Origin: an uncultured Pseudomonadales bacterium
GTDB lineage: Bacteria > Pseudomonadota > Gammaproteobacteria > Pseudomonadales > Porticoccaceae
Length of the DNA stretch: 64,000 bases
Assembly (NCBI GenBank): GCA_943788895.1
Contig: CALSRZ010000001.1
Span: forward strand, 124,001 to 188,000
Reading direction: 5' to 3'
Shown: positions 1 to 64,000 of the stretch, one piece after another
Layout of the letters: every line of letters begins with the position of its first letter
Numbering within the stretch: the first letter of the stretch is position 1
Made by a program: the position numbers and the translations under genes
Notes under the pieces: model-generated
Told to the model about the DNA's origin: nothing
Database searches by the model: none
Seen by the model: only the letters and a program-made list of their open reading frames with translations

Positions 1-3
1 CAA

Positions 4-642
4 ATGTTAGAAGCAATTGTTAAAAATCTCGAAAAATTCCCACTTAGCAGACCTCAGCCTGAGGATAACCAGAGTCGTTTATCCGCGGCTGTTCTGGTGG
101 CCCTAATTGATAGTGGCGATGTACCGGAGATTATTTTAACTCAGCGTGCCCACCATCTTAACAGCCATGCCGGTGAAGTTGCCTTCCCCGGTGGTATGTG
201 GGATGCCGAGGATGTTGACCTTATGCAGACCGCACTGCGCGAGGCAAAAGAGGAGATCGACTTGGATCCGGCTCTGGTGGATGTTATTGCGACATTACCC
301 AGCGCCACGCCAAGACGCCGCAATTTGCAGGTAACCCCGTTTGTGGGGCTGCTTGCTGATTCGCCAGCACTGATTGGAGACCCATCGGAGATTGGATCAA
401 TCTTTACTGTGCCAATAAATTATTTTTTAGATATTGATCGCTACAGCTCTCTTGAGCTGAGCCATCAGGGTGAAGTGCTAAGTTTTCCCTGTCTGGATTA
501 CCGCGATAATCACAATCGAGAATACCGAATCTGGGGCTTTACCCTGCGGGTTATCACCGATATGTTAAATGAAACTTTAAGTGCCGGGCTGAATTTGAAC
601 TATCCCAGTCATCAACAAATTCAATTGCTGCGTAATAAGTAG
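4..642 (+). CDS. CoA pyrophosphatase (Nudix hydrolase, NudL/YeaB-like)
   Basis: Cytosolic Nudix hydrolase predicted to split coenzyme A and derivatives into phosphopantetheine and 3',5'-ADP. The family signature LTQRAHHLNSHAGEVAFPGG lies at residues 45-64 and runs into the Nudix helix with REAKEE at 79-84, which supplies the metal-binding glutamates. At 212 aa it is slightly longer than E. coli NudL. The ATG is only three bases from the window edge, so the ribosome-binding site cannot be seen and a further upstream start is possible. It is followed 41 bases later by the gamma-carbonic anhydrase gene on the same strand. Confidence 0.9.
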   Translation: MLEAIVKNLEKFPLSRPQPEDNQSRLSAAVLVALIDSGDVPEIILTQRAHHLNSHAGEVAFPGGMWDAEDVDLMQTALREAKEEIDLDPALVDVIATLPSATPRRRNLQVTPFVGLLADSPALIGDPSEIGSIFTVPINYFLDIDRYSSLELSHQGEVLSFPCLDYRDNHNREYRIWGFTLRVITDMLNETLSAGLNLNYPSHQQIQLLRNK

Positions 643-683
643 TCAGTCATATAAAATGACCCCTGCTCTAAAAAGGAATTAAT

Positions 684-1208
684 ATGATCTATCGAATTGG
701 TGACCAAAGTCCGGATATACACTCTTCAGCTTTTGTTGCCCAGAGTGCTGATATTATGGGTCAGGTAACTCTGAGAGAGCATTCCAGCGTTTGGTTTAAT
801 GCGGTGATTCGCGGTGACTGCGATCATATTGAGGTAGGCGCGCGCAGCAATATTCAAGATGGCGCTGTGCTGCACTGCGATCCGGGCAAGCCGCTGTCGA
901 TAGGCGAAGATGTCACTGTGGGTCACAATGCGATGGTTCACTGTCTCGAGGTTGGCGATCGAACATTAGTTGGCATAAACGCAGTTATTCTCGATGGGGC
1001 TAAAATTGGCAGTGACTGTATTATTGGTGCCAACAGTCTGGTCAAAGCCAATGCGGTTATTCCCGATGGTTCACTGGTGGTGGGTTCACCCGGTGTTGTT
1101 GTACGCCAGTTGGATGAGCAGAGTAAACAGGCTTTGCTCGGCTCAGCGGCTGGTTATGTTGAAAAAGCTGCCAGGATGGCAAGCGATCTTGTGGAGGTCA
1201 AAGCCTGA
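684..1208 (+). CDS. gamma-carbonic anhydrase family protein (YrdA/PaaY type)
   Basis: Left-handed beta-helix hexapeptide-repeat protein of 174 aa, expected to form a trimer with metal at subunit interfaces. His64, His81 and His86 match the three metal ligands of the gamma class, including the H-x4-H pair in GHNAMVHC. A strong AAGGA site precedes the ATG. Real carbonic anhydrase activity is not guaranteed in this subfamily. The stop codon overlaps the start of the next gene by one base (TGATG), so the two are probably translated together. Confidence 0.9.
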   Translation: MIYRIGDQSPDIHSSAFVAQSADIMGQVTLREHSSVWFNAVIRGDCDHIEVGARSNIQDGAVLHCDPGKPLSIGEDVTVGHNAMVHCLEVGDRTLVGINAVILDGAKIGSDCIIGANSLVKANAVIPDGSLVVGSPGVVVRQLDEQSKQALLGSAAGYVEKAARMASDLVEVKA

Positions 1209-1393
1209 TGGCAAATAAGCCAGTAGCATCACCCTGTAATTCTATCTGCACCTTAAGTGATGAGGATATCTGTCAGGGCTGTTTTAGAACTGCAGATGAA
1301 ATTCGCGACTGGTCTGTGCTCGACAATGATCAGAAGCTGGATGTTCTGATTGCCTGCGGTGAGCGCAACCGCAAGGTCAATCCGTTCTATTGA
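1208..1393 (+). CDS. DUF1289 family small cysteine-rich protein
   Basis: A 61-aa protein with the DUF1289 pattern: Cys10, Cys14, Cys22 and Cys25 in SPCNSIC...DICQGC, followed by the conserved R-T-x-x-E-I-x-x-W segment. The four cysteines suggest a metal site, but the function of the family is not established. It starts inside the stop codon of the carbonic anhydrase gene, a tight coupling that is common for this family. Confidence 0.88.
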   Translation: MANKPVASPCNSICTLSDEDICQGCFRTADEIRDWSVLDNDQKLDVLIACGERNRKVNPFY

Positions 1394-1428
1394 AGTGCGC
1401 GTCAGGAATAGCAAGCTAATAGCTGTGG

Positions 1429-2706
1429 CTATTCCTTATCCTCCTCCGCGCTTTGCATAGGAGTAACGCGGATCTTCCTAATCATTTTGCCATTGAGCTC
1501 TATCGTCTCGCAGCGGTAATTATTAACCCTAAAGCTAACATTGCCGTCGGGAATGCTTTCCAGCTGTTCCAGAGCTAAACCGTTCAGGGTCTTGGGGCCA
1601 TCTGTGGGTAGACTCCATTCAGTAGCCTTATTGATTTCGCGAATCGTCGCTGCACCATCAATCAGATAGCTGCCATTATCCTGAGCTACCACTTCCTCGA
1701 CCTCGTCGGCGGTATTGGTAGTGAAGTCACCGACAATTTCCTCGAGAATATCCTCAAGTGTTACCAGTCCCATCACCTCGCCGTATTCATCAACCACCAT
1801 TGCCAGACGGTGACGAGTCTTTTTAAAGTTCAGTAGCTGGGTAGTCAGTGTCGTGCTCTCGGGAATAAAGTAGGGTTCATCCGAAAAGCGCTTGATCGCA
1901 TTGTGCGTGACCTGGTCCAGGCGCACTAAATGGTTGGCCTTGCGCATATGGAAGATACCAATAATATTATTGATATCGCCATCGAAGAGGGGCAGGCGGG
2001 TGTACTCGGTTTTCAGCATCTTGCCCATCAGGGTTTCGATATCTTCTTCGATATCCAGACCGAGAATTTCGTTGCGCGGAATCATAATATCTTCAACGGT
2101 GACATTCTCCAGATCGAGAATCCCTTTCAACATACCCTGGTGGCTGTCGGAAATTTTGTGGCCGGAGATATCCACCACGGATCGCAGTTCTTCGGTATCC
2201 AGTCCATCATCCCGTGAGGCGCTGGGATCAAAGCCGAGTAGTTTGATCAACCCGTTAGTCAGTTTATTGACCATCCACACCAGAGGCCAGACCAGCTTTA
2301 ACAGAGGCTTGAGAATATGGCTGGCTTTAAAGGCAAACCACTCAGGATTCTGGGCAGCGATTGTCTTGGGGGTGACTTCGGAAAATACCAGTACAGCGAT
2401 AGTCAGTGATGCTGTGGCTACCCAGGGGGCCGCCGCTTCACCAACATAAATGATTGCCAGCATATTGGCGATAATCGCCGCGAAAATATTGACCGCGTTA
2501 TTGCCAATCAGAATCAAGCCGATCAAGCGATCAGGCACAGCGAGAAGTTTTGCTGCTCGGCGAGCGCCGGCACTTCTTTTGCGTTGATGTCGAAGCCGAT
2601 AACGGTTCAAAGACATCATGCCGGTTTCGGAGCCAGAGAAAAAAGCGGATACAGCTAATAGCGCTACGAGTGTGAACCACAACAGCCAGGGGTGGGAACC
2701 GTCCAA
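1429..2706 (-). CDS. HlyC/CorC-family transporter (CNNM/CorB-like, DUF21-CBS)
   Basis: Inner-membrane protein of 425 aa of the CorB/CNNM group, linked to magnesium/cobalt efflux or homeostasis. Order of parts: DUF21 membrane domain (about residues 8-190, with SAFFSGSETG at 20-29 and VFSEVTPKTIAAQNPE near 107-122), a CBS pair (about 205-330) and a C-terminal CorC_HlyC domain (about 345-420). The annotated start is TTG; an in-frame TGA lies two codons upstream and no clear Shine-Dalgarno site precedes it, so the exact start is uncertain. Transcribed away from ypjD with a large inverted repeat between them. Confidence 0.88.
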   Translation of the reverse strand: MDGSHPWLLWFTLVALLAVSAFFSGSETGMMSLNRYRLRHQRKRSAGARRAAKLLAVPDRLIGLILIGNNAVNIFAAIIANMLAIIYVGEAAAPWVATASLTIAVLVFSEVTPKTIAAQNPEWFAFKASHILKPLLKLVWPLVWMVNKLTNGLIKLLGFDPSASRDDGLDTEELRSVVDISGHKISDSHQGMLKGILDLENVTVEDIMIPRNEILGLDIEEDIETLMGKMLKTEYTRLPLFDGDINNIIGIFHMRKANHLVRLDQVTHNAIKRFSDEPYFIPESTTLTTQLLNFKKTRHRLAMVVDEYGEVMGLVTLEDILEEIVGDFTTNTADEVEEVVAQDNGSYLIDGAATIREINKATEWSLPTDGPKTLNGLALEQLESIPDGNVSFRVNNYRCETIELNGKMIRKIRVTPMQSAEEDKE

Positions 2707-2764
2707 GATTCAGAGACCTACAATATTACGGCCGCTCATGGTGGATTAGTTTTTAGGTTTTGGC

Positions 2765-2795
2765 AATAGGCTATAAATAGATATTTATGCCTATT
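2765..2795 (-). terminator. long inverted repeat between ypjD and corC-type gene
   Basis: AATAGGC-T-ATAAATA, then GA, then TATTTAT-GCCTATT: a 14-bp stem with one bulged base and a two-base loop. It lies downstream of ypjD and upstream of the transporter gene, both on the minus strand. No T-run follows in either direction, so it may be a Rho-dependent end, an RNA-stability hairpin or an operator rather than a classical terminator. A partly overlapping palindrome TGCCTATTTAGGCA covers 2788-2801. Confidence 0.45.
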
Positions 2796-2851
2796 TAGGC
2801 AAGTTCTGCATAGGTTTTAGGAGAGTCGAAGATTAATTGAAGTAAACCGAG

Positions 2852-3643
2852 CTAGACCAGAAGGAATTCCAGTGCCACTTTGCTGCCAATATAGCCCAAT
2901 AGGATTGCAATAAAGCCCGCCCAGGTCCAACGAATGGCAGTATTGCCGCGCCAGCCCTGGAAATGTCTTCCCCATAGCAGGCAACCATAGAAAACCCAGG
3001 CCACCATGCTAAACACCACTTTGTGCAGCAGCTGTTGGGTGAAGAAATTTTCATAGAAAAGGAATCCACTGACCAGCGACATGGTCAGCAGTATTTCACC
3101 CGCCCAAACCAGTTCAAACAGCAGCGCTTCCATACTCTGAAGAGGTGGGAAAGTGCGCATCAGCAAGTTCTGGTGTTTGTGCTTAAGCTGCCAGTTTTGG
3201 TAGCCGATAAGCAGCGCCTGGAGTGCGGCTATAGCTAGGGTGCTGTAGGCGAGGATAGAAATAAGTACATGAGCTTCGATAGTTGGCGGTATAACCACAG
3301 CGGCTTTGGTGCTCGGAGTGGTGGTAGCGGCAAATAGCGATAGCGCTGAAATTGGAAATAAAAATAGAAACAGGCTGTGAATGGGTTTCTTAAGGCCGCT
3401 AAAAAACAGTACTACATTAATAACCAGCGAGATCAGAGCGCATATTTTTAGCAGGCTTAGATCCAACCCTGCGGCATTAAATAGCAGGCCATAGGTAGCA
3501 GCGCCGTGCAGGACAATCGCCAGTGCCGAAGCCAGCTGGAAAGCGGCTGTCGGTGCATTGGAATGTTTGCGCAGCTGCGACACCTGATAGCCAAAGGCGA
3601 AAAGGTATACAACAATTGCAGAACCAGCAAAGAAACTTGTCAT
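2852..3643 (-). CDS. ypjD: cytochrome c assembly-like inner membrane protein (YpjD/CcsA family)
   Basis: A 263-aa protein with about eight hydrophobic segments and the C-terminal cytochrome-C-assembly fold, including the family segment HKVVFSMVAWVFYGCLLWG. The family resembles CcsA/CcmC haem-handling proteins, but the role of YpjD is not firmly known. It is divergent from ffh, an arrangement conserved in many gammaproteobacteria. The ATG start sits about 100 bases from the ffh promoter. Confidence 0.85.
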   Translation of the reverse strand: MTSFFAGSAIVVYLFAFGYQVSQLRKHSNAPTAAFQLASALAIVLHGAATYGLLFNAAGLDLSLLKICALISLVINVVLFFSGLKKPIHSLFLFLFPISALSLFAATTTPSTKAAVVIPPTIEAHVLISILAYSTLAIAALQALLIGYQNWQLKHKHQNLLMRTFPPLQSMEALLFELVWAGEILLTMSLVSGFLFYENFFTQQLLHKVVFSMVAWVFYGCLLWGRHFQGWRGNTAIRWTWAGFIAILLGYIGSKVALEFLLV

Positions 3644-3717
3644 CAGTGTTTATCACAAAATATTTCGACAGAGTGTGTCATATTCAGTGGGCGGGGTGAA
3701 GAGTTGAGGAAAATAAT

Positions 3718-3726
3718 TGCTATAAT
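3718..3726 (+). promoter_or_regulatory. extended -10 promoter of ffh
   Basis: TGCTATAAT, a perfect extended -10 element, lies 35 bases before the ffh start. No good -35 hexamer is found 16-18 bases upstream, as is usual for extended -10 promoters. Confidence 0.6.
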
Positions 3727-3760
3727 GCCGAGCATCAATGACTAGTTGGAAATCATATCC

Positions 3761-5185
3761 ATGGCAATGTTTGAAAATTTAAGTGAACGCCTGTCGGACA
3801 GCCTGAAAAAGATCTCGGGAAAAGCGAGCCTCAGCGAAACCAATATTCAGGAAACCCTGCGTGAAGTACGCATGGCACTGCTTGAGGCGGACGTTGCACT
3901 ACCCGTAGTCAAAGACTTTGTCGAACAGGTCAAGCAGCGTGCCCTGGGACAGGAAGTTAACCGCAGCCTTAACCCTGGTCAGCAGTTTCTCAAGATTGTT
4001 CAGGCCGAGCTGGAAAAGGTTATGGGCGAGGAGAATGAATCCCTCAATCTGGCCGCTCAACCGCCAGCTGTAATATTGATGGCCGGTCTGCAGGGTGCGG
4101 GTAAAACCACCTCGGTGGCCAAACTATCTCGTCACCTGCAAGAGCGTGAAAAGAAAAAGGTCATGGTTGTCTCTGCCGATGTCTATCGACCAGCGGCTAT
4201 TGAGCAGCTTAAAACTCTCGCCGCTGAAGTGGGGGCAGAATTTTTCCCCAGCGAGACCAGCGAAAAGCCCGTTGATATTGTTAACGGCGCGATTGCCAGT
4301 GCCAAGAAAAAATTTGTTGACGTACTGATCGTGGATACCGCCGGACGACTGCATGTCGATGGCGAGATGATGACTGAGATCAAACAGGTACACAGTGCCG
4401 CTAATCCGGTTGAAACCCTGTTTGTTATCGACTCCATGATTGGTCAGGATGCGGTGAATACCGCCAAGGCCTTTAATGAAGCCCTGCCTCTGACCGGCGT
4501 GATCTTAACCAAGGTTGATGGCGATACCCGTGGTGGTGCCGCGTTGTCGGTGCGACATGTGACTGGCAAGCCAATTAAATTCCTCGGTGTGGGTGAAAAG
4601 ACCGATGCACTGGAACCCTTCCATCCCGAACGAATCGCCTCGCGTATTCTCGGTATGGGCGATGTTATGTCGCTTATCGAAGATGTTGAGCGCAAGGTCG
4701 ATAAGAAGAAAGCTGAGAAGTTCGCCAAGAAAATAGCCAAAGGAAAAGGTTTTGACCTTGAAGATCTGCGTGATCAACTGCAGCAGATGAATAATCTCGG
4801 TGGCATGGCCGGCATGATGGATAAGCTGCCAGGTATGGGGAATATGGCGCAGATGGCCCAGCAGCAAGATGTCACCGGCCAGTTTGGCAAGATGGAAGTG
4901 ATTATCAGCTCTATGACCGTCAAAGAGCGCCGCAACCCGGATATTTTAAACGGTTCGCGCAAGCGCCGTATTACCAATGGTTCGGGAACCACTATTCAGG
5001 ATCTCAACCGTCTGCTTAAACAGCACAAGCAGATGGGCAAGATGATGAAAAAAATGAAGGGCAAAGGCATGCAGAATATGATGCGTGGCATGGGCGGCGC
5101 TCTTGGCGGCGGGCCCGCTGGTGGCATGGGTGGCGGAATGCCGCCAATGGGTGGATTACCGCCCGGTGGTTTCCCGCGCCGTTAA
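3761..5185 (+). CDS. ffh: signal recognition particle protein Ffh
   Basis: GTPase that binds 4.5S RNA and signal sequences and delivers ribosomes to FtsY at the membrane. Seen: N-terminal helical bundle, G1 loop GLQGAGKTT (residues 109-117), DTAGR, TKVDGD, and a methionine-rich M domain with a Gly/Met-rich tail. The reading frame is open from a TTG at 3746, but ATG 3761 has GGA ten bases upstream and gives MAMFENLSERL, matching the family N-terminus; ATG 3767 is the alternative. About 474 aa, normal length. A strong terminator follows. Confidence 0.97.
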   Translation: MAMFENLSERLSDSLKKISGKASLSETNIQETLREVRMALLEADVALPVVKDFVEQVKQRALGQEVNRSLNPGQQFLKIVQAELEKVMGEENESLNLAAQPPAVILMAGLQGAGKTTSVAKLSRHLQEREKKKVMVVSADVYRPAAIEQLKTLAAEVGAEFFPSETSEKPVDIVNGAIASAKKKFVDVLIVDTAGRLHVDGEMMTEIKQVHSAANPVETLFVIDSMIGQDAVNTAKAFNEALPLTGVILTKVDGDTRGGAALSVRHVTGKPIKFLGVGEKTDALEPFHPERIASRILGMGDVMSLIEDVERKVDKKKAEKFAKKIAKGKGFDLEDLRDQLQQMNNLGGMAGMMDKLPGMGNMAQMAQQQDVTGQFGKMEVIISSMTVKERRNPDILNGSRKRRITNGSGTTIQDLNRLLKQHKQMGKMMKKMKGKGMQNMMRGMGGALGGGPAGGMGGGMPPMGGLPPGGFPRR

Positions 5186-5206
5186 ATGCTCGAGAATCCA
5201 GCTATC

Positions 5207-5239
5207 AAAGGCCTCCCAGGATAACGGGCGGCCTTTTTT
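5207..5239 (+). terminator. intrinsic terminator of ffh
   Basis: AAAGGCCtCCC pairs with GGGcGGCCTTT, followed by a run of T. It is 22 bases after the ffh stop. Confidence 0.85.
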
Positions 5240-5354
5240 ATGGCGCTTTTTAGGCGCTTAAAGCGTGGATTTACCGCTGTTCAGATATCCCTGCTAAAAC
5301 AGTTTCCTTTTATTCTCTTTTAACGTAAGATACCGCGCCTTTCGGGGAGCTACG

Positions 5355-5378
5355 TGTGCTTGCGCACAAAGCTTTTTT
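5355..5378 (+). promoter_or_regulatory. hairpin with T-run in the rpsP leader
   Basis: TGTGC-TTGC-GCACA followed by AAGC and six T, about 50 bases before rpsP. It looks like a small intrinsic terminator or attenuator in the leader of the ribosomal operon; it matches no leader family that I can name. Confidence 0.35.
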
Positions 5379-5428
5379 GAAGCATCAAGTCTGGCGATGA
5401 TGCCAGTTTGAACACAGGATTTTAGTAA

Positions 5429-5692
5429 ATGGTAACAATTAGATTAGCTCGTGGTGGCGCTAAGAAACGTCCTTTTTACCACATCACAGTTTCCGACTCA
5501 CGCAAAGCACGTGACGCTCGCTACATTGAGCGCATCGGTTTCTTTAACCCAGTAGCACGCGGCGCTGAAGAGCGTTTGCGCATAGATCTTGATCGCGTCA
5601 CATACTGGCAGGGTCAAGGCGCTCAGGTTAGTGATCGTGTTAGCGCGTTGATTAAAGAAGCTTCCAAAGCCGCTGCTACAGCAGCTGCCTGA
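5429..5692 (+). CDS. rpsP: 30S ribosomal protein S16
   Basis: Complete S16 of 87 aa, with the family N-terminus [17 protein letters not shown] and the RIGFFNP motif. It is a structural component of the small subunit, binding 16S rRNA in the body. ACAGGAT lies about 10 bases before the ATG. First gene of the conserved rpsP-rimM-trmD-rplS operon. Confidence 0.97.
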
Positions 5693-5736
5693 TTTACCAG
5701 CATACAGCGCTGAGTACTTCCGGGGATAAAAGCTCG

Positions 5737-6258
5737 ATGCAAACACTGGTTGTTGGTCGTATAACGACTGTCTTCGGTGTGCGCGGCTGGGTCAAGGTGC
5801 ACTCTTTTACCGAACAGGTAGAGGTGCTCTGCTCCTACAAGCCGTGGCTAATAGCTACGGCTTCAGGTATTAAGCAACTGGAAATCGATGATTGGCGCAG
5901 ACAGGGCGAAAGCCTGGTTGTGCATATCAAAGGTATTGATGATCGCGACTTTGCGCAAACATGGTGCGGTAACGATATCTTGGTCGACAAGAGCAATCTT
6001 CCCGATCTAAAAAAAGATGATTACTACTGGTATCAGCTCGAAGGTCTGGCGGTTATAGCTCACCACGAAGGCCAGCAAGTGCGGCTTGGTGTGGTTAAGT
6101 CGATACTGGAAACCGGCGCAAATGATGTTCTGGTGGTCAAAGGTGATAGCGAAAGTATTGATCGCGAAGAGCGATTAATACCCTACGTCGATGAATGTGT
6201 CGTCAAGGTAGATCTGGCTGAACAGAGAATTGATGTTAATTGGGATCCTGCTTTTTAA
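5737..6258 (+). CDS. rimM: ribosome maturation factor RimM
   Basis: A 173-aa 30S assembly factor that binds S19 in the 16S head region. The N-terminal RimM domain (VVGRITTVFGVRGWVKVHS, residues 5-23) is followed by a PRC-barrel-like C-terminal domain with DYYWYQLEGL and LIPYVDECV. It lies in its usual place after rpsP; a GGGATAAAAG stretch precedes the ATG. Confidence 0.95.
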   Translation: MQTLVVGRITTVFGVRGWVKVHSFTEQVEVLCSYKPWLIATASGIKQLEIDDWRRQGESLVVHIKGIDDRDFAQTWCGNDILVDKSNLPDLKKDDYYWYQLEGLAVIAHHEGQQVRLGVVKSILETGANDVLVVKGDSESIDREERLIPYVDECVVKVDLAEQRIDVNWDPAF

Positions 6259-6285
6259 AGAGAGCGGGTTCAGAGGGTCAAGTGA

Positions 6286-7038
6286 ATGAAGATCGCATTG
6301 ATTACCTTGTTTCCTGAAATGTTTGATTCATTGACCGAATACGGTGTCAGTGGTCGAGCAGTTAAAAATGGATTGGTGCAGTGTAAAAGCTTCAATCCCA
6401 GAGAATTTACCCAAGATCGCCATGAGACAGTTGATGCCCGCCCCTACGGAGGCGGACCCGGCATGGTGATGCTGATAGAGCCTTTGCGCAAGGCGATATC
6501 CGCCGCCAGAGAATGGGCGGGAGAAGAAGCCACTGTGGTTTATTTGTCTCCACAGGGTCAGGTACTTGAACAGAGTGCCGTAAACAGATTTGCAACACAG
6601 CAGTCATTGATATTGATTGCTGGTCGCTACGAGGGAATCGACGAGCGACTGATAGAGTTAGAAGTAGATGAGGAGTGGTCTATAGGTGACTACGTACTCA
6701 GTGGCGGTGAGCTTCCAGCAATGGTTTTGATGGACGCGTTGATACGCCAGATACCAGGAGCACTGGGGCATTCAGATTCTGCGGATCAGGATTCCTTTGC
6801 CGATGGGCTACTCGACTGCCCGCACTACACGCGGCCAGATGATTACCAGGGGCAGCAAGTACCAGAGGTATTGCTCTCGGGGAATCACGAAAAGATAAGA
6901 CGTTGGCGTTTGCAGCAATCACTGGTGCGAACCCAGCAGAGAAGACCGGATTTACTGGACCGTCTGAAGCTCAATAAGGAGCAACAGACATTACTCAAGG
7001 AAATGAGTGCTGCGCTGGCAGATGATGACAAAGGATAG
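6286..7038 (+). CDS. trmD: tRNA (guanine-37-N1) methyltransferase
   Basis: A 250-aa SPOUT-class enzyme that methylates G37 of tRNAs with S-adenosylmethionine to prevent +1 frameshifting. Diagnostic parts: [20 protein letters not shown] at the N-terminus, [13 protein letters not shown], the trefoil-knot segments [12 protein letters not shown] and [16 protein letters not shown], and the C-terminal RRW. Full length. Third gene of the ribosomal operon. Confidence 0.97.
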
Positions 7039-7113
7039 TGTTCATCCTCTCTGTACAGAGCTCTAAAGCAGGTGGCATGCCACCAACCAATGAAAATTGA
7101 GGAGCAAGAAAAA

Positions 7114-7470
7114 ATGACAAGCAAGACATCTATTATCGCTGCAATTGAAAAAGAGCAGATGAGCAAAGAAATTCCTGATTTCAGCCCCGGTGATACCGTA
7201 GTTGTACAGGTAAAAGTAAAAGAGGGCACTCGCGAGCGTCTTCAGGCTTTTGAAGGTGTAGTTCTGGCCAAGCGTAACCGCCAGCTGAACTCTGCATTCA
7301 CTGTACGTAAAATCTCTAACGGTATCGGCGTAGAGCGTACTTTCCAGACCTATAGTCCACTGGTTGACAGCATTGAAGTTAAGCGTCGCGGTGCAGTTCG
7401 TCGCGCCAAGCTGTACTACTTGCGCGAGCTTTCAGGTCGAGCAGCACGTATCAAGGAAAAGCTCAGCTAA
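7114..7470 (+). CDS. rplS: 50S ribosomal protein L19
   Basis: Complete L19 of 118 aa, at the 30S-50S interface. The frame is open from 7072, but ATG 7114 preceded by GAGGAG at about 12 bases gives [16 protein letters not shown], the normal start for the family. Contains [23 protein letters not shown] and the C-terminal [20 protein letters not shown]. Last gene of the operon, followed by a strong terminator. Confidence 0.97.
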
Positions 7471-7501
7471 TAACCACTGGTTATTACCTGATTTTCCCAA
7501 G

Positions 7502-7532
7502 AAAGGCGGTTCTTTTAGAGCCGCCTTTTTTT
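7502..7532 (+). terminator. intrinsic terminator of the rpsP-rplS operon
   Basis: AAAGGCGGTTCT pairs with AGAGCCGCCTTT (one G-T pair) around a short T-rich loop, ending in seven T. Confidence 0.92.
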
Positions 7533-7601
7533 ATGCCCACGTTTTGTCGTCAGAATCCCTTTCCACCTATCCACTAATAAATAAAAATTACCCTCTCAAT
7601 C

Positions 7602-7629
7602 TTGACAGCGCATGCCCATGGTCTATCTT
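7602..7629 (+). promoter_or_regulatory. sigma-70-type promoter of the PEP-CTERM gene
   Basis: TTGACA at 7602-7607 and TATCTT at 7624-7629 with a 16-base spacer. It would start RNA near 7636 and give a leader of about 95 bases that carries the CRP-like site and the CsrA-like site listed below. Confidence 0.6.
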
Positions 7630-7648
7630 TTAACTTACTAGTAAAGAG

Positions 7649-7664
7649 TGTGAGCTAGTTCACG
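7649..7664 (+). promoter_or_regulatory. CRP/Vfr-like operator
   Basis: TGTGA-GCTAGT-TCACG matches the CRP consensus TGTGA-N6-TCACA at all but the last base. It lies just downstream of the -35/-10 pair above, a position that would repress that promoter if a CRP homologue binds. No CRP gene is in the window, so the binding protein is an inference. Confidence 0.45.
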
Positions 7665-7703
7665 CTACTACTGTTAGCCGTCTCGCAGGCAAAACTGGGG
7701 TCG

Positions 7704-7723
7704 GTATGGAAGGCATACAAGGA
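7704..7723 (+). promoter_or_regulatory. candidate CsrA/RsmA binding sites over the ribosome-binding site
   Basis: TACAAGGA (7716-7723), eight bases before the ATG, agrees with the core of the CsrA consensus RUACARGGAUGU and contains the Shine-Dalgarno itself. Directly upstream, GTATG-GAAGG-CATAC (7704-7718) can form a hairpin whose stem ends in the same TAC. Two nearby GGA motifs with one on the ribosome-binding site is the classic arrangement of CsrA-repressed leaders. Binding is inferred. Confidence 0.5.
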
Positions 7724-7730
7724 AGAGATT

Positions 7731-8336
7731 ATGAAAAAGGTAATATTAATAACAATTTTTGCACTTTGCTCATTTGCATTAGTTCCTGCTCAGGCGGGCA
7801 CGGTTGATCTGCTGAGTATCTGGGCTATAGACAAAAATAAAAGTCCTGGTGGTGTTGACGAGGATGGTGACGGGGGAATTGATCAAAACTTCGCCAACAG
7901 CTGTGTTACATGCGTTGTAACCACTGGCAGTATCGCCGATATCACCTCTGACGACTTTTGGTCTACCGGATCAGCTCAGGATCACCCAGCAGATATGGTC
8001 AATATGTTGGCTTTTGAAGGTGTTGTAATTCCAGGGTTGGCAGGTATAAAAGATCCCGGTAGCTTTAGCGGCCAGTCATTGATGACAACCGCAGATTTCA
8101 CCGGTTATCTCACCGTAAAAGCTTCCTCATTTGTGTGGCTTTTTCAGATCAATGATGATGGTGTTCTGGGAAACCAGCTTGAGGTTGAAATCGGCACGGC
8201 ATTGGACGGCAAAGAACATGATGTTTCCCACTTTACCCAGTGGGCGGTAACAGAGGTTCCGATTCCCGCTGCTGCCTGGTTGTTTGTCACAGGGCTATTG
8301 GGCTTGGCTGGGCTGCGCAAGTCGGCGAAAAAGTAG
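7731..8336 (+). CDS. PEP-CTERM (VPLPA-type) exosortase-sorted surface protein
   Basis: A 201-aa exported protein with a Sec signal peptide (residues 1-22, cut after AQA). Its C-terminus has the sorting signal VPIPAAAWLFVTGLLGLAGL and a basic tail RKSAKK (about 176-201). In this class the short Pro-rich motif, membrane helix and Arg/Lys cluster are recognised by exosortase; the matching XrtA is at 40120-41808. The middle part (DKNKSPGGVDEDGDGGIDQN, two close cysteines in CVTCVV) has no recognised domain. It sits alone between the ribosomal operon and the EPS operon with its own promoter and leader. Confidence 0.85.
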   Translation: MKKVILITIFALCSFALVPAQAGTVDLLSIWAIDKNKSPGGVDEDGDGGIDQNFANSCVTCVVTTGSIADITSDDFWSTGSAQDHPADMVNMLAFEGVVIPGLAGIKDPGSFSGQSLMTTADFTGYLTVKASSFVWLFQINDDGVLGNQLEVEIGTALDGKEHDVSHFTQWAVTEVPIPAAAWLFVTGLLGLAGLRKSAKK

Positions 8337-8379
8337 ATTGATTCACAGGTGAAAAGCCAACTGATTCACAATTTAGATG

Positions 8380-8412
8380 CTACGTGATCGACAGAATAAT
8401 ATCGTCACGTAG
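8380..8412 (+). terminator. hairpin after the PEP-CTERM gene
   Basis: CTACGTGA pairs perfectly with TCACGTAG, with an inner CGA/TCG, 44 bases after the stop codon. There is no T-run after it, so it may act as an RNA 3' end by another route or as an operator for the following EPS operon. Confidence 0.45.
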
Positions 8413-8453
8413 AATCCTCTTCAGGAAAATATTGCATAGAGTCAGTTGTACTT

Positions 8454-9869
8454 ATGGACGATCAATTTTCAAGGATGGTGCGTCGCCGAGACGCCAAGAT
8501 CAACGCTTTTTCTCGCCTTATTGATGCGGGAATAATTGGCTGTACTCTAGTAGCGTTGGTCTCTGTGCTTAAGCTCAGTTGGGTGCCGCTGTATAACTGG
8601 CTGCTGCTTATAGCCATCGTACTGTTCAGCTTCCTTTCCGAATCCAGTCACAGCTACAAAGCCTGGCGCGATATAAGCCTTAAAGCTGAAGTGATCGCTG
8701 TCGGCAGCAACTGGTTGATGGTTGTAGTTATCCTGATTTTGGTTGATATCGTTTTCCACCCCTCCGATCTCTACAACCGTGAAATGGTCTTTTATTGGTT
8801 TGTACTGACCCCCATCGAGCTAATCTCTTGGCATTCCATTACCCGCATGGTTCTGCGCCTGTTCCGCGATACAGGTGTTAGTTCCCGCTCGGTCGCCATA
8901 TACGGCGCCACAGAGTTGGGAGCCAGTCTAGAGAGCCGGATTCAGTCTATGCCCTGGGCCGGATATAAGTTTGTAGGCTATTTTGACGACAGAAGAAGCA
9001 ACGGATCACGACGCTATATATCAGATTCGAGTCTGATAAAAGGCGGCTCTCAGGAGCTGATTGATCAGGCTAAAAAAGGCCAGATTGATACCATTTTTAT
9101 TACGCTGCCCCTCGCCGCAGAGAAGCGCATTAAGGTGTTACTTAACGAACTGGCAGATACCACCGTCTCCGCCTATATGATGCTCGACCTGTTTAGTTTT
9201 GATCTGTTGAATGCCAGTTGGCTGGATATACAGGGAATGCCAGCCATTAGTATTTTCGAATCTCCACACACAGGTTTGGACAATATCACCAAGCGTATTC
9301 TCGACCTGGTTGCCGGCAGTCTGATTTTACTGATTATTGCCCTGCCTATGCTGTTGATTGCCCTAGGTATCAAGATGACATCCAAGGGCCCGGCACTTTT
9401 TCGCCAGCAACGCTACGGTATTGGCGGCGAGCCAATAACCGTGTGGAAATTTAGAACCATGACAGCCATGGATGCGGGCGATCAGGAACTTCAACAGGCA
9501 AGCAAAACGGACAGCCGGATAACCCCATTTGGTGGCTTTTTACGCAAAGCCTCACTGGATGAGCTGCCGCAGTTCTTTAATGTGATAGCCGGCACCATGT
9601 CGATTGTTGGGCCACGACCTCATGCGGTTATTCACAATGAATTTTATCGAACCGCGATTCACGGCTATATGCTGCGCCATAAAGTAAAACCCGGTATCAC
9701 CGGATTGGCGCAGATAAAAGGCTATCGAGGTGAGACCGACACAATGGAAAAAATGGAAGGACGGATTAAATACGACCTCGAATATATACGCAGCTGGTCA
9801 ATATGGCTGGATATAAAACTGATTGTCATGACCGCCTGCGGAGGATTTCTCAACAAAAATGCCTATTGA
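8454..9869 (+). CDS. undecaprenyl-phosphate sugar phosphotransferase (WcaJ/EpsB-like)
   Basis: Membrane enzyme of 471 aa that starts EPS repeat units by moving a sugar-1-phosphate from a nucleotide sugar to undecaprenyl phosphate. N-terminal membrane helices, a CoA-binding-like middle domain (VAIYGATELGASLE) and a C-terminal bacterial sugar transferase domain from about residue 275 with KRILDLVAGS, VWKFRTM, LDELPQFFNVIAGTMSIVGP. The substrate sugar cannot be read from sequence. No clear Shine-Dalgarno site precedes ATG 8454; ATG 8475 has AGG just upstream and is an alternative. First gene of the EPS cluster. Confidence 0.9.
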   Translation: MDDQFSRMVRRRDAKINAFSRLIDAGIIGCTLVALVSVLKLSWVPLYNWLLLIAIVLFSFLSESSHSYKAWRDISLKAEVIAVGSNWLMVVVILILVDIVFHPSDLYNREMVFYWFVLTPIELISWHSITRMVLRLFRDTGVSSRSVAIYGATELGASLESRIQSMPWAGYKFVGYFDDRRSNGSRRYISDSSLIKGGSQELIDQAKKGQIDTIFITLPLAAEKRIKVLLNELADTTVSAYMMLDLFSFDLLNASWLDIQGMPAISIFESPHTGLDNITKRILDLVAGSLILLIIALPMLLIALGIKMTSKGPALFRQQRYGIGGEPITVWKFRTMTAMDAGDQELQQASKTDSRITPFGGFLRKASLDELPQFFNVIAGTMSIVGPRPHAVIHNEFYRTAIHGYMLRHKVKPGITGLAQIKGYRGETDTMEKMEGRIKYDLEYIRSWSIWLDIKLIVMTACGGFLNKNAY

Positions 9870-9962
9870 TTTCTGCGCTATCAAGCAGGTGCCGGGGCGG
9901 GCCTCACAGGCAGATAAATAGGTCTACAATAAACTGATATGGATTACACAGGATAAGTGATC

Positions 9963-10541
9963 ATGATTAAAACAATTGGAACGTTAAAAAACATCTTTAT
10001 TTCAGCTTCGCTGCTGGCTGTCGGGCTTTGCAGCGTAGCAGCAGCCGATACCTATCTACTCAACCCGGGAGATCAGCTAGATGTCTCTGTCTGGAACGAA
10101 GAGACATTGCAAAAAACCATCACCGTCCTGCCCGATGGCATGATTTCATTTCCGCTGGTAGGGCATTTACAGGCCGCAGGCAAAAGCGCCGCTGAAGTCG
10201 AGACGGTCATCGGTGAAAAACTCGATACCTTTATCGCCGACCCAGAGGTCAATGTCACCGTAACCAGTACCAAAGGTAATGTGGTCTTTGTAGTCGGCAA
10301 AGTACTTAAGCCTGGCCCCGTCGCCATGATTCAATCAACCACGGTAATGCAGGCACTGGCCATGGCCGGTGGGCTCAATGAATTTGCCGCCGGAAACTCG
10401 ATCAAAATTATCCGTCGCAGTGATCAGGCAACAGATGCTCAGGAAAGCATCTTAAAAGTGCGCTATTCAGATCTTGAGAAAGGCAGTGATCTGTCCAGCA
10501 ATCACCTTCTTAACGCGGGAGACGTAATAGTCGTCCCATAA
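9963..10541 (+). CDS. polysaccharide export protein (Wza/EpsE-like)
   Basis: A 192-aa periplasmic/outer-membrane export component. A Sec signal (about residues 1-28, ending VAAAD) is followed by the Poly_export domain (YLLNPGDQLDVSVWNEETLQ) and one SLBB-type domain (VFVVGKVLKPGPVAM). It is much shorter than E. coli Wza, as is usual in exosortase-associated loci, and the cleavage region lacks a clear lipobox. ATG 9963 with ACAGGAT at 9948-9954 is preferred over the GTG at 9957. Confidence 0.9.
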   Translation: MIKTIGTLKNIFISASLLAVGLCSVAAADTYLLNPGDQLDVSVWNEETLQKTITVLPDGMISFPLVGHLQAAGKSAAEVETVIGEKLDTFIADPEVNVTVTSTKGNVVFVVGKVLKPGPVAMIQSTTVMQALAMAGGLNEFAAGNSIKIIRRSDQATDAQESILKVRYSDLEKGSDLSSNHLLNAGDVIVVP

Positions 10542-10557
10542 ATAGCAAGGACTCGCT

Positions 10558-11701
10558 ATGAACAAGATATCTAAATCAATCGCTGGGGCACTGTTGCTGG
10601 TTACTTTTCCTGCAGCATCCCTTGCAGCAGGCTGGGTAGCAGATTTTAGCTTTGATGCGGATGCTGCCTATGATGATAATTTTTTAATGAGTGATACCGA
10701 GCAGGAGAGCTGGATATATTCGGTTAAACCTGAGGTCTCACTGATCTATTTAACACCAGTGGTGACATCTGAGCTCGATGCCAAATTGGCGGTAAAGCGC
10801 TATTCCGAATTTGATCAGTTTGATTCTGAAGATCCCGCCTTTAACTGGAAAAACAGCTACAAAACAGCGCGCTCTACCTGGTCTATGGACTTTGGTTACC
10901 GTGAAAGTTCACAGCGTGATTTTGCCGAGGAAGATACCGGCCAGTTTGATTCAAACACCATCGTCGAAACAGTCTATGCGGATCCCAGTGTAGTGTTTCG
11001 TGTCACTGAAAAAGACGATCTTGGCATATCTCTTGGTTACACCGAGCGCGACTATGATGCAGATGACTTTTCAGATAATGAAAATGAAACAGTAGGCTTA
11101 AACTGGCAGCACAAAGTTGATGAAGTGCTCAGTACCACAGCAAATATAAGTGTCTCTCAATACACCGCTGAACGACCCAACGTTCAACTCCAATGAAACC
11201 GACTACGAGAAAATAACCGCTGGTTTTATCTATCAATATTCCGAATCGATGACCATTAATGGCAGCGCAGGGTATTTTCAGAGTGACAGCCGCAAGCGCA
11301 TTATTTCAGGGCCAGCAGTGGTGATTGTAGATTCAGAGAATACCGGCCTTCTGCTTAATTTAGGTATGAATTACAGCCAGGAAAAAACCGACTGGTCGCT
11401 GAGCCTTTCAAGAGGCCTCTATCCATCCAGTCAGGGTGATGTGGAAGAGCGCGATAGCCTAGGGATTGGTTTTGAGCATAGATTCACTACCCGTAGTTCC
11501 TCAGGCATTAATGTCTCCTGGTATAACACTAACTCTGTCGATAATGATCGTGAAAGTATCAATATCTCACCCTATTACCACTATCGGCTAACAGAAAAAT
11601 TAACCCTGCAGACCTCCTATGTGTTCAGAAGCTTTGATCGGCAGCTGGGTGGGGAAGTCGACTCAAACCGCGTAAAACTGGGTCTGCGCTATAGCTTTTA
11701 A
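10558..11701 (+). pseudogene. EPS-associated outer-membrane beta-barrel protein, frameshifted
   Basis: Signal peptide (ending ASLAAG) followed by alternating, Tyr/Asp-rich beta strands typical of the outer-membrane beta-barrel proteins of XrtA-type EPS loci. The frame breaks near 11160-11175: the upstream part (10558-11196) ends at a TGA after SVSQYTAER, and the downstream part continues in the +1 frame as DPTFNSNETDYEKI to 11701, ending in an aromatic residue (RYSF), as beta-barrels do. Removing one base, for example C11173, joins them into one protein of about 380 aa. It is either a real mutation or a sequencing error. Confidence 0.8.
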
Positions 11702-11737
11702 TAATAAGAATTAGAGAAAAAAGGACGCTGTACAACT

Positions 11738-13334
11738 ATGGATGATACTGAAAAGTCACTGCTGGATTATTTGGATATTCTGCGCAGGCGCAAGCTGTAT
11801 ATTATTGTCGCCTTTCCGCTACTACTTGCCCTCAGCGCAACAATCACCTTCTTACTGCCGCCTATCTATCAGTCGGAAGGTGTAGTCCTGATTGAAAGCC
11901 AGGAGATTCCGCGAGATCTGGTGCGCTCCACAGTCACTAGCTATGCCGAGCAGCAGATACAGGTAATCAAACAGCGTATTTTGACCACCTCGCGGATTCT
12001 CGAAACCCTGGATAAATACAAGGTCTATGAGGATGAGAGAGAATCCAGCACTGTATCGCTATTGGTGGAGAAATTTCGCAGCTCGGTTTTTGTCGAGATG
12101 ATCAATGCCAATGTGATCGATCCGACAAGGGGCAGGGCACAGCGAGCCAGTATCGCTTTTAAAGTCTCCTTTATGGACGAGTCGCCAGATATAGCGCAGA
12201 AAGGTGGCCAATGAACTGGTCACTATGTTCCTTGATGAAAATGTTAAAACCAGAACCAATAAGGCCGCAGAAACGGTCACTTTCCTCAGCGATGAAGCTG
12301 ACAAAATGCAAAAAACCGTGCAGGGACTAGAAGAGCAAATTGCCAACTTTAAACTGGAGTTTGGCGATAGCCTGCCAGAGCTGCTGCAATTCAATCTTTC
12401 AATGATTAAAAATCTTGAAGAGAAGATCAAAGCGCGCCAGAAGGAAGCAGTCAGGTTGGGAGATCAGGTGCACTACCTCAGCCTGGAACTTGCCAGTATG
12501 GACCCCTATGTGGCCAGCAGCGATGGCGTGACCACCCTGAGCAGCCCAGTCAGGCTGGCACAGCTTAAAAATGAGCTGAGCAGCCTGAAAAATAAATACT
12601 CAGAGTCTCATCCCGATATCAAGCGCTTAACCCGAGAGATAGATGGGCTGGAAAAAGAAGTGACTGCAGATGCCCTGTTCCAGCCTGAACAGGATATGGA
12701 TGAGATATCCAACCCGCTGTATCGACAGATAAAAATAAAGATTGATCTCACCGAAAAAGAACTTGCCCGCGCCAATATTGAACGCCAATCCATGCGGGCT
12801 GAAGTCAGGGAGTATCACGAACGAGTTGCACGCACCCACGAAGTGCAACGGAGTTACGACGATATGACCCGCGACTACGAAAGCACCAAGCGGAAATATC
12901 AGGAATTACGCGCCAAGCAACTAGAAGCCGATGTCGCGCAAAACCTTGAGTCTGAAAACAAAGCTGAAAGCTTCACATTGATTGAACCGCCACTGCGCCC
13001 CACCGAGTCGGTTAAGCCAAACCGCCCAAAACTGCTAATGATGGGATTGTTTCTCTCCGGTGCGATTAGTCTCGGCCTGGTACTGCTGGTTGAAATGCTC
13101 GACCCTGCCGTTAGAAGTATTAAAGATTACACCCGCATCACAGGTGCAGAGCCCCTGGCCATTATCCCGCTGATGCTGACCGCCGAAGATTACAGCAAGA
13201 AAGACAAATCGCGAAAACGACTGATGATTATCGCCGCGCTCTTAACCTTAGTGATGCTGGCTATAGTCCACTACTTTGTCATGAGCCTGGATATCGTCTG
13301 GTTTAAAGTCATGACCAAAATTAATATGTTGTAG
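11738..13334 (+). pseudogene. XrtA-type EPS chain-length determinant (Wzz/GNVR), frameshifted
   Basis: Inner-membrane co-polymerase controlling polysaccharide length. Wzz domain with the first membrane helix at about residues 20-40 (LYIIVAFPLLLALSATITFL), a long coiled-coil periplasmic region, and a second membrane helix, then a third near the C-terminus. The frame breaks at 12203/12204: one extra G turns AAA-GTG-GCC into AAA-GGT-GGC, giving a TGA at 12212. Dropping one G restores QKVANELVTMFLDENV and a protein of about 530 aa. Followed closely by its usual partner, the tyrosine-kinase-like ATPase. Confidence 0.85.
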
Positions 13335-13343
13335 GTAACCACT

Positions 13344-14141
13344 ATGTCTCGTATCCACAAGGCGCTTCAGAAGGCCAGAGAAAAACGCCAAGAGCATAAA
13401 CAGGCAACGGGGAAAGGTTCACCGCTGGAAAAGATTGTCTACACCTCCAGCCAAGTGGTTCCGGTGTGCCATAAATTGCTAGAGAAGAACCTGGTTGTAT
13501 CCCGTTCATCCAATGATCCGCGATCACAGCTTTTCAGGACATTGCGCACCACCATTATCAAGCAGATGCGTGCCAACAACTGGCGCAGCATAGGCATAAT
13601 TTCACCCTCACCGGGTGAAGGAAAGTCGCTGGTAGCAAGCAATCTGGCCGCCGCTATTGCCATGGAAGTTAACTACACAGCACTACTGGTAGATATGGAC
13701 CTGCGCCACCCGGGGATTAAAGACTACTTCGCGATTGAGCCAAAAGTTGGACTTAGTCACTACCTGAAAGGCGATGCAGAAATTGCCGATCTATTGGTTA
13801 ATCCAGGTGTTGAGCGATTGCTGCTTTTACCCGGCGTGGGCAGTGTCGACAATTCATCCGAGCTAATATCAAGCCCGAGAATGGTCACGCTGTTTAACGA
13901 AGTCACCCAGCGCTATAAGTCACGAATTGTTATCTACGATATGCCCGCTATTTTGCCTCGAGATGATGTACTAACCGCACTTAATCATGTGGATTGCTTT
14001 TTAATGGTTTTGGAAGAGGGGCGTGACTCCGAAGCCGATATAAGAAAAGCCATACAGTCCATGCAGAATGCCAATATTGTTGGCACCGTGGTTAACAAAT
14101 CGCAGTCGATTGAAGCCGGATATATGCCGTCGTTAGTATAA
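13344..14141 (+). CDS. XrtA-associated tyrosine-kinase-like ATPase (CpsD/CapB family)
   Basis: A 265-aa cytosolic P-loop protein that pairs with the chain-length determinant and controls polymerisation. N-terminus MSRIHKALQKAREKR is typical of the exosortase-associated branch. Walker A SPSPGEGKS (87-95), Walker A' LLVDMDLRHPG, and a P-loop switch segment IVIYDMPAIL are present. There is no Tyr-rich C-terminal tail, so autophosphorylation may be limited. It starts nine bases after the preceding gene. Confidence 0.88.
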   Translation: MSRIHKALQKAREKRQEHKQATGKGSPLEKIVYTSSQVVPVCHKLLEKNLVVSRSSNDPRSQLFRTLRTTIIKQMRANNWRSIGIISPSPGEGKSLVASNLAAAIAMEVNYTALLVDMDLRHPGIKDYFAIEPKVGLSHYLKGDAEIADLLVNPGVERLLLLPGVGSVDNSSELISSPRMVTLFNEVTQRYKSRIVIYDMPAILPRDDVLTALNHVDCFLMVLEEGRDSEADIRKAIQSMQNANIVGTVVNKSQSIEAGYMPSLV

Positions 14142-14177
14142 GACCGCGCCGAAAATACATTCAGGGATTGAATAAAT

Positions 14178-15101
14178 ATGTACAAAGAGTTTTTTCACTT
14201 AAAAGAAAAGCCGTTTAGCCTAAACCCGGATCCGGAATTTCTTTACCTCAGTAAAAATCATATTCGCGCCCAAACCATGCTCGAATACGGCTTTCACAGC
14301 CAGGCGGGTTTTACGGTAATCACCGGCGATATAGGCGCAGGCAAGACAACCCTGGTCAACTACCTGCTCGCCCAGGAGGGGGAAGAGGTGGTGATTGGAA
14401 TGATTAATAATACCCACGCCTCGTTTGGTAATCTGATGACCTGGGTTTTGGATGCCTTTGACCTCGAAGAACCCAACCCTGAGAATGCCAAAAAGCTGCG
14501 CAAATTCACTGAATTTGTCATGGATCAGTATTCCGATGGTAAACGAGTACTGCTGGTGATCGACGAGGCGCAAAACCTCTCCGAAGATACCTTGGAAGAG
14601 TTGCGACTTATCTCCAATATCAATATTTCCACTGATGTATTTCTGCAGCTAATACTCATTGGTCAGCCGGAATTGATTGAAAAACTCAATAACCCAAGGC
14701 TCACCCAATTTGCCCAGCGAATAGGCGTGGATTTTAATCTGCGGCCCATGGATTACGTGGATACGGGTAAATATATCCTCCACCGCCTAAAAGTAGCGGG
14801 AAGCCCCAAATCCATATTTACCACAGATGCCATTGCAGCCATCTTCTGTTTCTCTGAGGGTGTTCCAAGGCGTATTAACACTCTCTGTGATATGGCGCTG
14901 GTCTACGCCTTTGCCGACGAGCGCAAGAGTATCAATGCCGGTTTGATTATGCAGGTGATTAAGGATCGCAACCTATCGGCAGTTATACGCCCGACAAAGA
15001 CCCAGACCAAAGAGGTGGAGGAGGTTGCTCATTGGCTGGAGGAGGCTAAGGGGGTGAAGATTAAAGAGATGCTGCCTGAGTTGGATGTGGTTGAGGCTTA
15101 G
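14178..15101 (+). CDS. XrtA/PEP-CTERM system-associated ATPase (ExeA-like AAA)
   Basis: A 307-aa AAA ATPase close to the general secretion protein ExeA, with N-terminus MYKEFFHLKEKPFSLNPDPE, Walker A GDIGAGKTT (50-58), Walker B LLVIDEAQNL and sensor motif IGQPEL. This family occurs almost only in genomes with XrtA and sits in their EPS loci; its exact task is not known. It is the last GC-rich gene before the AT-rich cassette. Confidence 0.9.
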   Translation: MYKEFFHLKEKPFSLNPDPEFLYLSKNHIRAQTMLEYGFHSQAGFTVITGDIGAGKTTLVNYLLAQEGEEVVIGMINNTHASFGNLMTWVLDAFDLEEPNPENAKKLRKFTEFVMDQYSDGKRVLLVIDEAQNLSEDTLEELRLISNINISTDVFLQLILIGQPELIEKLNNPRLTQFAQRIGVDFNLRPMDYVDTGKYILHRLKVAGSPKSIFTTDAIAAIFCFSEGVPRRINTLCDMALVYAFADERKSINAGLIMQVIKDRNLSAVIRPTKTQTKEVEEVAHWLEEAKGVKIKEMLPELDVVEA

Positions 15102-15105
15102 CTCT

Positions 15106-16149
15106 ATGGATGACAATAAAAAGACAGTTTCGATCGGTATATTCGCTCATAACGAGGCGGAAAATATTATTCAAACATTAGACAGTCTGGCGGGGCAGGA
15201 TATATTCAATGATACAACGCCTTTTAATGTTCAAGTTTCAGTTATAGCAAACGGGTGTACTGATAAGACAGTAGAAATTTCAGCGAAATACCTAGAAAAA
15301 ACTTCTTCCTTCGTTGGAAAGGTTAAAGAAATTGATAAGCCTGGAAAAAGTAATGCCTGGAATGAATTTATCCATTCAGCTGACTCACAGCATGTAGATT
15401 ACTTTGTCTGTATGGATTCGGATATTACCTTTGGTAGTTATGACGTTATTTCATCATTGCTAGAGGCTTTAGCCAACTCAGAAGAAGCAAACCTATCAAT
15501 AGATATTGCTCAGAAAGACACAGTGCTGAAGGGCCGGAAGTCATTTGTTGAGCATATGTCGTTATTTTTTTCAGGCTTGATGAAGCAGGGTAGTACCGCT
15601 GTGGCAGGATCCTTATATTGTGCGTGTGGCGAAAGTTTGCGAAAAATAACTATGCCTGAAGGGTTGCCTGTAGAAGATGGATTTTTGCGAGCAATGCTGG
15701 TTACTGAGCTATTTACGCAAAAAGATAATAATCAGCGAATATTAGTGGTTGATGATGTTTTTCACTACTTTACTCCAGACCCTTCAATAAAATCCCTTTT
15801 TAGGCATGAAGAGCGCCTTTTGATAGGAACCTTTATCAACTCAGTTATATATGGGTATCTATGGGAAGAAGTAGCGTCTACTGGTATTGATGCGGGCTCT
15901 TTAGTAGCCAAAAATAACCAGGAGAATCCTGATTGGGTAGAGAGTTTAATTAATACATACCGTGAGTCACATAACCCTATCATTCCTAGGCACTTCTATC
16001 ATAAATATTGGAAGCGTTGGAAGACACTGAGCCTAACTAAAAAGATAATTTCATTTCCCATAATCTCTGTTGCATCAGTGATTAAATATTTTCTGCTCAA
16101 GAAGGTAGAGCGACGATTAATTTATGAGTCTGGTCTTGGGGTTTGGTAG
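15106..16149 (+). CDS. glycosyltransferase family 2-like protein
   Basis: A 347-aa GT-A fold enzyme: SIGIFAHNEAENIIQTLDSL at the N-terminus, a CMDSD metal-binding DxD-type motif, EDGF as the likely catalytic region, and basic C-terminal helices near the membrane. Donor and acceptor are unknown. The frame is open from ATG 15085 inside the preceding gene, but ATG 15106 with GAGG nine bases upstream fits better. First gene of the AT-rich segment. Confidence 0.8.
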   Translation: MDDNKKTVSIGIFAHNEAENIIQTLDSLAGQDIFNDTTPFNVQVSVIANGCTDKTVEISAKYLEKTSSFVGKVKEIDKPGKSNAWNEFIHSADSQHVDYFVCMDSDITFGSYDVISSLLEALANSEEANLSIDIAQKDTVLKGRKSFVEHMSLFFSGLMKQGSTAVAGSLYCACGESLRKITMPEGLPVEDGFLRAMLVTELFTQKDNNQRILVVDDVFHYFTPDPSIKSLFRHEERLLIGTFINSVIYGYLWEEVASTGIDAGSLVAKNNQENPDWVESLINTYRESHNPIIPRHFYHKYWKRWKTLSLTKKIISFPIISVASVIKYFLLKKVERRLIYESGLGVW

Positions 16150-16176
16150 TTCTTCTGATGGATAGGGAGCAAAAAA

Positions 16177-17565
16177 ATGCCAAATAACTTTGCCTATCTA
16201 GCCCTTATTTTATGGCCGCTTATCGCGATAAAACTCTATCGAAAAAAAGAAGTAATTCCCGCGACATTTTGGACGATAGTTGGTGGTTATTTATTACTTC
16301 CGGTTGGGGTCGAAATCGATTTTCCATTAATACCTTCTATGAATAAGGAAACGATACCTGTGATTATGGCCTTTTTAGGCTGTAGATATATTGCTAAAGA
16401 AGATGTAAAAATACTGCCTCCAAAAGGTATTGAGCGCAACCTAATATTATTGTTTTTTTTAGGTGCCATTGGAACGGTACTCACTAATGGTGACCCAATA
16501 GTTGTGGGAAATAATTATTTGCCAGGGTTAAGCTTTAGAGATTTATTCTCAGTGATAATGGGTAAATATCTATTGTTATTGCCCTTTATATTGGGCATAC
16601 AGTTGATAAAAACGACAGATGATCAAGTTCAGTTGTTCAAATTAATAGTTGTCGCCGGGCTTCTTTATTCTGTACTTATTCTGTTTGAAATACGTATGAG
16701 CCCCCAGCTTCATAAGTGGATATATGGATTCTTCCCACACACATGGGGTCAGCAGGTTAGGTATGGCGGTTTCAGGCCTGTAGTGTTTCTTGGTCACGGC
16801 TTGTGGGTGTCCATGTTTACTGTGATAGTTATTGGAGCAGCAGTTACATTATCTAAATTAAAAATGAAGCTGAATAGACGCCCAAATGCAGTGGTCATAG
16901 CATATTTAGTGCTACTCCTAATACTTTCGAAAGGCTTTGGGTCAATGATTTTGGGGGCAATTCTGTTGCTTATTATTGGATTCTTTAAACCGCGTGTTAT
17001 TTTTTTGTTATCCATTGTAATAGGACTGCTATCGGTAGCTTATCCATTTCTTTGTTTGATAGATATTTTTCCTCATCAACTAGTAATTGAAAATATCGAA
17101 AGCATAAATCCAGCACAAGCCGGATCACTTCAGTTTAGATTTAATCATGAGATCGCTCTTCTGGAGCGGGCAACTGATAGATTTTTATTTGGATGGGGAG
17201 CATGGGGAAGGAACAGACTTGGTGATTCGGTAGTTGATGGATATTGGATTGGATTGATCGGTATGTATGGAGTTGTTGGTTTTATATCCATTTTTGGTCT
17301 TATGTTTATAGCGATCTGGAAGACTAGATTAAGTCTTAACTATTTGCAGGGAATGCAAGATAAGTTTTCACTAGCGTCTCTCTCTCTAATGGTTTCTTTG
17401 ATTATGGTTGATCAGATCCCCAACCATTCTGAAAACCCATTTTTTTGGTTCCTAACGGGTGCTCTTATTGGCAGGCATCTTTATATATTGAAAAGTCGAT
17501 CAATTGAGCGAACTGAGAATTCGGCTGATGTCATCAATGCGAGATTGCGTAACACTGATGTGTGA
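16177..17565 (+). CDS. EPS polymerase / O-antigen ligase-like membrane protein (Wzy-type)
   Basis: A 462-aa protein with about 10-12 hydrophobic helices and one larger periplasmic loop near residues 290-350, the topology of Wzy polymerases and WaaL-like ligases. Its place directly before a Wzx flippase supports a polymerase role. Sequence conservation in this group is low, so the call rests on topology and context. Markedly AT-rich. Confidence 0.7.
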   Translation: MPNNFAYLALILWPLIAIKLYRKKEVIPATFWTIVGGYLLLPVGVEIDFPLIPSMNKETIPVIMAFLGCRYIAKEDVKILPPKGIERNLILLFFLGAIGTVLTNGDPIVVGNNYLPGLSFRDLFSVIMGKYLLLLPFILGIQLIKTTDDQVQLFKLIVVAGLLYSVLILFEIRMSPQLHKWIYGFFPHTWGQQVRYGGFRPVVFLGHGLWVSMFTVIVIGAAVTLSKLKMKLNRRPNAVVIAYLVLLLILSKGFGSMILGAILLLIIGFFKPRVIFLLSIVIGLLSVAYPFLCLIDIFPHQLVIENIESINPAQAGSLQFRFNHEIALLERATDRFLFGWGAWGRNRLGDSVVDGYWIGLIGMYGVVGFISIFGLMFIAIWKTRLSLNYLQGMQDKFSLASLSLMVSLIMVDQIPNHSENPFFWFLTGALIGRHLYILKSRSIERTENSADVINARLRNTDV

Positions 17566-17586
17566 TTCTCAAAAGGAACTAGATTT

Positions 17587-18915
17587 TTGAATTCTAAAAT
17601 GTTGCTCAAACTTAAATCGGTTAAACATCGAGCAGTTCGTGGATCCCTCTGGTCAACGGTTGGTTTTGGGGGTAGTCAGGTTATAAGGCTGGGCAGCAAT
17701 TTACTCTTAACCAGGTTGCTTGCTCCCGAAGTTTTTGGGCTGATGGCCTTGGTGCAAGTAGCGTTGCAGGCATTAAAAATGATGTCAGATCTAGGAATAA
17801 CTACATCCGTGATGATTGGCCGTCATGGAGATGACCCAGATTACTTGAATTCGGCTTGGACAATCCAAGTTGTGAGAGGCCTGCTGATTTGGCTACTTTG
17901 TTGTGTTCTGGCCTATCCTATGTCCGTGATTTATGAAGCGCCGGAATTGCTATTGCTAATACCTGTAGTAGGTCTTACAGCTATATTTCAAGGATTTACT
18001 TCACCAGCCGTTCTTACCTTGAAAAGAAAAATTGAATTAAAAAAGCTTGTGTCATGGCAAATTTCTACTCAGTTTATGACAACTATTATTACTATTGCCG
18101 GAGCATGGTATTTTAGATCAATATGGGGAATTGTGATTGGAGGGCTAATTGGTGCTGTTATTGCCTGCCTCAGCTCATACAGCCTTCCATCTATCTGTAA
18201 AGTTTGCTTTAAACTTGATTCTAAATCGTCAGGAGAAATTGTAAGTTTTGGCAAATGGATATTCGTTAGCTCCCTAGTATCTTTTTTTATAAATAAGGGA
18301 GATATTTTTATACTTGGTGTATTTCTGACAAAGGCAGATTTGGGTGTTTTTAGTATTGCCGCCATTTGGTCAAAAATGGCCCTTGAGCTGCTGCAAAAGG
18401 TTAATCAGGAAGTAATGACACCGCTTTATGCAAAGGTCTTTCGTGAAGATAGAGATAGCATAAGAGAAAAGATTCAAAAGGCGCGTTTCATCCTATTAGC
18501 ACTTACATTGCCTATGATATGGTTAATGGTGGTTTGTGCTCCTTTTCTTATAGAATTTCTCTATGATGAACGTTACTCGGCTGCAGGTTGGATGTTACAG
18601 ATTCTTGCTCTGGGTTCCATTGGTGCGGCGATTACGGCTACATCTGGTAATGCTTTATTGTCGTTTGGCGACTCATTTGGGTACATGGTATTCCAAATTT
18701 CCGGCGGATTATTGCTTATTTTATGTATGTTAGTTGGAGGCTCTTATTTTGGAATTGTTGGTCTTATTGCTGGGGTATCAGTTGCAAAGTTTTTTTCTTA
18801 CCCGGTTATGGTATTGCTGATGAGGCGCCACAATATTTGGTTACCTAAACTCGATGCTTTCGCAGCAGTCAGCTCGTCACTGGTAATTGGTGGTTGGTGG
18901 TTTTTTGCTGCCTAG
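17587..18915 (+). CDS. oligosaccharide flippase (Wzx/MOP family)
   Basis: A 442-aa membrane protein with about 12 helices. N-terminal GSLWSTVGFGGSQVIRLGSN and LLTRLLAPEVFGLMALVQV are typical of the polysaccharide_synt family that flips lipid-linked repeat units to the periplasm. The frame begins with a TTG; an ATG four codons later (17599) is the alternative. Pairs with the polymerase immediately upstream. Confidence 0.88.
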   Translation: MNSKMLLKLKSVKHRAVRGSLWSTVGFGGSQVIRLGSNLLLTRLLAPEVFGLMALVQVALQALKMMSDLGITTSVMIGRHGDDPDYLNSAWTIQVVRGLLIWLLCCVLAYPMSVIYEAPELLLLIPVVGLTAIFQGFTSPAVLTLKRKIELKKLVSWQISTQFMTTIITIAGAWYFRSIWGIVIGGLIGAVIACLSSYSLPSICKVCFKLDSKSSGEIVSFGKWIFVSSLVSFFINKGDIFILGVFLTKADLGVFSIAAIWSKMALELLQKVNQEVMTPLYAKVFREDRDSIREKIQKARFILLALTLPMIWLMVVCAPFLIEFLYDERYSAAGWMLQILALGSIGAAITATSGNALLSFGDSFGYMVFQISGGLLLILCMLVGGSYFGIVGLIAGVSVAKFFSYPVMVLLMRRHNIWLPKLDAFAAVSSSLVIGGWWFFAA

Positions 18916-18933
18916 TAGGTTGGATTTTAGCTC

Positions 18934-20376
18934 TTAGCTCTTAGCTTTTAAATGTTCAGCTAACCTCAAACACAGCTGAATAATTGGCATAGTCGGGTTA
19001 CAAGCCCCTCCAGTAGAAAAAACACTACTTCCAGCTATATATAGGTTATCTAGTTCATGAACTTTAGAGTTTTTATCAACTACACCATATTTCGGGTTTT
19101 CAGACATTCTTGTTGTACCCATATGATGGTTGTGATGCCCGAATGGTATATCAAGAGTTTTATCCAGCATGAAGTCAGCTAGTCGAACGATACCTAACCC
19201 AGCACTGCTAAATTCTTTTGCCATCGCCATGCCGGTTTCCCTAATAGTTTTCTTGTCAAAGTCATTAATCTGCCAATCGAATTTGGCTCTACTAAGCCCA
19301 AAATCATCAGTTTCTTTGCTTAGAGATACTCTGCTATTCAAGTTCGGGGATTGTTCGATCAAGGTCCCAATATTTCCCATACCTGGACATTTAAAATCGC
19401 TAATAAACTGTACTTTATCCTCGATTTCCATTTTACAGGCTAGATTTTTAAAAAAGGTTTTAATGGCCTTTGTTCGTCCATAGGATTTTACTTTCTTAAT
19501 AATTCCCAGAGTAACATTCGATTTCCCGATGTTTATTACACTGACAAAATTATCATCAGTATAAAACTGCATACGAGCAGTATTATCTAAATTACGATAA
19601 ATAAAAGAACCCATGGGCACGTTTAAATGCTCCATAAAGCATCGACCTACCATATCGTTTGAGTTTCCTATTCCCGCTTTGATTTGATTGTTACAATTCA
19701 GCATAAACCTAGGTGTTTCAATACCGCCAAGACAGAGTATGAATTTATTAGCTGATATAGTTGATTTGTAGTTTTTGTAATTACTAATTTCGATGTTGGT
19801 AACAGTGAGATGAGATTCATCTAACGTTAGATCTGTCGCAGTCGCGTTATAGTAACAGTCGATATTTTTTGCAGCGTCTATTTCAGAGAGGTATTTACCT
19901 TTAAAGCGAGTAGGGGGGCTTTTACTAAATGCATCTGGAGAGAAGTGATCTTTTAATAGATCTTTATTAATAGGTTTAAAACCTTGCTCTATATCCAGGT
20001 CAAGGATATTCATTGCTTCTTCGAGATAGGGCTGAACTGCACTGTATTGGATTGGCCAGCCGGGCAGACCATTGATTTTTTGAGTATCAAAATCTGAGCT
20101 ATCAAAAGGTCGGCAGCGGCCTGACCAGTGGTTTGAAGTTCCACCAAAATAGCGCAGCCTCGTGTATTGGGGCCATCCGTCATGACCTACTGATTCACAC
20201 TTATAGAAATCTTGCGATTCATCCGAGTAATTGAGTCCGCCAGCTTCTAGTAGAAGAATAGTTTTTCCAGATGTGGATAACTCCCTTGCTAGAGTAATTC
20301 CCGCCGGTCCCGTACCAACAATACAAAAATCATAATTTTTATCTATAGTAGTTTGTACATTAAAGTCGAAAAGCAT
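18934..20376 (-). CDS. GMC-family FAD-dependent oxidoreductase
   Basis: A 480-aa flavoprotein. FAD-binding IVGTGPAGITLARELS (residues 19-34) and LLLEAGG, and a GMC C-terminal domain with the catalytic-type region FGHHNHHMGTTRM and IAGSSVFSTGGACNPTMPII. GMC enzymes oxidise alcohols or sugars; the substrate here is unknown. No signal peptide of its own, but the small Tat-signal protein encoded one base upstream may carry it across the membrane (inference). It is on the opposite strand to all other EPS genes. Confidence 0.85.
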   Translation of the reverse strand: MLFDFNVQTTIDKNYDFCIVGTGPAGITLARELSTSGKTILLLEAGGLNYSDESQDFYKCESVGHDGWPQYTRLRYFGGTSNHWSGRCRPFDSSDFDTQKINGLPGWPIQYSAVQPYLEEAMNILDLDIEQGFKPINKDLLKDHFSPDAFSKSPPTRFKGKYLSEIDAAKNIDCYYNATATDLTLDESHLTVTNIEISNYKNYKSTISANKFILCLGGIETPRFMLNCNNQIKAGIGNSNDMVGRCFMEHLNVPMGSFIYRNLDNTARMQFYTDDNFVSVINIGKSNVTLGIIKKVKSYGRTKAIKTFFKNLACKMEIEDKVQFISDFKCPGMGNIGTLIEQSPNLNSRVSLSKETDDFGLSRAKFDWQINDFDKKTIRETGMAMAKEFSSAGLGIVRLADFMLDKTLDIPFGHHNHHMGTTRMSENPKYGVVDKNSKVHELDNLYIAGSSVFSTGGACNPTMPIIQLCLRLAEHLKAKS

Positions 20377-20377
20377 A

Positions 20378-20590
20378 TTACTCAGCCCCTCGAGTTAGGG
20401 TTTTAGTCGGTAAAATCCAGCCATTAACTGAGACGAATTTATCATCAATAGGTGTGAATTTGTCTGGCATAGACTTAGGGGGAATTGTCAGGCTTGCCCC
20501 ATAGGGTGATTTATTGGCAAGAGTTGATGGAGCTGCAGTCACGAGGAGAAATGTAGTTATAAATCCCCGTCGGTTTATAGGTTGAGGCAT
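20378..20590 (-). CDS. small twin-arginine signal protein, partner of the GMC oxidoreductase
   Basis: A 70-aa product starting at ATG 20590 (AAGGAC about nine bases upstream): MPQPINRRGF followed by a hydrophobic stretch ITTFLLVTAAPSTLA, a clear twin-arginine-type signal, then about 44 residues without a recognised domain. Its TAA is separated from the oxidoreductase ATG by one base, so translation is probably coupled. This resembles the Tat-exported small subunits of membrane FAD dehydrogenases such as gluconate 2-dehydrogenase, though this one is far shorter. No homologue is identified with certainty. Confidence 0.6.
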   Translation of the reverse strand: MPQPINRRGFITTFLLVTAAPSTLANKSPYGASLTIPPKSMPDKFTPIDDKFVSVNGWILPTKTLTRGAE

Positions 20591-20804
20591 GCTGTATGTC
20601 CTTATATTTATCACTTAAGAATAGTCTATAAAACCGCTATGACAAGTTCGGCAGTGACCCATCTTGTTAAGACTGTAAATGTGAGCTGTGTCAGATATCA
20701 GACGAGAATTATCAAACTTGGATCACGCATCTCGAGAGCACTGAAAGACAACCTCGGAAGGGGTAATTACTATCAGTTTAATATTTATCTGGGAGTGACA
20801 CGGA

Positions 20805-22760
20805 ATGCTTAAAATGAAACATCTTTTATACATCTTATTAATTCTGATTGGTGTTACGGCCTGCAAATCAACTCCTACTGAGGGTGAAGGGCCAGAAAAT
20901 CTAGCAGTCACACCTGTTGCCAGTAGTGAAGAGACGATAAATGCCAGTAGTGAAGAGACGATAAACGATTCTCCCTCTGAGCCTGAAGCGCCGGTGGCTA
21001 GTACAGCTGATACTAGCTCCGAATATGAAGCAAGCCAAAATGAATACAGTGTTCAGCCTGGTGATTTCAACCTTTATCCGCGTGAGACGAATGGTTGGGA
21101 TGAAAGTGGCTGGTCAATTATTACTCCTTCTGAAGATTCAAGGCTCATTTATGTGAGTTCTTCATCTGGTAATGACGATACTGCTGAATTTTATGCGCCA
21201 CGCGATATTGATAGCCTTGAGTATCCGGGCTCCATCAAGCCATTTAAGACCATTGAGGCAGCGCATTTAAATACTCGGCAAGGCTATCCTGATTGGATTC
21301 TTCTTCGACGAGGGGATGTTTGGGAGGTAAGCGGAGCGATTCATCTCAAGGGTGGGAGGTCAGCAGATGAAAGATCAATCTTATTCTCTTACGGTGAAAA
21401 TACAGAGCGTCCGGTTCTGACCAATAGTGGTACTAAAGATATATTGCGCATATGGTCAGAGATAAGATTTGTTGCCATAGTGGGAATATCTTTTTATGGG
21501 ATTGAGCGAGACCCTTCTGCACAAGAATTCGTTGGATGGGGAAATGTAGGTGAGTTGCGAGGTATTTTTATTTATTCTGGTGATGCCCATGAAGATAGGA
21601 TGGGTTCGATTTTAATAGAAGATAATCGGTTTAACTTTCTAAGTAAGGCAATTTCAAGCACCGGAGACGCTGAACACGTTGATATTGTTATACGCCGTAA
21701 TGTTATTCGTAATTCTTATAGCGAAACGGGTCATTCGCAGGGAATGTCTGCTGCGTATACTTCAGCTTTAGTTGAGGAAAATATATTTGATCATAATGGT
21801 TGGCTGACTCAGCAAGATGTTAAAAATGGTAAGGAAACTGTGAAAGGTCAGGCCACAATGTTTAACCATAATACTTATTTTTCGTCTTCAATGGACACAG
21901 TCTTTAAGAACAATATCTTTCTTAGACCCTCTAGTATTCACAATAAATGGACGGCAAATCCGCCAGCTGATTTAGATGAAATAATGTCACGTAATTTAAT
22001 TATGGAAGATAATTTATATGTCGGCGGAGAGATAGGTGTCAGCGCAGGTGGTAACGATGATAATAATAACGGTAACCGCTGGGAAAATGTAGAGATTATC
22101 GATAACGTATTGATGGCAATAGGTAGGGATCAACCAACCAAGAGGACATTGGGTTGGAATATTGATGCTACTGACTGGAACGGTGGTTTGATATGTGGGA
22201 ATTATCTATTACATACCGATAATCCAGCGGTTAATAATATCTATGGAATTAAAGTATCTGGTCATAGCAATGACGTGACTGTTACTCGAAATACAATTCA
22301 TGGCTTAATTACGCCCAATCCTAGCTCAATAAATGGTGCTATAAGTATTGTTGATGCTGATCCAAAATCTAACATTGTTGTTTCCATGAACAATATCCAG
22401 TTGCAAGATAGCAGTTTACGAGTCGTTATTGCTGAGCAGTTAGATTCAATAGTATTTGAAGATAATAAGTACTTTTCATATTTGGTTGATACAGATTGGT
22501 TTCGTGCGGAGGGTGTTAATCAGAATATTTCAGTATGGCGAACGCTTTCAGGGGATATTAGCTCTACCGTAGAGCAGGATTCATTTCTTCAGCCGAAGAG
22601 AACATTCGAAACTTATCTGAGTTCAATTGGCAGTTTATCAATTAACGCCTTTGTTGATGCAGCAGATCATCAATCTTATCGTGTATGGGGTGAAGAGTTT
22701 TCGGCTAAAAAAATTAATAACTATATCCGCGAAGGTCATGGCAACCGTAAATGCCAATAA
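20805..22760 (+). CDS. right-handed beta-helix lipoprotein
   Basis: A 651-aa outer-membrane or periplasmic lipoprotein: signal with lipobox IGVTAC (Cys20), a low-complexity Ser/Glu linker with a duplicated eight-residue unit, then from residue 88 a parallel beta-helix rich in N-x-I/F repeats (ILIEDNRFNF, DIVIRRNVIRNSYS, LVEENIFDHNGW). Such folds are common in polysaccharide lyases, epimerases and hydrolases acting on EPS, but no catalytic motif is identified. Residues 88-644 are identical to the C-terminal part of the next gene. Confidence 0.8.
   Translation: MLKMKHLLYILLILIGVTACKSTPTEGEGPENLAVTPVASSEETINASSEETINDSPSEPEAPVASTADTSSEYEASQNEYSVQPGDFNLYPRETNGWDESGWSIITPSEDSRLIYVSSSSGNDDTAEFYAPRDIDSLEYPGSIKPFKTIEAAHLNTRQGYPDWILLRRGDVWEVSGAIHLKGGRSADERSILFSYGENTERPVLTNSGTKDILRIWSEIRFVAIVGISFYGIERDPSAQEFVGWGNVGELRGIFIYSGDAHEDRMGSILIEDNRFNFLSKAISSTGDAEHVDIVIRRNVIRNSYSETGHSQGMSAAYTSALVEENIFDHNGWLTQQDVKNGKETVKGQATMFNHNTYFSSSMDTVFKNNIFLRPSSIHNKWTANPPADLDEIMSRNLIMEDNLYVGGEIGVSAGGNDDNNNGNRWENVEIIDNVLMAIGRDQPTKRTLGWNIDATDWNGGLICGNYLLHTDNPAVNNIYGIKVSGHSNDVTVTRNTIHGLITPNPSSINGAISIVDADPKSNIVVSMNNIQLQDSSLRVVIAEQLDSIVFEDNKYFSYLVDTDWFRAEGVNQNISVWRTLSGDISSTVEQDSFLQPKRTFETYLSSIGSLSINAFVDAADHQSYRVWGEEFSAKKINNYIREGHGNRKCQ
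20919..20966 (+). repeat. 24-bp tandem duplication in the lipoprotein linker
   Basis: Two copies of GCCAGTAGTGAAGAGACGAT-AAA(T/C), differing only in the last base, encoding a repeated A-S-S-E-E-T-I-N segment. In-frame, so it only lengthens the linker. Confidence 0.85.
21066..22736 (+). repeat. 1,671-bp direct repeat, copy 1
   Basis: Pairs with 24178-25848 at a constant offset of 3112 bases. Encoded proteins are identical throughout, and the bases agree wherever I compared them. The flanks diverge at once on both sides. Confidence 0.92.
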
Positions 22761-23016
22761 CGGTTTGAAGATTCTAATAGTTTTAATATTCTTCTGGAGT
22801 AACTAGGACTGTAATTTCTTCATCGTAATGAGTGTTAGATCACAGTTCAAGGTTGTTTGATAGACAGTATCGAGGTTAATCCGTTTGTATATATCAGCAG
22901 TTCACGTATAAGAAAAATTTTATAAACACTGTCCACATTGATGCTCTACTTTTAACACTTATTAAACTCAAACCGGTAGTGTCAGTAACAACTTAAATTA
23001 CTCTGGTGTTGTTATT

Positions 23017-25872
23017 ATGACTGCTATAAATCGATTGTTGTACACCATCATTATTGGTTCACTTATAGCTTTTGGTTCAGGCGCGGGTCTTGCAGTAGGC
23101 AAGGGGATCACGGGCAAACCAAGTTACGAAAAGACGAATAACCGAAAGGTTAAAGATTCGGTGCTTATAGTTGAACCTGCTACAACTTTACCCGTCCCAA
23201 CCGAGCTCGAAATACTGGATGCGGTAGCGCCGACTAGTTTCGAAATCGGTATCCCCATTCGCCTAACCTATGCTCAAGGACAGTCTGTGTATGCGGTAGT
23301 TGATGGAGCCGCGGGACCCATAACCTTTAGTTTTATGGGTATATCTCACACGGAAAATAGTGCCCCATTTCATATGAATGGCGATAATAATTACGTTTCT
23401 TTTCCTGCAGGAACACATGCGATTGGTATTCAAACATCCGATTACAATTATAGTGTATTTATTGATGTTGACCAGGCTTTGGTAGTTGAGGAACCCGCTG
23501 CAGAGGAACCCATAGTAGATGAACCTGTAGTAGATGAACCTGTAGTAGATGAACCTGTGGTAGATGAACCTGTGGTAGATGAATCTGTAGTAGATGAACC
23601 TGCAGTAGATGAACCTGTGGTAGATGAATCTGTAGTAGATGAACCTGCAGTAGATGAACCTGTAGTAGATGAACCTGTTGTAGATGAACCCGTAGTAGAT
23701 GAACCCGTAGTAGATGAACCCGTAGTAGTGGGGCCATTAATAGAGTTAGTCAATAGTATCCCCATCCCAACCGCACTTGAAATTCTAGATGGGACAGGTC
23801 CACTGATATTTGAAGGCAGCACACCCATTAGCCTTACCTTTACTCAAGGGCAATCAATATTTGTGGTTGTTGATGCTGATATTGGGCCCATAACTTTTTC
23901 TTTCATGGGAATATCCCACACAGAGAATAGCCGACCGTTTCATATGAATGGCGACAATAATTACGTGTCCTTTCCTGCAGGAATACATGAGATAGATATA
24001 CAAACCCCTAATTATAATTACAGTGTATTTATTGATGTTGCTGTCGAAGTTGAAGAACCGGTCGTAGATGATCCGTCCGTAGAAGAGTCTGTGTCAGCAG
24101 AACCAGTGGTAGATGAACCGCTATTAGAAGAGCCAGAGGCGCAGGAAGATGCCCCTTACAGTGTTAAGCCTGGTGAGTTCAACCTTTATCCGCGTGAGAC
24201 GAATGGTTGGGATGAAAGTGGCTGGTCAATTATTACTCCTTCTGAAGATTCAAGGCTCATTTATGTGAGTTCTTCATCTGGTAATGACGATACTGCTGAA
24301 TTTTATGCGCCACGCGATATTGATAGCCTTGAGTATCCGGGCTCCATCAAGCCATTTAAGACCATTGAGGCAGCGCATTTAAATACTCGGCAAGGCTATC
24401 CTGATTGGATTCTTCTTCGACGAGGGGATGTTTGGGAGGTAAGCGGAGCGATTCATCTCAAGGGTGGGAGGTCAGCAGATGAAAGATCAATCTTATTCTC
24501 TTACGGTGAAAATACAGAGCGTCCGGTTCTGACCAATAGTGGTACTAAAGATATATTGCGCATATGGTCAGAGATAAGATTTGTTGCCATAGTGGGAATA
24601 TCTTTTTATGGGATTGAGCGAGACCCTTCTGCACAAGAATTCGTTGGATGGGGAAATGTAGGTGAGTTGCGAGGTATTTTTATTTATTCTGGTGATGCCC
24701 ATGAAGATAGGATGGGTTCGATTTTAATAGAAGATAATCGGTTTAACTTTCTAAGTAAGGCAATTTCAAGCACCGGAGACGCTGAACACGTTGATATTGT
24801 TATACGCCGTAATGTTATTCGTAATTCTTATAGCGAAACGGGTCATTCGCAGGGAATGTCTGCTGCGTATACTTCAGCTTTAGTTGAGGAAAATATATTT
24901 GATCATAATGGTTGGCTGACTCAGCAAGATGTTAAAAATGGTAAGGAAACTGTGAAAGGTCAGGCCACAATGTTTAACCATAATACTTATTTTTCGTCTT
25001 CAATGGACACAGTCTTTAAGAACAATATCTTTCTTAGACCCTCTAGTATTCACAATAAATGGACGGCAAATCCGCCAGCTGATTTAGATGAAATAATGTC
25101 ACGTAATTTAATTATGGAAGATAATTTATATGTCGGCGGAGAGATAGGTGTCAGCGCAGGTGGTAACGATGATAATAATAACGGTAACCGCTGGGAAAAT
25201 GTAGAGATTATCGATAACGTATTGATGGCAATAGGTAGGGATCAACCAACCAAGAGGACATTGGGTTGGAATATTGATGCTACTGACTGGAACGGTGGTT
25301 TGATATGTGGGAATTATCTATTACATACCGATAATCCAGCGGTTAATAATATCTATGGAATTAAAGTATCTGGTCATAGCAATGACGTGACTGTTACTCG
25401 AAATACAATTCATGGCTTAATTACGCCCAATCCTAGCTCAATAAATGGTGCTATAAGTATTGTTGATGCTGATCCAAAATCTAACATTGTTGTTTCCATG
25501 AACAATATCCAGTTGCAAGATAGCAGTTTACGAGTCGTTATTGCTGAGCAGTTAGATTCAATAGTATTTGAAGATAATAAGTACTTTTCATATTTGGTTG
25601 ATACAGATTGGTTTCGTGCGGAGGGTGTTAATCAGAATATTTCAGTATGGCGAACGCTTTCAGGGGATATTAGCTCTACCGTAGAGCAGGATTCATTTCT
25701 TCAGCCGAAGAGAACATTCGAAACTTATCTGAGTTCAATTGGCAGTTTATCAATTAACGCCTTTGTTGATGCAGCAGATCATCAATCTTATCGTGTATGG
25801 GGTGAAGAGTTTTCGGCTAAAAAAATTAATAACTATATCCGCGAAGGTTATGGCAATACAACCTGCAATTAA
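23017..25872 (+). CDS. large beta-helix protein with duplicated N-terminal domain and VDEP repeats
   Basis: A 951-aa exported protein: signal-like N-terminus (residues 1-27), two related domains of about 94 residues (59-152 and 249-342, each with ITFSFMGISHTEN and HMNGDNNYVSFPAG), an acidic V-V-D-E-P repeat between them, a second acidic linker, and the beta-helix from residue 388. The N-terminal domains are unrecognised; their placement suggests a binding module on a stalk. Unlike its upstream paralogue it has no lipobox, and no PEP-CTERM signal is seen. The helix part is a duplicate of the upstream gene. Confidence 0.8.
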   Translation: MTAINRLLYTIIIGSLIAFGSGAGLAVGKGITGKPSYEKTNNRKVKDSVLIVEPATTLPVPTELEILDAVAPTSFEIGIPIRLTYAQGQSVYAVVDGAAGPITFSFMGISHTENSAPFHMNGDNNYVSFPAGTHAIGIQTSDYNYSVFIDVDQALVVEEPAAEEPIVDEPVVDEPVVDEPVVDEPVVDESVVDEPAVDEPVVDESVVDEPAVDEPVVDEPVVDEPVVDEPVVDEPVVVGPLIELVNSIPIPTALEILDGTGPLIFEGSTPISLTFTQGQSIFVVVDADIGPITFSFMGISHTENSRPFHMNGDNNYVSFPAGIHEIDIQTPNYNYSVFIDVAVEVEEPVVDDPSVEESVSAEPVVDEPLLEEPEAQEDAPYSVKPGEFNLYPRETNGWDESGWSIITPSEDSRLIYVSSSSGNDDTAEFYAPRDIDSLEYPGSIKPFKTIEAAHLNTRQGYPDWILLRRGDVWEVSGAIHLKGGRSADERSILFSYGENTERPVLTNSGTKDILRIWSEIRFVAIVGISFYGIERDPSAQEFVGWGNVGELRGIFIYSGDAHEDRMGSILIEDNRFNFLSKAISSTGDAEHVDIVIRRNVIRNSYSETGHSQGMSAAYTSALVEENIFDHNGWLTQQDVKNGKETVKGQATMFNHNTYFSSSMDTVFKNNIFLRPSSIHNKWTANPPADLDEIMSRNLIMEDNLYVGGEIGVSAGGNDDNNNGNRWENVEIIDNVLMAIGRDQPTKRTLGWNIDATDWNGGLICGNYLLHTDNPAVNNIYGIKVSGHSNDVTVTRNTIHGLITPNPSSINGAISIVDADPKSNIVVSMNNIQLQDSSLRVVIAEQLDSIVFEDNKYFSYLVDTDWFRAEGVNQNISVWRTLSGDISSTVEQDSFLQPKRTFETYLSSIGSLSINAFVDAADHQSYRVWGEEFSAKKINNYIREGYGNTTCN
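23191..23472 (+). repeat. N-terminal domain repeat A
   Basis: Encodes the first of two similar domains of about 94 residues; shares long runs such as FHMNGDNNYVSFPAG with repeat B at 23761-24042. The DNA is clearly diverged between the two, so this duplication is older than the beta-helix one. Confidence 0.8.
23506..23715 (+). repeat. 15-bp tandem repeat, 14 units
   Basis: Fourteen in-frame units of the form GAACCTGTAGTAGAT encoding E-P-V-V-D variants, followed by one degenerate unit at 23716-23730. Units come in a few variants in blocks, which suggests recent slippage or unequal crossing over. Copy number can change without breaking the frame. A related but irregular acidic linker recurs at 24048-24135. 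Confidence 0.95.
23761..24042 (+). repeat. N-terminal domain repeat B
   Basis: Second copy of the domain at 23191-23472, with the same order of motifs (P-x-P-T-x-L-E-I-L, GPITFSFMGISHTENS, NYSVFIDV). Confidence 0.8.
24178..25848 (+). repeat. 1,671-bp direct repeat, copy 2
   Basis: Second copy of 21066-22736. No transposase, inverted ends or target duplications are seen, so the copy most likely arose by recombination or gene conversion between adjacent paralogues. Confidence 0.92.
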
Positions 25873-25982
25873 TTAGAGAGAAAAATTTGAAGTAATATTC
25901 ATTAATGCTTAGATTTTAGTCTATCCTAATTTAGAGGTGGTCTGGTCAGATTGCTTCTAAATTCATAAGAAGAGCTAAAGGA

Positions 25983-27200
25983 ATGGCACGCCAGCAAAAT
26001 TCAAACCCCAAAATTCTAATGGTAATGAATGGCCCTCCCTGGTCGACATGGACTATGTCTGGTGTCAGCAAGGGTGTTTGTGGAGCGCTTTTAGAAAAGG
26101 GCGCCTTATATGGGGCGATATCACATCGTTGTTCATCTAATCGAAATTTTTCAAAACCATCCATTTTTTATAAATGGGGGGAGTTTTTTTACCAATTAAA
26201 AGGTCGCTTATTCGGGCAAAGCCTCCAGTCATGGAGGTCAGAATCTAGCGTGGGTTTAGCTGAAATATTGGACCAAGCACCAAAGTCAACAGCTGTTATA
26301 TACACTTATGTTAACCCCAAATACGGAACCTCGACCAATGTTCGACGGTTTCGATGGATAGGTATTTCTGTCTTAGATGCTGCTCGGCATGAAGCCTATG
26401 GTCATGAGAATATGGATGATGAGGCTCTAAAAGAAAAGTATCAAAAACAACATGAAACAATTCATCGGTCTGAAGCTATTTTTACTCATTCAAGCTATGG
26501 AGCTGATTCTATAGCGCGAGATTTTGACTACCCTAGAGAAAATATTTACCCCATCGGGGCGGGAGCTTCAATTCAATTTAAAGGAGCTAAAAATACAAGC
26601 ATTGAGCGATATCGCCGTTCAAACATCCTTTTTATCGGTCGCGACTGGGAGCGAAAGGGCGGTCCACTAGCCTATAAAGCGTTTATGCTTCTAAAAGAAA
26701 AAATCCCTCACGCCACTCTCACTATTGTAGGTCCTACTAAACAACCTATTTTTGGTGAGGGAGTTATATTTGAAGGTTTCTTGCGAAAGCATAAGTATCT
26801 AGAGAATAGAAAACTTAAAAAACTCTACCTAAAAGCATCTTTATTTTGTACGCCTTCAGTCTGCGAAACCTGGGGCCTCGTTTATGTAGAGGCTGCCGCC
26901 TCTGGGTTGCCTGTAGTGGGTACCAATGAGTGGGCGATGCCAGATATAGTGATAAATGGGAAGACGGGAGTACTAACCCAGGAACGATCTCCGGAAGTCT
27001 TGGCTAAGGCGATGTATCAAGTGCTTAAAAACCCAGATGAGGCAAAGAAAATGGGTGATGCTGCAATTATTCATGTTGATGAGGTTCTAGATTGGCCTAA
27101 TGTTGCTGATCGAATAATAGCGGCGATTTCGCCTGAATTGCTAGAAAATCGTCGTCCTAATTGGCTTCCAGAAGATATTGATAGACCTGAAATCGTTTGA
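25983..27200 (+). CDS. glycosyltransferase family 4 protein
   Basis: A 405-aa GT-B fold enzyme. The C-terminal glycosyl_transf_1 domain (about residues 205-370) has NILFIGRDWERKGG, TLTIVGPTKQ and the E-x7-E motif region ETWGLVYVEAAASGLPVVGTN. The N-terminal acceptor domain (MVMNGPPWSTWTMSGVSKG) is particular to this gene. Linkage and sugar are unknown. AT-rich like its neighbours. Confidence 0.85.
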   Translation: MARQQNSNPKILMVMNGPPWSTWTMSGVSKGVCGALLEKGALYGAISHRCSSNRNFSKPSIFYKWGEFFYQLKGRLFGQSLQSWRSESSVGLAEILDQAPKSTAVIYTYVNPKYGTSTNVRRFRWIGISVLDAARHEAYGHENMDDEALKEKYQKQHETIHRSEAIFTHSSYGADSIARDFDYPRENIYPIGAGASIQFKGAKNTSIERYRRSNILFIGRDWERKGGPLAYKAFMLLKEKIPHATLTIVGPTKQPIFGEGVIFEGFLRKHKYLENRKLKKLYLKASLFCTPSVCETWGLVYVEAAASGLPVVGTNEWAMPDIVINGKTGVLTQERSPEVLAKAMYQVLKNPDEAKKMGDAAIIHVDEVLDWPNVADRIIAAISPELLENRRPNWLPEDIDRPEIV

Positions 27201-27237
27201 TTATGGATAATTTTCGTTGCAAATATAAAGGATTGTT

Positions 27238-28251
27238 TTGAGAAACCGTAAAGTAGACATATTAAGGTTTATAGGCTTAGCGATGATAATACTCGCTCAT
27301 GTAGAACCGCCTAGTATGTTGTTCCAAATACGTAATTTTGATGTCCCTTTAATGGTATTAGTCTCTGGAATGTCATTTGGGTTAACCTATAAATCTGGGG
27401 AGGCATATCTAAGTTATGTTTGGAGGCGAGTTAAACGTTTGGTGTTTCCAGTGTGGATATTCTTAGCGATATATTTTATAGCTTTGGCTATTTTATATCC
27501 GGATAGCTCTGAACTAGACTCCCGAACGATGATCAATTCATTTCTTTTAATCAAAGGAATTGGATTCGTTTGGATCATTAAAGTATTTCTTTTAGTCGCT
27601 CTGATTTCTCCATGGATATATAGATTTAGTGCAAAAACCGAGTCGAATAGACGGTATATTTTGATTATTGTTGGTTGTTTTTTAACTTGGGAAATCACCC
27701 GTTATTTAACAATTCCAATGATGAGCGGAGGATTGAAAACTGCCTCATTGATTACTCATTATATTATCCCGTATGGCTTGGTTTTTGCTGTTGGATTAAG
27801 AGTTTCACAATTTAATAACAGGCAGCTACATAGATTTTCATTTATTAGTCTGGGCGCTTTAATTTTAATTGGTCTTGGTTTGTTTCTAATCCATGGAAAA
27901 TTTATACCAACTCAGAAGTTTAAATATCCGCCGTCGATTTACTACTTTTCTTATTCTTTCCTCGTCTCCTTTTTCCTGTTGGCACATAGTAGATATTTAG
28001 AGCGAATCTTTGAAAGATTGGGGTTACTTAAAGTAGTTTTATTTATTGCCCAAAATACCATCTGGATATATCTATGGCATATACCTTTAGTGAAAATAGT
28101 TAATCTGAATTTTATTTTAAAGTATTTAGTGGTCCTCTTTACCGCTGTAATAATTGCGTATATTCAAGTTTGTTTTGTGAATTCGTTTCTGTTGATGCGC
28201 ACATCAAATAAGAGGTTGAGGAAAAATATCGCCACCATTCTGACAGGATAA
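27238..28251 (+). CDS. acyltransferase family 3 membrane protein
   Basis: A 337-aa membrane protein with about ten helices; the N-terminal VDILRFIGLAMIILAHV matches the acyltransferase-3 family that O-acetylates or otherwise acylates surface sugars, and the catalytic-type His is in ILAHV. The start is TTG at 27238, supported by AAGGA five bases upstream; no in-frame ATG is suitable. It likely decorates the EPS repeat unit. Confidence 0.82.
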   Translation: MRNRKVDILRFIGLAMIILAHVEPPSMLFQIRNFDVPLMVLVSGMSFGLTYKSGEAYLSYVWRRVKRLVFPVWIFLAIYFIALAILYPDSSELDSRTMINSFLLIKGIGFVWIIKVFLLVALISPWIYRFSAKTESNRRYILIIVGCFLTWEITRYLTIPMMSGGLKTASLITHYIIPYGLVFAVGLRVSQFNNRQLHRFSFISLGALILIGLGLFLIHGKFIPTQKFKYPPSIYYFSYSFLVSFFLLAHSRYLERIFERLGLLKVVLFIAQNTIWIYLWHIPLVKIVNLNFILKYLVVLFTAVIIAYIQVCFVNSFLLMRTSNKRLRKNIATILTG

Positions 28252-28382
28252 TAGTATCGAGCTATTGTGCCGAGAGCTTGTAGGATGCTCCGATAGATCG
28301 CAATATCAGTATAAAATGCTGTTAAAAAATTAATTATATTGAAGCTTCTACTACACTTTTATTCTAAGGTTGAATCAAATTT

Positions 28383-29348
28383 ATGAAAACAAGTATAGTA
28401 ATTGTTAATTACCGAACTCCTGATCTTTGCATCCAATGTCTAAATTCTTTATTGTGCCTAGAGCATTGGGGATTATCAGTCGGATCTTTAATAATAGATA
28501 ATAACTCTAATGACGGTTCTTTAGATTCTCTGCACATCTGGCAGAAAAATGTTAACACATTTGTCAACTTTAAAATTATTCCAAGTAGTGTTAATAAAGG
28601 CTTCTCCTCCGGCAACAATATCGGCATCAACGCATCCGACGGCGAGTTTGTACTCTTACTCAATAGCGACACCATTGTTCGCCCGGGTGCTGTGGAATTG
28701 CTGGTCAAAACTCTTAAGGATAACCCTCAGATGGGCATGGCCAGTCCACGCCTAGAGTGGACTGATGGCACCCCGCAAGAAAGCTGCTTCAGATTCCACA
28801 GACCGATTAACGAATTGATTAGATCAGCTGCCACCGGACCAATAACCCGGCTGTTTAAACGTTATGAGGTGCCTTTAAGGGTCTCCGATAATGTCATATA
28901 TCCCGAATGGACAAGTTTTGCCTGCGTGCTGATCCGCAGGCAAGTCTTTGAGGATATTGGCTTGCTGGATGAAGAGTTCTTTATGTATTTTGAAGATGTA
29001 GATTTCTGTAAGCGTGCTCGAGAGGCGGGGTGGAATATTATCCATAATCCCGAGGCCCATGTAGTTCATCTGCGCGGTGGCAGTTCGCCAGTTAAAAGCC
29101 AGGCGGCGAAAAAGAAGCGTTTGCCGCGCTATTTCTATGAATCCCGCAGCCGTTACTACCACAAGCATTTTGGCCGTTTTGGTTTGTTCAGGGCCAATAT
29201 CTATTGGCATTTGGGGTGGCTGGTGGCAATGGGACGCAAATTATTCAGCAACAGTTACCAGCCGAATATCTGTGAAAAGCAGTGGCGGGATATCTGGACT
29301 AACTTCTGTAATCCAGCCGCTCCCTATATTCATCCGGATAATTACTAA
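28383..29348 (+). CDS. glycosyltransferase family 2 (rhamnosyltransferase-like), mosaic composition
   Basis: A 321-aa enzyme: SIVIVNYRTPDLCIQCLNSL, NKGFSSGNNIGI, LLLNSDT (DxD-type), GLLDEEFFMYFEDVDFC, as in WbbL-like rhamnosyltransferases. The first about 220 bases are AT-rich like the upstream cassette; from about 28605 the gene switches to the GC-richer codon use of the downstream block. This suggests a recombination joint inside the frame. The next gene starts in its stop codon (TAATG). Confidence 0.87.
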   Translation: MKTSIVIVNYRTPDLCIQCLNSLLCLEHWGLSVGSLIIDNNSNDGSLDSLHIWQKNVNTFVNFKIIPSSVNKGFSSGNNIGINASDGEFVLLLNSDTIVRPGAVELLVKTLKDNPQMGMASPRLEWTDGTPQESCFRFHRPINELIRSAATGPITRLFKRYEVPLRVSDNVIYPEWTSFACVLIRRQVFEDIGLLDEEFFMYFEDVDFCKRAREAGWNIIHNPEAHVVHLRGGSSPVKSQAAKKKRLPRYFYESRSRYYHKHFGRFGLFRANIYWHLGWLVAMGRKLFSNSYQPNICEKQWRDIWTNFCNPAAPYIHPDNY

Positions 29349-30209
29349 TGGCCAACTCCACCAGACTGCCTGATTTTATTATTATCGGTGCGATGAAAAG
29401 TGCCACCAGCACCCTGCATAATCAGTTGAGTGCCCAGCCTGGTATTTTTATGTCCACCCCAAAAGAGCCCAACTTTTTTAGTGACGATGATATCTATAAT
29501 CAGGGTTTGAGCTGGTATTCAGGGTTATTTAGTGATGCTAATGCGAGGGATATCTGTGGTGAATCGAGTACTCATTACACCAAGCTGCCTGATTACTCCG
29601 GATACTATTCAGCGATTAAAGGCGGCTATTCCCCGGCCAAAGTTGATCTATGTAATGCGCCATCCAGTCGATCGCCTTATTTCTCACTATATGCATCAGT
29701 GGTCTGAGGGGGTTATTTCCTGCGATATAAATCAGGCGATAGATCGCTACCCTGAATTGGTTGATTACAGCTGTTATGGCATGCAGATTACCCCTTATCT
29801 GCAAGAGTTTGGCCATAAGGCGGTGCTGCCACTTTTCTTTGATGATCTTAAAAAGAACAAGGACAGGGCCCTTAATAGGGTAGGTACGTTTATTGGCTGC
29901 ACTCAGCCATTGATCTGGATTGATGATTTGACGCAGGATAATCAGTCCAGTCAGCGAATCAGGCGGTTTTATGGCTATGAGTTACTGATTAATTCGCGGC
30001 CGATGGCATGGTTGCGTAAAAATCTAATTCCCCAGGCTTTAAGGAATCGTATAAAAAAGCGATTAACTATGCAGCAGCGGCCACAGATATCGGATGTTCA
30101 GCGTGAACACATTACTGAAATATTTGATAGAGACTTGAAAGTAGTTGGCGATTGGCTGGGGATTGAATTGACTTGCGACAACTTCAAACAGGGCTTCCGA
30201 AAAGATTGA
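29348..30209 (+). pseudogene. sulfotransferase, frameshifted
   Basis: N-terminal PDFIIIGAMKSATSTLHNQL is the 5'-phosphosulfate loop for PAPS, and YVMRHPVDRLISHYMHQW is the 3'-phosphate site of Sulfotransfer_1 enzymes. The two parts are in different frames: an extra base near T29597 turns TAC-CCG-GAT into TAC-TCC-GGA. Without it the protein is about 286 aa, a normal length. As it stands, translation ends at 29707 in a meaningless 35-residue tail. Predicted role: sulfation of the EPS or a surface glycan. Confidence 0.85.
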
Positions 30210-30236
30210 TCGAAATCATGTGGAAAGTAAAAAATA

Positions 30237-30252
30237 GTCTATATTTATAGAC
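30237..30252 (+). promoter_or_regulatory. palindrome upstream of a glycosyltransferase gene
   Basis: GTCTATA-TT-TATAGAC, a perfect 7-bp inverted repeat just after the sulfotransferase gene. The surrounding 226-base AT-rich gap probably carries a promoter for the gene at 30436, but no convincing -35/-10 pair was found. Confidence 0.3.
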
Positions 30253-30435
30253 GTAACTCATTATGTGAACCAGTTGGCTAATTGAAGTTAAAGACCGTCT
30301 CAAACTATCTTTGATGTTCCTTTCCCTGTTTGTGTTAAGTAGAGTTGCTCAGCTTAAATTTTCTGGTTGTAGTAATTAGAGATTTATTTACAGATAGTTT
30401 GTGAATGTCATTTTTGACAGTAATTTAGAGAATAT

Positions 30436-31383
30436 ATGGACGATTCTTACTTACTTATTTCGCCTTGCCGAAATGAAGCCGAATTTATGGTCAGCACGCT
30501 AGAAAGCGTGGTTAACCAATCGGTGACTCCTGCCAAATGGATTATTGTCGACGATGGTTCAACTGATACCACGCCCGAGATTCTTCAGCGATATTCCGAT
30601 CAATACGATTTTATTCAAATAGTTACTCGCGATAACCGTGGCCACCGCAGTGTGGGGCCGGGGGTGATAGAGGCTTTTTATGCGGGTTTGGAAGTCGTTG
30701 ATCTCAATGACTATCAGTTTGTCTGCAAGCTGGATTTGGATTTGGAGTTACCCGCTGGCTACTTTGAACTGTTGATGCAGAGGATGAACAACAACCCACG
30801 AATCGGTACCTGCAGTGGCAAGCCCTATAACCAGCGTGGCAGCAGCCTGGTCAGCGAAAAACGCGGCGATGAAATGTCCGTTGGTATGACCAAGTTTTAC
30901 CGCACTAGCTGTTTTCAGCAGATAGGGGGCTTTGTCTCCGAGGTGATGTGGGACGCTATAGATTGCCATCGCTGCAGACAGTTGGGGTGGATAGCCTGTA
31001 GTTGGGATGACCCTGAATTACGGTTTGTTCATCTTAGAATTATGGGCTCCAGTCAGGACAGTGTTTATCGGGGCAGAATGCGCCACGGTTTCGGTCAGTA
31101 TTTTATGGGTACTGGTCTGATATATATGTTTGTAACATCTGTTTATCGGATGCTTCACCCACCTTATATTTTTGGTGGTATGGCAATGTTTTGGGGTTAT
31201 CTGGAAAGCCTTATCAAACAGGTTCCAAAGTACAGGGATAAACAGTTGCGAAAGTTTATTCGCAGCTATCAATGGAGATGCCTACTTTTAGGTAAGTCCC
31301 GGGCCACTGCATTGTTGGATAATCAGCAGGCCGCTGTATGGAATCAACAAGCGCGTTATGGGAATGACCTTAGAGCGAGCTAA
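30436..31383 (+). CDS. glycosyltransferase family 2 protein
   Basis: A 315-aa GT-A enzyme: LISPCRNEAEFMVSTLESVV, WIIVDDGSTDTT, CKLDLDLELP as the DxD region, and DAIDCHRCRQLGW. Hydrophobic C-terminal third suggests membrane contact. Substrate unknown. First gene of the GC-richer half of the locus after the 226-base gap. Confidence 0.85.
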   Translation: MDDSYLLISPCRNEAEFMVSTLESVVNQSVTPAKWIIVDDGSTDTTPEILQRYSDQYDFIQIVTRDNRGHRSVGPGVIEAFYAGLEVVDLNDYQFVCKLDLDLELPAGYFELLMQRMNNNPRIGTCSGKPYNQRGSSLVSEKRGDEMSVGMTKFYRTSCFQQIGGFVSEVMWDAIDCHRCRQLGWIACSWDDPELRFVHLRIMGSSQDSVYRGRMRHGFGQYFMGTGLIYMFVTSVYRMLHPPYIFGGMAMFWGYLESLIKQVPKYRDKQLRKFIRSYQWRCLLLGKSRATALLDNQQAAVWNQQARYGNDLRAS

Positions 31384-31412
31384 AGGAATTAATTGAATCA
31401 GGGAGATTGAAA

Positions 31413-32009
31413 ATGGACTTCAAAGATTTTGTAGAAGATTACTACCAACAATATATTCGCGTACTAAACAGCTTCGATAAGTCATCACTCGAGCCAGTAC
31501 TTGATACCTTTCTAAAGGTCAGAGATAACAACGGAACCCTCTGGGTTGCAGGCAATGGTGGCAGCGCCGCTATAGGCGACCACACAGTTTGTGATGTTAC
31601 CAAGGGCACCCATCGTGAAAACCAGCCGACCATCAAGTCAATTTCATTGACCTCAAATTCAGCGATGCTGACTGCGCTGGGCAATGATCTTTCCTATGAA
31701 GAGGTTTTTAGCCAGCAGCTCAAATACTACTTGGGTGAAAATGATGCGTTGCTATTGGTCAGTTCCAGCGGCAATTCCCCCAATGTTGTAAAAGCCTGTG
31801 AATATGCCAACAGTCGCGGTATACCGACAATCGCGTTTGTCGGCTTTAAAGGCGGCAAGCTGCGCGATATTGCCAGGCACTGTGTGTGGATACCCATAGA
31901 GAACTACGGCATGGCTGAGGATGCACATCAGAGCCTTATGCATGTGACGACTCAGTACATTATGGCTTATTCCCACCAGCGTATGGCTGCTGAGGCTCAA
32001 GGTGACTGA
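31413..32009 (+). CDS. gmhA: SIS-domain sedoheptulose-7-phosphate isomerase (GmhA-like)
   Basis: A 198-aa isomerase predicted to convert sedoheptulose 7-phosphate to D-glycero-D-manno-heptose 7-phosphate. Features: NGGSAAIGDHTVCD phosphate-binding region, SLTSNSAMLTALGND, VSSSGNSPNV and EDAHQSLMH near the C-terminus. ATG 31413 with GGGAG seven bases upstream is preferred over TTG 31407. The presence of hddA- and hddC-like genes nearby supports a GDP-heptose route. Confidence 0.85.
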   Translation: MDFKDFVEDYYQQYIRVLNSFDKSSLEPVLDTFLKVRDNNGTLWVAGNGGSAAIGDHTVCDVTKGTHRENQPTIKSISLTSNSAMLTALGNDLSYEEVFSQQLKYYLGENDALLLVSSSGNSPNVVKACEYANSRGIPTIAFVGFKGGKLRDIARHCVWIPIENYGMAEDAHQSLMHVTTQYIMAYSHQRMAAEAQGD

Positions 32010-33051
32010 GCACTCTGCTATTGGGGTTGTGGTTATTGGGCGCAATGAGGGTGAGCGTTTAAAGCGCTGTCTGAGTTCGATCCAGAGCCAACACAATGGG
32101 CCGGTGGTCTATGTGGACTCCGGTTCAACGGATGGCAGTGCAGATTACGCCAGGTCTGTTGGGGTGGATGTTGTGGATCTCAATATCGCTGTTCCCTTTA
32201 CCATGGCGCGGGGCAGAAATACTGGGTTGGATTATTTAGTGGACAGGCATAGCCACTGTCAGTTTGTGCAGTTTGTTGATGGCGACTGTGAAATGGTTGC
32301 CGGTTGGATAAAGACTGGATTGCAGTTCTTAGAGAATCATCAGGATTACGCTGGTGTCTGTGGCAATCGCAGTGAGCGGTTTCCCGAAGCAACGATCTAT
32401 AACCAGCTTATTGAGATGGAATGGCAGGGCAGGGCGGGCGAGGTAAATGCCTGTGGTGGTGATGCGATTTACCGCATTGATCGATTTCAGACCGCGGGGT
32501 GCTTTAACGAAGCGATGATCGCCGGCGAAGAGGCGGACCTCTGTTTGCGTCTGCGTCAGTTGGGTTCTCGCCTGATGCGGCTGGATAGTCCGATGACAGT
32601 TCACGATGCCAATATGCAGTACTTTTCCCAGTGGTGGAAGCGCTCGGTACGCTGCGGACACGCCTATGCTCATGGCTATGATATGCACAAAAATGATGCT
32701 CAGGTTGCTGGGAAGAAATACAAGAGAAAGCCGGTTTTAAGCAGTTTGACCTATGGGTTAGGGCTGCCGGGGTTATTGGTTTTGACCTTTCTGATGTTGA
32801 TGGCTAATCCATCAGCTACTGGACAATTTTTGTTGTTCACTGGGGTGGTAATGGTGTTGGCATTTTATCTGCGGGTTTTCTTCAAGACCGCAGAATCGAA
32901 ATCAACCAGCCCCTATTCACGGTTATATGCGGGCTTTATTTTGTTGGGCAAGTTTCCCGAAGTTCAGGGTGTGTTGCACTACTATCTGAATAAGGCGCTG
33001 GGTAAGACCAGTAAAATAATTGAGTACAAAGTCGATAGTAAAGAAACATAA
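32002..33051 (+). CDS. glycosyltransferase family 2 protein with C-terminal membrane helices
   Basis: A 349-aa enzyme: VVVIGRNEGERLKRCLSSIQ, VYVDSGSTDGS, FVDGDCEM as the metal-binding motif, and EEADLCLRLR. Two membrane helices follow at about 250-290. The start is GTG 32002, overlapping the gmhA stop by eight bases, so the two are translationally coupled. Confidence 0.87.
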   Translation: MTEHSAIGVVVIGRNEGERLKRCLSSIQSQHNGPVVYVDSGSTDGSADYARSVGVDVVDLNIAVPFTMARGRNTGLDYLVDRHSHCQFVQFVDGDCEMVAGWIKTGLQFLENHQDYAGVCGNRSERFPEATIYNQLIEMEWQGRAGEVNACGGDAIYRIDRFQTAGCFNEAMIAGEEADLCLRLRQLGSRLMRLDSPMTVHDANMQYFSQWWKRSVRCGHAYAHGYDMHKNDAQVAGKKYKRKPVLSSLTYGLGLPGLLVLTFLMLMANPSATGQFLLFTGVVMVLAFYLRVFFKTAESKSTSPYSRLYAGFILLGKFPEVQGVLHYYLNKALGKTSKIIEYKVDSKET

Positions 33052-33089
33052 AGAAGCACAGGGAAGCGATTTTTCGCTAAAGGATTAGG

Positions 33090-34376
33090 ATGATTCACTA
33101 TATAACCAGTACTGGTGTTGGCAATGCCTGGGTCGGCAATGAGTTGATGGCTCTGGCTGACAGGGGTATTCCTTTTCGCCTACATTCCCTGCACAAACCC
33201 ACGGCGACCTTCTTTAAGTCTGAGCAGGTCAAACAGATTGCTGAGCAGACAAATTATATTTATCCGTTGGGCGTCTGGCGGATTATCACCAGTCTGTTAC
33301 TGGCCCCTTTTATATTTCCCAGATACTTTTTCCCGGCACTGTGGAATAGTTTTTTTGGCCGCAAAGAGTCATTTTCTATTCGACTAAAATCTATTCTGCA
33401 CTTCTCTGTTGCCTGTGTCTGGGCGCGATCTCTGCGCAAGCAACAGGTCTCGCATATCCATTCCCAGTGGATTAACTCCTGTGGCACTGTGGGTATGTAC
33501 GCAGCTTGGCTATTAAGTAAACCCTTTAGTTTTACCGGTCATGCGGCAGATTTATTTCGCGAGCGCTGTGCGCTAAAAGATAAAATTAAACGTGCAGATT
33601 TTATTGTCTGTATTTCTTCGTTTCATCGTGATTTTTATCTCTCCGAGGGCGCAGATCCAGGCCAGTTGATTATTGGTTACTGTGGCATAGATACCAGTAT
33701 GTTTTCGCCTGACCCAACGTCTGATTCAGACCCTGAAAGCAGCCCGAATAAATCTCCCATTAGACTGCTCTCTGCAGCGCGTCTGGTGGATAAAAAGGGC
33801 TTTAAATATCTTATTTCAGCCTGTAAGAGTCTGGCAGATCAAGGCGTGGATTTCAGTTGCACTATTGCTGGCGATGGCCCGCTTTTAAATGAACTTGAAT
33901 ACCAGGTTCAGCAGCTGCACTTAGGTGGCAGAGTGACGCTGACAGGACGCCCGATTTTGCAGGAGGATATTCCAGATTTTATGCGCCGCGGCGATATCTA
34001 CTGCCTGCCCTGTGTATGGGCCAGTGACGGTGATGTCGATGGTCTGCCGCAGATGTTAATGGAAGCTATGGCCTGTGGTGTACCTGTGGTATCGACAAAA
34101 TTGGTTGGGATTCCCGACCTTGTTATTGATGGTGAAACAGGATTACTTGCGGAGCCTAATAGCACCGATGATCTCAGCAACAAGCTTCGACAGTTAATTG
34201 AAGATAAGTCACTGCGCAGCAGTCTCGCTGCCAATGGCCGACAGCGAGTCGAGCAGCAATTTGATCTGTCGGTCTGCCTCAATCCATTGTTTGAAAAATT
34301 TCTGCGCAATGTTGAACGACAGAAGTTTGCAGAAAACAGCTCTAATAAAACTAAAGCTAAAGGAATTAGCCAATGA
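33090..34376 (+). CDS. glycosyltransferase family 4 protein (WcaL-like)
   Basis: A 428-aa GT-B enzyme. N-terminal acceptor domain with HIHSQWINSCGTVGMYAA, and C-terminal domain with LLSAARLVDKKGFKYLI, CTIAGDGPLL, and DGLPQMLMEAMACGVPVVST (the E-x7-E-type donor site). Similar to colanic-acid-type glycosyltransferases. It overlaps the next gene by four bases (ATGA). Confidence 0.88.
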   Translation: MIHYITSTGVGNAWVGNELMALADRGIPFRLHSLHKPTATFFKSEQVKQIAEQTNYIYPLGVWRIITSLLLAPFIFPRYFFPALWNSFFGRKESFSIRLKSILHFSVACVWARSLRKQQVSHIHSQWINSCGTVGMYAAWLLSKPFSFTGHAADLFRERCALKDKIKRADFIVCISSFHRDFYLSEGADPGQLIIGYCGIDTSMFSPDPTSDSDPESSPNKSPIRLLSAARLVDKKGFKYLISACKSLADQGVDFSCTIAGDGPLLNELEYQVQQLHLGGRVTLTGRPILQEDIPDFMRRGDIYCLPCVWASDGDVDGLPQMLMEAMACGVPVVSTKLVGIPDLVIDGETGLLAEPNSTDDLSNKLRQLIEDKSLRSSLAANGRQRVEQQFDLSVCLNPLFEKFLRNVERQKFAENSSNKTKAKGISQ

Positions 34377-35365
34377 TTATTTCGCAAACCCCCTACAGGG
34401 TGAGTTTTGCCGGAGGTGGCACAGACCTACCATCTTTTTATCAAAAAGAGATGGGCGCGGTGTTATCGGTGGGCCTGTCTCAGCATATGTATGTCACCGT
34501 CAGTCCGCGTTTTAAGGCTTCCACACGTATCGCCTACACCAAGACCGAGATTGCCGACAGCATAGATCAGATCGAGCACACCATCGCCCGTGAGGCGCTG
34601 CGTATGACCGAGTTGGGCAAGCACCTGGAGATTACTACCATTGGCGATGTTCCTTCGGGCACAGGTCTGGGGTCCAGTAGCAGTCTGGCGGTGGGTTTAA
34701 TCAACGCTTTAAATGCCTACAAGGGACAGATAAGCAGTCCTCAACAGTTGGCTGAGAAAGCCTGTGAAATAGAGATCGATATTCTTAACAAGCCGATTGG
34801 CAAACAGGATCAGTACGCTGCGGCATTTGGCTCGCTCAATTATATTCGCTTTAACTCGGACAACAGCGTCGATGTTGAGCCTGTGCCCTACAAGCCTGAA
34901 ACCCTGCGTGAGTTAGAGTCGCGAACTCTGCTGCTGTACACCGCACAGCAGCGCAGTGCCGACGATATTTTGGTCAAGCAGAGTGCCGGCACCCAGCGTC
35001 ATGACACATTCGCTGTACTCAAAGAAATGCGCGATCTTGCCGAGGAGATGCGCAATGTTATCTCCGGCAGCGGCAATATCGACGACTTTGCCGCGCTGTT
35101 ACATCAGGGCTGGCTGCTTAAAAAATCCCTCGGCTTTGGTATTTCCAACCAACATATTGACGACTGGTACGAGGCTGCACTTAAGGCCGGTGCCCAGGGT
35201 GGCAAGTTGCTTGGTGCTGGCGGGGGTGGATTTTTGATGTTGTTGGCACCGCCGGAAAAACATCAGGCGATTCGCGATGCGCTGGGCAATCCGCGGGAGA
35301 TTCCTTTTGAGGTTGATCGGCGCGGCAGCAGAATTATTTTTATTAGTGACAGGTACAAAATTTAG
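34373..35365 (+). CDS. hddA: D-glycero-D-manno-heptose 7-phosphate kinase (HddA-like GHMP kinase)
   Basis: A 330-aa GHMP kinase: N-terminus SQTPYRVSFAGGGTDLPSFY, ATP loop GDVPSGTGLGSSSSLAVGLI, and C-terminal GGKLLGAGGGGFLMLL, which together mark the HddA subgroup. It would phosphorylate heptose 7-phosphate at C1 to the 1,7-bisphosphate in the GDP-D-glycero-D-manno-heptose pathway. Complete. Confidence 0.88.
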   Translation: MIISQTPYRVSFAGGGTDLPSFYQKEMGAVLSVGLSQHMYVTVSPRFKASTRIAYTKTEIADSIDQIEHTIAREALRMTELGKHLEITTIGDVPSGTGLGSSSSLAVGLINALNAYKGQISSPQQLAEKACEIEIDILNKPIGKQDQYAAAFGSLNYIRFNSDNSVDVEPVPYKPETLRELESRTLLLYTAQQRSADDILVKQSAGTQRHDTFAVLKEMRDLAEEMRNVISGSGNIDDFAALLHQGWLLKKSLGFGISNQHIDDWYEAALKAGAQGGKLLGAGGGGFLMLLAPPEKHQAIRDALGNPREIPFEVDRRGSRIIFISDRYKI

Positions 35366-35420
35366 CTCAGGGATTTGTCGGGATGAATTTTCAAGGATTG
35401 AAATTTTAAGGAGTAAGAAA

Positions 35421-36407
35421 ATGAAGATATTGTTAACAGGTGGTGCCGGTTATGTGGGCAGTGCCTGCTTGCGACTTCTCAAAGAGTCTGGTCATCAGGT
35501 GATGGCCTACGATAATCTAGTTGAAGGTCATGCCAAGGCCGTTGATGGTGCCGATCTGGTGGTTGGCGATATTCGCGACACAGCGCTGTTGGAAAAAACT
35601 CTGCGCGATAATCAGATTGAAGCGGTGATGCATTTTGCTGCAGCCACCAATGTTGGCGAGTCGGTGACTAACCCCACTTATCATTACGACAACAATATTG
35701 GCGGTACTCTATCGCTGTTAAATGCCATGGTCGCAGTTGGGGTTAAGAAAATCCTCTTTTCCAGCACCTGTGCAACCTACGGTTTAAATCCCTCCAGCCC
35801 CATGTCAGAGGATGCCGAGCAGGACCCCTGCAGTCCCTATGCGAGAACCAAACTGGCGGTTGAATGGATGATCAGAGACTTTGCCCACACCTATGGTATG
35901 GGCTTTACTATCCTGCGCTACTTTAATGCTGCCGGCGCCTCAAGTGATGGTCGATTTGGTGAATATCACCATCCTGAGACGCACCTGATTCCGCTGGTTT
36001 TACAGGATATTCTTCAGGGCTCCAACGCCTTAAAAGTATTTGGTGATGACTACCCAACGGTAGATGGCACCTGTATTCGCGACTATGTGCATATTGAAGA
36101 TCTGGCCAGTGCTCATCTATTGGCGATGGAGGCTATTACTGAAGAGACTGATGAGGTTTACAACATTGGTACAGGCAATGGTCAGTCGGTGCTGGATATT
36201 ATTAAAGCCTGTGAGTTGGTATCTGGCCATCAGGTGAAATACAACGTTGTCGAGCGCAGGCCTGGTGATGCCCCAGAGCTAGTGGCCGACCCGCGCAAGC
36301 TGAAAACTCGTTTGGGCTGGAAACCACAGTACCCAAACATTGAGGATACTGTGCGCAGTGCCTGGATGTGGCATAAAAACGAACCCGACGGCTATGAGAA
36401 GAAATAA
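35421..36407 (+). CDS. galE: UDP-glucose 4-epimerase (GalE-like)
   Basis: A 328-aa short-chain dehydrogenase-type epimerase: TGGAGYVGSACLRLL (NAD site), FSSTCATYG, Y-x3-K in SPYARTKLAVEWM, and RYFNAAGA, all standard for GalE interconverting UDP-glucose and UDP-galactose. The frame is open from 35277, inside hddA, but ATG 35421 with AAGGAG seven bases upstream is clearly the start. Confidence 0.9.
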   Translation: MKILLTGGAGYVGSACLRLLKESGHQVMAYDNLVEGHAKAVDGADLVVGDIRDTALLEKTLRDNQIEAVMHFAAATNVGESVTNPTYHYDNNIGGTLSLLNAMVAVGVKKILFSSTCATYGLNPSSPMSEDAEQDPCSPYARTKLAVEWMIRDFAHTYGMGFTILRYFNAAGASSDGRFGEYHHPETHLIPLVLQDILQGSNALKVFGDDYPTVDGTCIRDYVHIEDLASAHLLAMEAITEETDEVYNIGTGNGQSVLDIIKACELVSGHQVKYNVVERRPGDAPELVADPRKLKTRLGWKPQYPNIEDTVRSAWMWHKNEPDGYEKK

Positions 36408-36419
36408 CAAGGACCTGTT

Positions 36420-37547
36420 ATGAAAGTATTGGTTACCGGTGGCGCAGGTTTTATTGGCTCCCACACAGTCGATAAACTGATTGAGCTGGGGCACGAGGTG
36501 AGAATTCTCGACTGCCTTAAAAAGCCTGTGCATCTCAAGGGGATGCCTCCGTGGATTAATCAGCAGGCCGAGTTTGTTCTCGGCGATGTGCGCAATAAAG
36601 ACGATCTGCAGAGTGCTATGCAGGGTGTTGACGCAATCTATCATCTGGCCGCCTATCAGGATTATCTGCCAGATCTGTCGAATTTCTTTGCCACCAATGC
36701 GGTCAGCACTGCATTGATTTACGAAATTATTGTTGAGCAAAATTTAGACATTCAAAAAGTGATTGTCGCCAGCAGTCAGTTTGTTCAGGGTGAGGGGAAA
36801 TACCGCTGCAGCAATTGTCAGGCAAAAAACAGTCCGCTGATGCGCGTGGAAAAAGACCTTATTAAGCGCAGCTGGGAGCATCGCTGCTCAAGCTGTCAGA
36901 CACCGCTGAGTTGGGAGTGGACTGATGAAAATCATATAGCACCGCCGAATGCCTACGCGCTGTCAAAGCACTCTCAGGAGCAGCAGGCGATAGCCTTCGG
37001 TGAACGCTATGGTATTCCCTCTGTGGCACTTCGCTACTCCATTGTTCAGGGTGCGCGGCAGTCTTTCTACAATGCGTATAGTGGTGCTTGCCGTATATTC
37101 TGCCTCAACTACTATTTCGCCAAGGCACCGACCCTTTATGAGGATGGCGGACAGTTCCGCGATTTCGTCAATATTCACGATGTAGTTGATGCCAATCTGC
37201 TGGCTCTGACCAATAGCCAGATGGATGGCAATGTCTTCAATGTTGGGGGTGGCAAAGCCTACACTATCAAACAGTTCGCCGATATTGTTCGCGATGAGGT
37301 TCAGCATCACCACCTTCAGCCCTTACCTGAGGCACTTATTCCTGCAGCCTACCGCTTTGGCGATACGCGCAATGCCTGTTCGGATATCAGCAAGCTTAAA
37401 AGCACGGGCTGGCGTCCTAGGTATTCTCCCGTCGACTCGGTGAAAGAATACGTTGACTGGCTTTACGCTCAGGATAACGTTGAAGATATTCTGGAATATG
37501 CAGAACAAACAATGAAGAAACTGGATGTAGTGAGAAATTCAGCCTAA
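36420..37547 (+). CDS. NAD-dependent sugar epimerase/dehydratase with zinc-ribbon-like insert
   Basis: A 375-aa SDR enzyme: VTGGAGFIGSHTVDKL (NAD site), YHLAAYQDY, catalytic Y179-x3-K183 in NAYALSKH, and RDFVNIHDVVDANL. Between the substrate-side Ser region and the Tyr lies an insert with Cys130-x2-Cys133 and Cys156-x2-Cys159, able to bind zinc; similar cysteine inserts occur in dTDP-rhamnose 4-epimerase-like proteins. Exact substrate unknown. ACAAGGAC at 36407-36414 serves as the ribosome-binding site. Confidence 0.85.
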   Translation: MKVLVTGGAGFIGSHTVDKLIELGHEVRILDCLKKPVHLKGMPPWINQQAEFVLGDVRNKDDLQSAMQGVDAIYHLAAYQDYLPDLSNFFATNAVSTALIYEIIVEQNLDIQKVIVASSQFVQGEGKYRCSNCQAKNSPLMRVEKDLIKRSWEHRCSSCQTPLSWEWTDENHIAPPNAYALSKHSQEQQAIAFGERYGIPSVALRYSIVQGARQSFYNAYSGACRIFCLNYYFAKAPTLYEDGGQFRDFVNIHDVVDANLLALTNSQMDGNVFNVGGGKAYTIKQFADIVRDEVQHHHLQPLPEALIPAAYRFGDTRNACSDISKLKSTGWRPRYSPVDSVKEYVDWLYAQDNVEDILEYAEQTMKKLDVVRNSA

Positions 37548-37608
37548 CTTATATAAATAGGCATAACTTTCTCTAACAAATAGCTAATAACTGACAATGG
37601 ATTGTTGA

Positions 37609-38235
37609 ATGAATTGGTATTTTATAAGACACGGACAGATAAATTCCAACCTGAATAAAGTTTATTCGGGACGCAGCGATGAACCTCTAAATGCAAAGGG
37701 TCTCGAGCAGGCGCATCAAGCAGCGGAGTTGATTAAGTCCAAAGCTATTGATCGAATTATTTCCAGCCCGCTGGTTCGAGCCGGGCAGACGGCAAATATT
37801 ATAGCTTCAGCAAATGGTCTTAAGATGACCTATGACCAGGCATTTAACGAGATGAAGTTTGGCGTCTGGGAAGGTAAAAGTGAAAGTGCTATTCAACAGA
37901 AGCATCCGCTCGAATGGCAGCTGTGGAATTTTTCACCCCATCAACTTAAATTACCCGGCAGAGAAACACTTCAGCAGCTGCAGCAACGTGTTGTTGAGCG
38001 AATGCACAATATTTCTTTAGATAGCAGAGACGGAAATAGTAAAGACCAGACTATTTTAGTCGTTACTCATGTGGCAGTGATACGTGTTGCACAGCTCTAT
38101 GCACAGCAGAGACCGCTCTCGGAATACAAGTCGGTGACAGTTGATAACTGCCAGTTATTTCCGATTTCACTGATAGACCATAATTTGCAAAAGGCGCGTA
38201 TGCAGTGCAAAGCGTTGCGCGAGGTCGCCCGGTGA
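37609..38235 (+). CDS. histidine phosphatase family protein (candidate heptose-bisphosphate phosphatase)
   Basis: A 208-aa phosphoglycerate-mutase-like phosphatase: FIRHGQ with catalytic His8, SSPLVRAGQTA, and VVTHVAVIRV with the second His. It overlaps the hddC-like gene (GTGA) and lies among gmhA/hddA genes, while no HAD-type gmhB is seen in the window. By context it may supply the heptose-1,7-bisphosphate 7-phosphatase step; this is inference. Confidence 0.8.
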   Translation: MNWYFIRHGQINSNLNKVYSGRSDEPLNAKGLEQAHQAAELIKSKAIDRIISSPLVRAGQTANIIASANGLKMTYDQAFNEMKFGVWEGKSESAIQQKHPLEWQLWNFSPHQLKLPGRETLQQLQQRVVERMHNISLDSRDGNSKDQTILVVTHVAVIRVAQLYAQQRPLSEYKSVTVDNCQLFPISLIDHNLQKARMQCKALREVAR

Positions 38236-38939
38236 AGGCGGTTTTATTAATCGCCGGGTTGGGAACCAGATTGCGCCCACTAACCGATTCGGTTCCCAAA
38301 TGCCTGTTGCCGATCAATGGCAAGCCGCTTCTCGGTATATGGTTCGATAAGTTGGTTACCGCCGGGGTCAGCGAGGTATTAATCAATACCCACTGGCTTG
38401 CAGATCAGGTAACCGATTACATCGAAAAGCACTGTCCGCCAGAGCTTAAAGTCAGCGTCTTCCATGAACAGCATCTGCTCGGCAGTGCCGGCACCCTGGC
38501 CGCTAATAGGGACTTTTTTGGCGACCAGCCATTTTTTATTATCTATGGTGACAACCTTTCAGATGTCGATCTCGCCGATCTCTATGCCAGCCATATGCAG
38601 CACAGACCAGTTTTGACCCTAAGCACCTTCGAGGCAGAGTTTCCCGAGCGCTGTGGTATTGCCGAGATAGATCAGCAGCAAATTATTCAGGGTTTTATTG
38701 AGAAGCCAAAAACCCCGCTATCCAATCGTGCGGCGGCAGGTATCTATGTGGCTGACAAAAAAATATTCGATTATTTTCCACAGCATCCTAATTCATCGGT
38801 ACTGGATCTGGGGTTTGATGTTATCCCCAGACTGGTTGGAAAAATGCGCAACTATTCGATCGATAAGTTAATTGATATAGGCACTTTTGAAAATTATCAA
38901 AAGGCCAACGGGGATATGCCAGAGGGTGTTCATCCCTAA
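38232..38939 (+). CDS. hddC: nucleotidyltransferase (HddC-like heptose-1-phosphate guanylyltransferase)
   Basis: A 235-aa NTP_transferase: LLIAGLGTRLRPLTDSVPKC is the nucleotide-binding signature, then INTHWLADQV, IYGDNLSDVD and FIEKPKTP. By context it would make GDP-D-glycero-D-manno-heptose; the same fold also makes other NDP-sugars. GTG 38232 overlaps the stop of the preceding gene and gives the standard N-terminus, so the upstream ATG at 38205 is rejected. Confidence 0.8.
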   Translation: MKAVLLIAGLGTRLRPLTDSVPKCLLPINGKPLLGIWFDKLVTAGVSEVLINTHWLADQVTDYIEKHCPPELKVSVFHEQHLLGSAGTLAANRDFFGDQPFFIIYGDNLSDVDLADLYASHMQHRPVLTLSTFEAEFPERCGIAEIDQQQIIQGFIEKPKTPLSNRAAAGIYVADKKIFDYFPQHPNSSVLDLGFDVIPRLVGKMRNYSIDKLIDIGTFENYQKANGDMPEGVHP

Positions 38940-38967
38940 AAAGGACTAATTCACAAGGAGAGTGTTT

Positions 38968-40119
38968 ATGCAAAGAATGCATGCAGAGGAACGACTTTTT
39001 ACCTCGTACACCAAGAAAACTAACCGGCCCTGTTGGAGCTTGCTGGGCCTGCCATTTGATCAGGTCGAGCCAGATCAGGCGGTTGATATTATCGATCAGG
39101 CCATCAAGACTAAGCGTAAATGCTTTCTCTCTACGCCAAATTTAAACTTTATCGTGCAGTCGAAAAGCGACGAATCATTCTACGAGTCTGTGATTTATAG
39201 CGATCTGGTCGTGGCTGATGGTATGCCGGTTATCTGGACAGCCAAACTGCTGGGTATTCCACTGCAGAGCAGAGTTGCTGGCTCCTCACTGTTCGAGACT
39301 CTGCAGAATAAACGCCGCGATAAGCCAATCTCGGTATTTTTCTTTGGCGGGCAGGGCACTGCGGCGCAGCAAGCAGCGGATAACCTTAATCGCAACTCGG
39401 TGGGAATGATTGCCTGTGGCGCACTCAATCCCGGGATGGGCACTGTTGAGAGCATGAGTGACAAGGCAATTATTGATCAGATTAATGCTGCCGAACCGGA
39501 TTTTCTGGTGGTCGCGCTGGGTGCAAAAAAGGGCCAGGAATGGATTATGAAAAACCGCGAGGAACTCAATGTCTCTGTTATCAGTCACCTGGGTGCCGTG
39601 GTTAATTTTGTCGGAGACAATGTGCAGCGCGCACCGCTGCACTGGCAGAAAATGGGCTTGGAGTGGGTCTGGCGGATTGTTCAGGAACCATTGCTTTGGA
39701 AGCGTTACCTAGTCGATGGACTGTGGTTTTTACGTTTGATGATAACCCGAGTTTTCCCCCTGGCTACCTACCAAAAAATACTCGGCAAACAAGCTTCTCA
39801 GCCCCTGTCTATAAAGATTGTCAATGATATTCCCGGTAGCAATATTGAGCTTGTGTTGAGCGGTTCAGCAACCATAGAAAATGGTCGCTTAATGAAATCC
39901 AGTTGCAGGAAAATACTTGATCAATTGGAGGCATCACCCAACATCTCGATCAATTGCAGTAAATTGGACTATATTGATAGTTCTGCGCTGGGCACATTGA
40001 TGCTTTTAAAGGCCAATATTAAGCGCAGGGGCGGTGAGTTTGGACTGTTTGGAAGCTCACCGCGGGTAAACCGCTTGATGCGCTTACATGGTGTTGGAGA
40101 GTTTTTGCTGGAGCAGTAA
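38968..40119 (+). CDS. WecG/TagA/CpsF glycosyltransferase fused to a STAS domain
   Basis: A 383-aa fusion. Residues about 25-235 are a GT26 enzyme (FLSTPNLNFIVQSKSDESFY, VVADGMPVIWTAKLLG, VALGAKKGQEWI), which in other systems adds ManNAc-type sugars to a lipid-linked intermediate. Residues about 281-381 form a STAS domain with IDSSALGTLMLL, matching the DSSGLG phosphorylation loop of SpoIIAA-type anti-anti-sigma factors (Ser338). ATG 38968 has AAGGAG eight bases upstream; GTG 38962 is too close. The stop overlaps no gene, and xrtA starts at the next base. Confidence 0.85.
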   Translation: MQRMHAEERLFTSYTKKTNRPCWSLLGLPFDQVEPDQAVDIIDQAIKTKRKCFLSTPNLNFIVQSKSDESFYESVIYSDLVVADGMPVIWTAKLLGIPLQSRVAGSSLFETLQNKRRDKPISVFFFGGQGTAAQQAADNLNRNSVGMIACGALNPGMGTVESMSDKAIIDQINAAEPDFLVVALGAKKGQEWIMKNREELNVSVISHLGAVVNFVGDNVQRAPLHWQKMGLEWVWRIVQEPLLWKRYLVDGLWFLRLMITRVFPLATYQKILGKQASQPLSIKIVNDIPGSNIELVLSGSATIENGRLMKSSCRKILDQLEASPNISINCSKLDYIDSSALGTLMLLKANIKRRGGEFGLFGSSPRVNRLMRLHGVGEFLLEQ

Positions 40120-41808
40120 ATGGACTTTAAGGATAAAGCCGTTGGCGCTGATAAACAGGCTGATGGAACTAGGGATAGGACGGTGCAGGGACAGGATCTG
40201 GATTTTAAGCAGCTGTTAACTAGCAGGGGTTTTCAGCTGTTTTTTGTAGCTCTGGCACTGAGTGTTTGGTTGTACTGGGATGGTTTGGCTGAAGCTGTAT
40301 TGCGTTGGGAACTTCAGGAAGAGTATAGCCATGGTTACCTGATCCCTCTGGTTTCACTATTTATTCTCTGGGAGAAGCGCTTCCAAATAGCCTCCAGCTA
40401 TCAGCACTTCTCATGGTGGGGCGTACCGATTATTGTTGTCGCCCTGATTATCCTGCTGGTCGGTGAAGTCAGTGCGCTGTATATGCTGATTCACTACTCA
40501 TTTATTCTCTTGTTATTTGGCTTGTCGCTGGCCTTTTTAGGCTCGGCAACCCGCTACACATGGGTTCCTATTGCGCTGCTTGGTTTTGCCGTGCCGCTGC
40601 CCTATTTTATTGAAGTTATCCTCACCTCGAAGCTGCAACTTATCTCTTCCCAGTTGGGTGTTGAGATTATTCGCCTATGTCGTATCCCGGTATTTTTAAG
40701 TGGCAATATTATTGATCTTGGCAACTACCAGCTGCAGGTTGTCGAGGCATGTAGTGGTTTGCGCTACCTCTTTCCCCTGATGAGTCTGGGCTTTATTGGC
40801 GCCTATCTGTATCAGGCATCTGCCTGGAAGCGCGCTGTGCTGTTTGTGTCCACAGTGCCGATCACCATTTTTATGAACAGTGTACGTATCGCCATTACCG
40901 GCCTGCTGGTCGATAACTGGGGCACTGAGATGGCCGAGGGGTTTCTGCATGACTTTGAAGGCTGGCTGATCTTTATGGCCTGCGGCGGTCTGCTGTTGCT
41001 CGAGGTGGTATTGATGGAGGTGTTTACCAGCCGCCAAAGTCTGCGTCAGGCATTTGCTGTGCCTGTATCAGTTAGTGCCGAGCAATTTAGCAGGGCTAAT
41101 ATTAACGCCCTGAAATTTCCCACACCGGTTGCCGCCTCCATTCCTCTGTTACTTGTGGCGCTGGTTGCTGTTGGCAGTCTCGAGAACCGTGAAGAGGATT
41201 CTACTCTTAGGAATGCCGAGCTTGTCAGCTTCCCCCTGAAGCTTGATGAGTGGGTAGGCATAGACGACAGAATTGAAGCAGATGTGGCGAGAAAGCTCGG
41301 GTTCACTGAGTACGTCATGATTAATTACCAGAACCCGCAGCACCGCCCGATTAATTTTTACGTTGCCTATTATGCCTCCCAGCGCAAAGGGCTTTCACCT
41401 CATTCGCCCAAGGTCTGTATCCCCGGGGGTGGCTGGGAAATTGCCAATTTCTCGCGCACTAAAGTCGATCAAATGCCGGTTAACCGCGCGTTAATTCGCA
41501 AAGGTACTCAGGACCAGATTGTCTATTATTGGTTTGAGGAACGCGGCACACCAGTGGCCAACGAATATATAAAGAAATGGATGTTATTTAAGGACGCACT
41601 CTTTTTGAATCGCACTGACGGTTCGCTGATTAGAGTGACTACACCAGTGATGAGCGATGAAACCCTGGCCGATGCAGATCTGCGGGCACAGGCGTTTATT
41701 CGTATTAGCAGAAGCAAACTGTCACAGCTTTTACCGGCAAGAGTCTTGTCTGATAACAGTCTGTCAGCGGAAAGCACGCCTGTGAAAAGTTTAGAGGAAG
41801 CACAATGA
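40120..41808 (+). CDS. xrtA: exosortase A with C-terminal EpsI domain
   Basis: A 562-aa inner-membrane protease/transpeptidase that cuts PEP-CTERM signals. About eight N-terminal helices hold the proposed catalytic residues Cys211 (VVEACSGLRYLFPL), Arg256 (NSVRIAITG) and His277 (FLHDFEGW). From about residue 335 a periplasmic EpsI domain follows (YASQRKGLSPHSPKVCIPGGGW), the usual fusion in XrtA-type systems. Its only recognisable substrate in this window is the protein at 7731-8336. The last four bases overlap prsT (ATGA). Confidence 0.93.
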   Translation: MDFKDKAVGADKQADGTRDRTVQGQDLDFKQLLTSRGFQLFFVALALSVWLYWDGLAEAVLRWELQEEYSHGYLIPLVSLFILWEKRFQIASSYQHFSWWGVPIIVVALIILLVGEVSALYMLIHYSFILLLFGLSLAFLGSATRYTWVPIALLGFAVPLPYFIEVILTSKLQLISSQLGVEIIRLCRIPVFLSGNIIDLGNYQLQVVEACSGLRYLFPLMSLGFIGAYLYQASAWKRAVLFVSTVPITIFMNSVRIAITGLLVDNWGTEMAEGFLHDFEGWLIFMACGGLLLLEVVLMEVFTSRQSLRQAFAVPVSVSAEQFSRANINALKFPTPVAASIPLLLVALVAVGSLENREEDSTLRNAELVSFPLKLDEWVGIDDRIEADVARKLGFTEYVMINYQNPQHRPINFYVAYYASQRKGLSPHSPKVCIPGGGWEIANFSRTKVDQMPVNRALIRKGTQDQIVYYWFEERGTPVANEYIKKWMLFKDALFLNRTDGSLIRVTTPVMSDETLADADLRAQAFIRISRSKLSQLLPARVLSDNSLSAESTPVKSLEEAQ

Positions 41809-44201
41809 GCATATCAACCATGAAGGTTTTTTTAAGAGTTTTAATCGTAAGTCTGTTTGTCCTGTCGGTATCCGGCTGTAGTGGATCGAAAGAGGAGGCC
41901 GCCAACAGATACTTGAACAGCGGTATTGAATTGTATGATGAGGGCGAGTTGTCCAAGGCCAACGTCGAATTGCGCAATGCGCTGCAAATTGATCCCAAAT
42001 TGGCCAATGCCTACTACTATCTGGCGTTGATCTCAGAGAAGAATCAGAACTGGAAGTCGCTGTATAAAAATCTCACCAAAGTCGAACAGTTGGATGCCAA
42101 TCATGTGCAGGCAAAAATCAAACTTGCCTATTTAATGTTGCTCGCCAAACAGGCTGATACCGCATTGGAAAAGGCCGATTTTATTCTCGCGCTGGATAAA
42201 GACAGTGCCGAAGCCTTTGCCATTAAAGCCTCAGCCTATCTGCAAAAAGAACTTTACGATGTGGCCATGGAATATATCGACAAGGCGCTTGAGCAGGACA
42301 GTGAGTCCGCTGAAATTGCCTCGATAAAAGTCTCCATTATGCACAAGCAGGGCGATACAGAGGGAGCCTTGACGCTTTTGAGCGATATTATTGAGCGCGA
42401 ACAGGACAGCTTGCAGCTGATTCTTCTGCGTGCCGAGATCAATCAGGAAATTAATGATATTGCGGCTATGGAGGCTGACTACCGCACCTTGATCAGAAGT
42501 AACCCTGAGGAAAAAGGCTTCTATTTAAAATTAGCCAAGCTTTTGCATGAGGGTGACAGAACCGATGCTGCTATCGGGGTGCTTAAGGATTATCTAAAAC
42601 GCGACGCAAAAGATACCCAGATGCGTATCGCTATTGTTGAAATTCTCTCTATGGAAGACGCGACGGCGGGAGAAGAGCTATTAAATAAATATATTACCAA
42701 AGATGCCGGTAATGCCGAGCTGCGGTTTTACCGAATTGACCGATTAATGGCAGCGGGCGATCAGGCTCAGGTACTGGTCGAATTGGACAAGATCAGCGAT
42801 GGCGAATTTCAAGACCCGGACCTGTTTCAAGCTCGTGCCTTAAAAGCGGATTTAAAACTTAGTGCCGGAGAGCATGATCAGGCGCTGCAGCTGGCCAATA
42901 AAATTCTTCAGTCCGATAGTAATTTTGAGCAGGCGCTTTTGGTGCGTGCCAAATACCACCTTATCGCTGAAGATATAGATGCAGCGGTCAGTGATTTGCG
43001 CACTGTGTTGCGCAACAACCCTGAATCTGAATCGGCACTGGTTATGCTGGCAAATGCTTACTTATCTTCCGGCTCTGACCAGCTGGCGGATGATACTTTC
43101 AGAAAGGTTCTGGATATTAATCCGGGCAATGTCCAGGCCGCAGTGCCGGTTATTCAGAGTCTTCTGGAAAAAAAGGATATGGATCGCTCTGAGCGTGTAA
43201 TTGAGAATGCATTGAAGCGAGCACCAGACAACGACATTCTGCTCTCGATTCTTGCGCAAATTAAATTGTCGAAGCAGGATTTTGAAGGCACCAGCAAAGT
43301 TGTTTCGTTGATTGATAAAAACGGACGAAATCCCGCCTTTAGTAACTATTTATCGGGTAAAACCCTGCAGTCGCAGGGACAGTATAAGGGGGCGATTGAC
43401 CATTATCGCCTGGCCCTGAAGGCCAACCCTGATCTGGGGCGTGCCTTGGAGAGCCTGACGGTTTCCTATCTACGTCTCGATCGAGAGGAAGAGCTACTTG
43501 AGTACCTTAAAGAGTTTAAGGCGGCCAATCCAAACAATATGATGGTGTTGTCGATACTAGCTTCTATTTATACGCGACAGGGCGACCATACAGCTGCGAT
43601 CAATATTCTTGAGCAGGGGCTGGTTGAAGATTCAAGCTGGGTCCAGGGATATACAGCATTGGCATCTAGCTATCGCGCTAAAAATGACCTCCAGGCGGCA
43701 ATCGACAGTTTTGAGCGCGGGTTGAAAGCGCTGCCAAATAACAACCTGTTAAAAATGCTGCTCGCTTCGTCCTACGAGAAAGCGGGGAATAAGGTTGGAG
43801 CGCTAACACTCTATGAAGAGGTTCTCGAGACAAACCCCGATTATCAGGTGGTAGCCAATAATTTTGCCAGTCTGTTAATTGATGATTTCGAGTCTGAAGA
43901 GAATATTAAGCGGGCAGTTAAAATATCGGAGCAATTTGCCGATTCAGAAAACCCTTACTTTATGGATACCTATGCCTGGGCATTAGTAAAGTCAGGTCTA
44001 CCCGAAGTGGCCGAGCCACTATTGCGGAAAGTGACAGAAATGGCCCCCTCGGTTGCCGTTTTTCACTACCATCGCGGTATTGGTTATGCACGTTTGGGTA
44101 AGCACGAAGAGGCAAAGACATCACTTCTTGCTGCCCGAGAGAAGGTATCTGAAAACGATAGCCTACAGAGCTCTATCGCTGAAGCACTGGCAGATTTATA
44201 G
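41805..44201 (+). CDS. prsT: XrtA/PEP-CTERM system TPR-repeat lipoprotein PrsT
   Basis: A 798-aa lipoprotein (lipobox SVSGC, Cys25) made almost wholly of TPR helices, e.g. YLNSGIELYDEGELSKANVE and AYYYLALISEKNQN. PrsT proteins accompany XrtA and are thought to help EPS assembly or secretion at the outer membrane; the mechanism is unknown. Slightly shorter than the roughly 900 aa usual for the family. It ends the EPS cluster; the prsK/prsR sensor-regulator pair often seen after it is absent. Confidence 0.9.
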   Translation: MSISTMKVFLRVLIVSLFVLSVSGCSGSKEEAANRYLNSGIELYDEGELSKANVELRNALQIDPKLANAYYYLALISEKNQNWKSLYKNLTKVEQLDANHVQAKIKLAYLMLLAKQADTALEKADFILALDKDSAEAFAIKASAYLQKELYDVAMEYIDKALEQDSESAEIASIKVSIMHKQGDTEGALTLLSDIIEREQDSLQLILLRAEINQEINDIAAMEADYRTLIRSNPEEKGFYLKLAKLLHEGDRTDAAIGVLKDYLKRDAKDTQMRIAIVEILSMEDATAGEELLNKYITKDAGNAELRFYRIDRLMAAGDQAQVLVELDKISDGEFQDPDLFQARALKADLKLSAGEHDQALQLANKILQSDSNFEQALLVRAKYHLIAEDIDAAVSDLRTVLRNNPESESALVMLANAYLSSGSDQLADDTFRKVLDINPGNVQAAVPVIQSLLEKKDMDRSERVIENALKRAPDNDILLSILAQIKLSKQDFEGTSKVVSLIDKNGRNPAFSNYLSGKTLQSQGQYKGAIDHYRLALKANPDLGRALESLTVSYLRLDREEELLEYLKEFKAANPNNMMVLSILASIYTRQGDHTAAINILEQGLVEDSSWVQGYTALASSYRAKNDLQAAIDSFERGLKALPNNNLLKMLLASSYEKAGNKVGALTLYEEVLETNPDYQVVANNFASLLIDDFESEENIKRAVKISEQFADSENPYFMDTYAWALVKSGLPEVAEPLLRKVTEMAPSVAVFHYHRGIGYARLGKHEEAKTSLLAAREKVSENDSLQSSIAEALADL

Positions 44202-44368
44202 CTTTTTTGCAGCGCTTTAATCTGAAATAGTTTTATTCTACTGGTCGATATATGTAAAACCGCATAGACTCGGTTGTTTGCTTAGACTTTTTTAGGCATT
44301 ATGTTTAGCTATGGCTATGGAATAGCTTAAGTCAAACACGCAGGGACGTGAAAACAAGGAATGAAAAC

Positions 44369-45040
44369 ATGCACGTTCTCATAGTTGATGATCACGCTTT
44401 TGTCTGTGTTGGGCTAAAGGCAACACTTCATGACGAATATCCGAATATTGATGTAACAACCACCGATCATGGCGATACCGCACTGGTAACTCTTGCTCAG
44501 CAAAATATCGACCTGGTGATTGTCGATCTGTTTATGCCTGGCGCAGGCGGCGGTTTCAACTTTATTGCCATGCTCTGTGAGAGCTATCCTGAGCTCCCTA
44601 TTATTGTTCTCTCCGCGTCAGAAAATCCTGCGCATATCCGCAAGTGCCTGGATTACGGTGCTGCCGGGTTTGTAACCAAATCCGCGCCCAAAGATGCCTT
44701 GTTTGAGGCGATTTCAAAAGCCTTGAAAGGGGAGAAGTATGTTCCCGACTCACTGCGAGAGTCTATGCCTGATGTCGCCAGGGTTATGGATGAGGTTGAT
44801 ACCGGGGCAGATATAGAGATTATTTCAGGTCTGGTGACCAAGCGGCAGATGGAAATTTTGCGCCATATTACTCAGGGTCGATCGAATAAGCAGATTGCCA
44901 GGGATCTGGATCTGTCAGAAAACACAGTAAAAGTTCATGTCAGTGCAATGTTGCGCGCACTGGGCTTAACCAACCGTACTCAAGCAGGGATTTTGGGGCA
45001 AAAGCTAGGTCTGGATGAAAATTCTGAAATAGCGGATTAA
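44369..45040 (+). CDS. NarL/LuxR-type response regulator
   Basis: A 223-aa regulator: receiver with VLIVDDHAFV and the phospho-acceptor Asp in LVIVDLFMP, a linker, and a C-terminal LuxR helix-turn-helix (VTKRQMEILRHITQGRSNKQIARDL, then ENTVKVHVSAMLRALGL). The frame is open from GTG 44348, but ATG 44369 with ACAAGGA (44354-44360) is the better start. It lies between prsT and the receptor/kinase genes; its partner kinase may be the one at 48271 (inference). It is not an obvious GacA orthologue by sequence. Confidence 0.9.
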   Translation: MHVLIVDDHAFVCVGLKATLHDEYPNIDVTTTDHGDTALVTLAQQNIDLVIVDLFMPGAGGGFNFIAMLCESYPELPIIVLSASENPAHIRKCLDYGAAGFVTKSAPKDALFEAISKALKGEKYVPDSLRESMPDVARVMDEVDTGADIEIISGLVTKRQMEILRHITQGRSNKQIARDLDLSENTVKVHVSAMLRALGLTNRTQAGILGQKLGLDENSEIAD

Positions 45041-45076
45041 GTAACTAATAACAAATAATAAAAAGAGGTTCATTTA

Positions 45077-47209
45077 ATGTTTTTTTCAGCCTATGCCAGA
45101 AAAAACCGATTATTGCTTGCAACACTATTTATAGTATCTCCAGTTATAGCATCTCCAGCCATGGCAGCCAGTGATATAGATATGCTCACTGAAGACGATC
45201 TGCTGGTTGAGATCCCCATTGTTAGCAGTGTTACCCATATGGAGCAGACACTGCCTCAGGCGCCTGCATCTGTAACGATTATCGACCGCCAGACTATCGA
45301 GGCGTCAACGGCTGTGGATATCACTGATCTGTTTCGTTTAGTGCCGGGTTTTCAGAGCTATTATGTCAATGGAGGTCGCAAAGGAGTGACCTACCATGCA
45401 CTGGGTGATGAGTACCCCCGTCGTTTGGAAGTAAAGGTCGATGGCCGCTCGGTTTATGAGTCACTATTTTCTGCGGTTACCTGGTCGACGATTGGTATTG
45501 ATTTGGAAGATATTGAATATATTGAAATTGTTCGCGGTGCCAACGCAGCGGCAGATGGCAGCAATGCATTTTTAGCCTCGATTAATATAGTTACAAAATC
45601 ACCACTAGTGGATACAGGCCTATCTTTGCGCACGCAGGTGGGCAGTGCTCAGACGCGCAATGCAGCGCTGAGCTACAGCGGAAAAATTGGTGCTGTCGAT
45701 CATCGCACAACATTGAGTTTTAGAAGTAATGATGGATTTGATGACGGCATTACATTCGATGGTAAGTCGATTGCTGTTGATGATGACTCTGAAGCTGCGA
45801 GCTTTACATTTAAGGGGCTCTGGACACCTTCAGCAGCTGATAATATTGAATTCCAGGTTGGTGTCACTGAAAGTGAACTGGGGATCGGCGAAGACTCATT
45901 CGTCAATCGTGAAATGTCCTATCAGTACCAATATCTAAATTGGAGTCATCTCAGTGAGCAGGGCAATAAGACCCAGCTGGTTGTTTATCACAATGATCTG
46001 AATCTGGATGATGATGTGCAGCCACAGAAAATTTCCGAGATTCTTGGTGTGGATGACAGTTCTCCGTTTTGGCCACTGGGTCCAGTGCCTGATACCACTA
46101 TCTTTGATGGTAGTAATCGTGGCGATTCAGAGCGCTGGGATATAGAGCTTAGAACTACCATTCAGCCTGCAGATAGTCTGCGAGCAGTGACTGGTGCAGC
46201 GGTGCGTTATGACCGTGTCTCCAGCCAATCTCTTTTTGATACTCTCAACCCTCTTAGCGAGACTTCATATCGAGCCTATACAAATTTAGAGTGGACTCAG
46301 TCCGAGCAGCTGATTGTCAATGCCGGTGCTATTCTTGAAGATAGAGATAGCACTAATGTTTATGGCTCTTATAGGCTTGCGACGAATTACCTGTTTAGTG
46401 AAGACCATATGTTTAGGGTTGCCTTAAATCGCAGTTTCCGAGCGCCAACCCTGCTTGAAAATAATCAGATGGGTTTGGTTCGCTATGTAAACCCTCAGGA
46501 ATGCAGTTCTGGCTCAAGCGCTCCAGAGTGCAACCCAGCGTTTAGAGACATTATTCTTGATGCCGGTGGTATTTCCGATACAGATATAAAAAATGAAGAG
46601 CTTAAAAGTTATGAGCTTGGTTATGCAGGTTACTTTATGGATAGAGCATTGAGCCTGGATATGCGCCTCTATTATGAGCAGATGCTCGATATTATTGCTG
46701 AGCGTCGAGATGGTTACCCAGACCTGGATAATTTCGTCAATATTCGAGATAACACCGATACTATGGATGTTAGAGGTATTGAAATTCAAACGGTCTATAA
46801 ACCCAATGAGCGTTTCTTACTGCGTGCCTATTACAGTTATTCCGATATTGATGGAATAACCTGTTACACCTCACCAGAAAACGCTGGTGAACCCTGTCAG
46901 GAGTATAGAGATCTTGATAAGTACAGTCTTAAAGATACCTTCGGGCTTATGGCCAGTTATAAGCTTGCAGGAGGAGTAAGGCTTAGTTCAACGGTAAATT
47001 ACAGCTCTAAACTTCAGCACTATCGCGGTCAGCGTATGGATAAATTTACCAGAGTTGATCTAAAGGCAGCGAAGAGCTGGGATATAAATCGATCCAGTGT
47101 CGATCTTTCTTTTACCGTGCAAAATGCCGGTGACTCATATGCAGAGTTTTATGAGCATAACCTTTTTGAAACTCGATATATTCTTGGTTTTAGAGTCACT
47201 CTTCCTTAA
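45077..47209 (+). CDS. TonB-dependent receptor
   Basis: A 710-aa outer-membrane protein: signal peptide ending AMAAS, plug domain (about 50-165; ASVTIIDRQTIEASTAVDIT, IEIVRGANAAADGSNAFLAS), then a 22-strand-type barrel ending in FETRYILGFRVTLP with a terminal hydrophobic pattern. Ligand unknown. Followed by a periplasmic binding protein and a kinase on the same strand, so it may deliver or sense a ligand for signalling rather than bulk uptake. Confidence 0.9.
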   Translation: MFFSAYARKNRLLLATLFIVSPVIASPAMAASDIDMLTEDDLLVEIPIVSSVTHMEQTLPQAPASVTIIDRQTIEASTAVDITDLFRLVPGFQSYYVNGGRKGVTYHALGDEYPRRLEVKVDGRSVYESLFSAVTWSTIGIDLEDIEYIEIVRGANAAADGSNAFLASINIVTKSPLVDTGLSLRTQVGSAQTRNAALSYSGKIGAVDHRTTLSFRSNDGFDDGITFDGKSIAVDDDSEAASFTFKGLWTPSAADNIEFQVGVTESELGIGEDSFVNREMSYQYQYLNWSHLSEQGNKTQLVVYHNDLNLDDDVQPQKISEILGVDDSSPFWPLGPVPDTTIFDGSNRGDSERWDIELRTTIQPADSLRAVTGAAVRYDRVSSQSLFDTLNPLSETSYRAYTNLEWTQSEQLIVNAGAILEDRDSTNVYGSYRLATNYLFSEDHMFRVALNRSFRAPTLLENNQMGLVRYVNPQECSSGSSAPECNPAFRDIILDAGGISDTDIKNEELKSYELGYAGYFMDRALSLDMRLYYEQMLDIIAERRDGYPDLDNFVNIRDNTDTMDVRGIEIQTVYKPNERFLLRAYYSYSDIDGITCYTSPENAGEPCQEYRDLDKYSLKDTFGLMASYKLAGGVRLSSTVNYSSKLQHYRGQRMDKFTRVDLKAAKSWDINRSSVDLSFTVQNAGDSYAEFYEHNLFETRYILGFRVTLP

Positions 47210-47283
47210 GTTTTGGATGAGTATAAATTACCAATGAAAATGGTGAAATGTAAATGAATTTTTGGATAGATTGCTAGGTTTAA

Positions 47284-48271
47284 GTGACGCTATTTGATCC
47301 CTATAAGTTAATGGAGCCTGTTCGCCAGTCAGCTAAATGCTGGTTGGCGGGCCTGTTCCTGCTTGTATTTACCTGTAGCTATGCATTTGCGGATAGAAAA
47401 ATCCATGTTCTTTTTGTTGCCAGTAAACCTTCGGCTGATTATGTTGAAGTCTTAGACAGCGTTAAACAGCAACTGCAGAAGCAGAGTCCAGAGAGTTATG
47501 TGTTTAATACCAGATTTCGTACCTCAGAGCTCAGCCTCGAAGCTGATCTGGCTGCGGCAGATTTTGTCGTTACCGTAGGCACGGCTGCGGCTGATATGGC
47601 CTTTAGTAGTAAGTCCAAAGCGCCAATAATCAGTGTGCTGATCACTGAAAGTGCATTTTCAGCACTGGCTGAAAAATACTATGGTTCGATCGAAGACGCA
47701 TTTGCAGCAGGGGTATCCTCTATTTGTCTTGACCAGCCAGTTACACGCAGTATTCAATTAGCTAAGGTGCTGGTCTCAGGCTCATCAGAGCTTGGCGTGA
47801 TGCTCGGGCCAACATCAGTTCACAGGCAGGCCGAACTCAGCAAGTATATTAGTGACAGTGGCTTGCAGCCGCAGTTTGTTTCCTATCGGCGCCAAAGACA
47901 ACCCTATCCACAAGATCGAGCCTGTTCTCAGCCGCAGTGATGTTTTTATTCCAATCTCTGATAGCAGGCTAATCAATATCGCCACGGCGAAATGGATTTT
48001 ACATCTAAGTTATCGCTATAAGGTTCCGGTAATCGCCTTCTCAAAAAGTTACCTAAAAGCCGGGGCATTAGCCGCCATCTATTCTTCTCCAGCGGACGTC
48101 GCTAACGATACTGTCGAGTGGCTTATCAAATCAAAGAGTGCAACTGTTGGCGGTTCGTATAAGCCAGCCTATTACTCCCTGAAATTTAATCAATCTGTCG
48201 CTGCCAACTTAAAAATTAAGCTGCAAACTGAACAGTTCTATCGCGATCAGTTTAGTCTGGAGGTCAAATAA
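47284..48271 (+). pseudogene. periplasmic ABC-type substrate-binding protein, frameshifted
   Basis: Signal peptide (about residues 12-36, ending SYAFAD) and a two-lobe periplasmic binding fold like ABC_sub_bind/TrpX-type proteins: IHVLFVASKPSADYVEVLDS, VVTVGTAAADMA, GVMLGPTSVHRQ, then DVFIPISDSRLIN and VPVIAFSKSYLKAGA. The frame breaks at about C47887: removing it turns TAT-CGG-CGC into TAT-GGC-GCC and restores SYGAKDNPIHKIEPVLSRSD. Repaired length is about 328 aa. The start is GTG 47284 with TAGG upstream. No ABC permease or ATPase is nearby, so it probably serves the kinase (TAATG overlap). Confidence 0.82.
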
Positions 48272-49842
48272 TGGCTGTGGATAAACGATTTTCAAGTATT
48301 CACTCAAGGCTGCTTTTTACGTCATTATTGCCTTTGATACTTCTGTGTATGGTGTTGGCCGGCTATATGATTTCCAGTCAGCGGGTTGTGTTGCTGACCA
48401 ATCTAAAAAATATCGGCAATGTTGCGATTCAGCAACTGTCTTCAAATGCAGAGTTCGCGCTGTATTCCAATAACGAGGAAATGCTCAGAGATCTCGGTGA
48501 GTCGGTATTGGATATCCCTGCAGTTGAAGGGGTTACTTTTTACAATATCAATTTAAAAAGCAATATCACCATTGGCAGCTTTGATCTGACAGCGATAAAA
48601 GCTCAGGGCGAACCTGATTTTGCTAAACCGTTCTATGCGGATCATCTCTGGTACTTTTATGCGCCTATCGTTCGCGAGGGAATCCCCCTGCTTGATTATG
48701 ATGAAGGCGTCGTCCCAGAGTCAGAATTGTTGGGCTGGGTTGTGGTTTCCCTTACCGATGAAATACTGCTAGAGCAGAAACGCGAGGGTATCTTTGCGGT
48801 ACTGGTTGTATCCACATTGGGTTTGTTGATTGCGGCCTGGATTGCCATGCGAATCGGGCGCAGTATCTCTCGTCCGCTGGAAAACCTGACGGCAACAGTA
48901 GATACCATGGAGGCCGGCAATCTTAATCTTTTTGCCACTGAAGAGGGCCCGTTGGAGTTGCGCAAGCTGGCGTCGGGGATTAATCAGCTATCGACCAGTG
49001 TCCGTCAATACAATGTACGTATGCAGAGTGAAGTTGCTCGTGCCACCGCCCAGCTGCAGATTACCTTGATTGAGCTGGAAGATGCGATGGAGGCCCAGGA
49101 TCAGTTTCTGGCGCGAATGAGCCATGAGCTGCGCACACCACTGACAGCGGTTATTGGTTTCTCTAAGTTACTGGCAGCGGAGAGTGATGCTGGCAAGCGC
49201 GAAGAAAGTCTGCGTATTATTAGTATGTCGTCGAATATGTTGCTGACCATGATTGATGATATTTTGGAATTTTCCAAGGCTCGAGCCGGCGGATTTACCC
49301 TGGAAAAAGTCACTTTCGATATCGATTCATGGATGGCCGACCTCTTTGCTATTCACCAGCCGCGGGCGGAAGAGCGCGGGCTAACGCTCAATTACAATAT
49401 CGAAGACAGTGTTCCAAAATTAATGGTTGGCGATCCAGTGCGCTTCACCCAGGTCATTAGTAACTTGCTGAGCAATGCGGTTAAGTTTACCGATCAGGGC
49501 GGGGTAACTGTCGCTATTAGCTGCATAGCTGCCGAAGATAAGAATATTCTCTTGCACTGCTCTGTTGAAGATACTGGTAAGGGCATTAGAGAAGAAAAAA
49601 TCCCTGTGCTGTTTGATCCGTTTTCACAGGAAGATACCTCGATCAATCGACGCTTTGGCGGAGCTGGCTTAGGTCTTTCGATCTGTAAAAGCCTTGTTCA
49701 GGCAATGGGTGGTGAAATTAAAGTGCGCAGTAAGCTGGGGCAGGGGTCAGTATTTTCATTTACCTGTAAGTTAGCTGCAGGAGACAAGGATATAACTCAG
49801 CCGACAGATTGCCAATCCCCTGGAAAGTATGGATCCAAATAA
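48271..49842 (+). CDS. GacS/BarA-like sensor histidine kinase
   Basis: A 523-aa membrane kinase. First helix about 12-32 (LLFTSLLPLILLCMVLAGYM), a periplasmic sensor of about 140 residues with the GacS-like pattern SNNEEMLRDLGESVLDIPAVEG, second helix about 175-195, HAMP, a coiled coil, HisKA with His285 in ARMSHELRTPLTAVIGF, and HATPase_c with the N box (VISNLLSNAVKFTD), VEDTGKGI and GGAGLGLSICKSL. It stops 14 bases after the start of the receiver gene in the +1 frame, so an original hybrid kinase is possible. Confidence 0.9.
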   Translation: MAVDKRFSSIHSRLLFTSLLPLILLCMVLAGYMISSQRVVLLTNLKNIGNVAIQQLSSNAEFALYSNNEEMLRDLGESVLDIPAVEGVTFYNINLKSNITIGSFDLTAIKAQGEPDFAKPFYADHLWYFYAPIVREGIPLLDYDEGVVPESELLGWVVVSLTDEILLEQKREGIFAVLVVSTLGLLIAAWIAMRIGRSISRPLENLTATVDTMEAGNLNLFATEEGPLELRKLASGINQLSTSVRQYNVRMQSEVARATAQLQITLIELEDAMEAQDQFLARMSHELRTPLTAVIGFSKLLAAESDAGKREESLRIISMSSNMLLTMIDDILEFSKARAGGFTLEKVTFDIDSWMADLFAIHQPRAEERGLTLNYNIEDSVPKLMVGDPVRFTQVISNLLSNAVKFTDQGGVTVAISCIAAEDKNILLHCSVEDTGKGIREEKIPVLFDPFSQEDTSINRRFGGAGLGLSICKSLVQAMGGEIKVRSKLGQGSVFSFTCKLAAGDKDITQPTDCQSPGKYGSK

Positions 49843-50516
49843 AATCCTTGCTGGGGTTACTGTGCTTGTCGCGGAGGATAATGCTTTCAATCAGAAGTTG
49901 ATTGTGCGATTGCTCAATGCCTACGGTGCCAAATGCTTAACAGCAGACAATGGGCTTGAGGCAATCAAAATTGCTGAAAAACTGCATCTCGATGCTATCT
50001 TAATGGATATCCATATGCCGGTTGTCGATGGCATAACGGCCTGTGAGACCATTGTTCAGCAGTCTGGAGAGAGCCCGCCAATTATCGGTTTAACCGCTGA
50101 TGTGACCCTGAGCTGAGCAGGAGCGAATAAAAAAGGCCGGCGCAGTAAAGATGCTGTTAAAGCCCGTGGATGAGGATAAATTAATCAGTAGTCTGGCTCA
50201 GGTACTGCCGCAGTCTGGAAATGCGTCGGAAGGCGCTGGAATGGGATTGCTCTCAACTGTAGTACCAGTGGATGAGTTGAAAAAAGCCTTATATGAGAAT
50301 TTGGACAAATTAAAGAATCAGCTGAAAAATAGCGAGAATGGCAGCTTGCGTGGCATTATCCATGACCTTATGGGGTTGTCAGGCCTATACGGAATGTCCG
50401 AGCTGCGCGAGCTGGTTATGCAGTTCCGTGCTGATTATAGCAGCCTGAATGCCCAGCAAAACCTGGCCAGAGTAGAGGAAATTCGCCGACATATTGAAGG
50501 GTTTGTATTCGAGTAA
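49829..50516 (+). pseudogene. receiver plus HPt protein of the GacS-like kinase, frameshifted
   Basis: Receiver domain TVLVAEDNAFNQKL with phospho-acceptor Asp60 (ILMDIHMPVVDG), then an HPt domain with the His motif IIHDLMGLSGLYGMSEL. The frame breaks at T50114: AGC-TGA should read AGC-GAG, restoring SEQERIKKAGAVKMLLKPVDED with the conserved receiver Lys in LLKP. Repaired length is about 228 aa. REC-HPt after a HAMP-HisKA-HATPase kinase is the BarA/GacS/ArcB layout, here in two frames. Confidence 0.83.
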
Positions 50517-50598
50517 GGGTAGAGAACTCTGTCAATTAACTAATCCTTTGGTATTAACACGTCAGTGTAATATTTTTTTTGTTCAAACCCTCTTAATA

Positions 50599-50616
50599 TG
50601 TCAACTCGTATTGACT
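50599..50616 (+). promoter_or_regulatory. GacA-box-like palindrome
   Basis: TGTCAA-CTCGTA-TTGACT, an inverted repeat with one mismatch and the 6-6-6 spacing of the GacA/UvrY activating site TGTAAG-N6-CTTACA, but only about seven of twelve arm bases agree. It lies upstream of the candidate small RNA. The right arm could also serve as a -35 hexamer. Confidence 0.4.
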
Positions 50617-50639
50617 CCCTAGCATGATGCGTACAAAGG

Positions 50640-50990
50640 GACTCTACTGGTGACTGGATAACAGACCTACACTGCTGTTTAACAGATCGCGCTAATAAGC
50701 ATAATGCTTGTGGCTAGGTTGACAGGGAGTTGACCACCAAGGACGGAAAGCCAATTAGCTAACACCTTTAGATTTGTAAAAATACATGGCGACTAGGAAG
50801 TCGTGCACCAAGGACGGTGCGAGTCAGTATAAAATTTTTGAGTCTTTTTGTGAGCTCCAAAATTTTAGTAGTTTTTACCTTTCACAATTCCCGGTACTTT
50901 TTGTTTATTTACTCTAGTTTTCTCTATTTTTCTAGTTAGTATTTTTAAACCTCGGGCCTGAACCTGTTTCAGTTAGCCCGAGTTTTTTTT
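50640..50990 (+). ncRNA. candidate CsrA/RsmA-sequestering small RNA (CsrB/RsmZ type)
   Basis: The 598-base gap 50517-51114 has no credible gene. It holds six GGA motifs in about 160 bases. Two are in perfect hairpin loops: CGACT-AGGA-AGTCG (50790-50803) and GCACC-AAGGAC-GGTGC (50805-50820). A 12-base string CACCAAGGACGG occurs twice (50735-50746 and 50806-50817). TGGCT/AGCCA (50711-50715 and 50749-50753) encloses further GGA sites. A strong terminator ends at 50990; a weaker hairpin with T-run at 50831-50876 could give a shorter RNA. The 5' end is uncertain (50640-50712). Confidence 0.6.
50951..50990 (+). terminator. intrinsic terminator of the candidate small RNA
   Basis: CTCGGGC-CTGAA-CCTGT-TTCAG-TTA-GCCCGAG followed by eight T. 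It is 125 bases before rnr and 435 bases after the HPt gene, so it most likely ends a transcript that starts in the gap. Confidence 0.88.
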
Positions 50991-51030
50991 GTCTGGAGAA
51001 TTTCTTTTACTCAACCGCCTATAAGGCATA

Positions 51031-51073
51031 GACTGCGTCACTCTATAAGACCGACTTCGTCACTTTACAAGAC
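51031..51073 (+). repeat. imperfect 21-base direct repeat upstream of rnr
   Basis: GACTGCGTCACTCTATAAGAC and GACTTCGTCACTTTACAAGAC, separated by one base (three or four differences). A third, weaker relative may begin at 51020. It could be a protein-binding array in the rnr leader; nothing else supports a function. Confidence 0.4.
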
Positions 51074-51114
51074 ATAGAGCTGCGAAGTAAAAACTCTCGA
51101 CAAAAAGAAATCCT

Positions 51115-53595
51115 ATGCCTCGAAAAAGTAAAAACATTGATCCCTATGCGACTCGCGAAGCCGCTAAATACCAGCGTCCAATCCCAAGCCGGGAGTTTGT
51201 TCTCGACTATCTGCATGAAAGTGTGGGTCCGCTGACCCACGGTGAAATCTGTGCAGCACTCAAATTGGTGGATGATGAGCAGGTAGAAGCCATGCGCCGT
51301 CGCTTGCGCGCCATGGAGCGTGACGGGCAGATAGCCAGCAATAGAACCGGTGGCTATGGCACTCTCGACAAGCTCAATCTGGTCAAGGGCCGCGTGATTG
51401 GTCATCCTGAGGGCTATGGGTTTGTAACGCCGATTCAGGGTGGTGATCAGGATATCTATCTTTCAAGCCGCCAGATGCGACGGGTATTTGATGGTGACAT
51501 CGTTCTGCTGAGAATCGCTGGCTGGGATAGGCGTGGCCGCCCGGAAGGCAAATTGGTCGATGTGGTTGAGCGCAAAACTCAGCAGCTGGTTGGCCGTTAT
51601 TTTTGTGAGAGCGGCATTCACTTTGTGCGCCCAGACAATCCGCGTATCAGCCAGGATATATTAATTCCCGCAGATCAGCTCAGCGGTGCCGAGGCCGGCC
51701 AGATTGTTCTCGTCGATATTACCGAGGGACCCTCTCGCAACAGCCCACCCACAGGGCGCATCAGTGAAGTGTTGGGTGATCATCTGGATCCAGGTTTGGA
51801 AATTGAAGTTTCTATTCGCAACTACGGTATTCCCCATCAGTGGGACAATGATGTAGTTGCCGAAACCGATGCTATACCGGATCAGGTCACCGACAAGGAT
51901 TTTCGCGTTGATTTAAGATCATTGCCGCTGGTAACCATTGATGGCGAAGATGCCCGAGATTTCGATGATGCGGTTTACTGTCAGCCAAAACCCCGCGGCG
52001 GCTGGAAGCTGATCGTTGCGATTGCCGATGTTTCCCACTACGTAAAACCCGGCAGTGCACTGGATAAACAAGCCTTTGAGCGCGGCAACTCGGTTTACTT
52101 CCCCAACCATGTAGTACCCATGTTGCCGGAAAAGCTCTCCAATGGTCTCTGTTCTCTAAATCCCAAAGAAGATCGCCTCTGTATGGTCTGCGAAATGCAG
52201 ATTAACGCTGAGGGTGATGTCACCAAATACCAGTTTTACGAAGCGCTTATGTATTCTCATGCGCGGCTCACCTACACCCAGGTGGCGCAGATTATCGAAG
52301 AGAGAAATAGCGGTGACTCCTCCAATGCCCGAGATCAGTTCTCGGCAATACTTCCGCATATAGATGCGCTCTATGATCTTTACAGCAGACTGAACAAGCG
52401 CCGCAATGAACGCGGTGCGATTGATTTTGATACTCAGGAAACACGCATACTCTTTGATGGGCAGCGCAAGATAAGCCAGATTATCCCGGTCAAGCGCACA
52501 GAAGCTCACCGGCTTATTGAAGAATGTATGTTGGCCGCCAATGTCTGCACCGCGCAATTCCTTGAAAAAGCTAAGTTGCCAGCCCTTTACCGTGTCCACG
52601 AAGGCCCCAGTGAAGAACGCCTGTCCTCTCTCAGAGACTTTCTTGGTGAGCTGGGCATTGGCCTTGGGGGTGGCGATGATCCGCAGCCTGAGGACTATCA
52701 GCGAGTTCTGCGGTCGGTTGGCCAGCGTGACGATGCCTCGGTTATTCAGTCGGTGATGCTGCGCTCAATGAGCCAGGCGGTCTATCAATCGGAAAACCTC
52801 GGCCATTTTGGTCTGGCATTTGATGCCTACACCCACTTCACTTCACCTATTCGTCGCTATTCGGATCTCTTGGTGCATCGCGCTATTCGCTACCTGATTC
52901 GCAGCAATAAAAAAGTTTCCGGTGTTGTCCGTGTTAAGGGCGCCGCTGAACTTGCCAAAGATAATATCTACCCCTACGAACTGCCGCGACTGGATGAAAC
53001 TGGATCGCACCTCTCGGTTACCGAGCGACGTGCCGATGAGGCGACTCGCGATGTAGTCAACTGGCTTAAATGTGAGTACCTGATGGATCACGTCGGTGAG
53101 GAATACAGCGGTGTTGTCAGTGCGGTAACCGGTTTTGGCCTGTTTGTGATGCTCGATGACCTGTATGTCGAGGGACTGATTCATGTGACCGGCCTGCCCA
53201 AGGATTATTATTATCACGAAGCCAGTCAGCACCGTATGGTTGGCGAGCGTACCGGGCGTGTTTTCCGTCTCGGTGATAAAGTTAAAGTCAGGGTGGTGCG
53301 GGTTAATTTAGATGAGCGCAAGATTGATTTTGAACTGGCCGAACAGCCGAAATCTTCAGGTTCTCCTGGGGCAAAGAAATCAGCAAAGGTAAAAGTCTCG
53401 GCAAAAGCTAAAGAGCTGGCCCGAGAGCATGAGACTAAACGCAAATCTAATGGGAAAAAGAAAAAAGGCTCTGGCCGTTCCGATACCGCGGCCAAGGGAA
53501 AGTCCTCGAAGAGACGTCGCAATGCCGCGCCAGGTTCAGGTAAAAAGCGCGGTGCCTCCTCCTCATCAGCAGGAAAGAAAAAACCTTCCCGCTAG
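51115..53595 (+). CDS. rnr: ribonuclease R
   Basis: An 826-aa 3'-5' exoribonuclease degrading structured RNA. Order: N-terminal winged helix (REFVLDYLHESVGPLTHGEI), two cold-shock domains (GRVIGHPEGYGFVTP), the RNB catalytic domain with IDGEDARDFDDAV (acidic metal ligands), S1 domain (YSGVVSAVTGFGLFVMLDD), and a Lys/Ser-rich tail of about 70 residues typical of RNase R. Full length. The rlmB gene that often follows is absent here. Confidence 0.95.
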   Translation: MPRKSKNIDPYATREAAKYQRPIPSREFVLDYLHESVGPLTHGEICAALKLVDDEQVEAMRRRLRAMERDGQIASNRTGGYGTLDKLNLVKGRVIGHPEGYGFVTPIQGGDQDIYLSSRQMRRVFDGDIVLLRIAGWDRRGRPEGKLVDVVERKTQQLVGRYFCESGIHFVRPDNPRISQDILIPADQLSGAEAGQIVLVDITEGPSRNSPPTGRISEVLGDHLDPGLEIEVSIRNYGIPHQWDNDVVAETDAIPDQVTDKDFRVDLRSLPLVTIDGEDARDFDDAVYCQPKPRGGWKLIVAIADVSHYVKPGSALDKQAFERGNSVYFPNHVVPMLPEKLSNGLCSLNPKEDRLCMVCEMQINAEGDVTKYQFYEALMYSHARLTYTQVAQIIEERNSGDSSNARDQFSAILPHIDALYDLYSRLNKRRNERGAIDFDTQETRILFDGQRKISQIIPVKRTEAHRLIEECMLAANVCTAQFLEKAKLPALYRVHEGPSEERLSSLRDFLGELGIGLGGGDDPQPEDYQRVLRSVGQRDDASVIQSVMLRSMSQAVYQSENLGHFGLAFDAYTHFTSPIRRYSDLLVHRAIRYLIRSNKKVSGVVRVKGAAELAKDNIYPYELPRLDETGSHLSVTERRADEATRDVVNWLKCEYLMDHVGEEYSGVVSAVTGFGLFVMLDDLYVEGLIHVTGLPKDYYYHEASQHRMVGERTGRVFRLGDKVKVRVVRVNLDERKIDFELAEQPKSSGSPGAKKSAKVKVSAKAKELAREHETKRKSNGKKKKGSGRSDTAAKGKSSKRRRNAAPGSGKKRGASSSSAGKKKPSR

Positions 53596-53610
53596 ATATG
53601 CGCTGCACGC

Positions 53611-54327
53611 TTATTTTAGGTGGTTGGGGATAACCCGATTGAGGATTTCTGCAATATAGCTTAGAAATAGCGTCCCCATACTGCTCTTGTAGAAGTTGGG
53701 GTCGCTGTTGCCAACCGCGAGAATGCCGTAGAGATTATCGTAGCGCAGCGGCACAGCGGCGACCGAGCCGACATTGCGGCCTCTCTCGCCGAACAGAAAA
53801 GTCATCTCATCTTCGCGCAAAATACCGCATACAGCGCGATTGGCGCCGAGCAGGGTGCCAATTCGCTCATTGGCTTTTTCCATAGAGGAAACTCGCGCCA
53901 TGGTGCGCGGCAGTTTTTTCTCATCACCGAGTAGCGTCAGACCGTAGAATTCGATGCCATAGTCCTTGCCGAGGCTGTCGTAGACCGCTTCGATCAGTGC
54001 CGAGAGATTTTTCGCTTCCAGCAGATTGAGTACCAGACGCTTGGTTTTTTCAAATAGCAGATCGTTGTCGTGGGCAGTCTGCAACATATTGTCCAGCCGC
54101 GCGCGCATCTCTTTATTGCGATCGCGCAGCACACCAACTTGACGCTCAACCAGAGACACAGCGTTACCGCTGTTATGAGGCAGCACCAGGCATTCGAGAA
54201 TATCGGTATTCTCATCGAGAAACCTTGGATTGTCGCGGAGGAACTCGCGAACCATTTTTTCTTTAGAGTCGGCTTTTTGTTCTACTTGCGTCTCAGCTGT
54301 TGCCTCTACTTCTGTCTCTTTGCTCAT
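53611..54327 (-). CDS. DUF484 family protein (GAF-like)
   Basis: A 238-aa protein with the family N-terminal pattern VREFLRDNPRFLDENTDILE and SLVERQVGVLRDRN, then a GAF-like domain. Function unknown; in many gammaproteobacteria it lies between dapF and xerC. It overlaps dapF by four bases (ATGA) and converges on rnr with a 15-base gap. Confidence 0.9.
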   Translation of the reverse strand: MSKETEVEATAETQVEQKADSKEKMVREFLRDNPRFLDENTDILECLVLPHNSGNAVSLVERQVGVLRDRNKEMRARLDNMLQTAHDNDLLFEKTKRLVLNLLEAKNLSALIEAVYDSLGKDYGIEFYGLTLLGDEKKLPRTMARVSSMEKANERIGTLLGANRAVCGILREDEMTFLFGERGRNVGSVAAVPLRYDNLYGILAVGNSDPNFYKSSMGTLFLSYIAEILNRVIPNHLK

Positions 54328-55154
54328 ATTCTTATGCGTCCATGAAAAACGGTTGCTGTCGGCCCAGTCATTATCAGCTCCTGACCTTCACCTTGCCAAT
54401 CTATTTTTAAGCTTCCCCTGGTTAGCTGCATAGTTACCGGAGAATCGACCAGACCCTGCTGTAGTGCCGCCACAGCTGCTGCACAGGCACCAGAACCACA
54501 GGCTTCAGTCTCGCCAACGCCGCGTTCAAAAACCCGCAGCTTAATTTCATTGCGGCTGACGATCTGCATAAAGCCAACATTGACGCGATTGGGAAAGCGC
54601 GAATGTGCTTCTATTTTCGCGCCCAATTCAGCCACCGGCGCATTCTCAACATTATCAACATTGAGAACTGCATGGGGGTTGCCCATGGAAACCGCAGCTA
54701 TATCGTAGGATTGGCCATCTACATCAATAGCGTAGACCAAAGCTTTTTCATTAGCCTCAAAGGGAATATTTTCCGGCTCCAGTTCGGGAATTCCCATATC
54801 CACTGCAACCATTTTTTTATCTTCTACGGCGAGCTGCATAACCCGATTTGAGGTTTTAACCACAATTGGGTTTTTACCGGTCAGGCGACGGTCGTGTACG
54901 AAGCGTGCCAGGCAGCGGGCGCCATTACCACACTGCTCAACCTCGGCACCATCAGAGTTAAAAATACGGTAGTTAAAATCGATATGCGGATCTGAGGGAG
55001 GTTCGACAACCAGCACCTGATCACAGCCGATACCGGTTTTACGATCCGAGAGTCGTCGCGCCATTGAAGCGGTAACGCTAACATTCTGTGTCACCGCATC
55101 AATAACCACAAAGTCATTGCCGAGGCCGTGCATCTTGGTGAATTTCATCAACAT
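54324..55154 (-). CDS. dapF: diaminopimelate epimerase
   Basis: A 276-aa enzyme interconverting LL- and meso-diaminopimelate for lysine and peptidoglycan. Catalytic cysteines are in the motifs QCGNGARCLARF and ETEACGSGACAAAVA; N-terminus MLMKFTKMHGLGNDF matches Pseudomonas DapF. The frame is open back to 55193 within lysA, but ATG 55154, just after the lysA stop, fits the family; ATG 55148 is also possible. Confidence 0.95.
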   Translation of the reverse strand: MLMKFTKMHGLGNDFVVIDAVTQNVSVTASMARRLSDRKTGIGCDQVLVVEPPSDPHIDFNYRIFNSDGAEVEQCGNGARCLARFVHDRRLTGKNPIVVKTSNRVMQLAVEDKKMVAVDMGIPELEPENIPFEANEKALVYAIDVDGQSYDIAAVSMGNPHAVLNVDNVENAPVAELGAKIEAHSRFPNRVNVGFMQIVSRNEIKLRVFERGVGETEACGSGACAAAVAALQQGLVDSPVTMQLTRGSLKIDWQGEGQELIMTGPTATVFHGRIRI

Positions 55155-55161
55155 AGCTGAT

Positions 55162-56421
55162 TTATCCCTCAGTCCCGGGCAGTAATTGCTCACCGTTGAG
55201 AAGATCTTCGACAGTCTCGCGCTGGCGAATAATATGCACCTGATCGCCGTCGACCATCAGCTCCGGTGCTCTCGGGCGGCTGTTGTAATTGGAACTCATC
55301 ACAAAGCCGTAGGCACCAGCGGAAAACAGACAGAGATAATCGCCAGCACTAATCGCCAGAGAGCGATCCTTGGCCAGAAAGTCACCAGTTTCACAGACTG
55401 GACCGACCACATCGTAATCATGAGGCTCAGCAGCCCCCACACTAACCGGCTGAATATCCATCCACGCCTGGTAGAGCGCCGGGCGAATCATATCGTTCAT
55501 CGCTGCATCGACAATCGCAAAGTTTTTCTCACCGTTGCTTTTCAGATATTGAACCTGAGTCAGCATAACGCCGGCATTGGCGGTAATTGATCGGCCTGGT
55601 TCCAGTACCAGTGTCTCACTGCGACCTTCCAGTAGCGGCAGGATAGCCGACATATAGTCATTTGCTGAAGGGGGCTGTTCGGTTTCATAACGAACACCGA
55701 GACCGCCGCCAATATCTATATGTTGCAGGCTGATATCCAGCTCTGCCAGCTGGTCAACCAGCATCAGCAGGCGCTCAAGAGCAGCGACAAAGGGGTCAAT
55801 ATCCACAAGCTGAGAGCCAATATGGCAATCAACACCGACAATATTAATATGGCTCATCTGCGCGGCGCGCTGATAGACCTGAGGCGCCAGATTGATATCA
55901 ATACCAAACTTGTTCTCTTTTAGGCCGGTTGAAATATAGGGGTGCGTCTGTGCATCCACATCCGGATTGACCCGCAATGACACGGCGGCCGGCATGTTAA
56001 TGGCCGCGGCTGTTGCATTTAGCAACTCCAGCTCGGCTTCAGATTCGACATTAAAACAGTGAATACCCAGCTCAAGGGCATAACGCATCTCGTCAGCAGT
56101 TTTTGCCACACCGGAAAAAACCACTTTCGCAGGATCGCCACCGGCGCGTATAACTCTCTCGAGCTCACCGCTGGAAACAATATCAAAACCGGCACCCAAT
56201 TCTGCCAGTGTCTGCAACACAGCAATATTGGAATTGGCCTTAACCGCATAACAAATCAGATGATCCTTTTCCGCAAGAGCCGTCTGATAGGCGAGAAAAT
56301 TACTGCTGATAGCCGCTTTGCTGTAGACGTAACTCGGCGTGCCATACTGAGTGGCGATGGTTTCAAGAGCGACGCCCTCAATAGATAGATTCCCATTATG
56401 GGAAGTAACGGCATTGTGCAT
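55162..56421 (-). CDS. lysA: diaminopimelate decarboxylase
   Basis: A 419-aa PLP enzyme making lysine from meso-diaminopimelate. Lys54-type PLP site in ICYAVKANSN, PLP-phosphate Gly-rich IDIGGGLGVRYE, GRSITANAG, and substrate Cys in VGPVCETGDFLA. Full length. Second gene of lptM-lysA-dapF-DUF484. Confidence 0.96.
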   Translation of the reverse strand: MHNAVTSHNGNLSIEGVALETIATQYGTPSYVYSKAAISSNFLAYQTALAEKDHLICYAVKANSNIAVLQTLAELGAGFDIVSSGELERVIRAGGDPAKVVFSGVAKTADEMRYALELGIHCFNVESEAELELLNATAAAINMPAAVSLRVNPDVDAQTHPYISTGLKENKFGIDINLAPQVYQRAAQMSHINIVGVDCHIGSQLVDIDPFVAALERLLMLVDQLAELDISLQHIDIGGGLGVRYETEQPPSANDYMSAILPLLEGRSETLVLEPGRSITANAGVMLTQVQYLKSNGEKNFAIVDAAMNDMIRPALYQAWMDIQPVSVGAAEPHDYDVVGPVCETGDFLAKDRSLAISAGDYLCLFSAGAYGFVMSSNYNSRPRAPELMVDGDQVHIIRQRETVEDLLNGEQLLPGTEG

Positions 56422-56427
56422 AATTTC

Positions 56428-56622
56428 TTAAAGTTCGCTTTTGTCGGTTAAAGGGTCAGTATTGCTATAGGTTGTCGCAGTATCTTCCGGCAGATAGAGG
56501 TCGGCTTTATTGCCACATCCAGAGAGGCCTGCAATTAGCAAAGCGGCGGCAGCTACTGTCGAGAGAGTCGAAAGAGACAGCGTGATTTTTTGCAGTATTT
56601 TGGGGCGTAATTGTCGGTACAT
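56428..56622 (-). CDS. lptM: LptM-like lipoprotein (YifL family)
   Basis: A 64-aa small lipoprotein: hydrophobic signal, lipobox LSGC, and the signature GCGNKADLYLPED right after the lipid-bearing Cys. In E. coli LptM assists oxidative maturation of LptD in the LPS translocon. It sits directly before lysA, its usual place, and is divergent from cyaY. Confidence 0.85.
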   Translation of the reverse strand: MYRQLRPKILQKITLSLSTLSTVAAAALLIAGLSGCGNKADLYLPEDTATTYSNTDPLTDKSEL

Positions 56623-56772
56623 AGTTTATAATTCCTGCCCTGAACAGACCTGGCTAAAACAAGTTGGCAAGTATAGCCGCAGCGGCAATCAATACCAACA
56701 CTGTGGATGCTCAAGCAGAGGTTTGAAATTACGGCCCCAAGCTGTGGCCACTAAGTTATAGAGAGCGAAAAT

Positions 56773-57093
56773 ATGAATGAAGCGCAGTTTAACCAGATCG
56801 TCGATGAACTAATGTTCTCAATCGAAGAGACTATTGATGATAGCGGTGCCGATCTCGACTATGAAAACAGCGCGGGGATGCTCACCATAACCTGTGAAGT
56901 CAACGGCTCACAGATTATTCTCTCCCGCCAATCTGCGGTCAATGAAATATGGCTGGCGGTAAAGTCAGGGGGTTTTCACTTTAAGCTCGACGGCGACCAG
57001 TGGTGTAACACCGTTAGCGGTGAACCGCTGAGCTCAATGCTCAGTCAAGCCTGCCAGGCTCAGGCAGGCGAGACTGTAGGGTTTGATTTCTAG
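56773..57093 (+). CDS. cyaY: iron-sulfur cluster assembly protein CyaY (frataxin)
   Basis: A 106-aa frataxin: acidic first helix [19 protein letters not shown] and core strands with [31 protein letters not shown]. It binds iron and modulates IscS-driven cluster assembly. Divergent from lptM, convergent with argH; the two stop codons share the palindrome CTAG at 57090-57093. Confidence 0.94.
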
Positions 57094-58493
57094 CGCGCGT
57101 CTAGTTTTGCTAAGGCGCGCACAGCTGCGGCGCTAACCTGTGCCGGAGCAGTGCCACCGAGATGATCACGAGCCGCCACAGAACCTTCCAGAGTCAACAC
57201 ATCAAAAACATCGGCGCTAATTTCACTGGAGAATTGCTGTAATTCCTCCAGAGACATCTCCGAGAGATCTTTGTTTTCAGCAATACCATAGGCAACCGAC
57301 TTGCCGACAATCTCATGGGAATCTCTAAAGGCAATACCTTTGCCGACCAGATAGTCAGCCAGATCCGTAGCGGTTGAAAAGCCGCGTCTCGCCGCTTCGT
57401 ACATCTCATCCTTGCGCGACTCAATGGCCGGAATCATATCGGCAAAGGCACGCAGACAATCACTCACCGTATCCACCGCATCAAATAGTGGCTCTTTATC
57501 TTCCTGATTATCCTTGTTGTAGGCCAGTGGCTGGCTTTTCATCAAGGTTAGCAGGGCGATTAGGTGACCATTAACTCGGCCTGTTTTGCCGCGCACCAGT
57601 TCTGGTACATCGGGATTTTTCTTCTGCGGCATAATTGAAGAGCCGGTGCAGAAGCGATCTGGAAGATTGATAAACTGGAACTGAGCCGAAGTCCACAGTA
57701 CCAACTCTTCAGACATACGCGAGAGGTGAGTCATCAGAATGCTCGAGAAAGCGCAGAACTCAATAGCAAAGTCTCTATCACTTACCGAGTCCAGTGAGTT
57801 CTCCGTAGGCTTGTCAAAAGACAGTGCCTCGGCGGTGTACTCTCTATTGATCGGGTAGGTAGTTCCAGCCAGTGCAGCTGCGCCGAGCGGACTTTGGTTG
57901 AGTCGCTGACGGCAGTCCTGAAGACGGCTGTAGTCGCGCTCAAGCATCTCATTCCAGGCCAGTAGATGATGACCAAAGGTCACCGGCTGGGCAGTTTGCA
58001 GATGGGTAAAGCCGGGCATAATAGTATTGGCTTCACTGGCCGCCAGCTCAATCATGCCACGCTGCAAGCGGGTTAAAATCGGTGCGATTAGGTCAATCTG
58101 GTCGCGCAGCCAAAGTTTAATATCTGTAGCTACCTGATCATTGCGCGAGCGTCCGGTATGTAATTTCTTGCCGACGATACCGATTTTATCGGTAAGCGCC
58201 GCCTCGATATTCATATGCACATCTTCGAGGGGCACAGACCAGGCAAATTCGCCGGATTCAATCTGTGTCTCGATCTCCTGCAGACCATTAATAATCTGGT
58301 CGCGCTCATCGGCAGTTAATACCTTGGCATCGCAGAGCATTTTTGCATGGGCGATCGAACCCTGAATATCCTGGCGATAGAAGCGCTGATCAAAATTCAC
58401 AGAAGCTGTAAAGCGAGCGACAAACTCATCGACCGGTTCGTTAAATCGGCCTCCCCAAGCCTGATTGGTTTTTGGGGCAGAGGGCTTATTCAT
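57090..58493 (-). CDS. argH: argininosuccinate lyase
   Basis: A 467-aa enzyme splitting argininosuccinate into arginine and fumarate. Seen: [52 protein letters not shown] and the fumarase-family signature [12 protein letters not shown]. The frame extends to 58568, but that region contains the promoter; ATG 58493 is chosen, ATG 58517 is possible. Placement before algZ/algR/hemC is as in Pseudomonas. Confidence 0.95.
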
Positions 58494-58553
58494 AGTGTTT
58501 TTCTCAGTTTGACTCATTCGACTTATTTGCTCGGTTGTTATTTCGCGACTAGG

Positions 58554-58559
58554 ATTATA
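58554..58559 (-). promoter_or_regulatory. -10 element of argH
   Basis: TATAAT on the minus strand, about 37-61 bases upstream of the two possible argH starts. The -35 region (TTCTGC) is weak. It lies only 30 bases from the divergent algZ start, so the two genes share this control region. Confidence 0.5.
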
Positions 58560-58588
58560 GCTAATCACAGGGATGAGCAGAAACTCGA

Positions 58589-59647
58589 ATGAGTGATTCA
58601 GGGGAAAAACAGGCTCAAATAGACAATTATTTTATTCCCGACCTCTGTCGCGGGCAGGGATTGTTGGGTTTATTGGTTATCGCCGGGCTTTTTGCGGTGC
58701 TAATGACCCTTATGCGCACTGGCATTTCCGCCTTCGATTTTCTGCTTTTGGCCAAGGTGGCCCTGCAAGTATTTTGGATTGCACTGCTCAGTGCCGTATT
58801 TTTATGTCAGGCACGACGCTTTTTGAACCATCTGCCACTGCGTGAAATCGCATTGATTAATTTTTCACTGATACTTTTGGCTGCGGCAATCTGTGCTGCC
58901 GTTGCCCAGCTATCGAGCAGCTATTTGCTCGATGGGATATGGCAGATAGACTATCTATGGATTATTAATACAGTAGTTATCGCGGCGATCCCCGCCGGGG
59001 CAATACTGCGGCTCTTTTACTTTCAACATCAATTGCGCCAGCAGCAGGGCGCCAGTCAACAGGCGCGCATCGAAGCCCTGCAGTCAAAAATCCGCCCGCA
59101 CTTTTTGTTTAACAGTATGAACAGTCTGGCGAGCCTGATCAGCACTGACCCGGATAAAGCTGAAGAGACCCTGGAAAACCTCTGCGATCTATTTCGCTAC
59201 GCATTGCATGACGGCACTGAGGGTGTGAGCTTGCAGTTAGAAGTCGATGCCTGCAAAAAGTATCTGCAGATTGAAAAGTTGCGTCTGGCAGAGCGTCTGC
59301 AATATGACTGGGATATTGATGTTGATATGGAAAATATTTCTGTGCCGGCGCTGTTGCTGCAGCCCTTAATCGAAAACGCCGTATTCCACGGTATCCAGCC
59401 CGCACGCAAGGGCGGCTATCTAAAAATCAGGATTTATCGGGATGGCGAATGGGTTTGTATAGACTTAGTTAACAGCCTGGAGACAAACGGTGAACAGCGC
59501 TTTCAAAAACCTGCCGGCCACAATATGGCGATCAATAATTTGCGCCATCGTCTGGATGCTTTTTTTAACCAGCAGGCAGACTTGCAGGAAACTGTAAAAC
59601 AAAATCATTACCATACAAGGATGCGCTTTAAACCAACGGAGGGTTAA
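58589..59647 (+). CDS. algZ: LytS-type sensor histidine kinase (AlgZ/FimS-like)
   Basis: A 352-aa inner-membrane kinase with about four N-terminal helices and a His_kinase domain: [20 protein letters not shown] holds the phospho-accepting-type His, then [19 protein letters not shown] and a short ATPase region. In Pseudomonas AlgZ/AlgR controls alginate and type IV pili. It precedes algR by two bases. Confidence 0.88.
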
Positions 59648-59649
59648 AT

Positions 59650-60369
59650 ATGCTCAGGGTACTGATCGTTGACGATGAGCCGCTGGCAAGAATTCGCCTA
59701 CAGCAGCATCTGGAAAAAATGCCTAATATGTCGATCGTTGGCCAAGCCACTAACGGACTTGAGGCTGTTCAATCAACGGTTAAATACTGCCCGGATATAG
59801 TTCTAATGGATATCCGTATGCCGGAGATGGATGGTCTTGAGGCGGCTAAAGTAATCGCCGGGATGACATTGCCGCCCGCAGTTATTTTTTGCACCGCCTT
59901 TGAAGATTTTGCCCTGAGCGCATTCGACGCCCAGGCCTGCGCCTACCTCTTAAAGCCGGTTAAGTACGATGAGTTGGAATCGGCTATTGAGCGCGCCAGC
60001 CGCAAGACCAGAGCGCAGATTGATCATCGTCCCCAGAGCCAACGTCGTCATCTTTGTAGTCGAACCCATCAGGGTGTCGATCTGATCCCGGTTAAAAAAA
60101 TTCTTCTATTACAGGCGGAACAAAAATACGTCACCGCCCATCTCGCCAATAGCGAGGCAGTTTTGTCAGATACATTAAAAGAGATTGAAGAAGAATTTCC
60201 GGATATCTTTGTGCGTGTTCATCGCAATGCACTGGTGGCCAGAGATGCGATTGAAGGACTGTCGTTTAACGATGGTCACCTTCAGGTGAGTATTCGCGAT
60301 ATCAGTATTCAACCCGTAGTCAGTCGACGACTGGAGTCGAAATTGCGCCACCTGCTGCCAGAGCTCTAA
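59650..60369 (+). CDS. algR: LytTR-family response regulator (AlgR-like)
   Basis: A 239-aa regulator: receiver VLIVDDEPLARIRLQQHL with Asp in IVLMDIRMPEMDG and Lys in YLLKPVKYDE, then a C-terminal LytTR DNA-binding domain (ILLLQAEQKYVTAHLA, FVRVHRNALVARDAIEGL). Linked to algZ; by homology it may regulate polysaccharide or pilus genes. Confidence 0.9.
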   Translation: MLRVLIVDDEPLARIRLQQHLEKMPNMSIVGQATNGLEAVQSTVKYCPDIVLMDIRMPEMDGLEAAKVIAGMTLPPAVIFCTAFEDFALSAFDAQACAYLLKPVKYDELESAIERASRKTRAQIDHRPQSQRRHLCSRTHQGVDLIPVKKILLLQAEQKYVTAHLANSEAVLSDTLKEIEEEFPDIFVRVHRNALVARDAIEGLSFNDGHLQVSIRDISIQPVVSRRLESKLRHLLPEL

Positions 60370-60460
60370 CAGGTTTTAAAATAGCTTCCTTTAAAGCTGC
60401 CCAAGAGCATCGAAATCGTCGATAATGTGGCCCTTATAAATTATTAGCGATGGAATTCCA

Positions 60461-61393
60461 GTGTCCCAAACTATCCGAATTGCTACCCGCAAGAGCCCAC
60501 TAGCGCTCTGGCAGGCTGAATTTGTTAAAGCCAAACTCCAAGAGCACAACAAAGATCTGGATGTGCAGTTGGTGGCCATGACCACTCGTGGTGATGTTCT
60601 GTTGGATACGCCCCTGGCCAAGGTGGGCGGCAAAGGACTGTTTGTTAAAGAACTGGAAGTCGCCATGTTGGAAGATCGTGCCGATATAGCAGTGCACTCA
60701 ATGAAAGACGTGCCTATGGAATTTCCATCCGGACTGGGTCTCGCGGTTATCTGTGAACGCGAAGATCCCCTGGATGCCTTTGTCTCAAATCAATATACAG
60801 CTTTGGAAGAGCTTCCCGATGGTGCGGTTGTCGGCACTTCCAGTCTGCGTCGCCAGTGCCAGATACGGGCAAAGTTTCCCAGCTTAAAAATTAAAGATCT
60901 GCGCGGCAATGTAAATACCCGGCTCAGCAAGCTGGATAATGGCGACTATGACGCAATTATTCTCGCCAGTGCCGGTCTGCTGCGATTGGGTATGGAAGAG
61001 AGAATTGCCTCACGGCTACCCGCTGAGCTCTGTCTGCCCGCTGGTGGCCAGGGTGCGGTCGGTATTGAATGCCGCGATCAGGATCAGGCCACTCTAGACC
61101 TGCTGGCCAGCTTAAATCACCCTGATACCCATACCAGAGTCACTGCCGAGCGCGCCCTAAACCGCCATCTTCAGGGTGGTTGTCAGGTGCCTATCGCCTG
61201 CTATGCAGAGCTTGACGATAATCAACATTTAAGAGTTCGCGCGCTGGTCGGCAGTGTCGATGGATCACTGATTCTCGAGGATGAAATTTCCGGTCCCGGG
61301 GAATCTGCAGAGCAGCTGGGTATTGAGCTGGCCGAGCGACTTTTGGCTGCCGGTGCCGGGGCTATTCTTGCCGAGGTCTACGGGGCTGACTAA
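60461..61393 (+). CDS. hemC: hydroxymethylbilane synthase
   Basis: A 310-aa enzyme joining four porphobilinogens into hydroxymethylbilane in haem synthesis. [38 protein letters not shown], and [12 protein letters not shown], whose Cys carries the dipyrromethane cofactor. The start is GTG 60461; the ATG at 60450 is out of frame. Confidence 0.97.
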
Positions 61394-62160
61394 TGACCGA
61401 GCTCTCTGACAAGAACAGTCTGGCTGGTAAGCGTGTATTGCTTATTAGGCCACAGCGTCAGGAAGATCAGTTGCTATCCATGCTGGAAAATACTGGTGCT
61501 GATGTAACCCATATACCAGTGATGTCTATTGAGCCGATTGTTGAAAGCCATCAGATCAAAACCCAGATTCTTGAAGTCGATAACTTTCATAAAGCTATTT
61601 TTGTCAGTGGCAATGCCGCCGAGTTGGCGATCGAATGGATCGATAAATACTGGCCTATGCTACCTGTGGAAATTGAATATTTTGCCGTTGGCGAGCGCAC
61701 CGCCGCGTTGTTAAAAGAGGCGGATATGGATGCCCTTTACCCTAACGGCCGACAAAATAGCGAAGCGCTATTACAGCTGAAACAGCTCCAGCAGCTGGAA
61801 AATCAGCGGGTTATTATTTTCCGCGGTGTTGGTGGGCGGGAAATCCTCGCTGAGACCTTGACAGAAAGAGGGGCGCGGGTTGAATACTGCGAGCTCTATA
61901 AACGGGTGATTGATAGCCAACAGTTAGCACTGGCCCAACAGCAGGAAAACGATTGCCTAATTGCCCATAGTGGTGAATTAATTCAGGCAATGGGACAGGC
62001 AGAGAATACTCAGTTTGCCGATACTCCTGTGGTTGTGCCCAGTGAGCGGGTTGCCGCTATAGCCACAGCGTTGGGTTACAGACGCGTGATTAGCGCAGAA
62101 AATGCGCTACCTGAATCTATGTTGGCAGCTGTTCATAGGGCTCTCGATTCAGAAATATAA
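61393..62160 (+). CDS. hemD: uroporphyrinogen-III synthase
   Basis: A 255-aa enzyme closing hydroxymethylbilane to uroporphyrinogen III. Two-lobe HEM4 fold with KRVLLIRPQRQEDQLLSMLE, AIFVSGNAAELAI, VGERTAALLKE and VPSERVAAIATALGY. It overlaps hemC by one base (TAATG). Confidence 0.93.
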   Translation: MTELSDKNSLAGKRVLLIRPQRQEDQLLSMLENTGADVTHIPVMSIEPIVESHQIKTQILEVDNFHKAIFVSGNAAELAIEWIDKYWPMLPVEIEYFAVGERTAALLKEADMDALYPNGRQNSEALLQLKQLQQLENQRVIIFRGVGGREILAETLTERGARVEYCELYKRVIDSQQLALAQQQENDCLIAHSGELIQAMGQAENTQFADTPVVVPSERVAAIATALGYRRVISAENALPESMLAAVHRALDSEI

Positions 62161-62278
62161 GCAGAATGGCTTTCTGTATTGGGCGTCTAAATTCAGAGGC
62201 TAAATTGAGAAGCTATTGCATAGAAACCCCATCAGGGGCTACTCTTTAAGAAATTAAGCCTTTGATCCAAGAGGAAAA

Positions 62279-63466
62279 ATGGTGACGGATAAAAAAACAA
62301 CTCAGGCTGCGGAAACAGCACCTAAGCAAGAGTCTAAGTCAGACGCTAAGGTAGCAAGCGCTAAGGCTTCTGCCGCAGATACAGCAACGGCGAAAAAAAC
62401 AGCCGCTAAAAAACCTCCGGGTAGACGTTCTACAACAGCCGCGAAAAAAGGCTTTCCCTGGATAAAAACCTTCTTGCTACTAATACTCATCGGCGCCTTG
62501 GGTACTGCAGGTTGGCTTGGCTGGACAGAGTGGCAAGCGCAAATAGAGAACAGGGCTGGCGACTCAGATAGTCTGCAGGACGATATGGCAGCGTTAGAGG
62601 GCAAGCTGGAACAGCAGCAACAGCTGACCCGCCAGACGATTCAACAGCAGACTCAATTAATTGCTCAGCTAGAAGATCAACTCTACGCAGTTAAGCTAAG
62701 GTTAAACTCCCAGGCCGAGCGAATCCTCCAGCTGGGTACTGCCAGTCGTGGTGACTGGATGCTCTCCGAGGCCGCCTACCTGATTCGCCTTGCCAATCAG
62801 CGCTTGCAAGTCGAGCGCAGTATCGAGAATCCTCTGGCGATACTCGAGAATGTCGACAATATTTTCGTGCAGTTAAACGATCCCGAATTGATTCCGGTGC
62901 GCAGAGCTTTGGCTGAGGATATAGCGGCATTGCGAATGACCGGCAAGATTGATCGCGAGGGAATCTTTCTCGAGCTGGAGGCTATCTCCGCAGCGATAAA
63001 ACAGCTGTCGATCATAGAGCCCGCCAGCCGCGCTAAAACAGCAAAACCAGTTGCAGCTGAAGATGCCCAGACGGCGTCGCTATTAAATATCGTAGAGCGC
63101 TTTAGTCAAAAACTCGGCCAGCTGATTGTGGTGCAAAAACGCCAGCAGCCGATTGAGCCGCTATTGACCAGCACTGAGCAGTCGATTATCCAAAAAAATA
63201 TTTATCTGTTGCTTGAGCAGGCCCAGAGTGCGCTGCTTAAAGAAGAACAGATTATCTACAGCACCAGCCTGGAAAAAACCGCAGCCCTCCTAACTCGTTA
63301 TTTCCAGTTAAACAGCCAGAGCCAGGCGCTAATAGAGCGACTAAATCTACTTGCTGAGCGTCCAGTTATTCAGGGCCTGCCAGATATATCTGGCTCAGTG
63401 GCTGCGGTTCAAACCATGCTGACCCTGCGTCAAAGTCGCATCAGTGATGGGGAGCAAGAGAAGTGA
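62279..63466 (+). CDS. hemX: HemX-like uroporphyrinogen-III C-methyltransferase family protein
   Basis: A 395-aa inner-membrane protein: Lys/Ala-rich cytosolic N-terminus (about 60 residues), one membrane helix (TFLLLILIGALGTAGWLG), a coiled coil rich in Gln, then the HemX domain (WMLSEAAYLIRLANQRLQVE). Despite the family name no methyltransferase site is present; the role is unclear. GAGGAAAAA precedes the ATG. Confidence 0.88.
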   Translation: MVTDKKTTQAAETAPKQESKSDAKVASAKASAADTATAKKTAAKKPPGRRSTTAAKKGFPWIKTFLLLILIGALGTAGWLGWTEWQAQIENRAGDSDSLQDDMAALEGKLEQQQQLTRQTIQQQTQLIAQLEDQLYAVKLRLNSQAERILQLGTASRGDWMLSEAAYLIRLANQRLQVERSIENPLAILENVDNIFVQLNDPELIPVRRALAEDIAALRMTGKIDREGIFLELEAISAAIKQLSIIEPASRAKTAKPVAAEDAQTASLLNIVERFSQKLGQLIVVQKRQQPIEPLLTSTEQSIIQKNIYLLLEQAQSALLKEEQIIYSTSLEKTAALLTRYFQLNSQSQALIERLNLLAERPVIQGLPDISGSVAAVQTMLTLRQSRISDGEQEK

Positions 63467-64000
63467 GAAGACTGCTTGTTCTGTTGATGCTGGCACTGTT
63501 GATCGGTGCTGCACTGGTCTGGGTTTTACAGCAGGGCAGTGGCTATATCCTGCTGAGTTTTTCCGACTTTAGTATTGAGATGAGCGCCTGGACCGGGCTG
63601 TTGATCTATCTGACCGCCACCGGCCTATTGCTGTGGTTACTTCTAACCTGGCGCTGGATAGCCGGCGCTGGCGGCTTTCGCCTGTGGTGGAAAAATCGTC
63701 GCAGTACCCGAAAAATAAACCAGACCGCCGAGGGCCTTTTACTGTTTGCCGAAGATGATTGGCAACAGGCGGAAAAACTTCTCTCCCAGTCGGCTGATAA
63801 GTCAGCAATGCCAGTGGTTAATTTATTGTTTGCAGCGCGAGCAGCGGCTGACAATAACCAGATCGATCAGGCTCGGCAGTTGTTAAAGCGTTTAAAAATA
63901 ACCTATCCAAAGTCCAGTTTTGTCGCCGATAAAGCGTTGGCAGAACTGCTGTTACTCGAAGAGAAACCTTTAGAGGCACTGCAGATTCTTAGAGGCATGC
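63463..64000 (+). CDS. hemY: HemY-like protein, cut by the window end
   Basis: The frame starts at GTG 63463, overlapping the hemX stop by four bases, and is open to the window edge (179 codons). N-terminus VRRLLVLLMLALLIGAALVW, a second helix LLIYLTATGLLLWLLL, then a HemY_N/TPR region (TAEGLLLFAEDDWQQAEKLL). HemY proteins are TPR proteins in the hem operon of unknown exact role. The C-terminal half lies outside the window. Confidence 0.88.
   Translation, partial: MRRLLVLLMLALLIGAALVWVLQQGSGYILLSFSDFSIEMSAWTGLLIYLTATGLLLWLLLTWRWIAGAGGFRLWWKNRRSTRKINQTAEGLLLFAEDDWQQAEKLLSQSADKSAMPVVNLLFAARAAADNNQIDQARQLLKRLKITYPKSSFVADKALAELLLLEEKPLEALQILRGM

Follow-up and report, generated by a model that had tools for sequence, protein, structure and literature searches.

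A conserved structured RNA upstream of rnr in SAR92 bacteria, a probable Csr/Rsm-type sponge

Among the described small RNAs to which the locus reported here comes closest are CsrB and CsrC of Escherichia coli, in which GGA elements lie in hairpin loops, and RsmZ of Pseudomonas. The ligands of RsmE present A(N)GGAX loops on stems closed by C-G, AGGGA pentaloops being of high affinity (PMC4005645, passages on loop types), and the ANGGAN hexaloop and the SELEX consensus have been given for CsrA (PMC7652899, passages on binding). The box bound by GacA/UvrY has the consensus TGTAAG-N6-CTTACA (PMC4682653, passage on the consensus). Upstream of rnr in a SAR92 genome, comparison with relatives reveals a conserved gene for a predicted structured RNA, which is probably a Csr/Rsm-type sponge RNA. 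A conserved promoter block and a predicted terminator frame it, and its multi-branched domain is closed by a helix and keeps GGA in its hairpin loops. Among the matches listed, the open-licence literature contained no SAR92 Csr RNA and no description of the four-hairpin element discussed below, a weak negative.

The SAR92 clade comprises abundant, partly cultured marine heterotrophs. The window analyzed here is a stretch of 64,000 nucleotides from a SAR92 genome of 1.95 Mb that is 93% complete. Judged by rnr, its closest relatives with a name are an uncultured Pseudomonadales MAG (L093), SAR92 BACL16 (L094), HTCC2207 (L095), and MOLA455 (L096); HTCC2207, a marine gammaproteobacterium (G036), and MOLA455 (G037) both fall within the genus of the host. 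The RNA locus is flanked by a sensor-kinase cluster on one side and, on the other, by rnr, which encodes RNase R (51115–53595, Pfam RNB) and, like the RNA with its parts and promoter and the kinase and regulator genes described below, lies on the forward strand. The RNA is predicted at 50606–50990, about 385 nt, its start placed from a −10 element and its end from a run of T. A block TTTTACTC...CATAGACT, probably the rnr promoter, precedes rnr at 51000–51050 of the window and stands at the same place in relatives, also in those that have no RNA, for example L046 and L049, so that rnr seems to own a separate promoter.

Every feature that the first-pass annotation had named in this gap is indeed there. 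GGA trinucleotides start at 50639, 50656, 50726, 50741, 50745, 50796, and 50812, and the last six of these seven fall inside 159 bases, in agreement with the six motifs in about 160 bases that it had counted; its hairpins CGACT-AGGA-AGTCG (50790–50803) and GCACC-AAGGAC-GGTGC (50805–50820) are both found, as are an exact 12-base repeat CACCAAGGACGG, with copies at 50735 and 50806, and a strong terminator with eight T. The longest ORF within the RNA is 43 aa. A third GGA hairpin, GGTTGAC-AGGGA-GTTGACC at 50717–50735, had been missed. The raw number of GGA is ordinary and not above chance (seven, vs. 4.7 ± 1.7 in dinucleotide shuffles), and raw enrichment was dropped as evidence since 40 of 300 shuffles reach seven. 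The placement and the conservation of GGA are beyond chance. Three sites lie in loops of hairpins of at least five pairs, which is reached by 1 of 2000 shuffles and by 3 of 1312 segments of 388 nt that cover the 64 kb on either strand, with the locus among them. The folding energy of the whole gap is weak (z −1.64; 8 of 100 shuffles are equally good).

The fold was derived from an alignment of 20 domains (A2), which omits from 23 loci L035, at a contig end, and L039 and L040, whose 3′ part is altered. It contains 43 pairs in eight helices and is multi-branched: a long-range closing helix is followed by a helix of two pairs, a GGA-free hairpin (H3), and a long arm with H5 and H6, and then by H7 and H8 at the 3′ end. 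Over the 20 domains 98.1% of the pair cells are paired and 15 of the 43 pairs show a double change, as counted on the same alignment that gave the fold. Pairing, double changes, and the covariation score are equalled by none of 500 shuffles; of five measures one, further pair types, is not above the shuffles (418 of 500). Control folds slid along the alignment pair in just 28–39%, and G-U pairs are tolerated in the stems. A covariance model of the domain (R1) matches the window at 50609–50829 with 219 bits, the window sequence being among those from which the model was built.

In the closing helix, ATTGACTC at 50610–50617 pairs with GAGTCAGT at 50821–50828 (99.4% of cells paired, double change in two of eight pairs); in most relatives the partner of ATTGACTC is GAGTCAAT. 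The 5′ part holds an unpaired GGA within AAAGGGA (50639–50641), present in 20/20 domains, and H3 has GGA in none of its 20 loops and CTACA in every one. The arm (50691–50759) is closed by H4, GCTAA/TTAGC, with a double change in four of five pairs, and comprises H5, H6, and an unpaired AAGGA. H5, AAGC-ATAAT-GCTT (50697–50709), has lost its loop GGA in the window, and GGA is found in 16 of 20 loops, as AGGAY in most relatives. H6, the hairpin with the AGGGA pentaloop already mentioned, keeps GGA in 20/20 loops (AGGGA in 19) and shows a double change in three of seven pairs; the unpaired GGA in the first CACCAAGGACGG (50741–50743) is likewise present in all 20. GGA is found in 19 of 20 loops of H7 (CGACT-AGGA-AGTCG) and in every loop of H8 (GCACC-AAGGAC-GGTGC), whose loop is an ANGGAN-type hexaloop, with seven bases in one case. 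Of the two stems whose covariation the first-pass annotation had put forward as a check, H8 carries a double change from A-U to G-C in 10 of 20 domains, and H7 is paired in 97.5% of cells and has no double change.

No trinucleotide is more frequent than GGA in the strong hairpin loops of the 20 domains (64 occurrences vs. 47 of AGG). In the loop of H8 the A and the GGA are fixed and the N positions vary, a predicted loop pattern that is the A(N)GGAX signature of the RsmE ligands, and the loop types of the RNA match known ligands of CsrA/RsmE. GGA is what four loops of otherwise unlike sequence have in common, and the N positions of ANGGAN are variable, a pattern that points to the CsrA family. 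The same two facts, together with the presence of CsrA in the genome, argue against a structured RNA whose GGA loops serve some other partner, a base-pairing target or another RNA-binding protein; this explanation is improbable, even though the fold goes beyond a simple hairpin array, has a long-range closing helix, and includes a GGA-free hairpin whose CTACA loop is invariant. Against a CsrA sponge was counted that the copy in the window has no GGA in one of the four loops. The titration of CsrA proposed in the first-pass annotation nevertheless finds support, judged from sequence, in a conserved RNA gene, a covarying fold, GGA kept in drifting loops, loop types of known ligands, and the presence of CsrA.

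The absence of a CsrA homologue from the genome had been named as grounds for giving up the proposal, and a csrA gene is present: it was found in 32 of 36 genomes and in all 27 of good quality, the host included. The host protein aligns over residues 1–56 with the carbon storage regulator homolog 1vpz (E 1.5e-28; 50 of 56 residues identical, counted from the alignment), the closest solved chain, which we take to be RsmA of Pseudomonas. Residues L4 and R44, which are marked in a figure legend on CsrA (PMC7652899, legend), are present in the host protein on inspection. Four genomes (G003, G007, G015, and G019) have CsrA without a match to the promoter described below, so CsrA there manages without the RNA. 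In the mechanism proposed for a CsrA sponge, activation of the promoter would cause the RNA to be made and to accumulate, each domain would bind several CsrA subunits or dimers, and the RNA would draw CsrA off mRNAs, by which CsrA-repressed mRNAs would be freed; more units per RNA would mean a greater capacity for CsrA. Transcription, CsrA binding, and titration, as well as the identity of the activator, are what we infer from the features of the locus.

The probable activator site is a conserved promoter block of 33 bases at 50539–50571, which consists of the inverted repeat CTAATnCTTnnGTATTAA and, after it, CGTCAGTGTAAT. It corresponds to the upstream palindrome to which the first-pass annotation had ascribed GacA-box spacing; the inverted repeat is real and conserved, but it is no GacA box: even when three mismatches are allowed, TGTAAG-N6-CTTACA is not found in the gap, and the 16 places where it matches in the window are fewer than the 24.4 expected. 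Many columns of the block are near-invariant in 28 aligned sequences, and its pattern (up to three mismatches) is found in 28 of 50 genomes of the genus, with exactly one site in each and none for the reversed pattern, so that the site seems dedicated to the RNA gene. The block is 79–94% identical to the window in six of seven pairwise comparisons and 63% in that with L033, and it is the best conserved part in five of the seven; the terminator scores higher in L028 and the domain in L033. A probable −10 element, TAATAT at 50594–50599, follows 22 bases past the block and is TAnnnT in relatives, with the T, the A, and the final T invariant in 28 aligned promoters; no −35 consensus was seen, and the element would be read by sigma-70.

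The predicted intrinsic terminator consists of the stem CTCGGGC/GCCCGAG and T8 at 50951–50990. A stem of −12 kcal/mol or lower stands ahead of the T-run in 14 of 16 loci, the window included, and is weak in L038 and L041; the count covers 16 of 20 loci, a 17th having no T-run. Neither the proposed promoter nor the terminator is reported by a simple consensus scan, which allows terminator loops of up to 8, vs. 18 in this one. That the RNA is an rnr leader with cis-acting control of RNase R is very unlikely: it does immediately precede rnr in the same orientation, but a terminator stands between the two, and the TTTTACTC...CATAGACT block persists in relatives without the RNA.

The Gac-type control assumed in the first-pass annotation finds no support, given the missing box, the lack of any UvrY/SirA/GacA protein over the curated cut-off in the 50 genomes of the genus (control genomes: 1 of 14), and the lack of an Rfam CsrB or RsmZ match. 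A GacA beside uvrC was looked for and is absent. The candidate activator is a NarL/FixJ-type response regulator (44348–45040) with a GerE domain over cut-off, the only such protein in the genome (93% complete); as a UvrY ortholog it was ruled out, with 81.8 bits vs. a cut-off of 280. It opens a cluster in which a TonB receptor, a putative periplasmic protein without family match, a BarA-like sensor kinase, a receiver, and a probable Hpt part follow, and which ends at the RNA. The kinase (48271–49842) has HAMP, HisKA, and HATPase domains and a borderline sCache_4 domain, which scored 21.4 bits in one search (cut-off 22.1, not reached) and 24.4 in another (reached); its best NCBIfam model is BarA, at 337.8 bits far under the cut-off of 890. 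The stretch at 49829–50516 encodes the receiver (Response_reg) and a C-terminal, probably Hpt, part of the kinase system in frames that differ in the window; its second ORF has no Pfam match and a weak match to a hybrid-kinase C-terminus (E 0.0007). Shifted frames at 47284–48271, in the putative periplasmic protein, and at 48271–50516, in kinase, receiver, and Hpt part, each correspond to one frame in the close relative G017 and are assembly errors or decay.

Orthologs of the regulator (E below 1e-60) are found in 34 of 50 genomes, and the regulator lies upstream of rnr in 10 of 20 loci inspected, which were chosen to include genomes without it. Promoter and regulator occur together in 25 of the 50 genomes, the promoter alone in three, the regulator alone in nine, and neither in 13 (Fisher P 0.0005, which takes genomes as independent despite their relatedness); two of the nine regulator-only genomes, G016 and G001, do carry the RNA. 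The BarA-like kinase and the NarL-type regulator thus usually, if not always, accompany the RNA, so cluster and RNA come and go largely together. A strict linkage of RNA and regulator was ruled out by the three of 28 promoter-bearing genomes without a linked regulator. In HTCC2207 (G036, locus L187), G004, and G054 (loci L186 and L188) the RNA and its promoter are kept, the regulator is gone, and the kinase is wholly or largely gone. G019, G058, and G042 have the regulator and the kinase and no TonB receptor, and their gaps (L050, L066, and L056), judged by eye, contain no such RNA. With less confidence than for titration, we infer that the BarA-like kinase and NarL-type regulator of the adjacent cluster switch the promoter instead of canonical GacA.

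A DNA search with the gap gave matches in 14 of 36 genomes, the host included; that in G006 is 42 bases only, on a different contig from its rnr. The rnr gene was found in 44 of 50 genomes of the genus and on the same contig in 44 of 46 upstream-of-rnr loci, and rplS and rnr are direct neighbors in G003, G007, G043, G045, and G015. The GGA-rich unit is present at 23 loci from 23 genomes, and five of these have more than one: two in L029 and in L036, three in L034, at least three in L035 (contig end), and four in L037. Repeated units are spaced by 163–172 nt, in L029 by 236 nt; their alignment (A1) omits unit 4 of L037 and L040 out of 31 units. The first-pass annotation had asked whether the stems outlast drifting flanks, and in seven of seven pairwise comparisons the RNA domain (68–86% identical to the window) is better conserved than the U-rich linker (36–59%). 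The stretch from terminator to rnr is 58–76% identical and in L039 exceeds the domain (75 vs. 71).

R1 gave strong matches in six genomes of the genus, the host included, among 293 of the order, and on 32 of 80 named rnr loci it matched six (L093 to L098), all SAR92/Porticoccaceae or near relatives, and none in L099, L100, or the 24 others scanned. In the small-genome relatives L070, L071, L072, L074, and L075 the promoter block is kept and the RNA is shorter and diverged, with GGA elsewhere and an H8-like loop that reads ATAGAT or ATAGAC. In G014 the locus before rnr (L073) shows a promoterless remnant of the short RNA, and csrA was not found in that genome (84% complete).

Four weak R1 matches in other genera (about 22 bits), which share just the 3′ hairpin and the closing strand, were rejected as homologues; they are parts of a dispersed element or, for L212, a diverged stretch. 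What they have in common with H8 and the closing strand is GCRCCANGGANGGYGCGARTCAAT or most of it, and three of the four lie within another structure. When up to two mismatches are allowed, 28 of 293 genomes contain GCRCCANGGANGGYGCGARTCAAT, SAR92 accounting for five of these (one genome for the reversed string), and one genome of the same family has it 14 times; several two-mismatch places without the rest of the element look like chance, for example L220, L221, and L227. The full element is about 80 nt long and forms four predicted hairpins. Its alignment (A3) comprises 29 copies, three near-duplicates being omitted out of 32, and shows a double change in 20 of 23 pairs, with none of 500 shuffles reaching it on any of the five measures. 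The search patterns left the N positions and the stems mostly free. GGA is found in loop A in 28 of 29 copies and in loops B and C in one each, and ANGGAN in loop D in 29/29, loop counts that are partly by construction, as both patterns used to select the copies included GGA.

An element model (R2), built without the SAR92 sponge RNA but with two element copies from the genus (L247 and L248), matches 141 of 369 gammaproteobacterial genomes with E no higher than 0.001. Of the 12 loci fetched for the best matches, 8 contain a tRNA or tmRNA gene, and in all 20 matches within the 12 loci loop A carries GGA and loop D is ANGGAN, which the model favors. Examples of the element are L213:1449–1677, L214:1174–1603, L215:1491–1582, L248:3091–3177, and L268:1501–1583, among others; in L213–L215 tandem elements lie behind tRNA or tmRNA genes, inserted in an apparent T-loop remnant. 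Rfam at gathering reported only tRNA and tmRNA in 17 loci with element copies, and in four further element loci some sub-gathering Rfam matches overlap the element.

Of the 28 SAR92 loci upstream of rnr, R2 also matches 20 with E no higher than 0.0025 and L040 with an E of 0.23, missing L039 and the six diverged loci, and in the alignments shown H7, H8, and GAGTCAAT fall on the 3′ part of the element; the window scores 29.7 bits (E 9e-5). For comparison, a single match with a similar score (L118, 32.2 bits) turned up in 643 kb of other named loci. The likeness of the 3′ hairpins to the element may reflect shared descent or convergence on CsrA. It is possible, if rather doubtful, that the SAR92 RNA grew from this dispersed element near tRNA/tmRNA genes, whose two Csr-type loops would make it a widespread reservoir of CsrA sites, absent from Rfam as far as scanned, that gives birth to sponge RNAs, which would then be amplified unit by unit under a non-GacA regulator. 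There is little probability that the locus itself is a DNA-level repeat or mobile hairpin element, conserved through recognition of a DNA hairpin and not as an RNA regulator, for although its 3′ part matches the dispersed element and its units are multiplied in some species, it occupies a single locus per genome with a conserved promoter block, has a good terminator in most loci, and tolerates G-U pairs in its stems.

A Csr sponge in SAR92, if real, would give CsrA, which acts as a global switch of carbon use and lifestyle, a place in the cycling of carbon in the ocean. The natural series of one, two, three, and four units would allow CsrA activity to be followed as a function of sponge capacity. 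Control by a regulator other than canonical GacA, if true, would show a swappable front end of the pathway, and a dispersed element that binds CsrA, if true, would amount to an unrecognized load of CsrA sites in many genomes.

Rfam at gathering reports no family in the 64 kb window, and with E up to 10 over 49800–51200 it gives just a chance-level Pseudomon-1 match over the terminator; a check with the CsrB and PrrB_RsmZ models, suggested in the first-pass annotation, found no match in the window to either, nor to CsrC or RsmY. RsmZ of Pseudomonas (PrrB_RsmZ) resembles the SAR92 RNA in having more than one stem-loop in which an A(N)GGAX loop sits on a stem closed by C-G, in a single-stranded GGA site between stem-loops, and in its terminator (PMC4005645, passages on RsmZ). 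The SAR92 RNA differs from it in length (385 vs. 127 nt), in the closed multi-branched domain, and in having no Rfam match and no GacA box; rsmZ is also reported, in a passage on its position, to lie beside a ferredoxin gene, unlike the SAR92 RNA (PMC9788540). CsrB and CsrC of E. coli share GGA elements in hairpin loops, and CsrB is governed by a BarA-type kinase, as a passage on its control states (PMC7652899), just as a BarA-like kinase adjoins the SAR92 RNA; CsrB has 22 GGA vs. seven in the window RNA, which does not match it in Rfam, and the SAR92 GGA sites, unlike those of CsrB and CsrC, lie in a unit repeated every 163–172 nt where it is repeated, with no UvrY over cut-off. The rrA, rrB, and rrF RNAs of E. 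coli, likened here by description and not by sequence, show interaction with CsrA in vitro and belong with operons for stable RNA, which parallels the link of the dispersed element to tRNA genes, although these are rRNA operons (PMC8144298, abstract). CsrR2 of Alcanivorax dieselolei, also compared by description and not by sequence, is another CsrA-related RNA from a marine gammaproteobacterium, in which six GGA motifs are unpaired; it lies near an hpt gene in the same direction and, unlike the SAR92 RNA, is also antisense to a ferredoxin gene (PMC9788540, passages on CsrR2). Next to these systems, the SAR92 RNA, which has no Rfam entry, stands out by the amplification of its unit and by its probable control other than by GacA.
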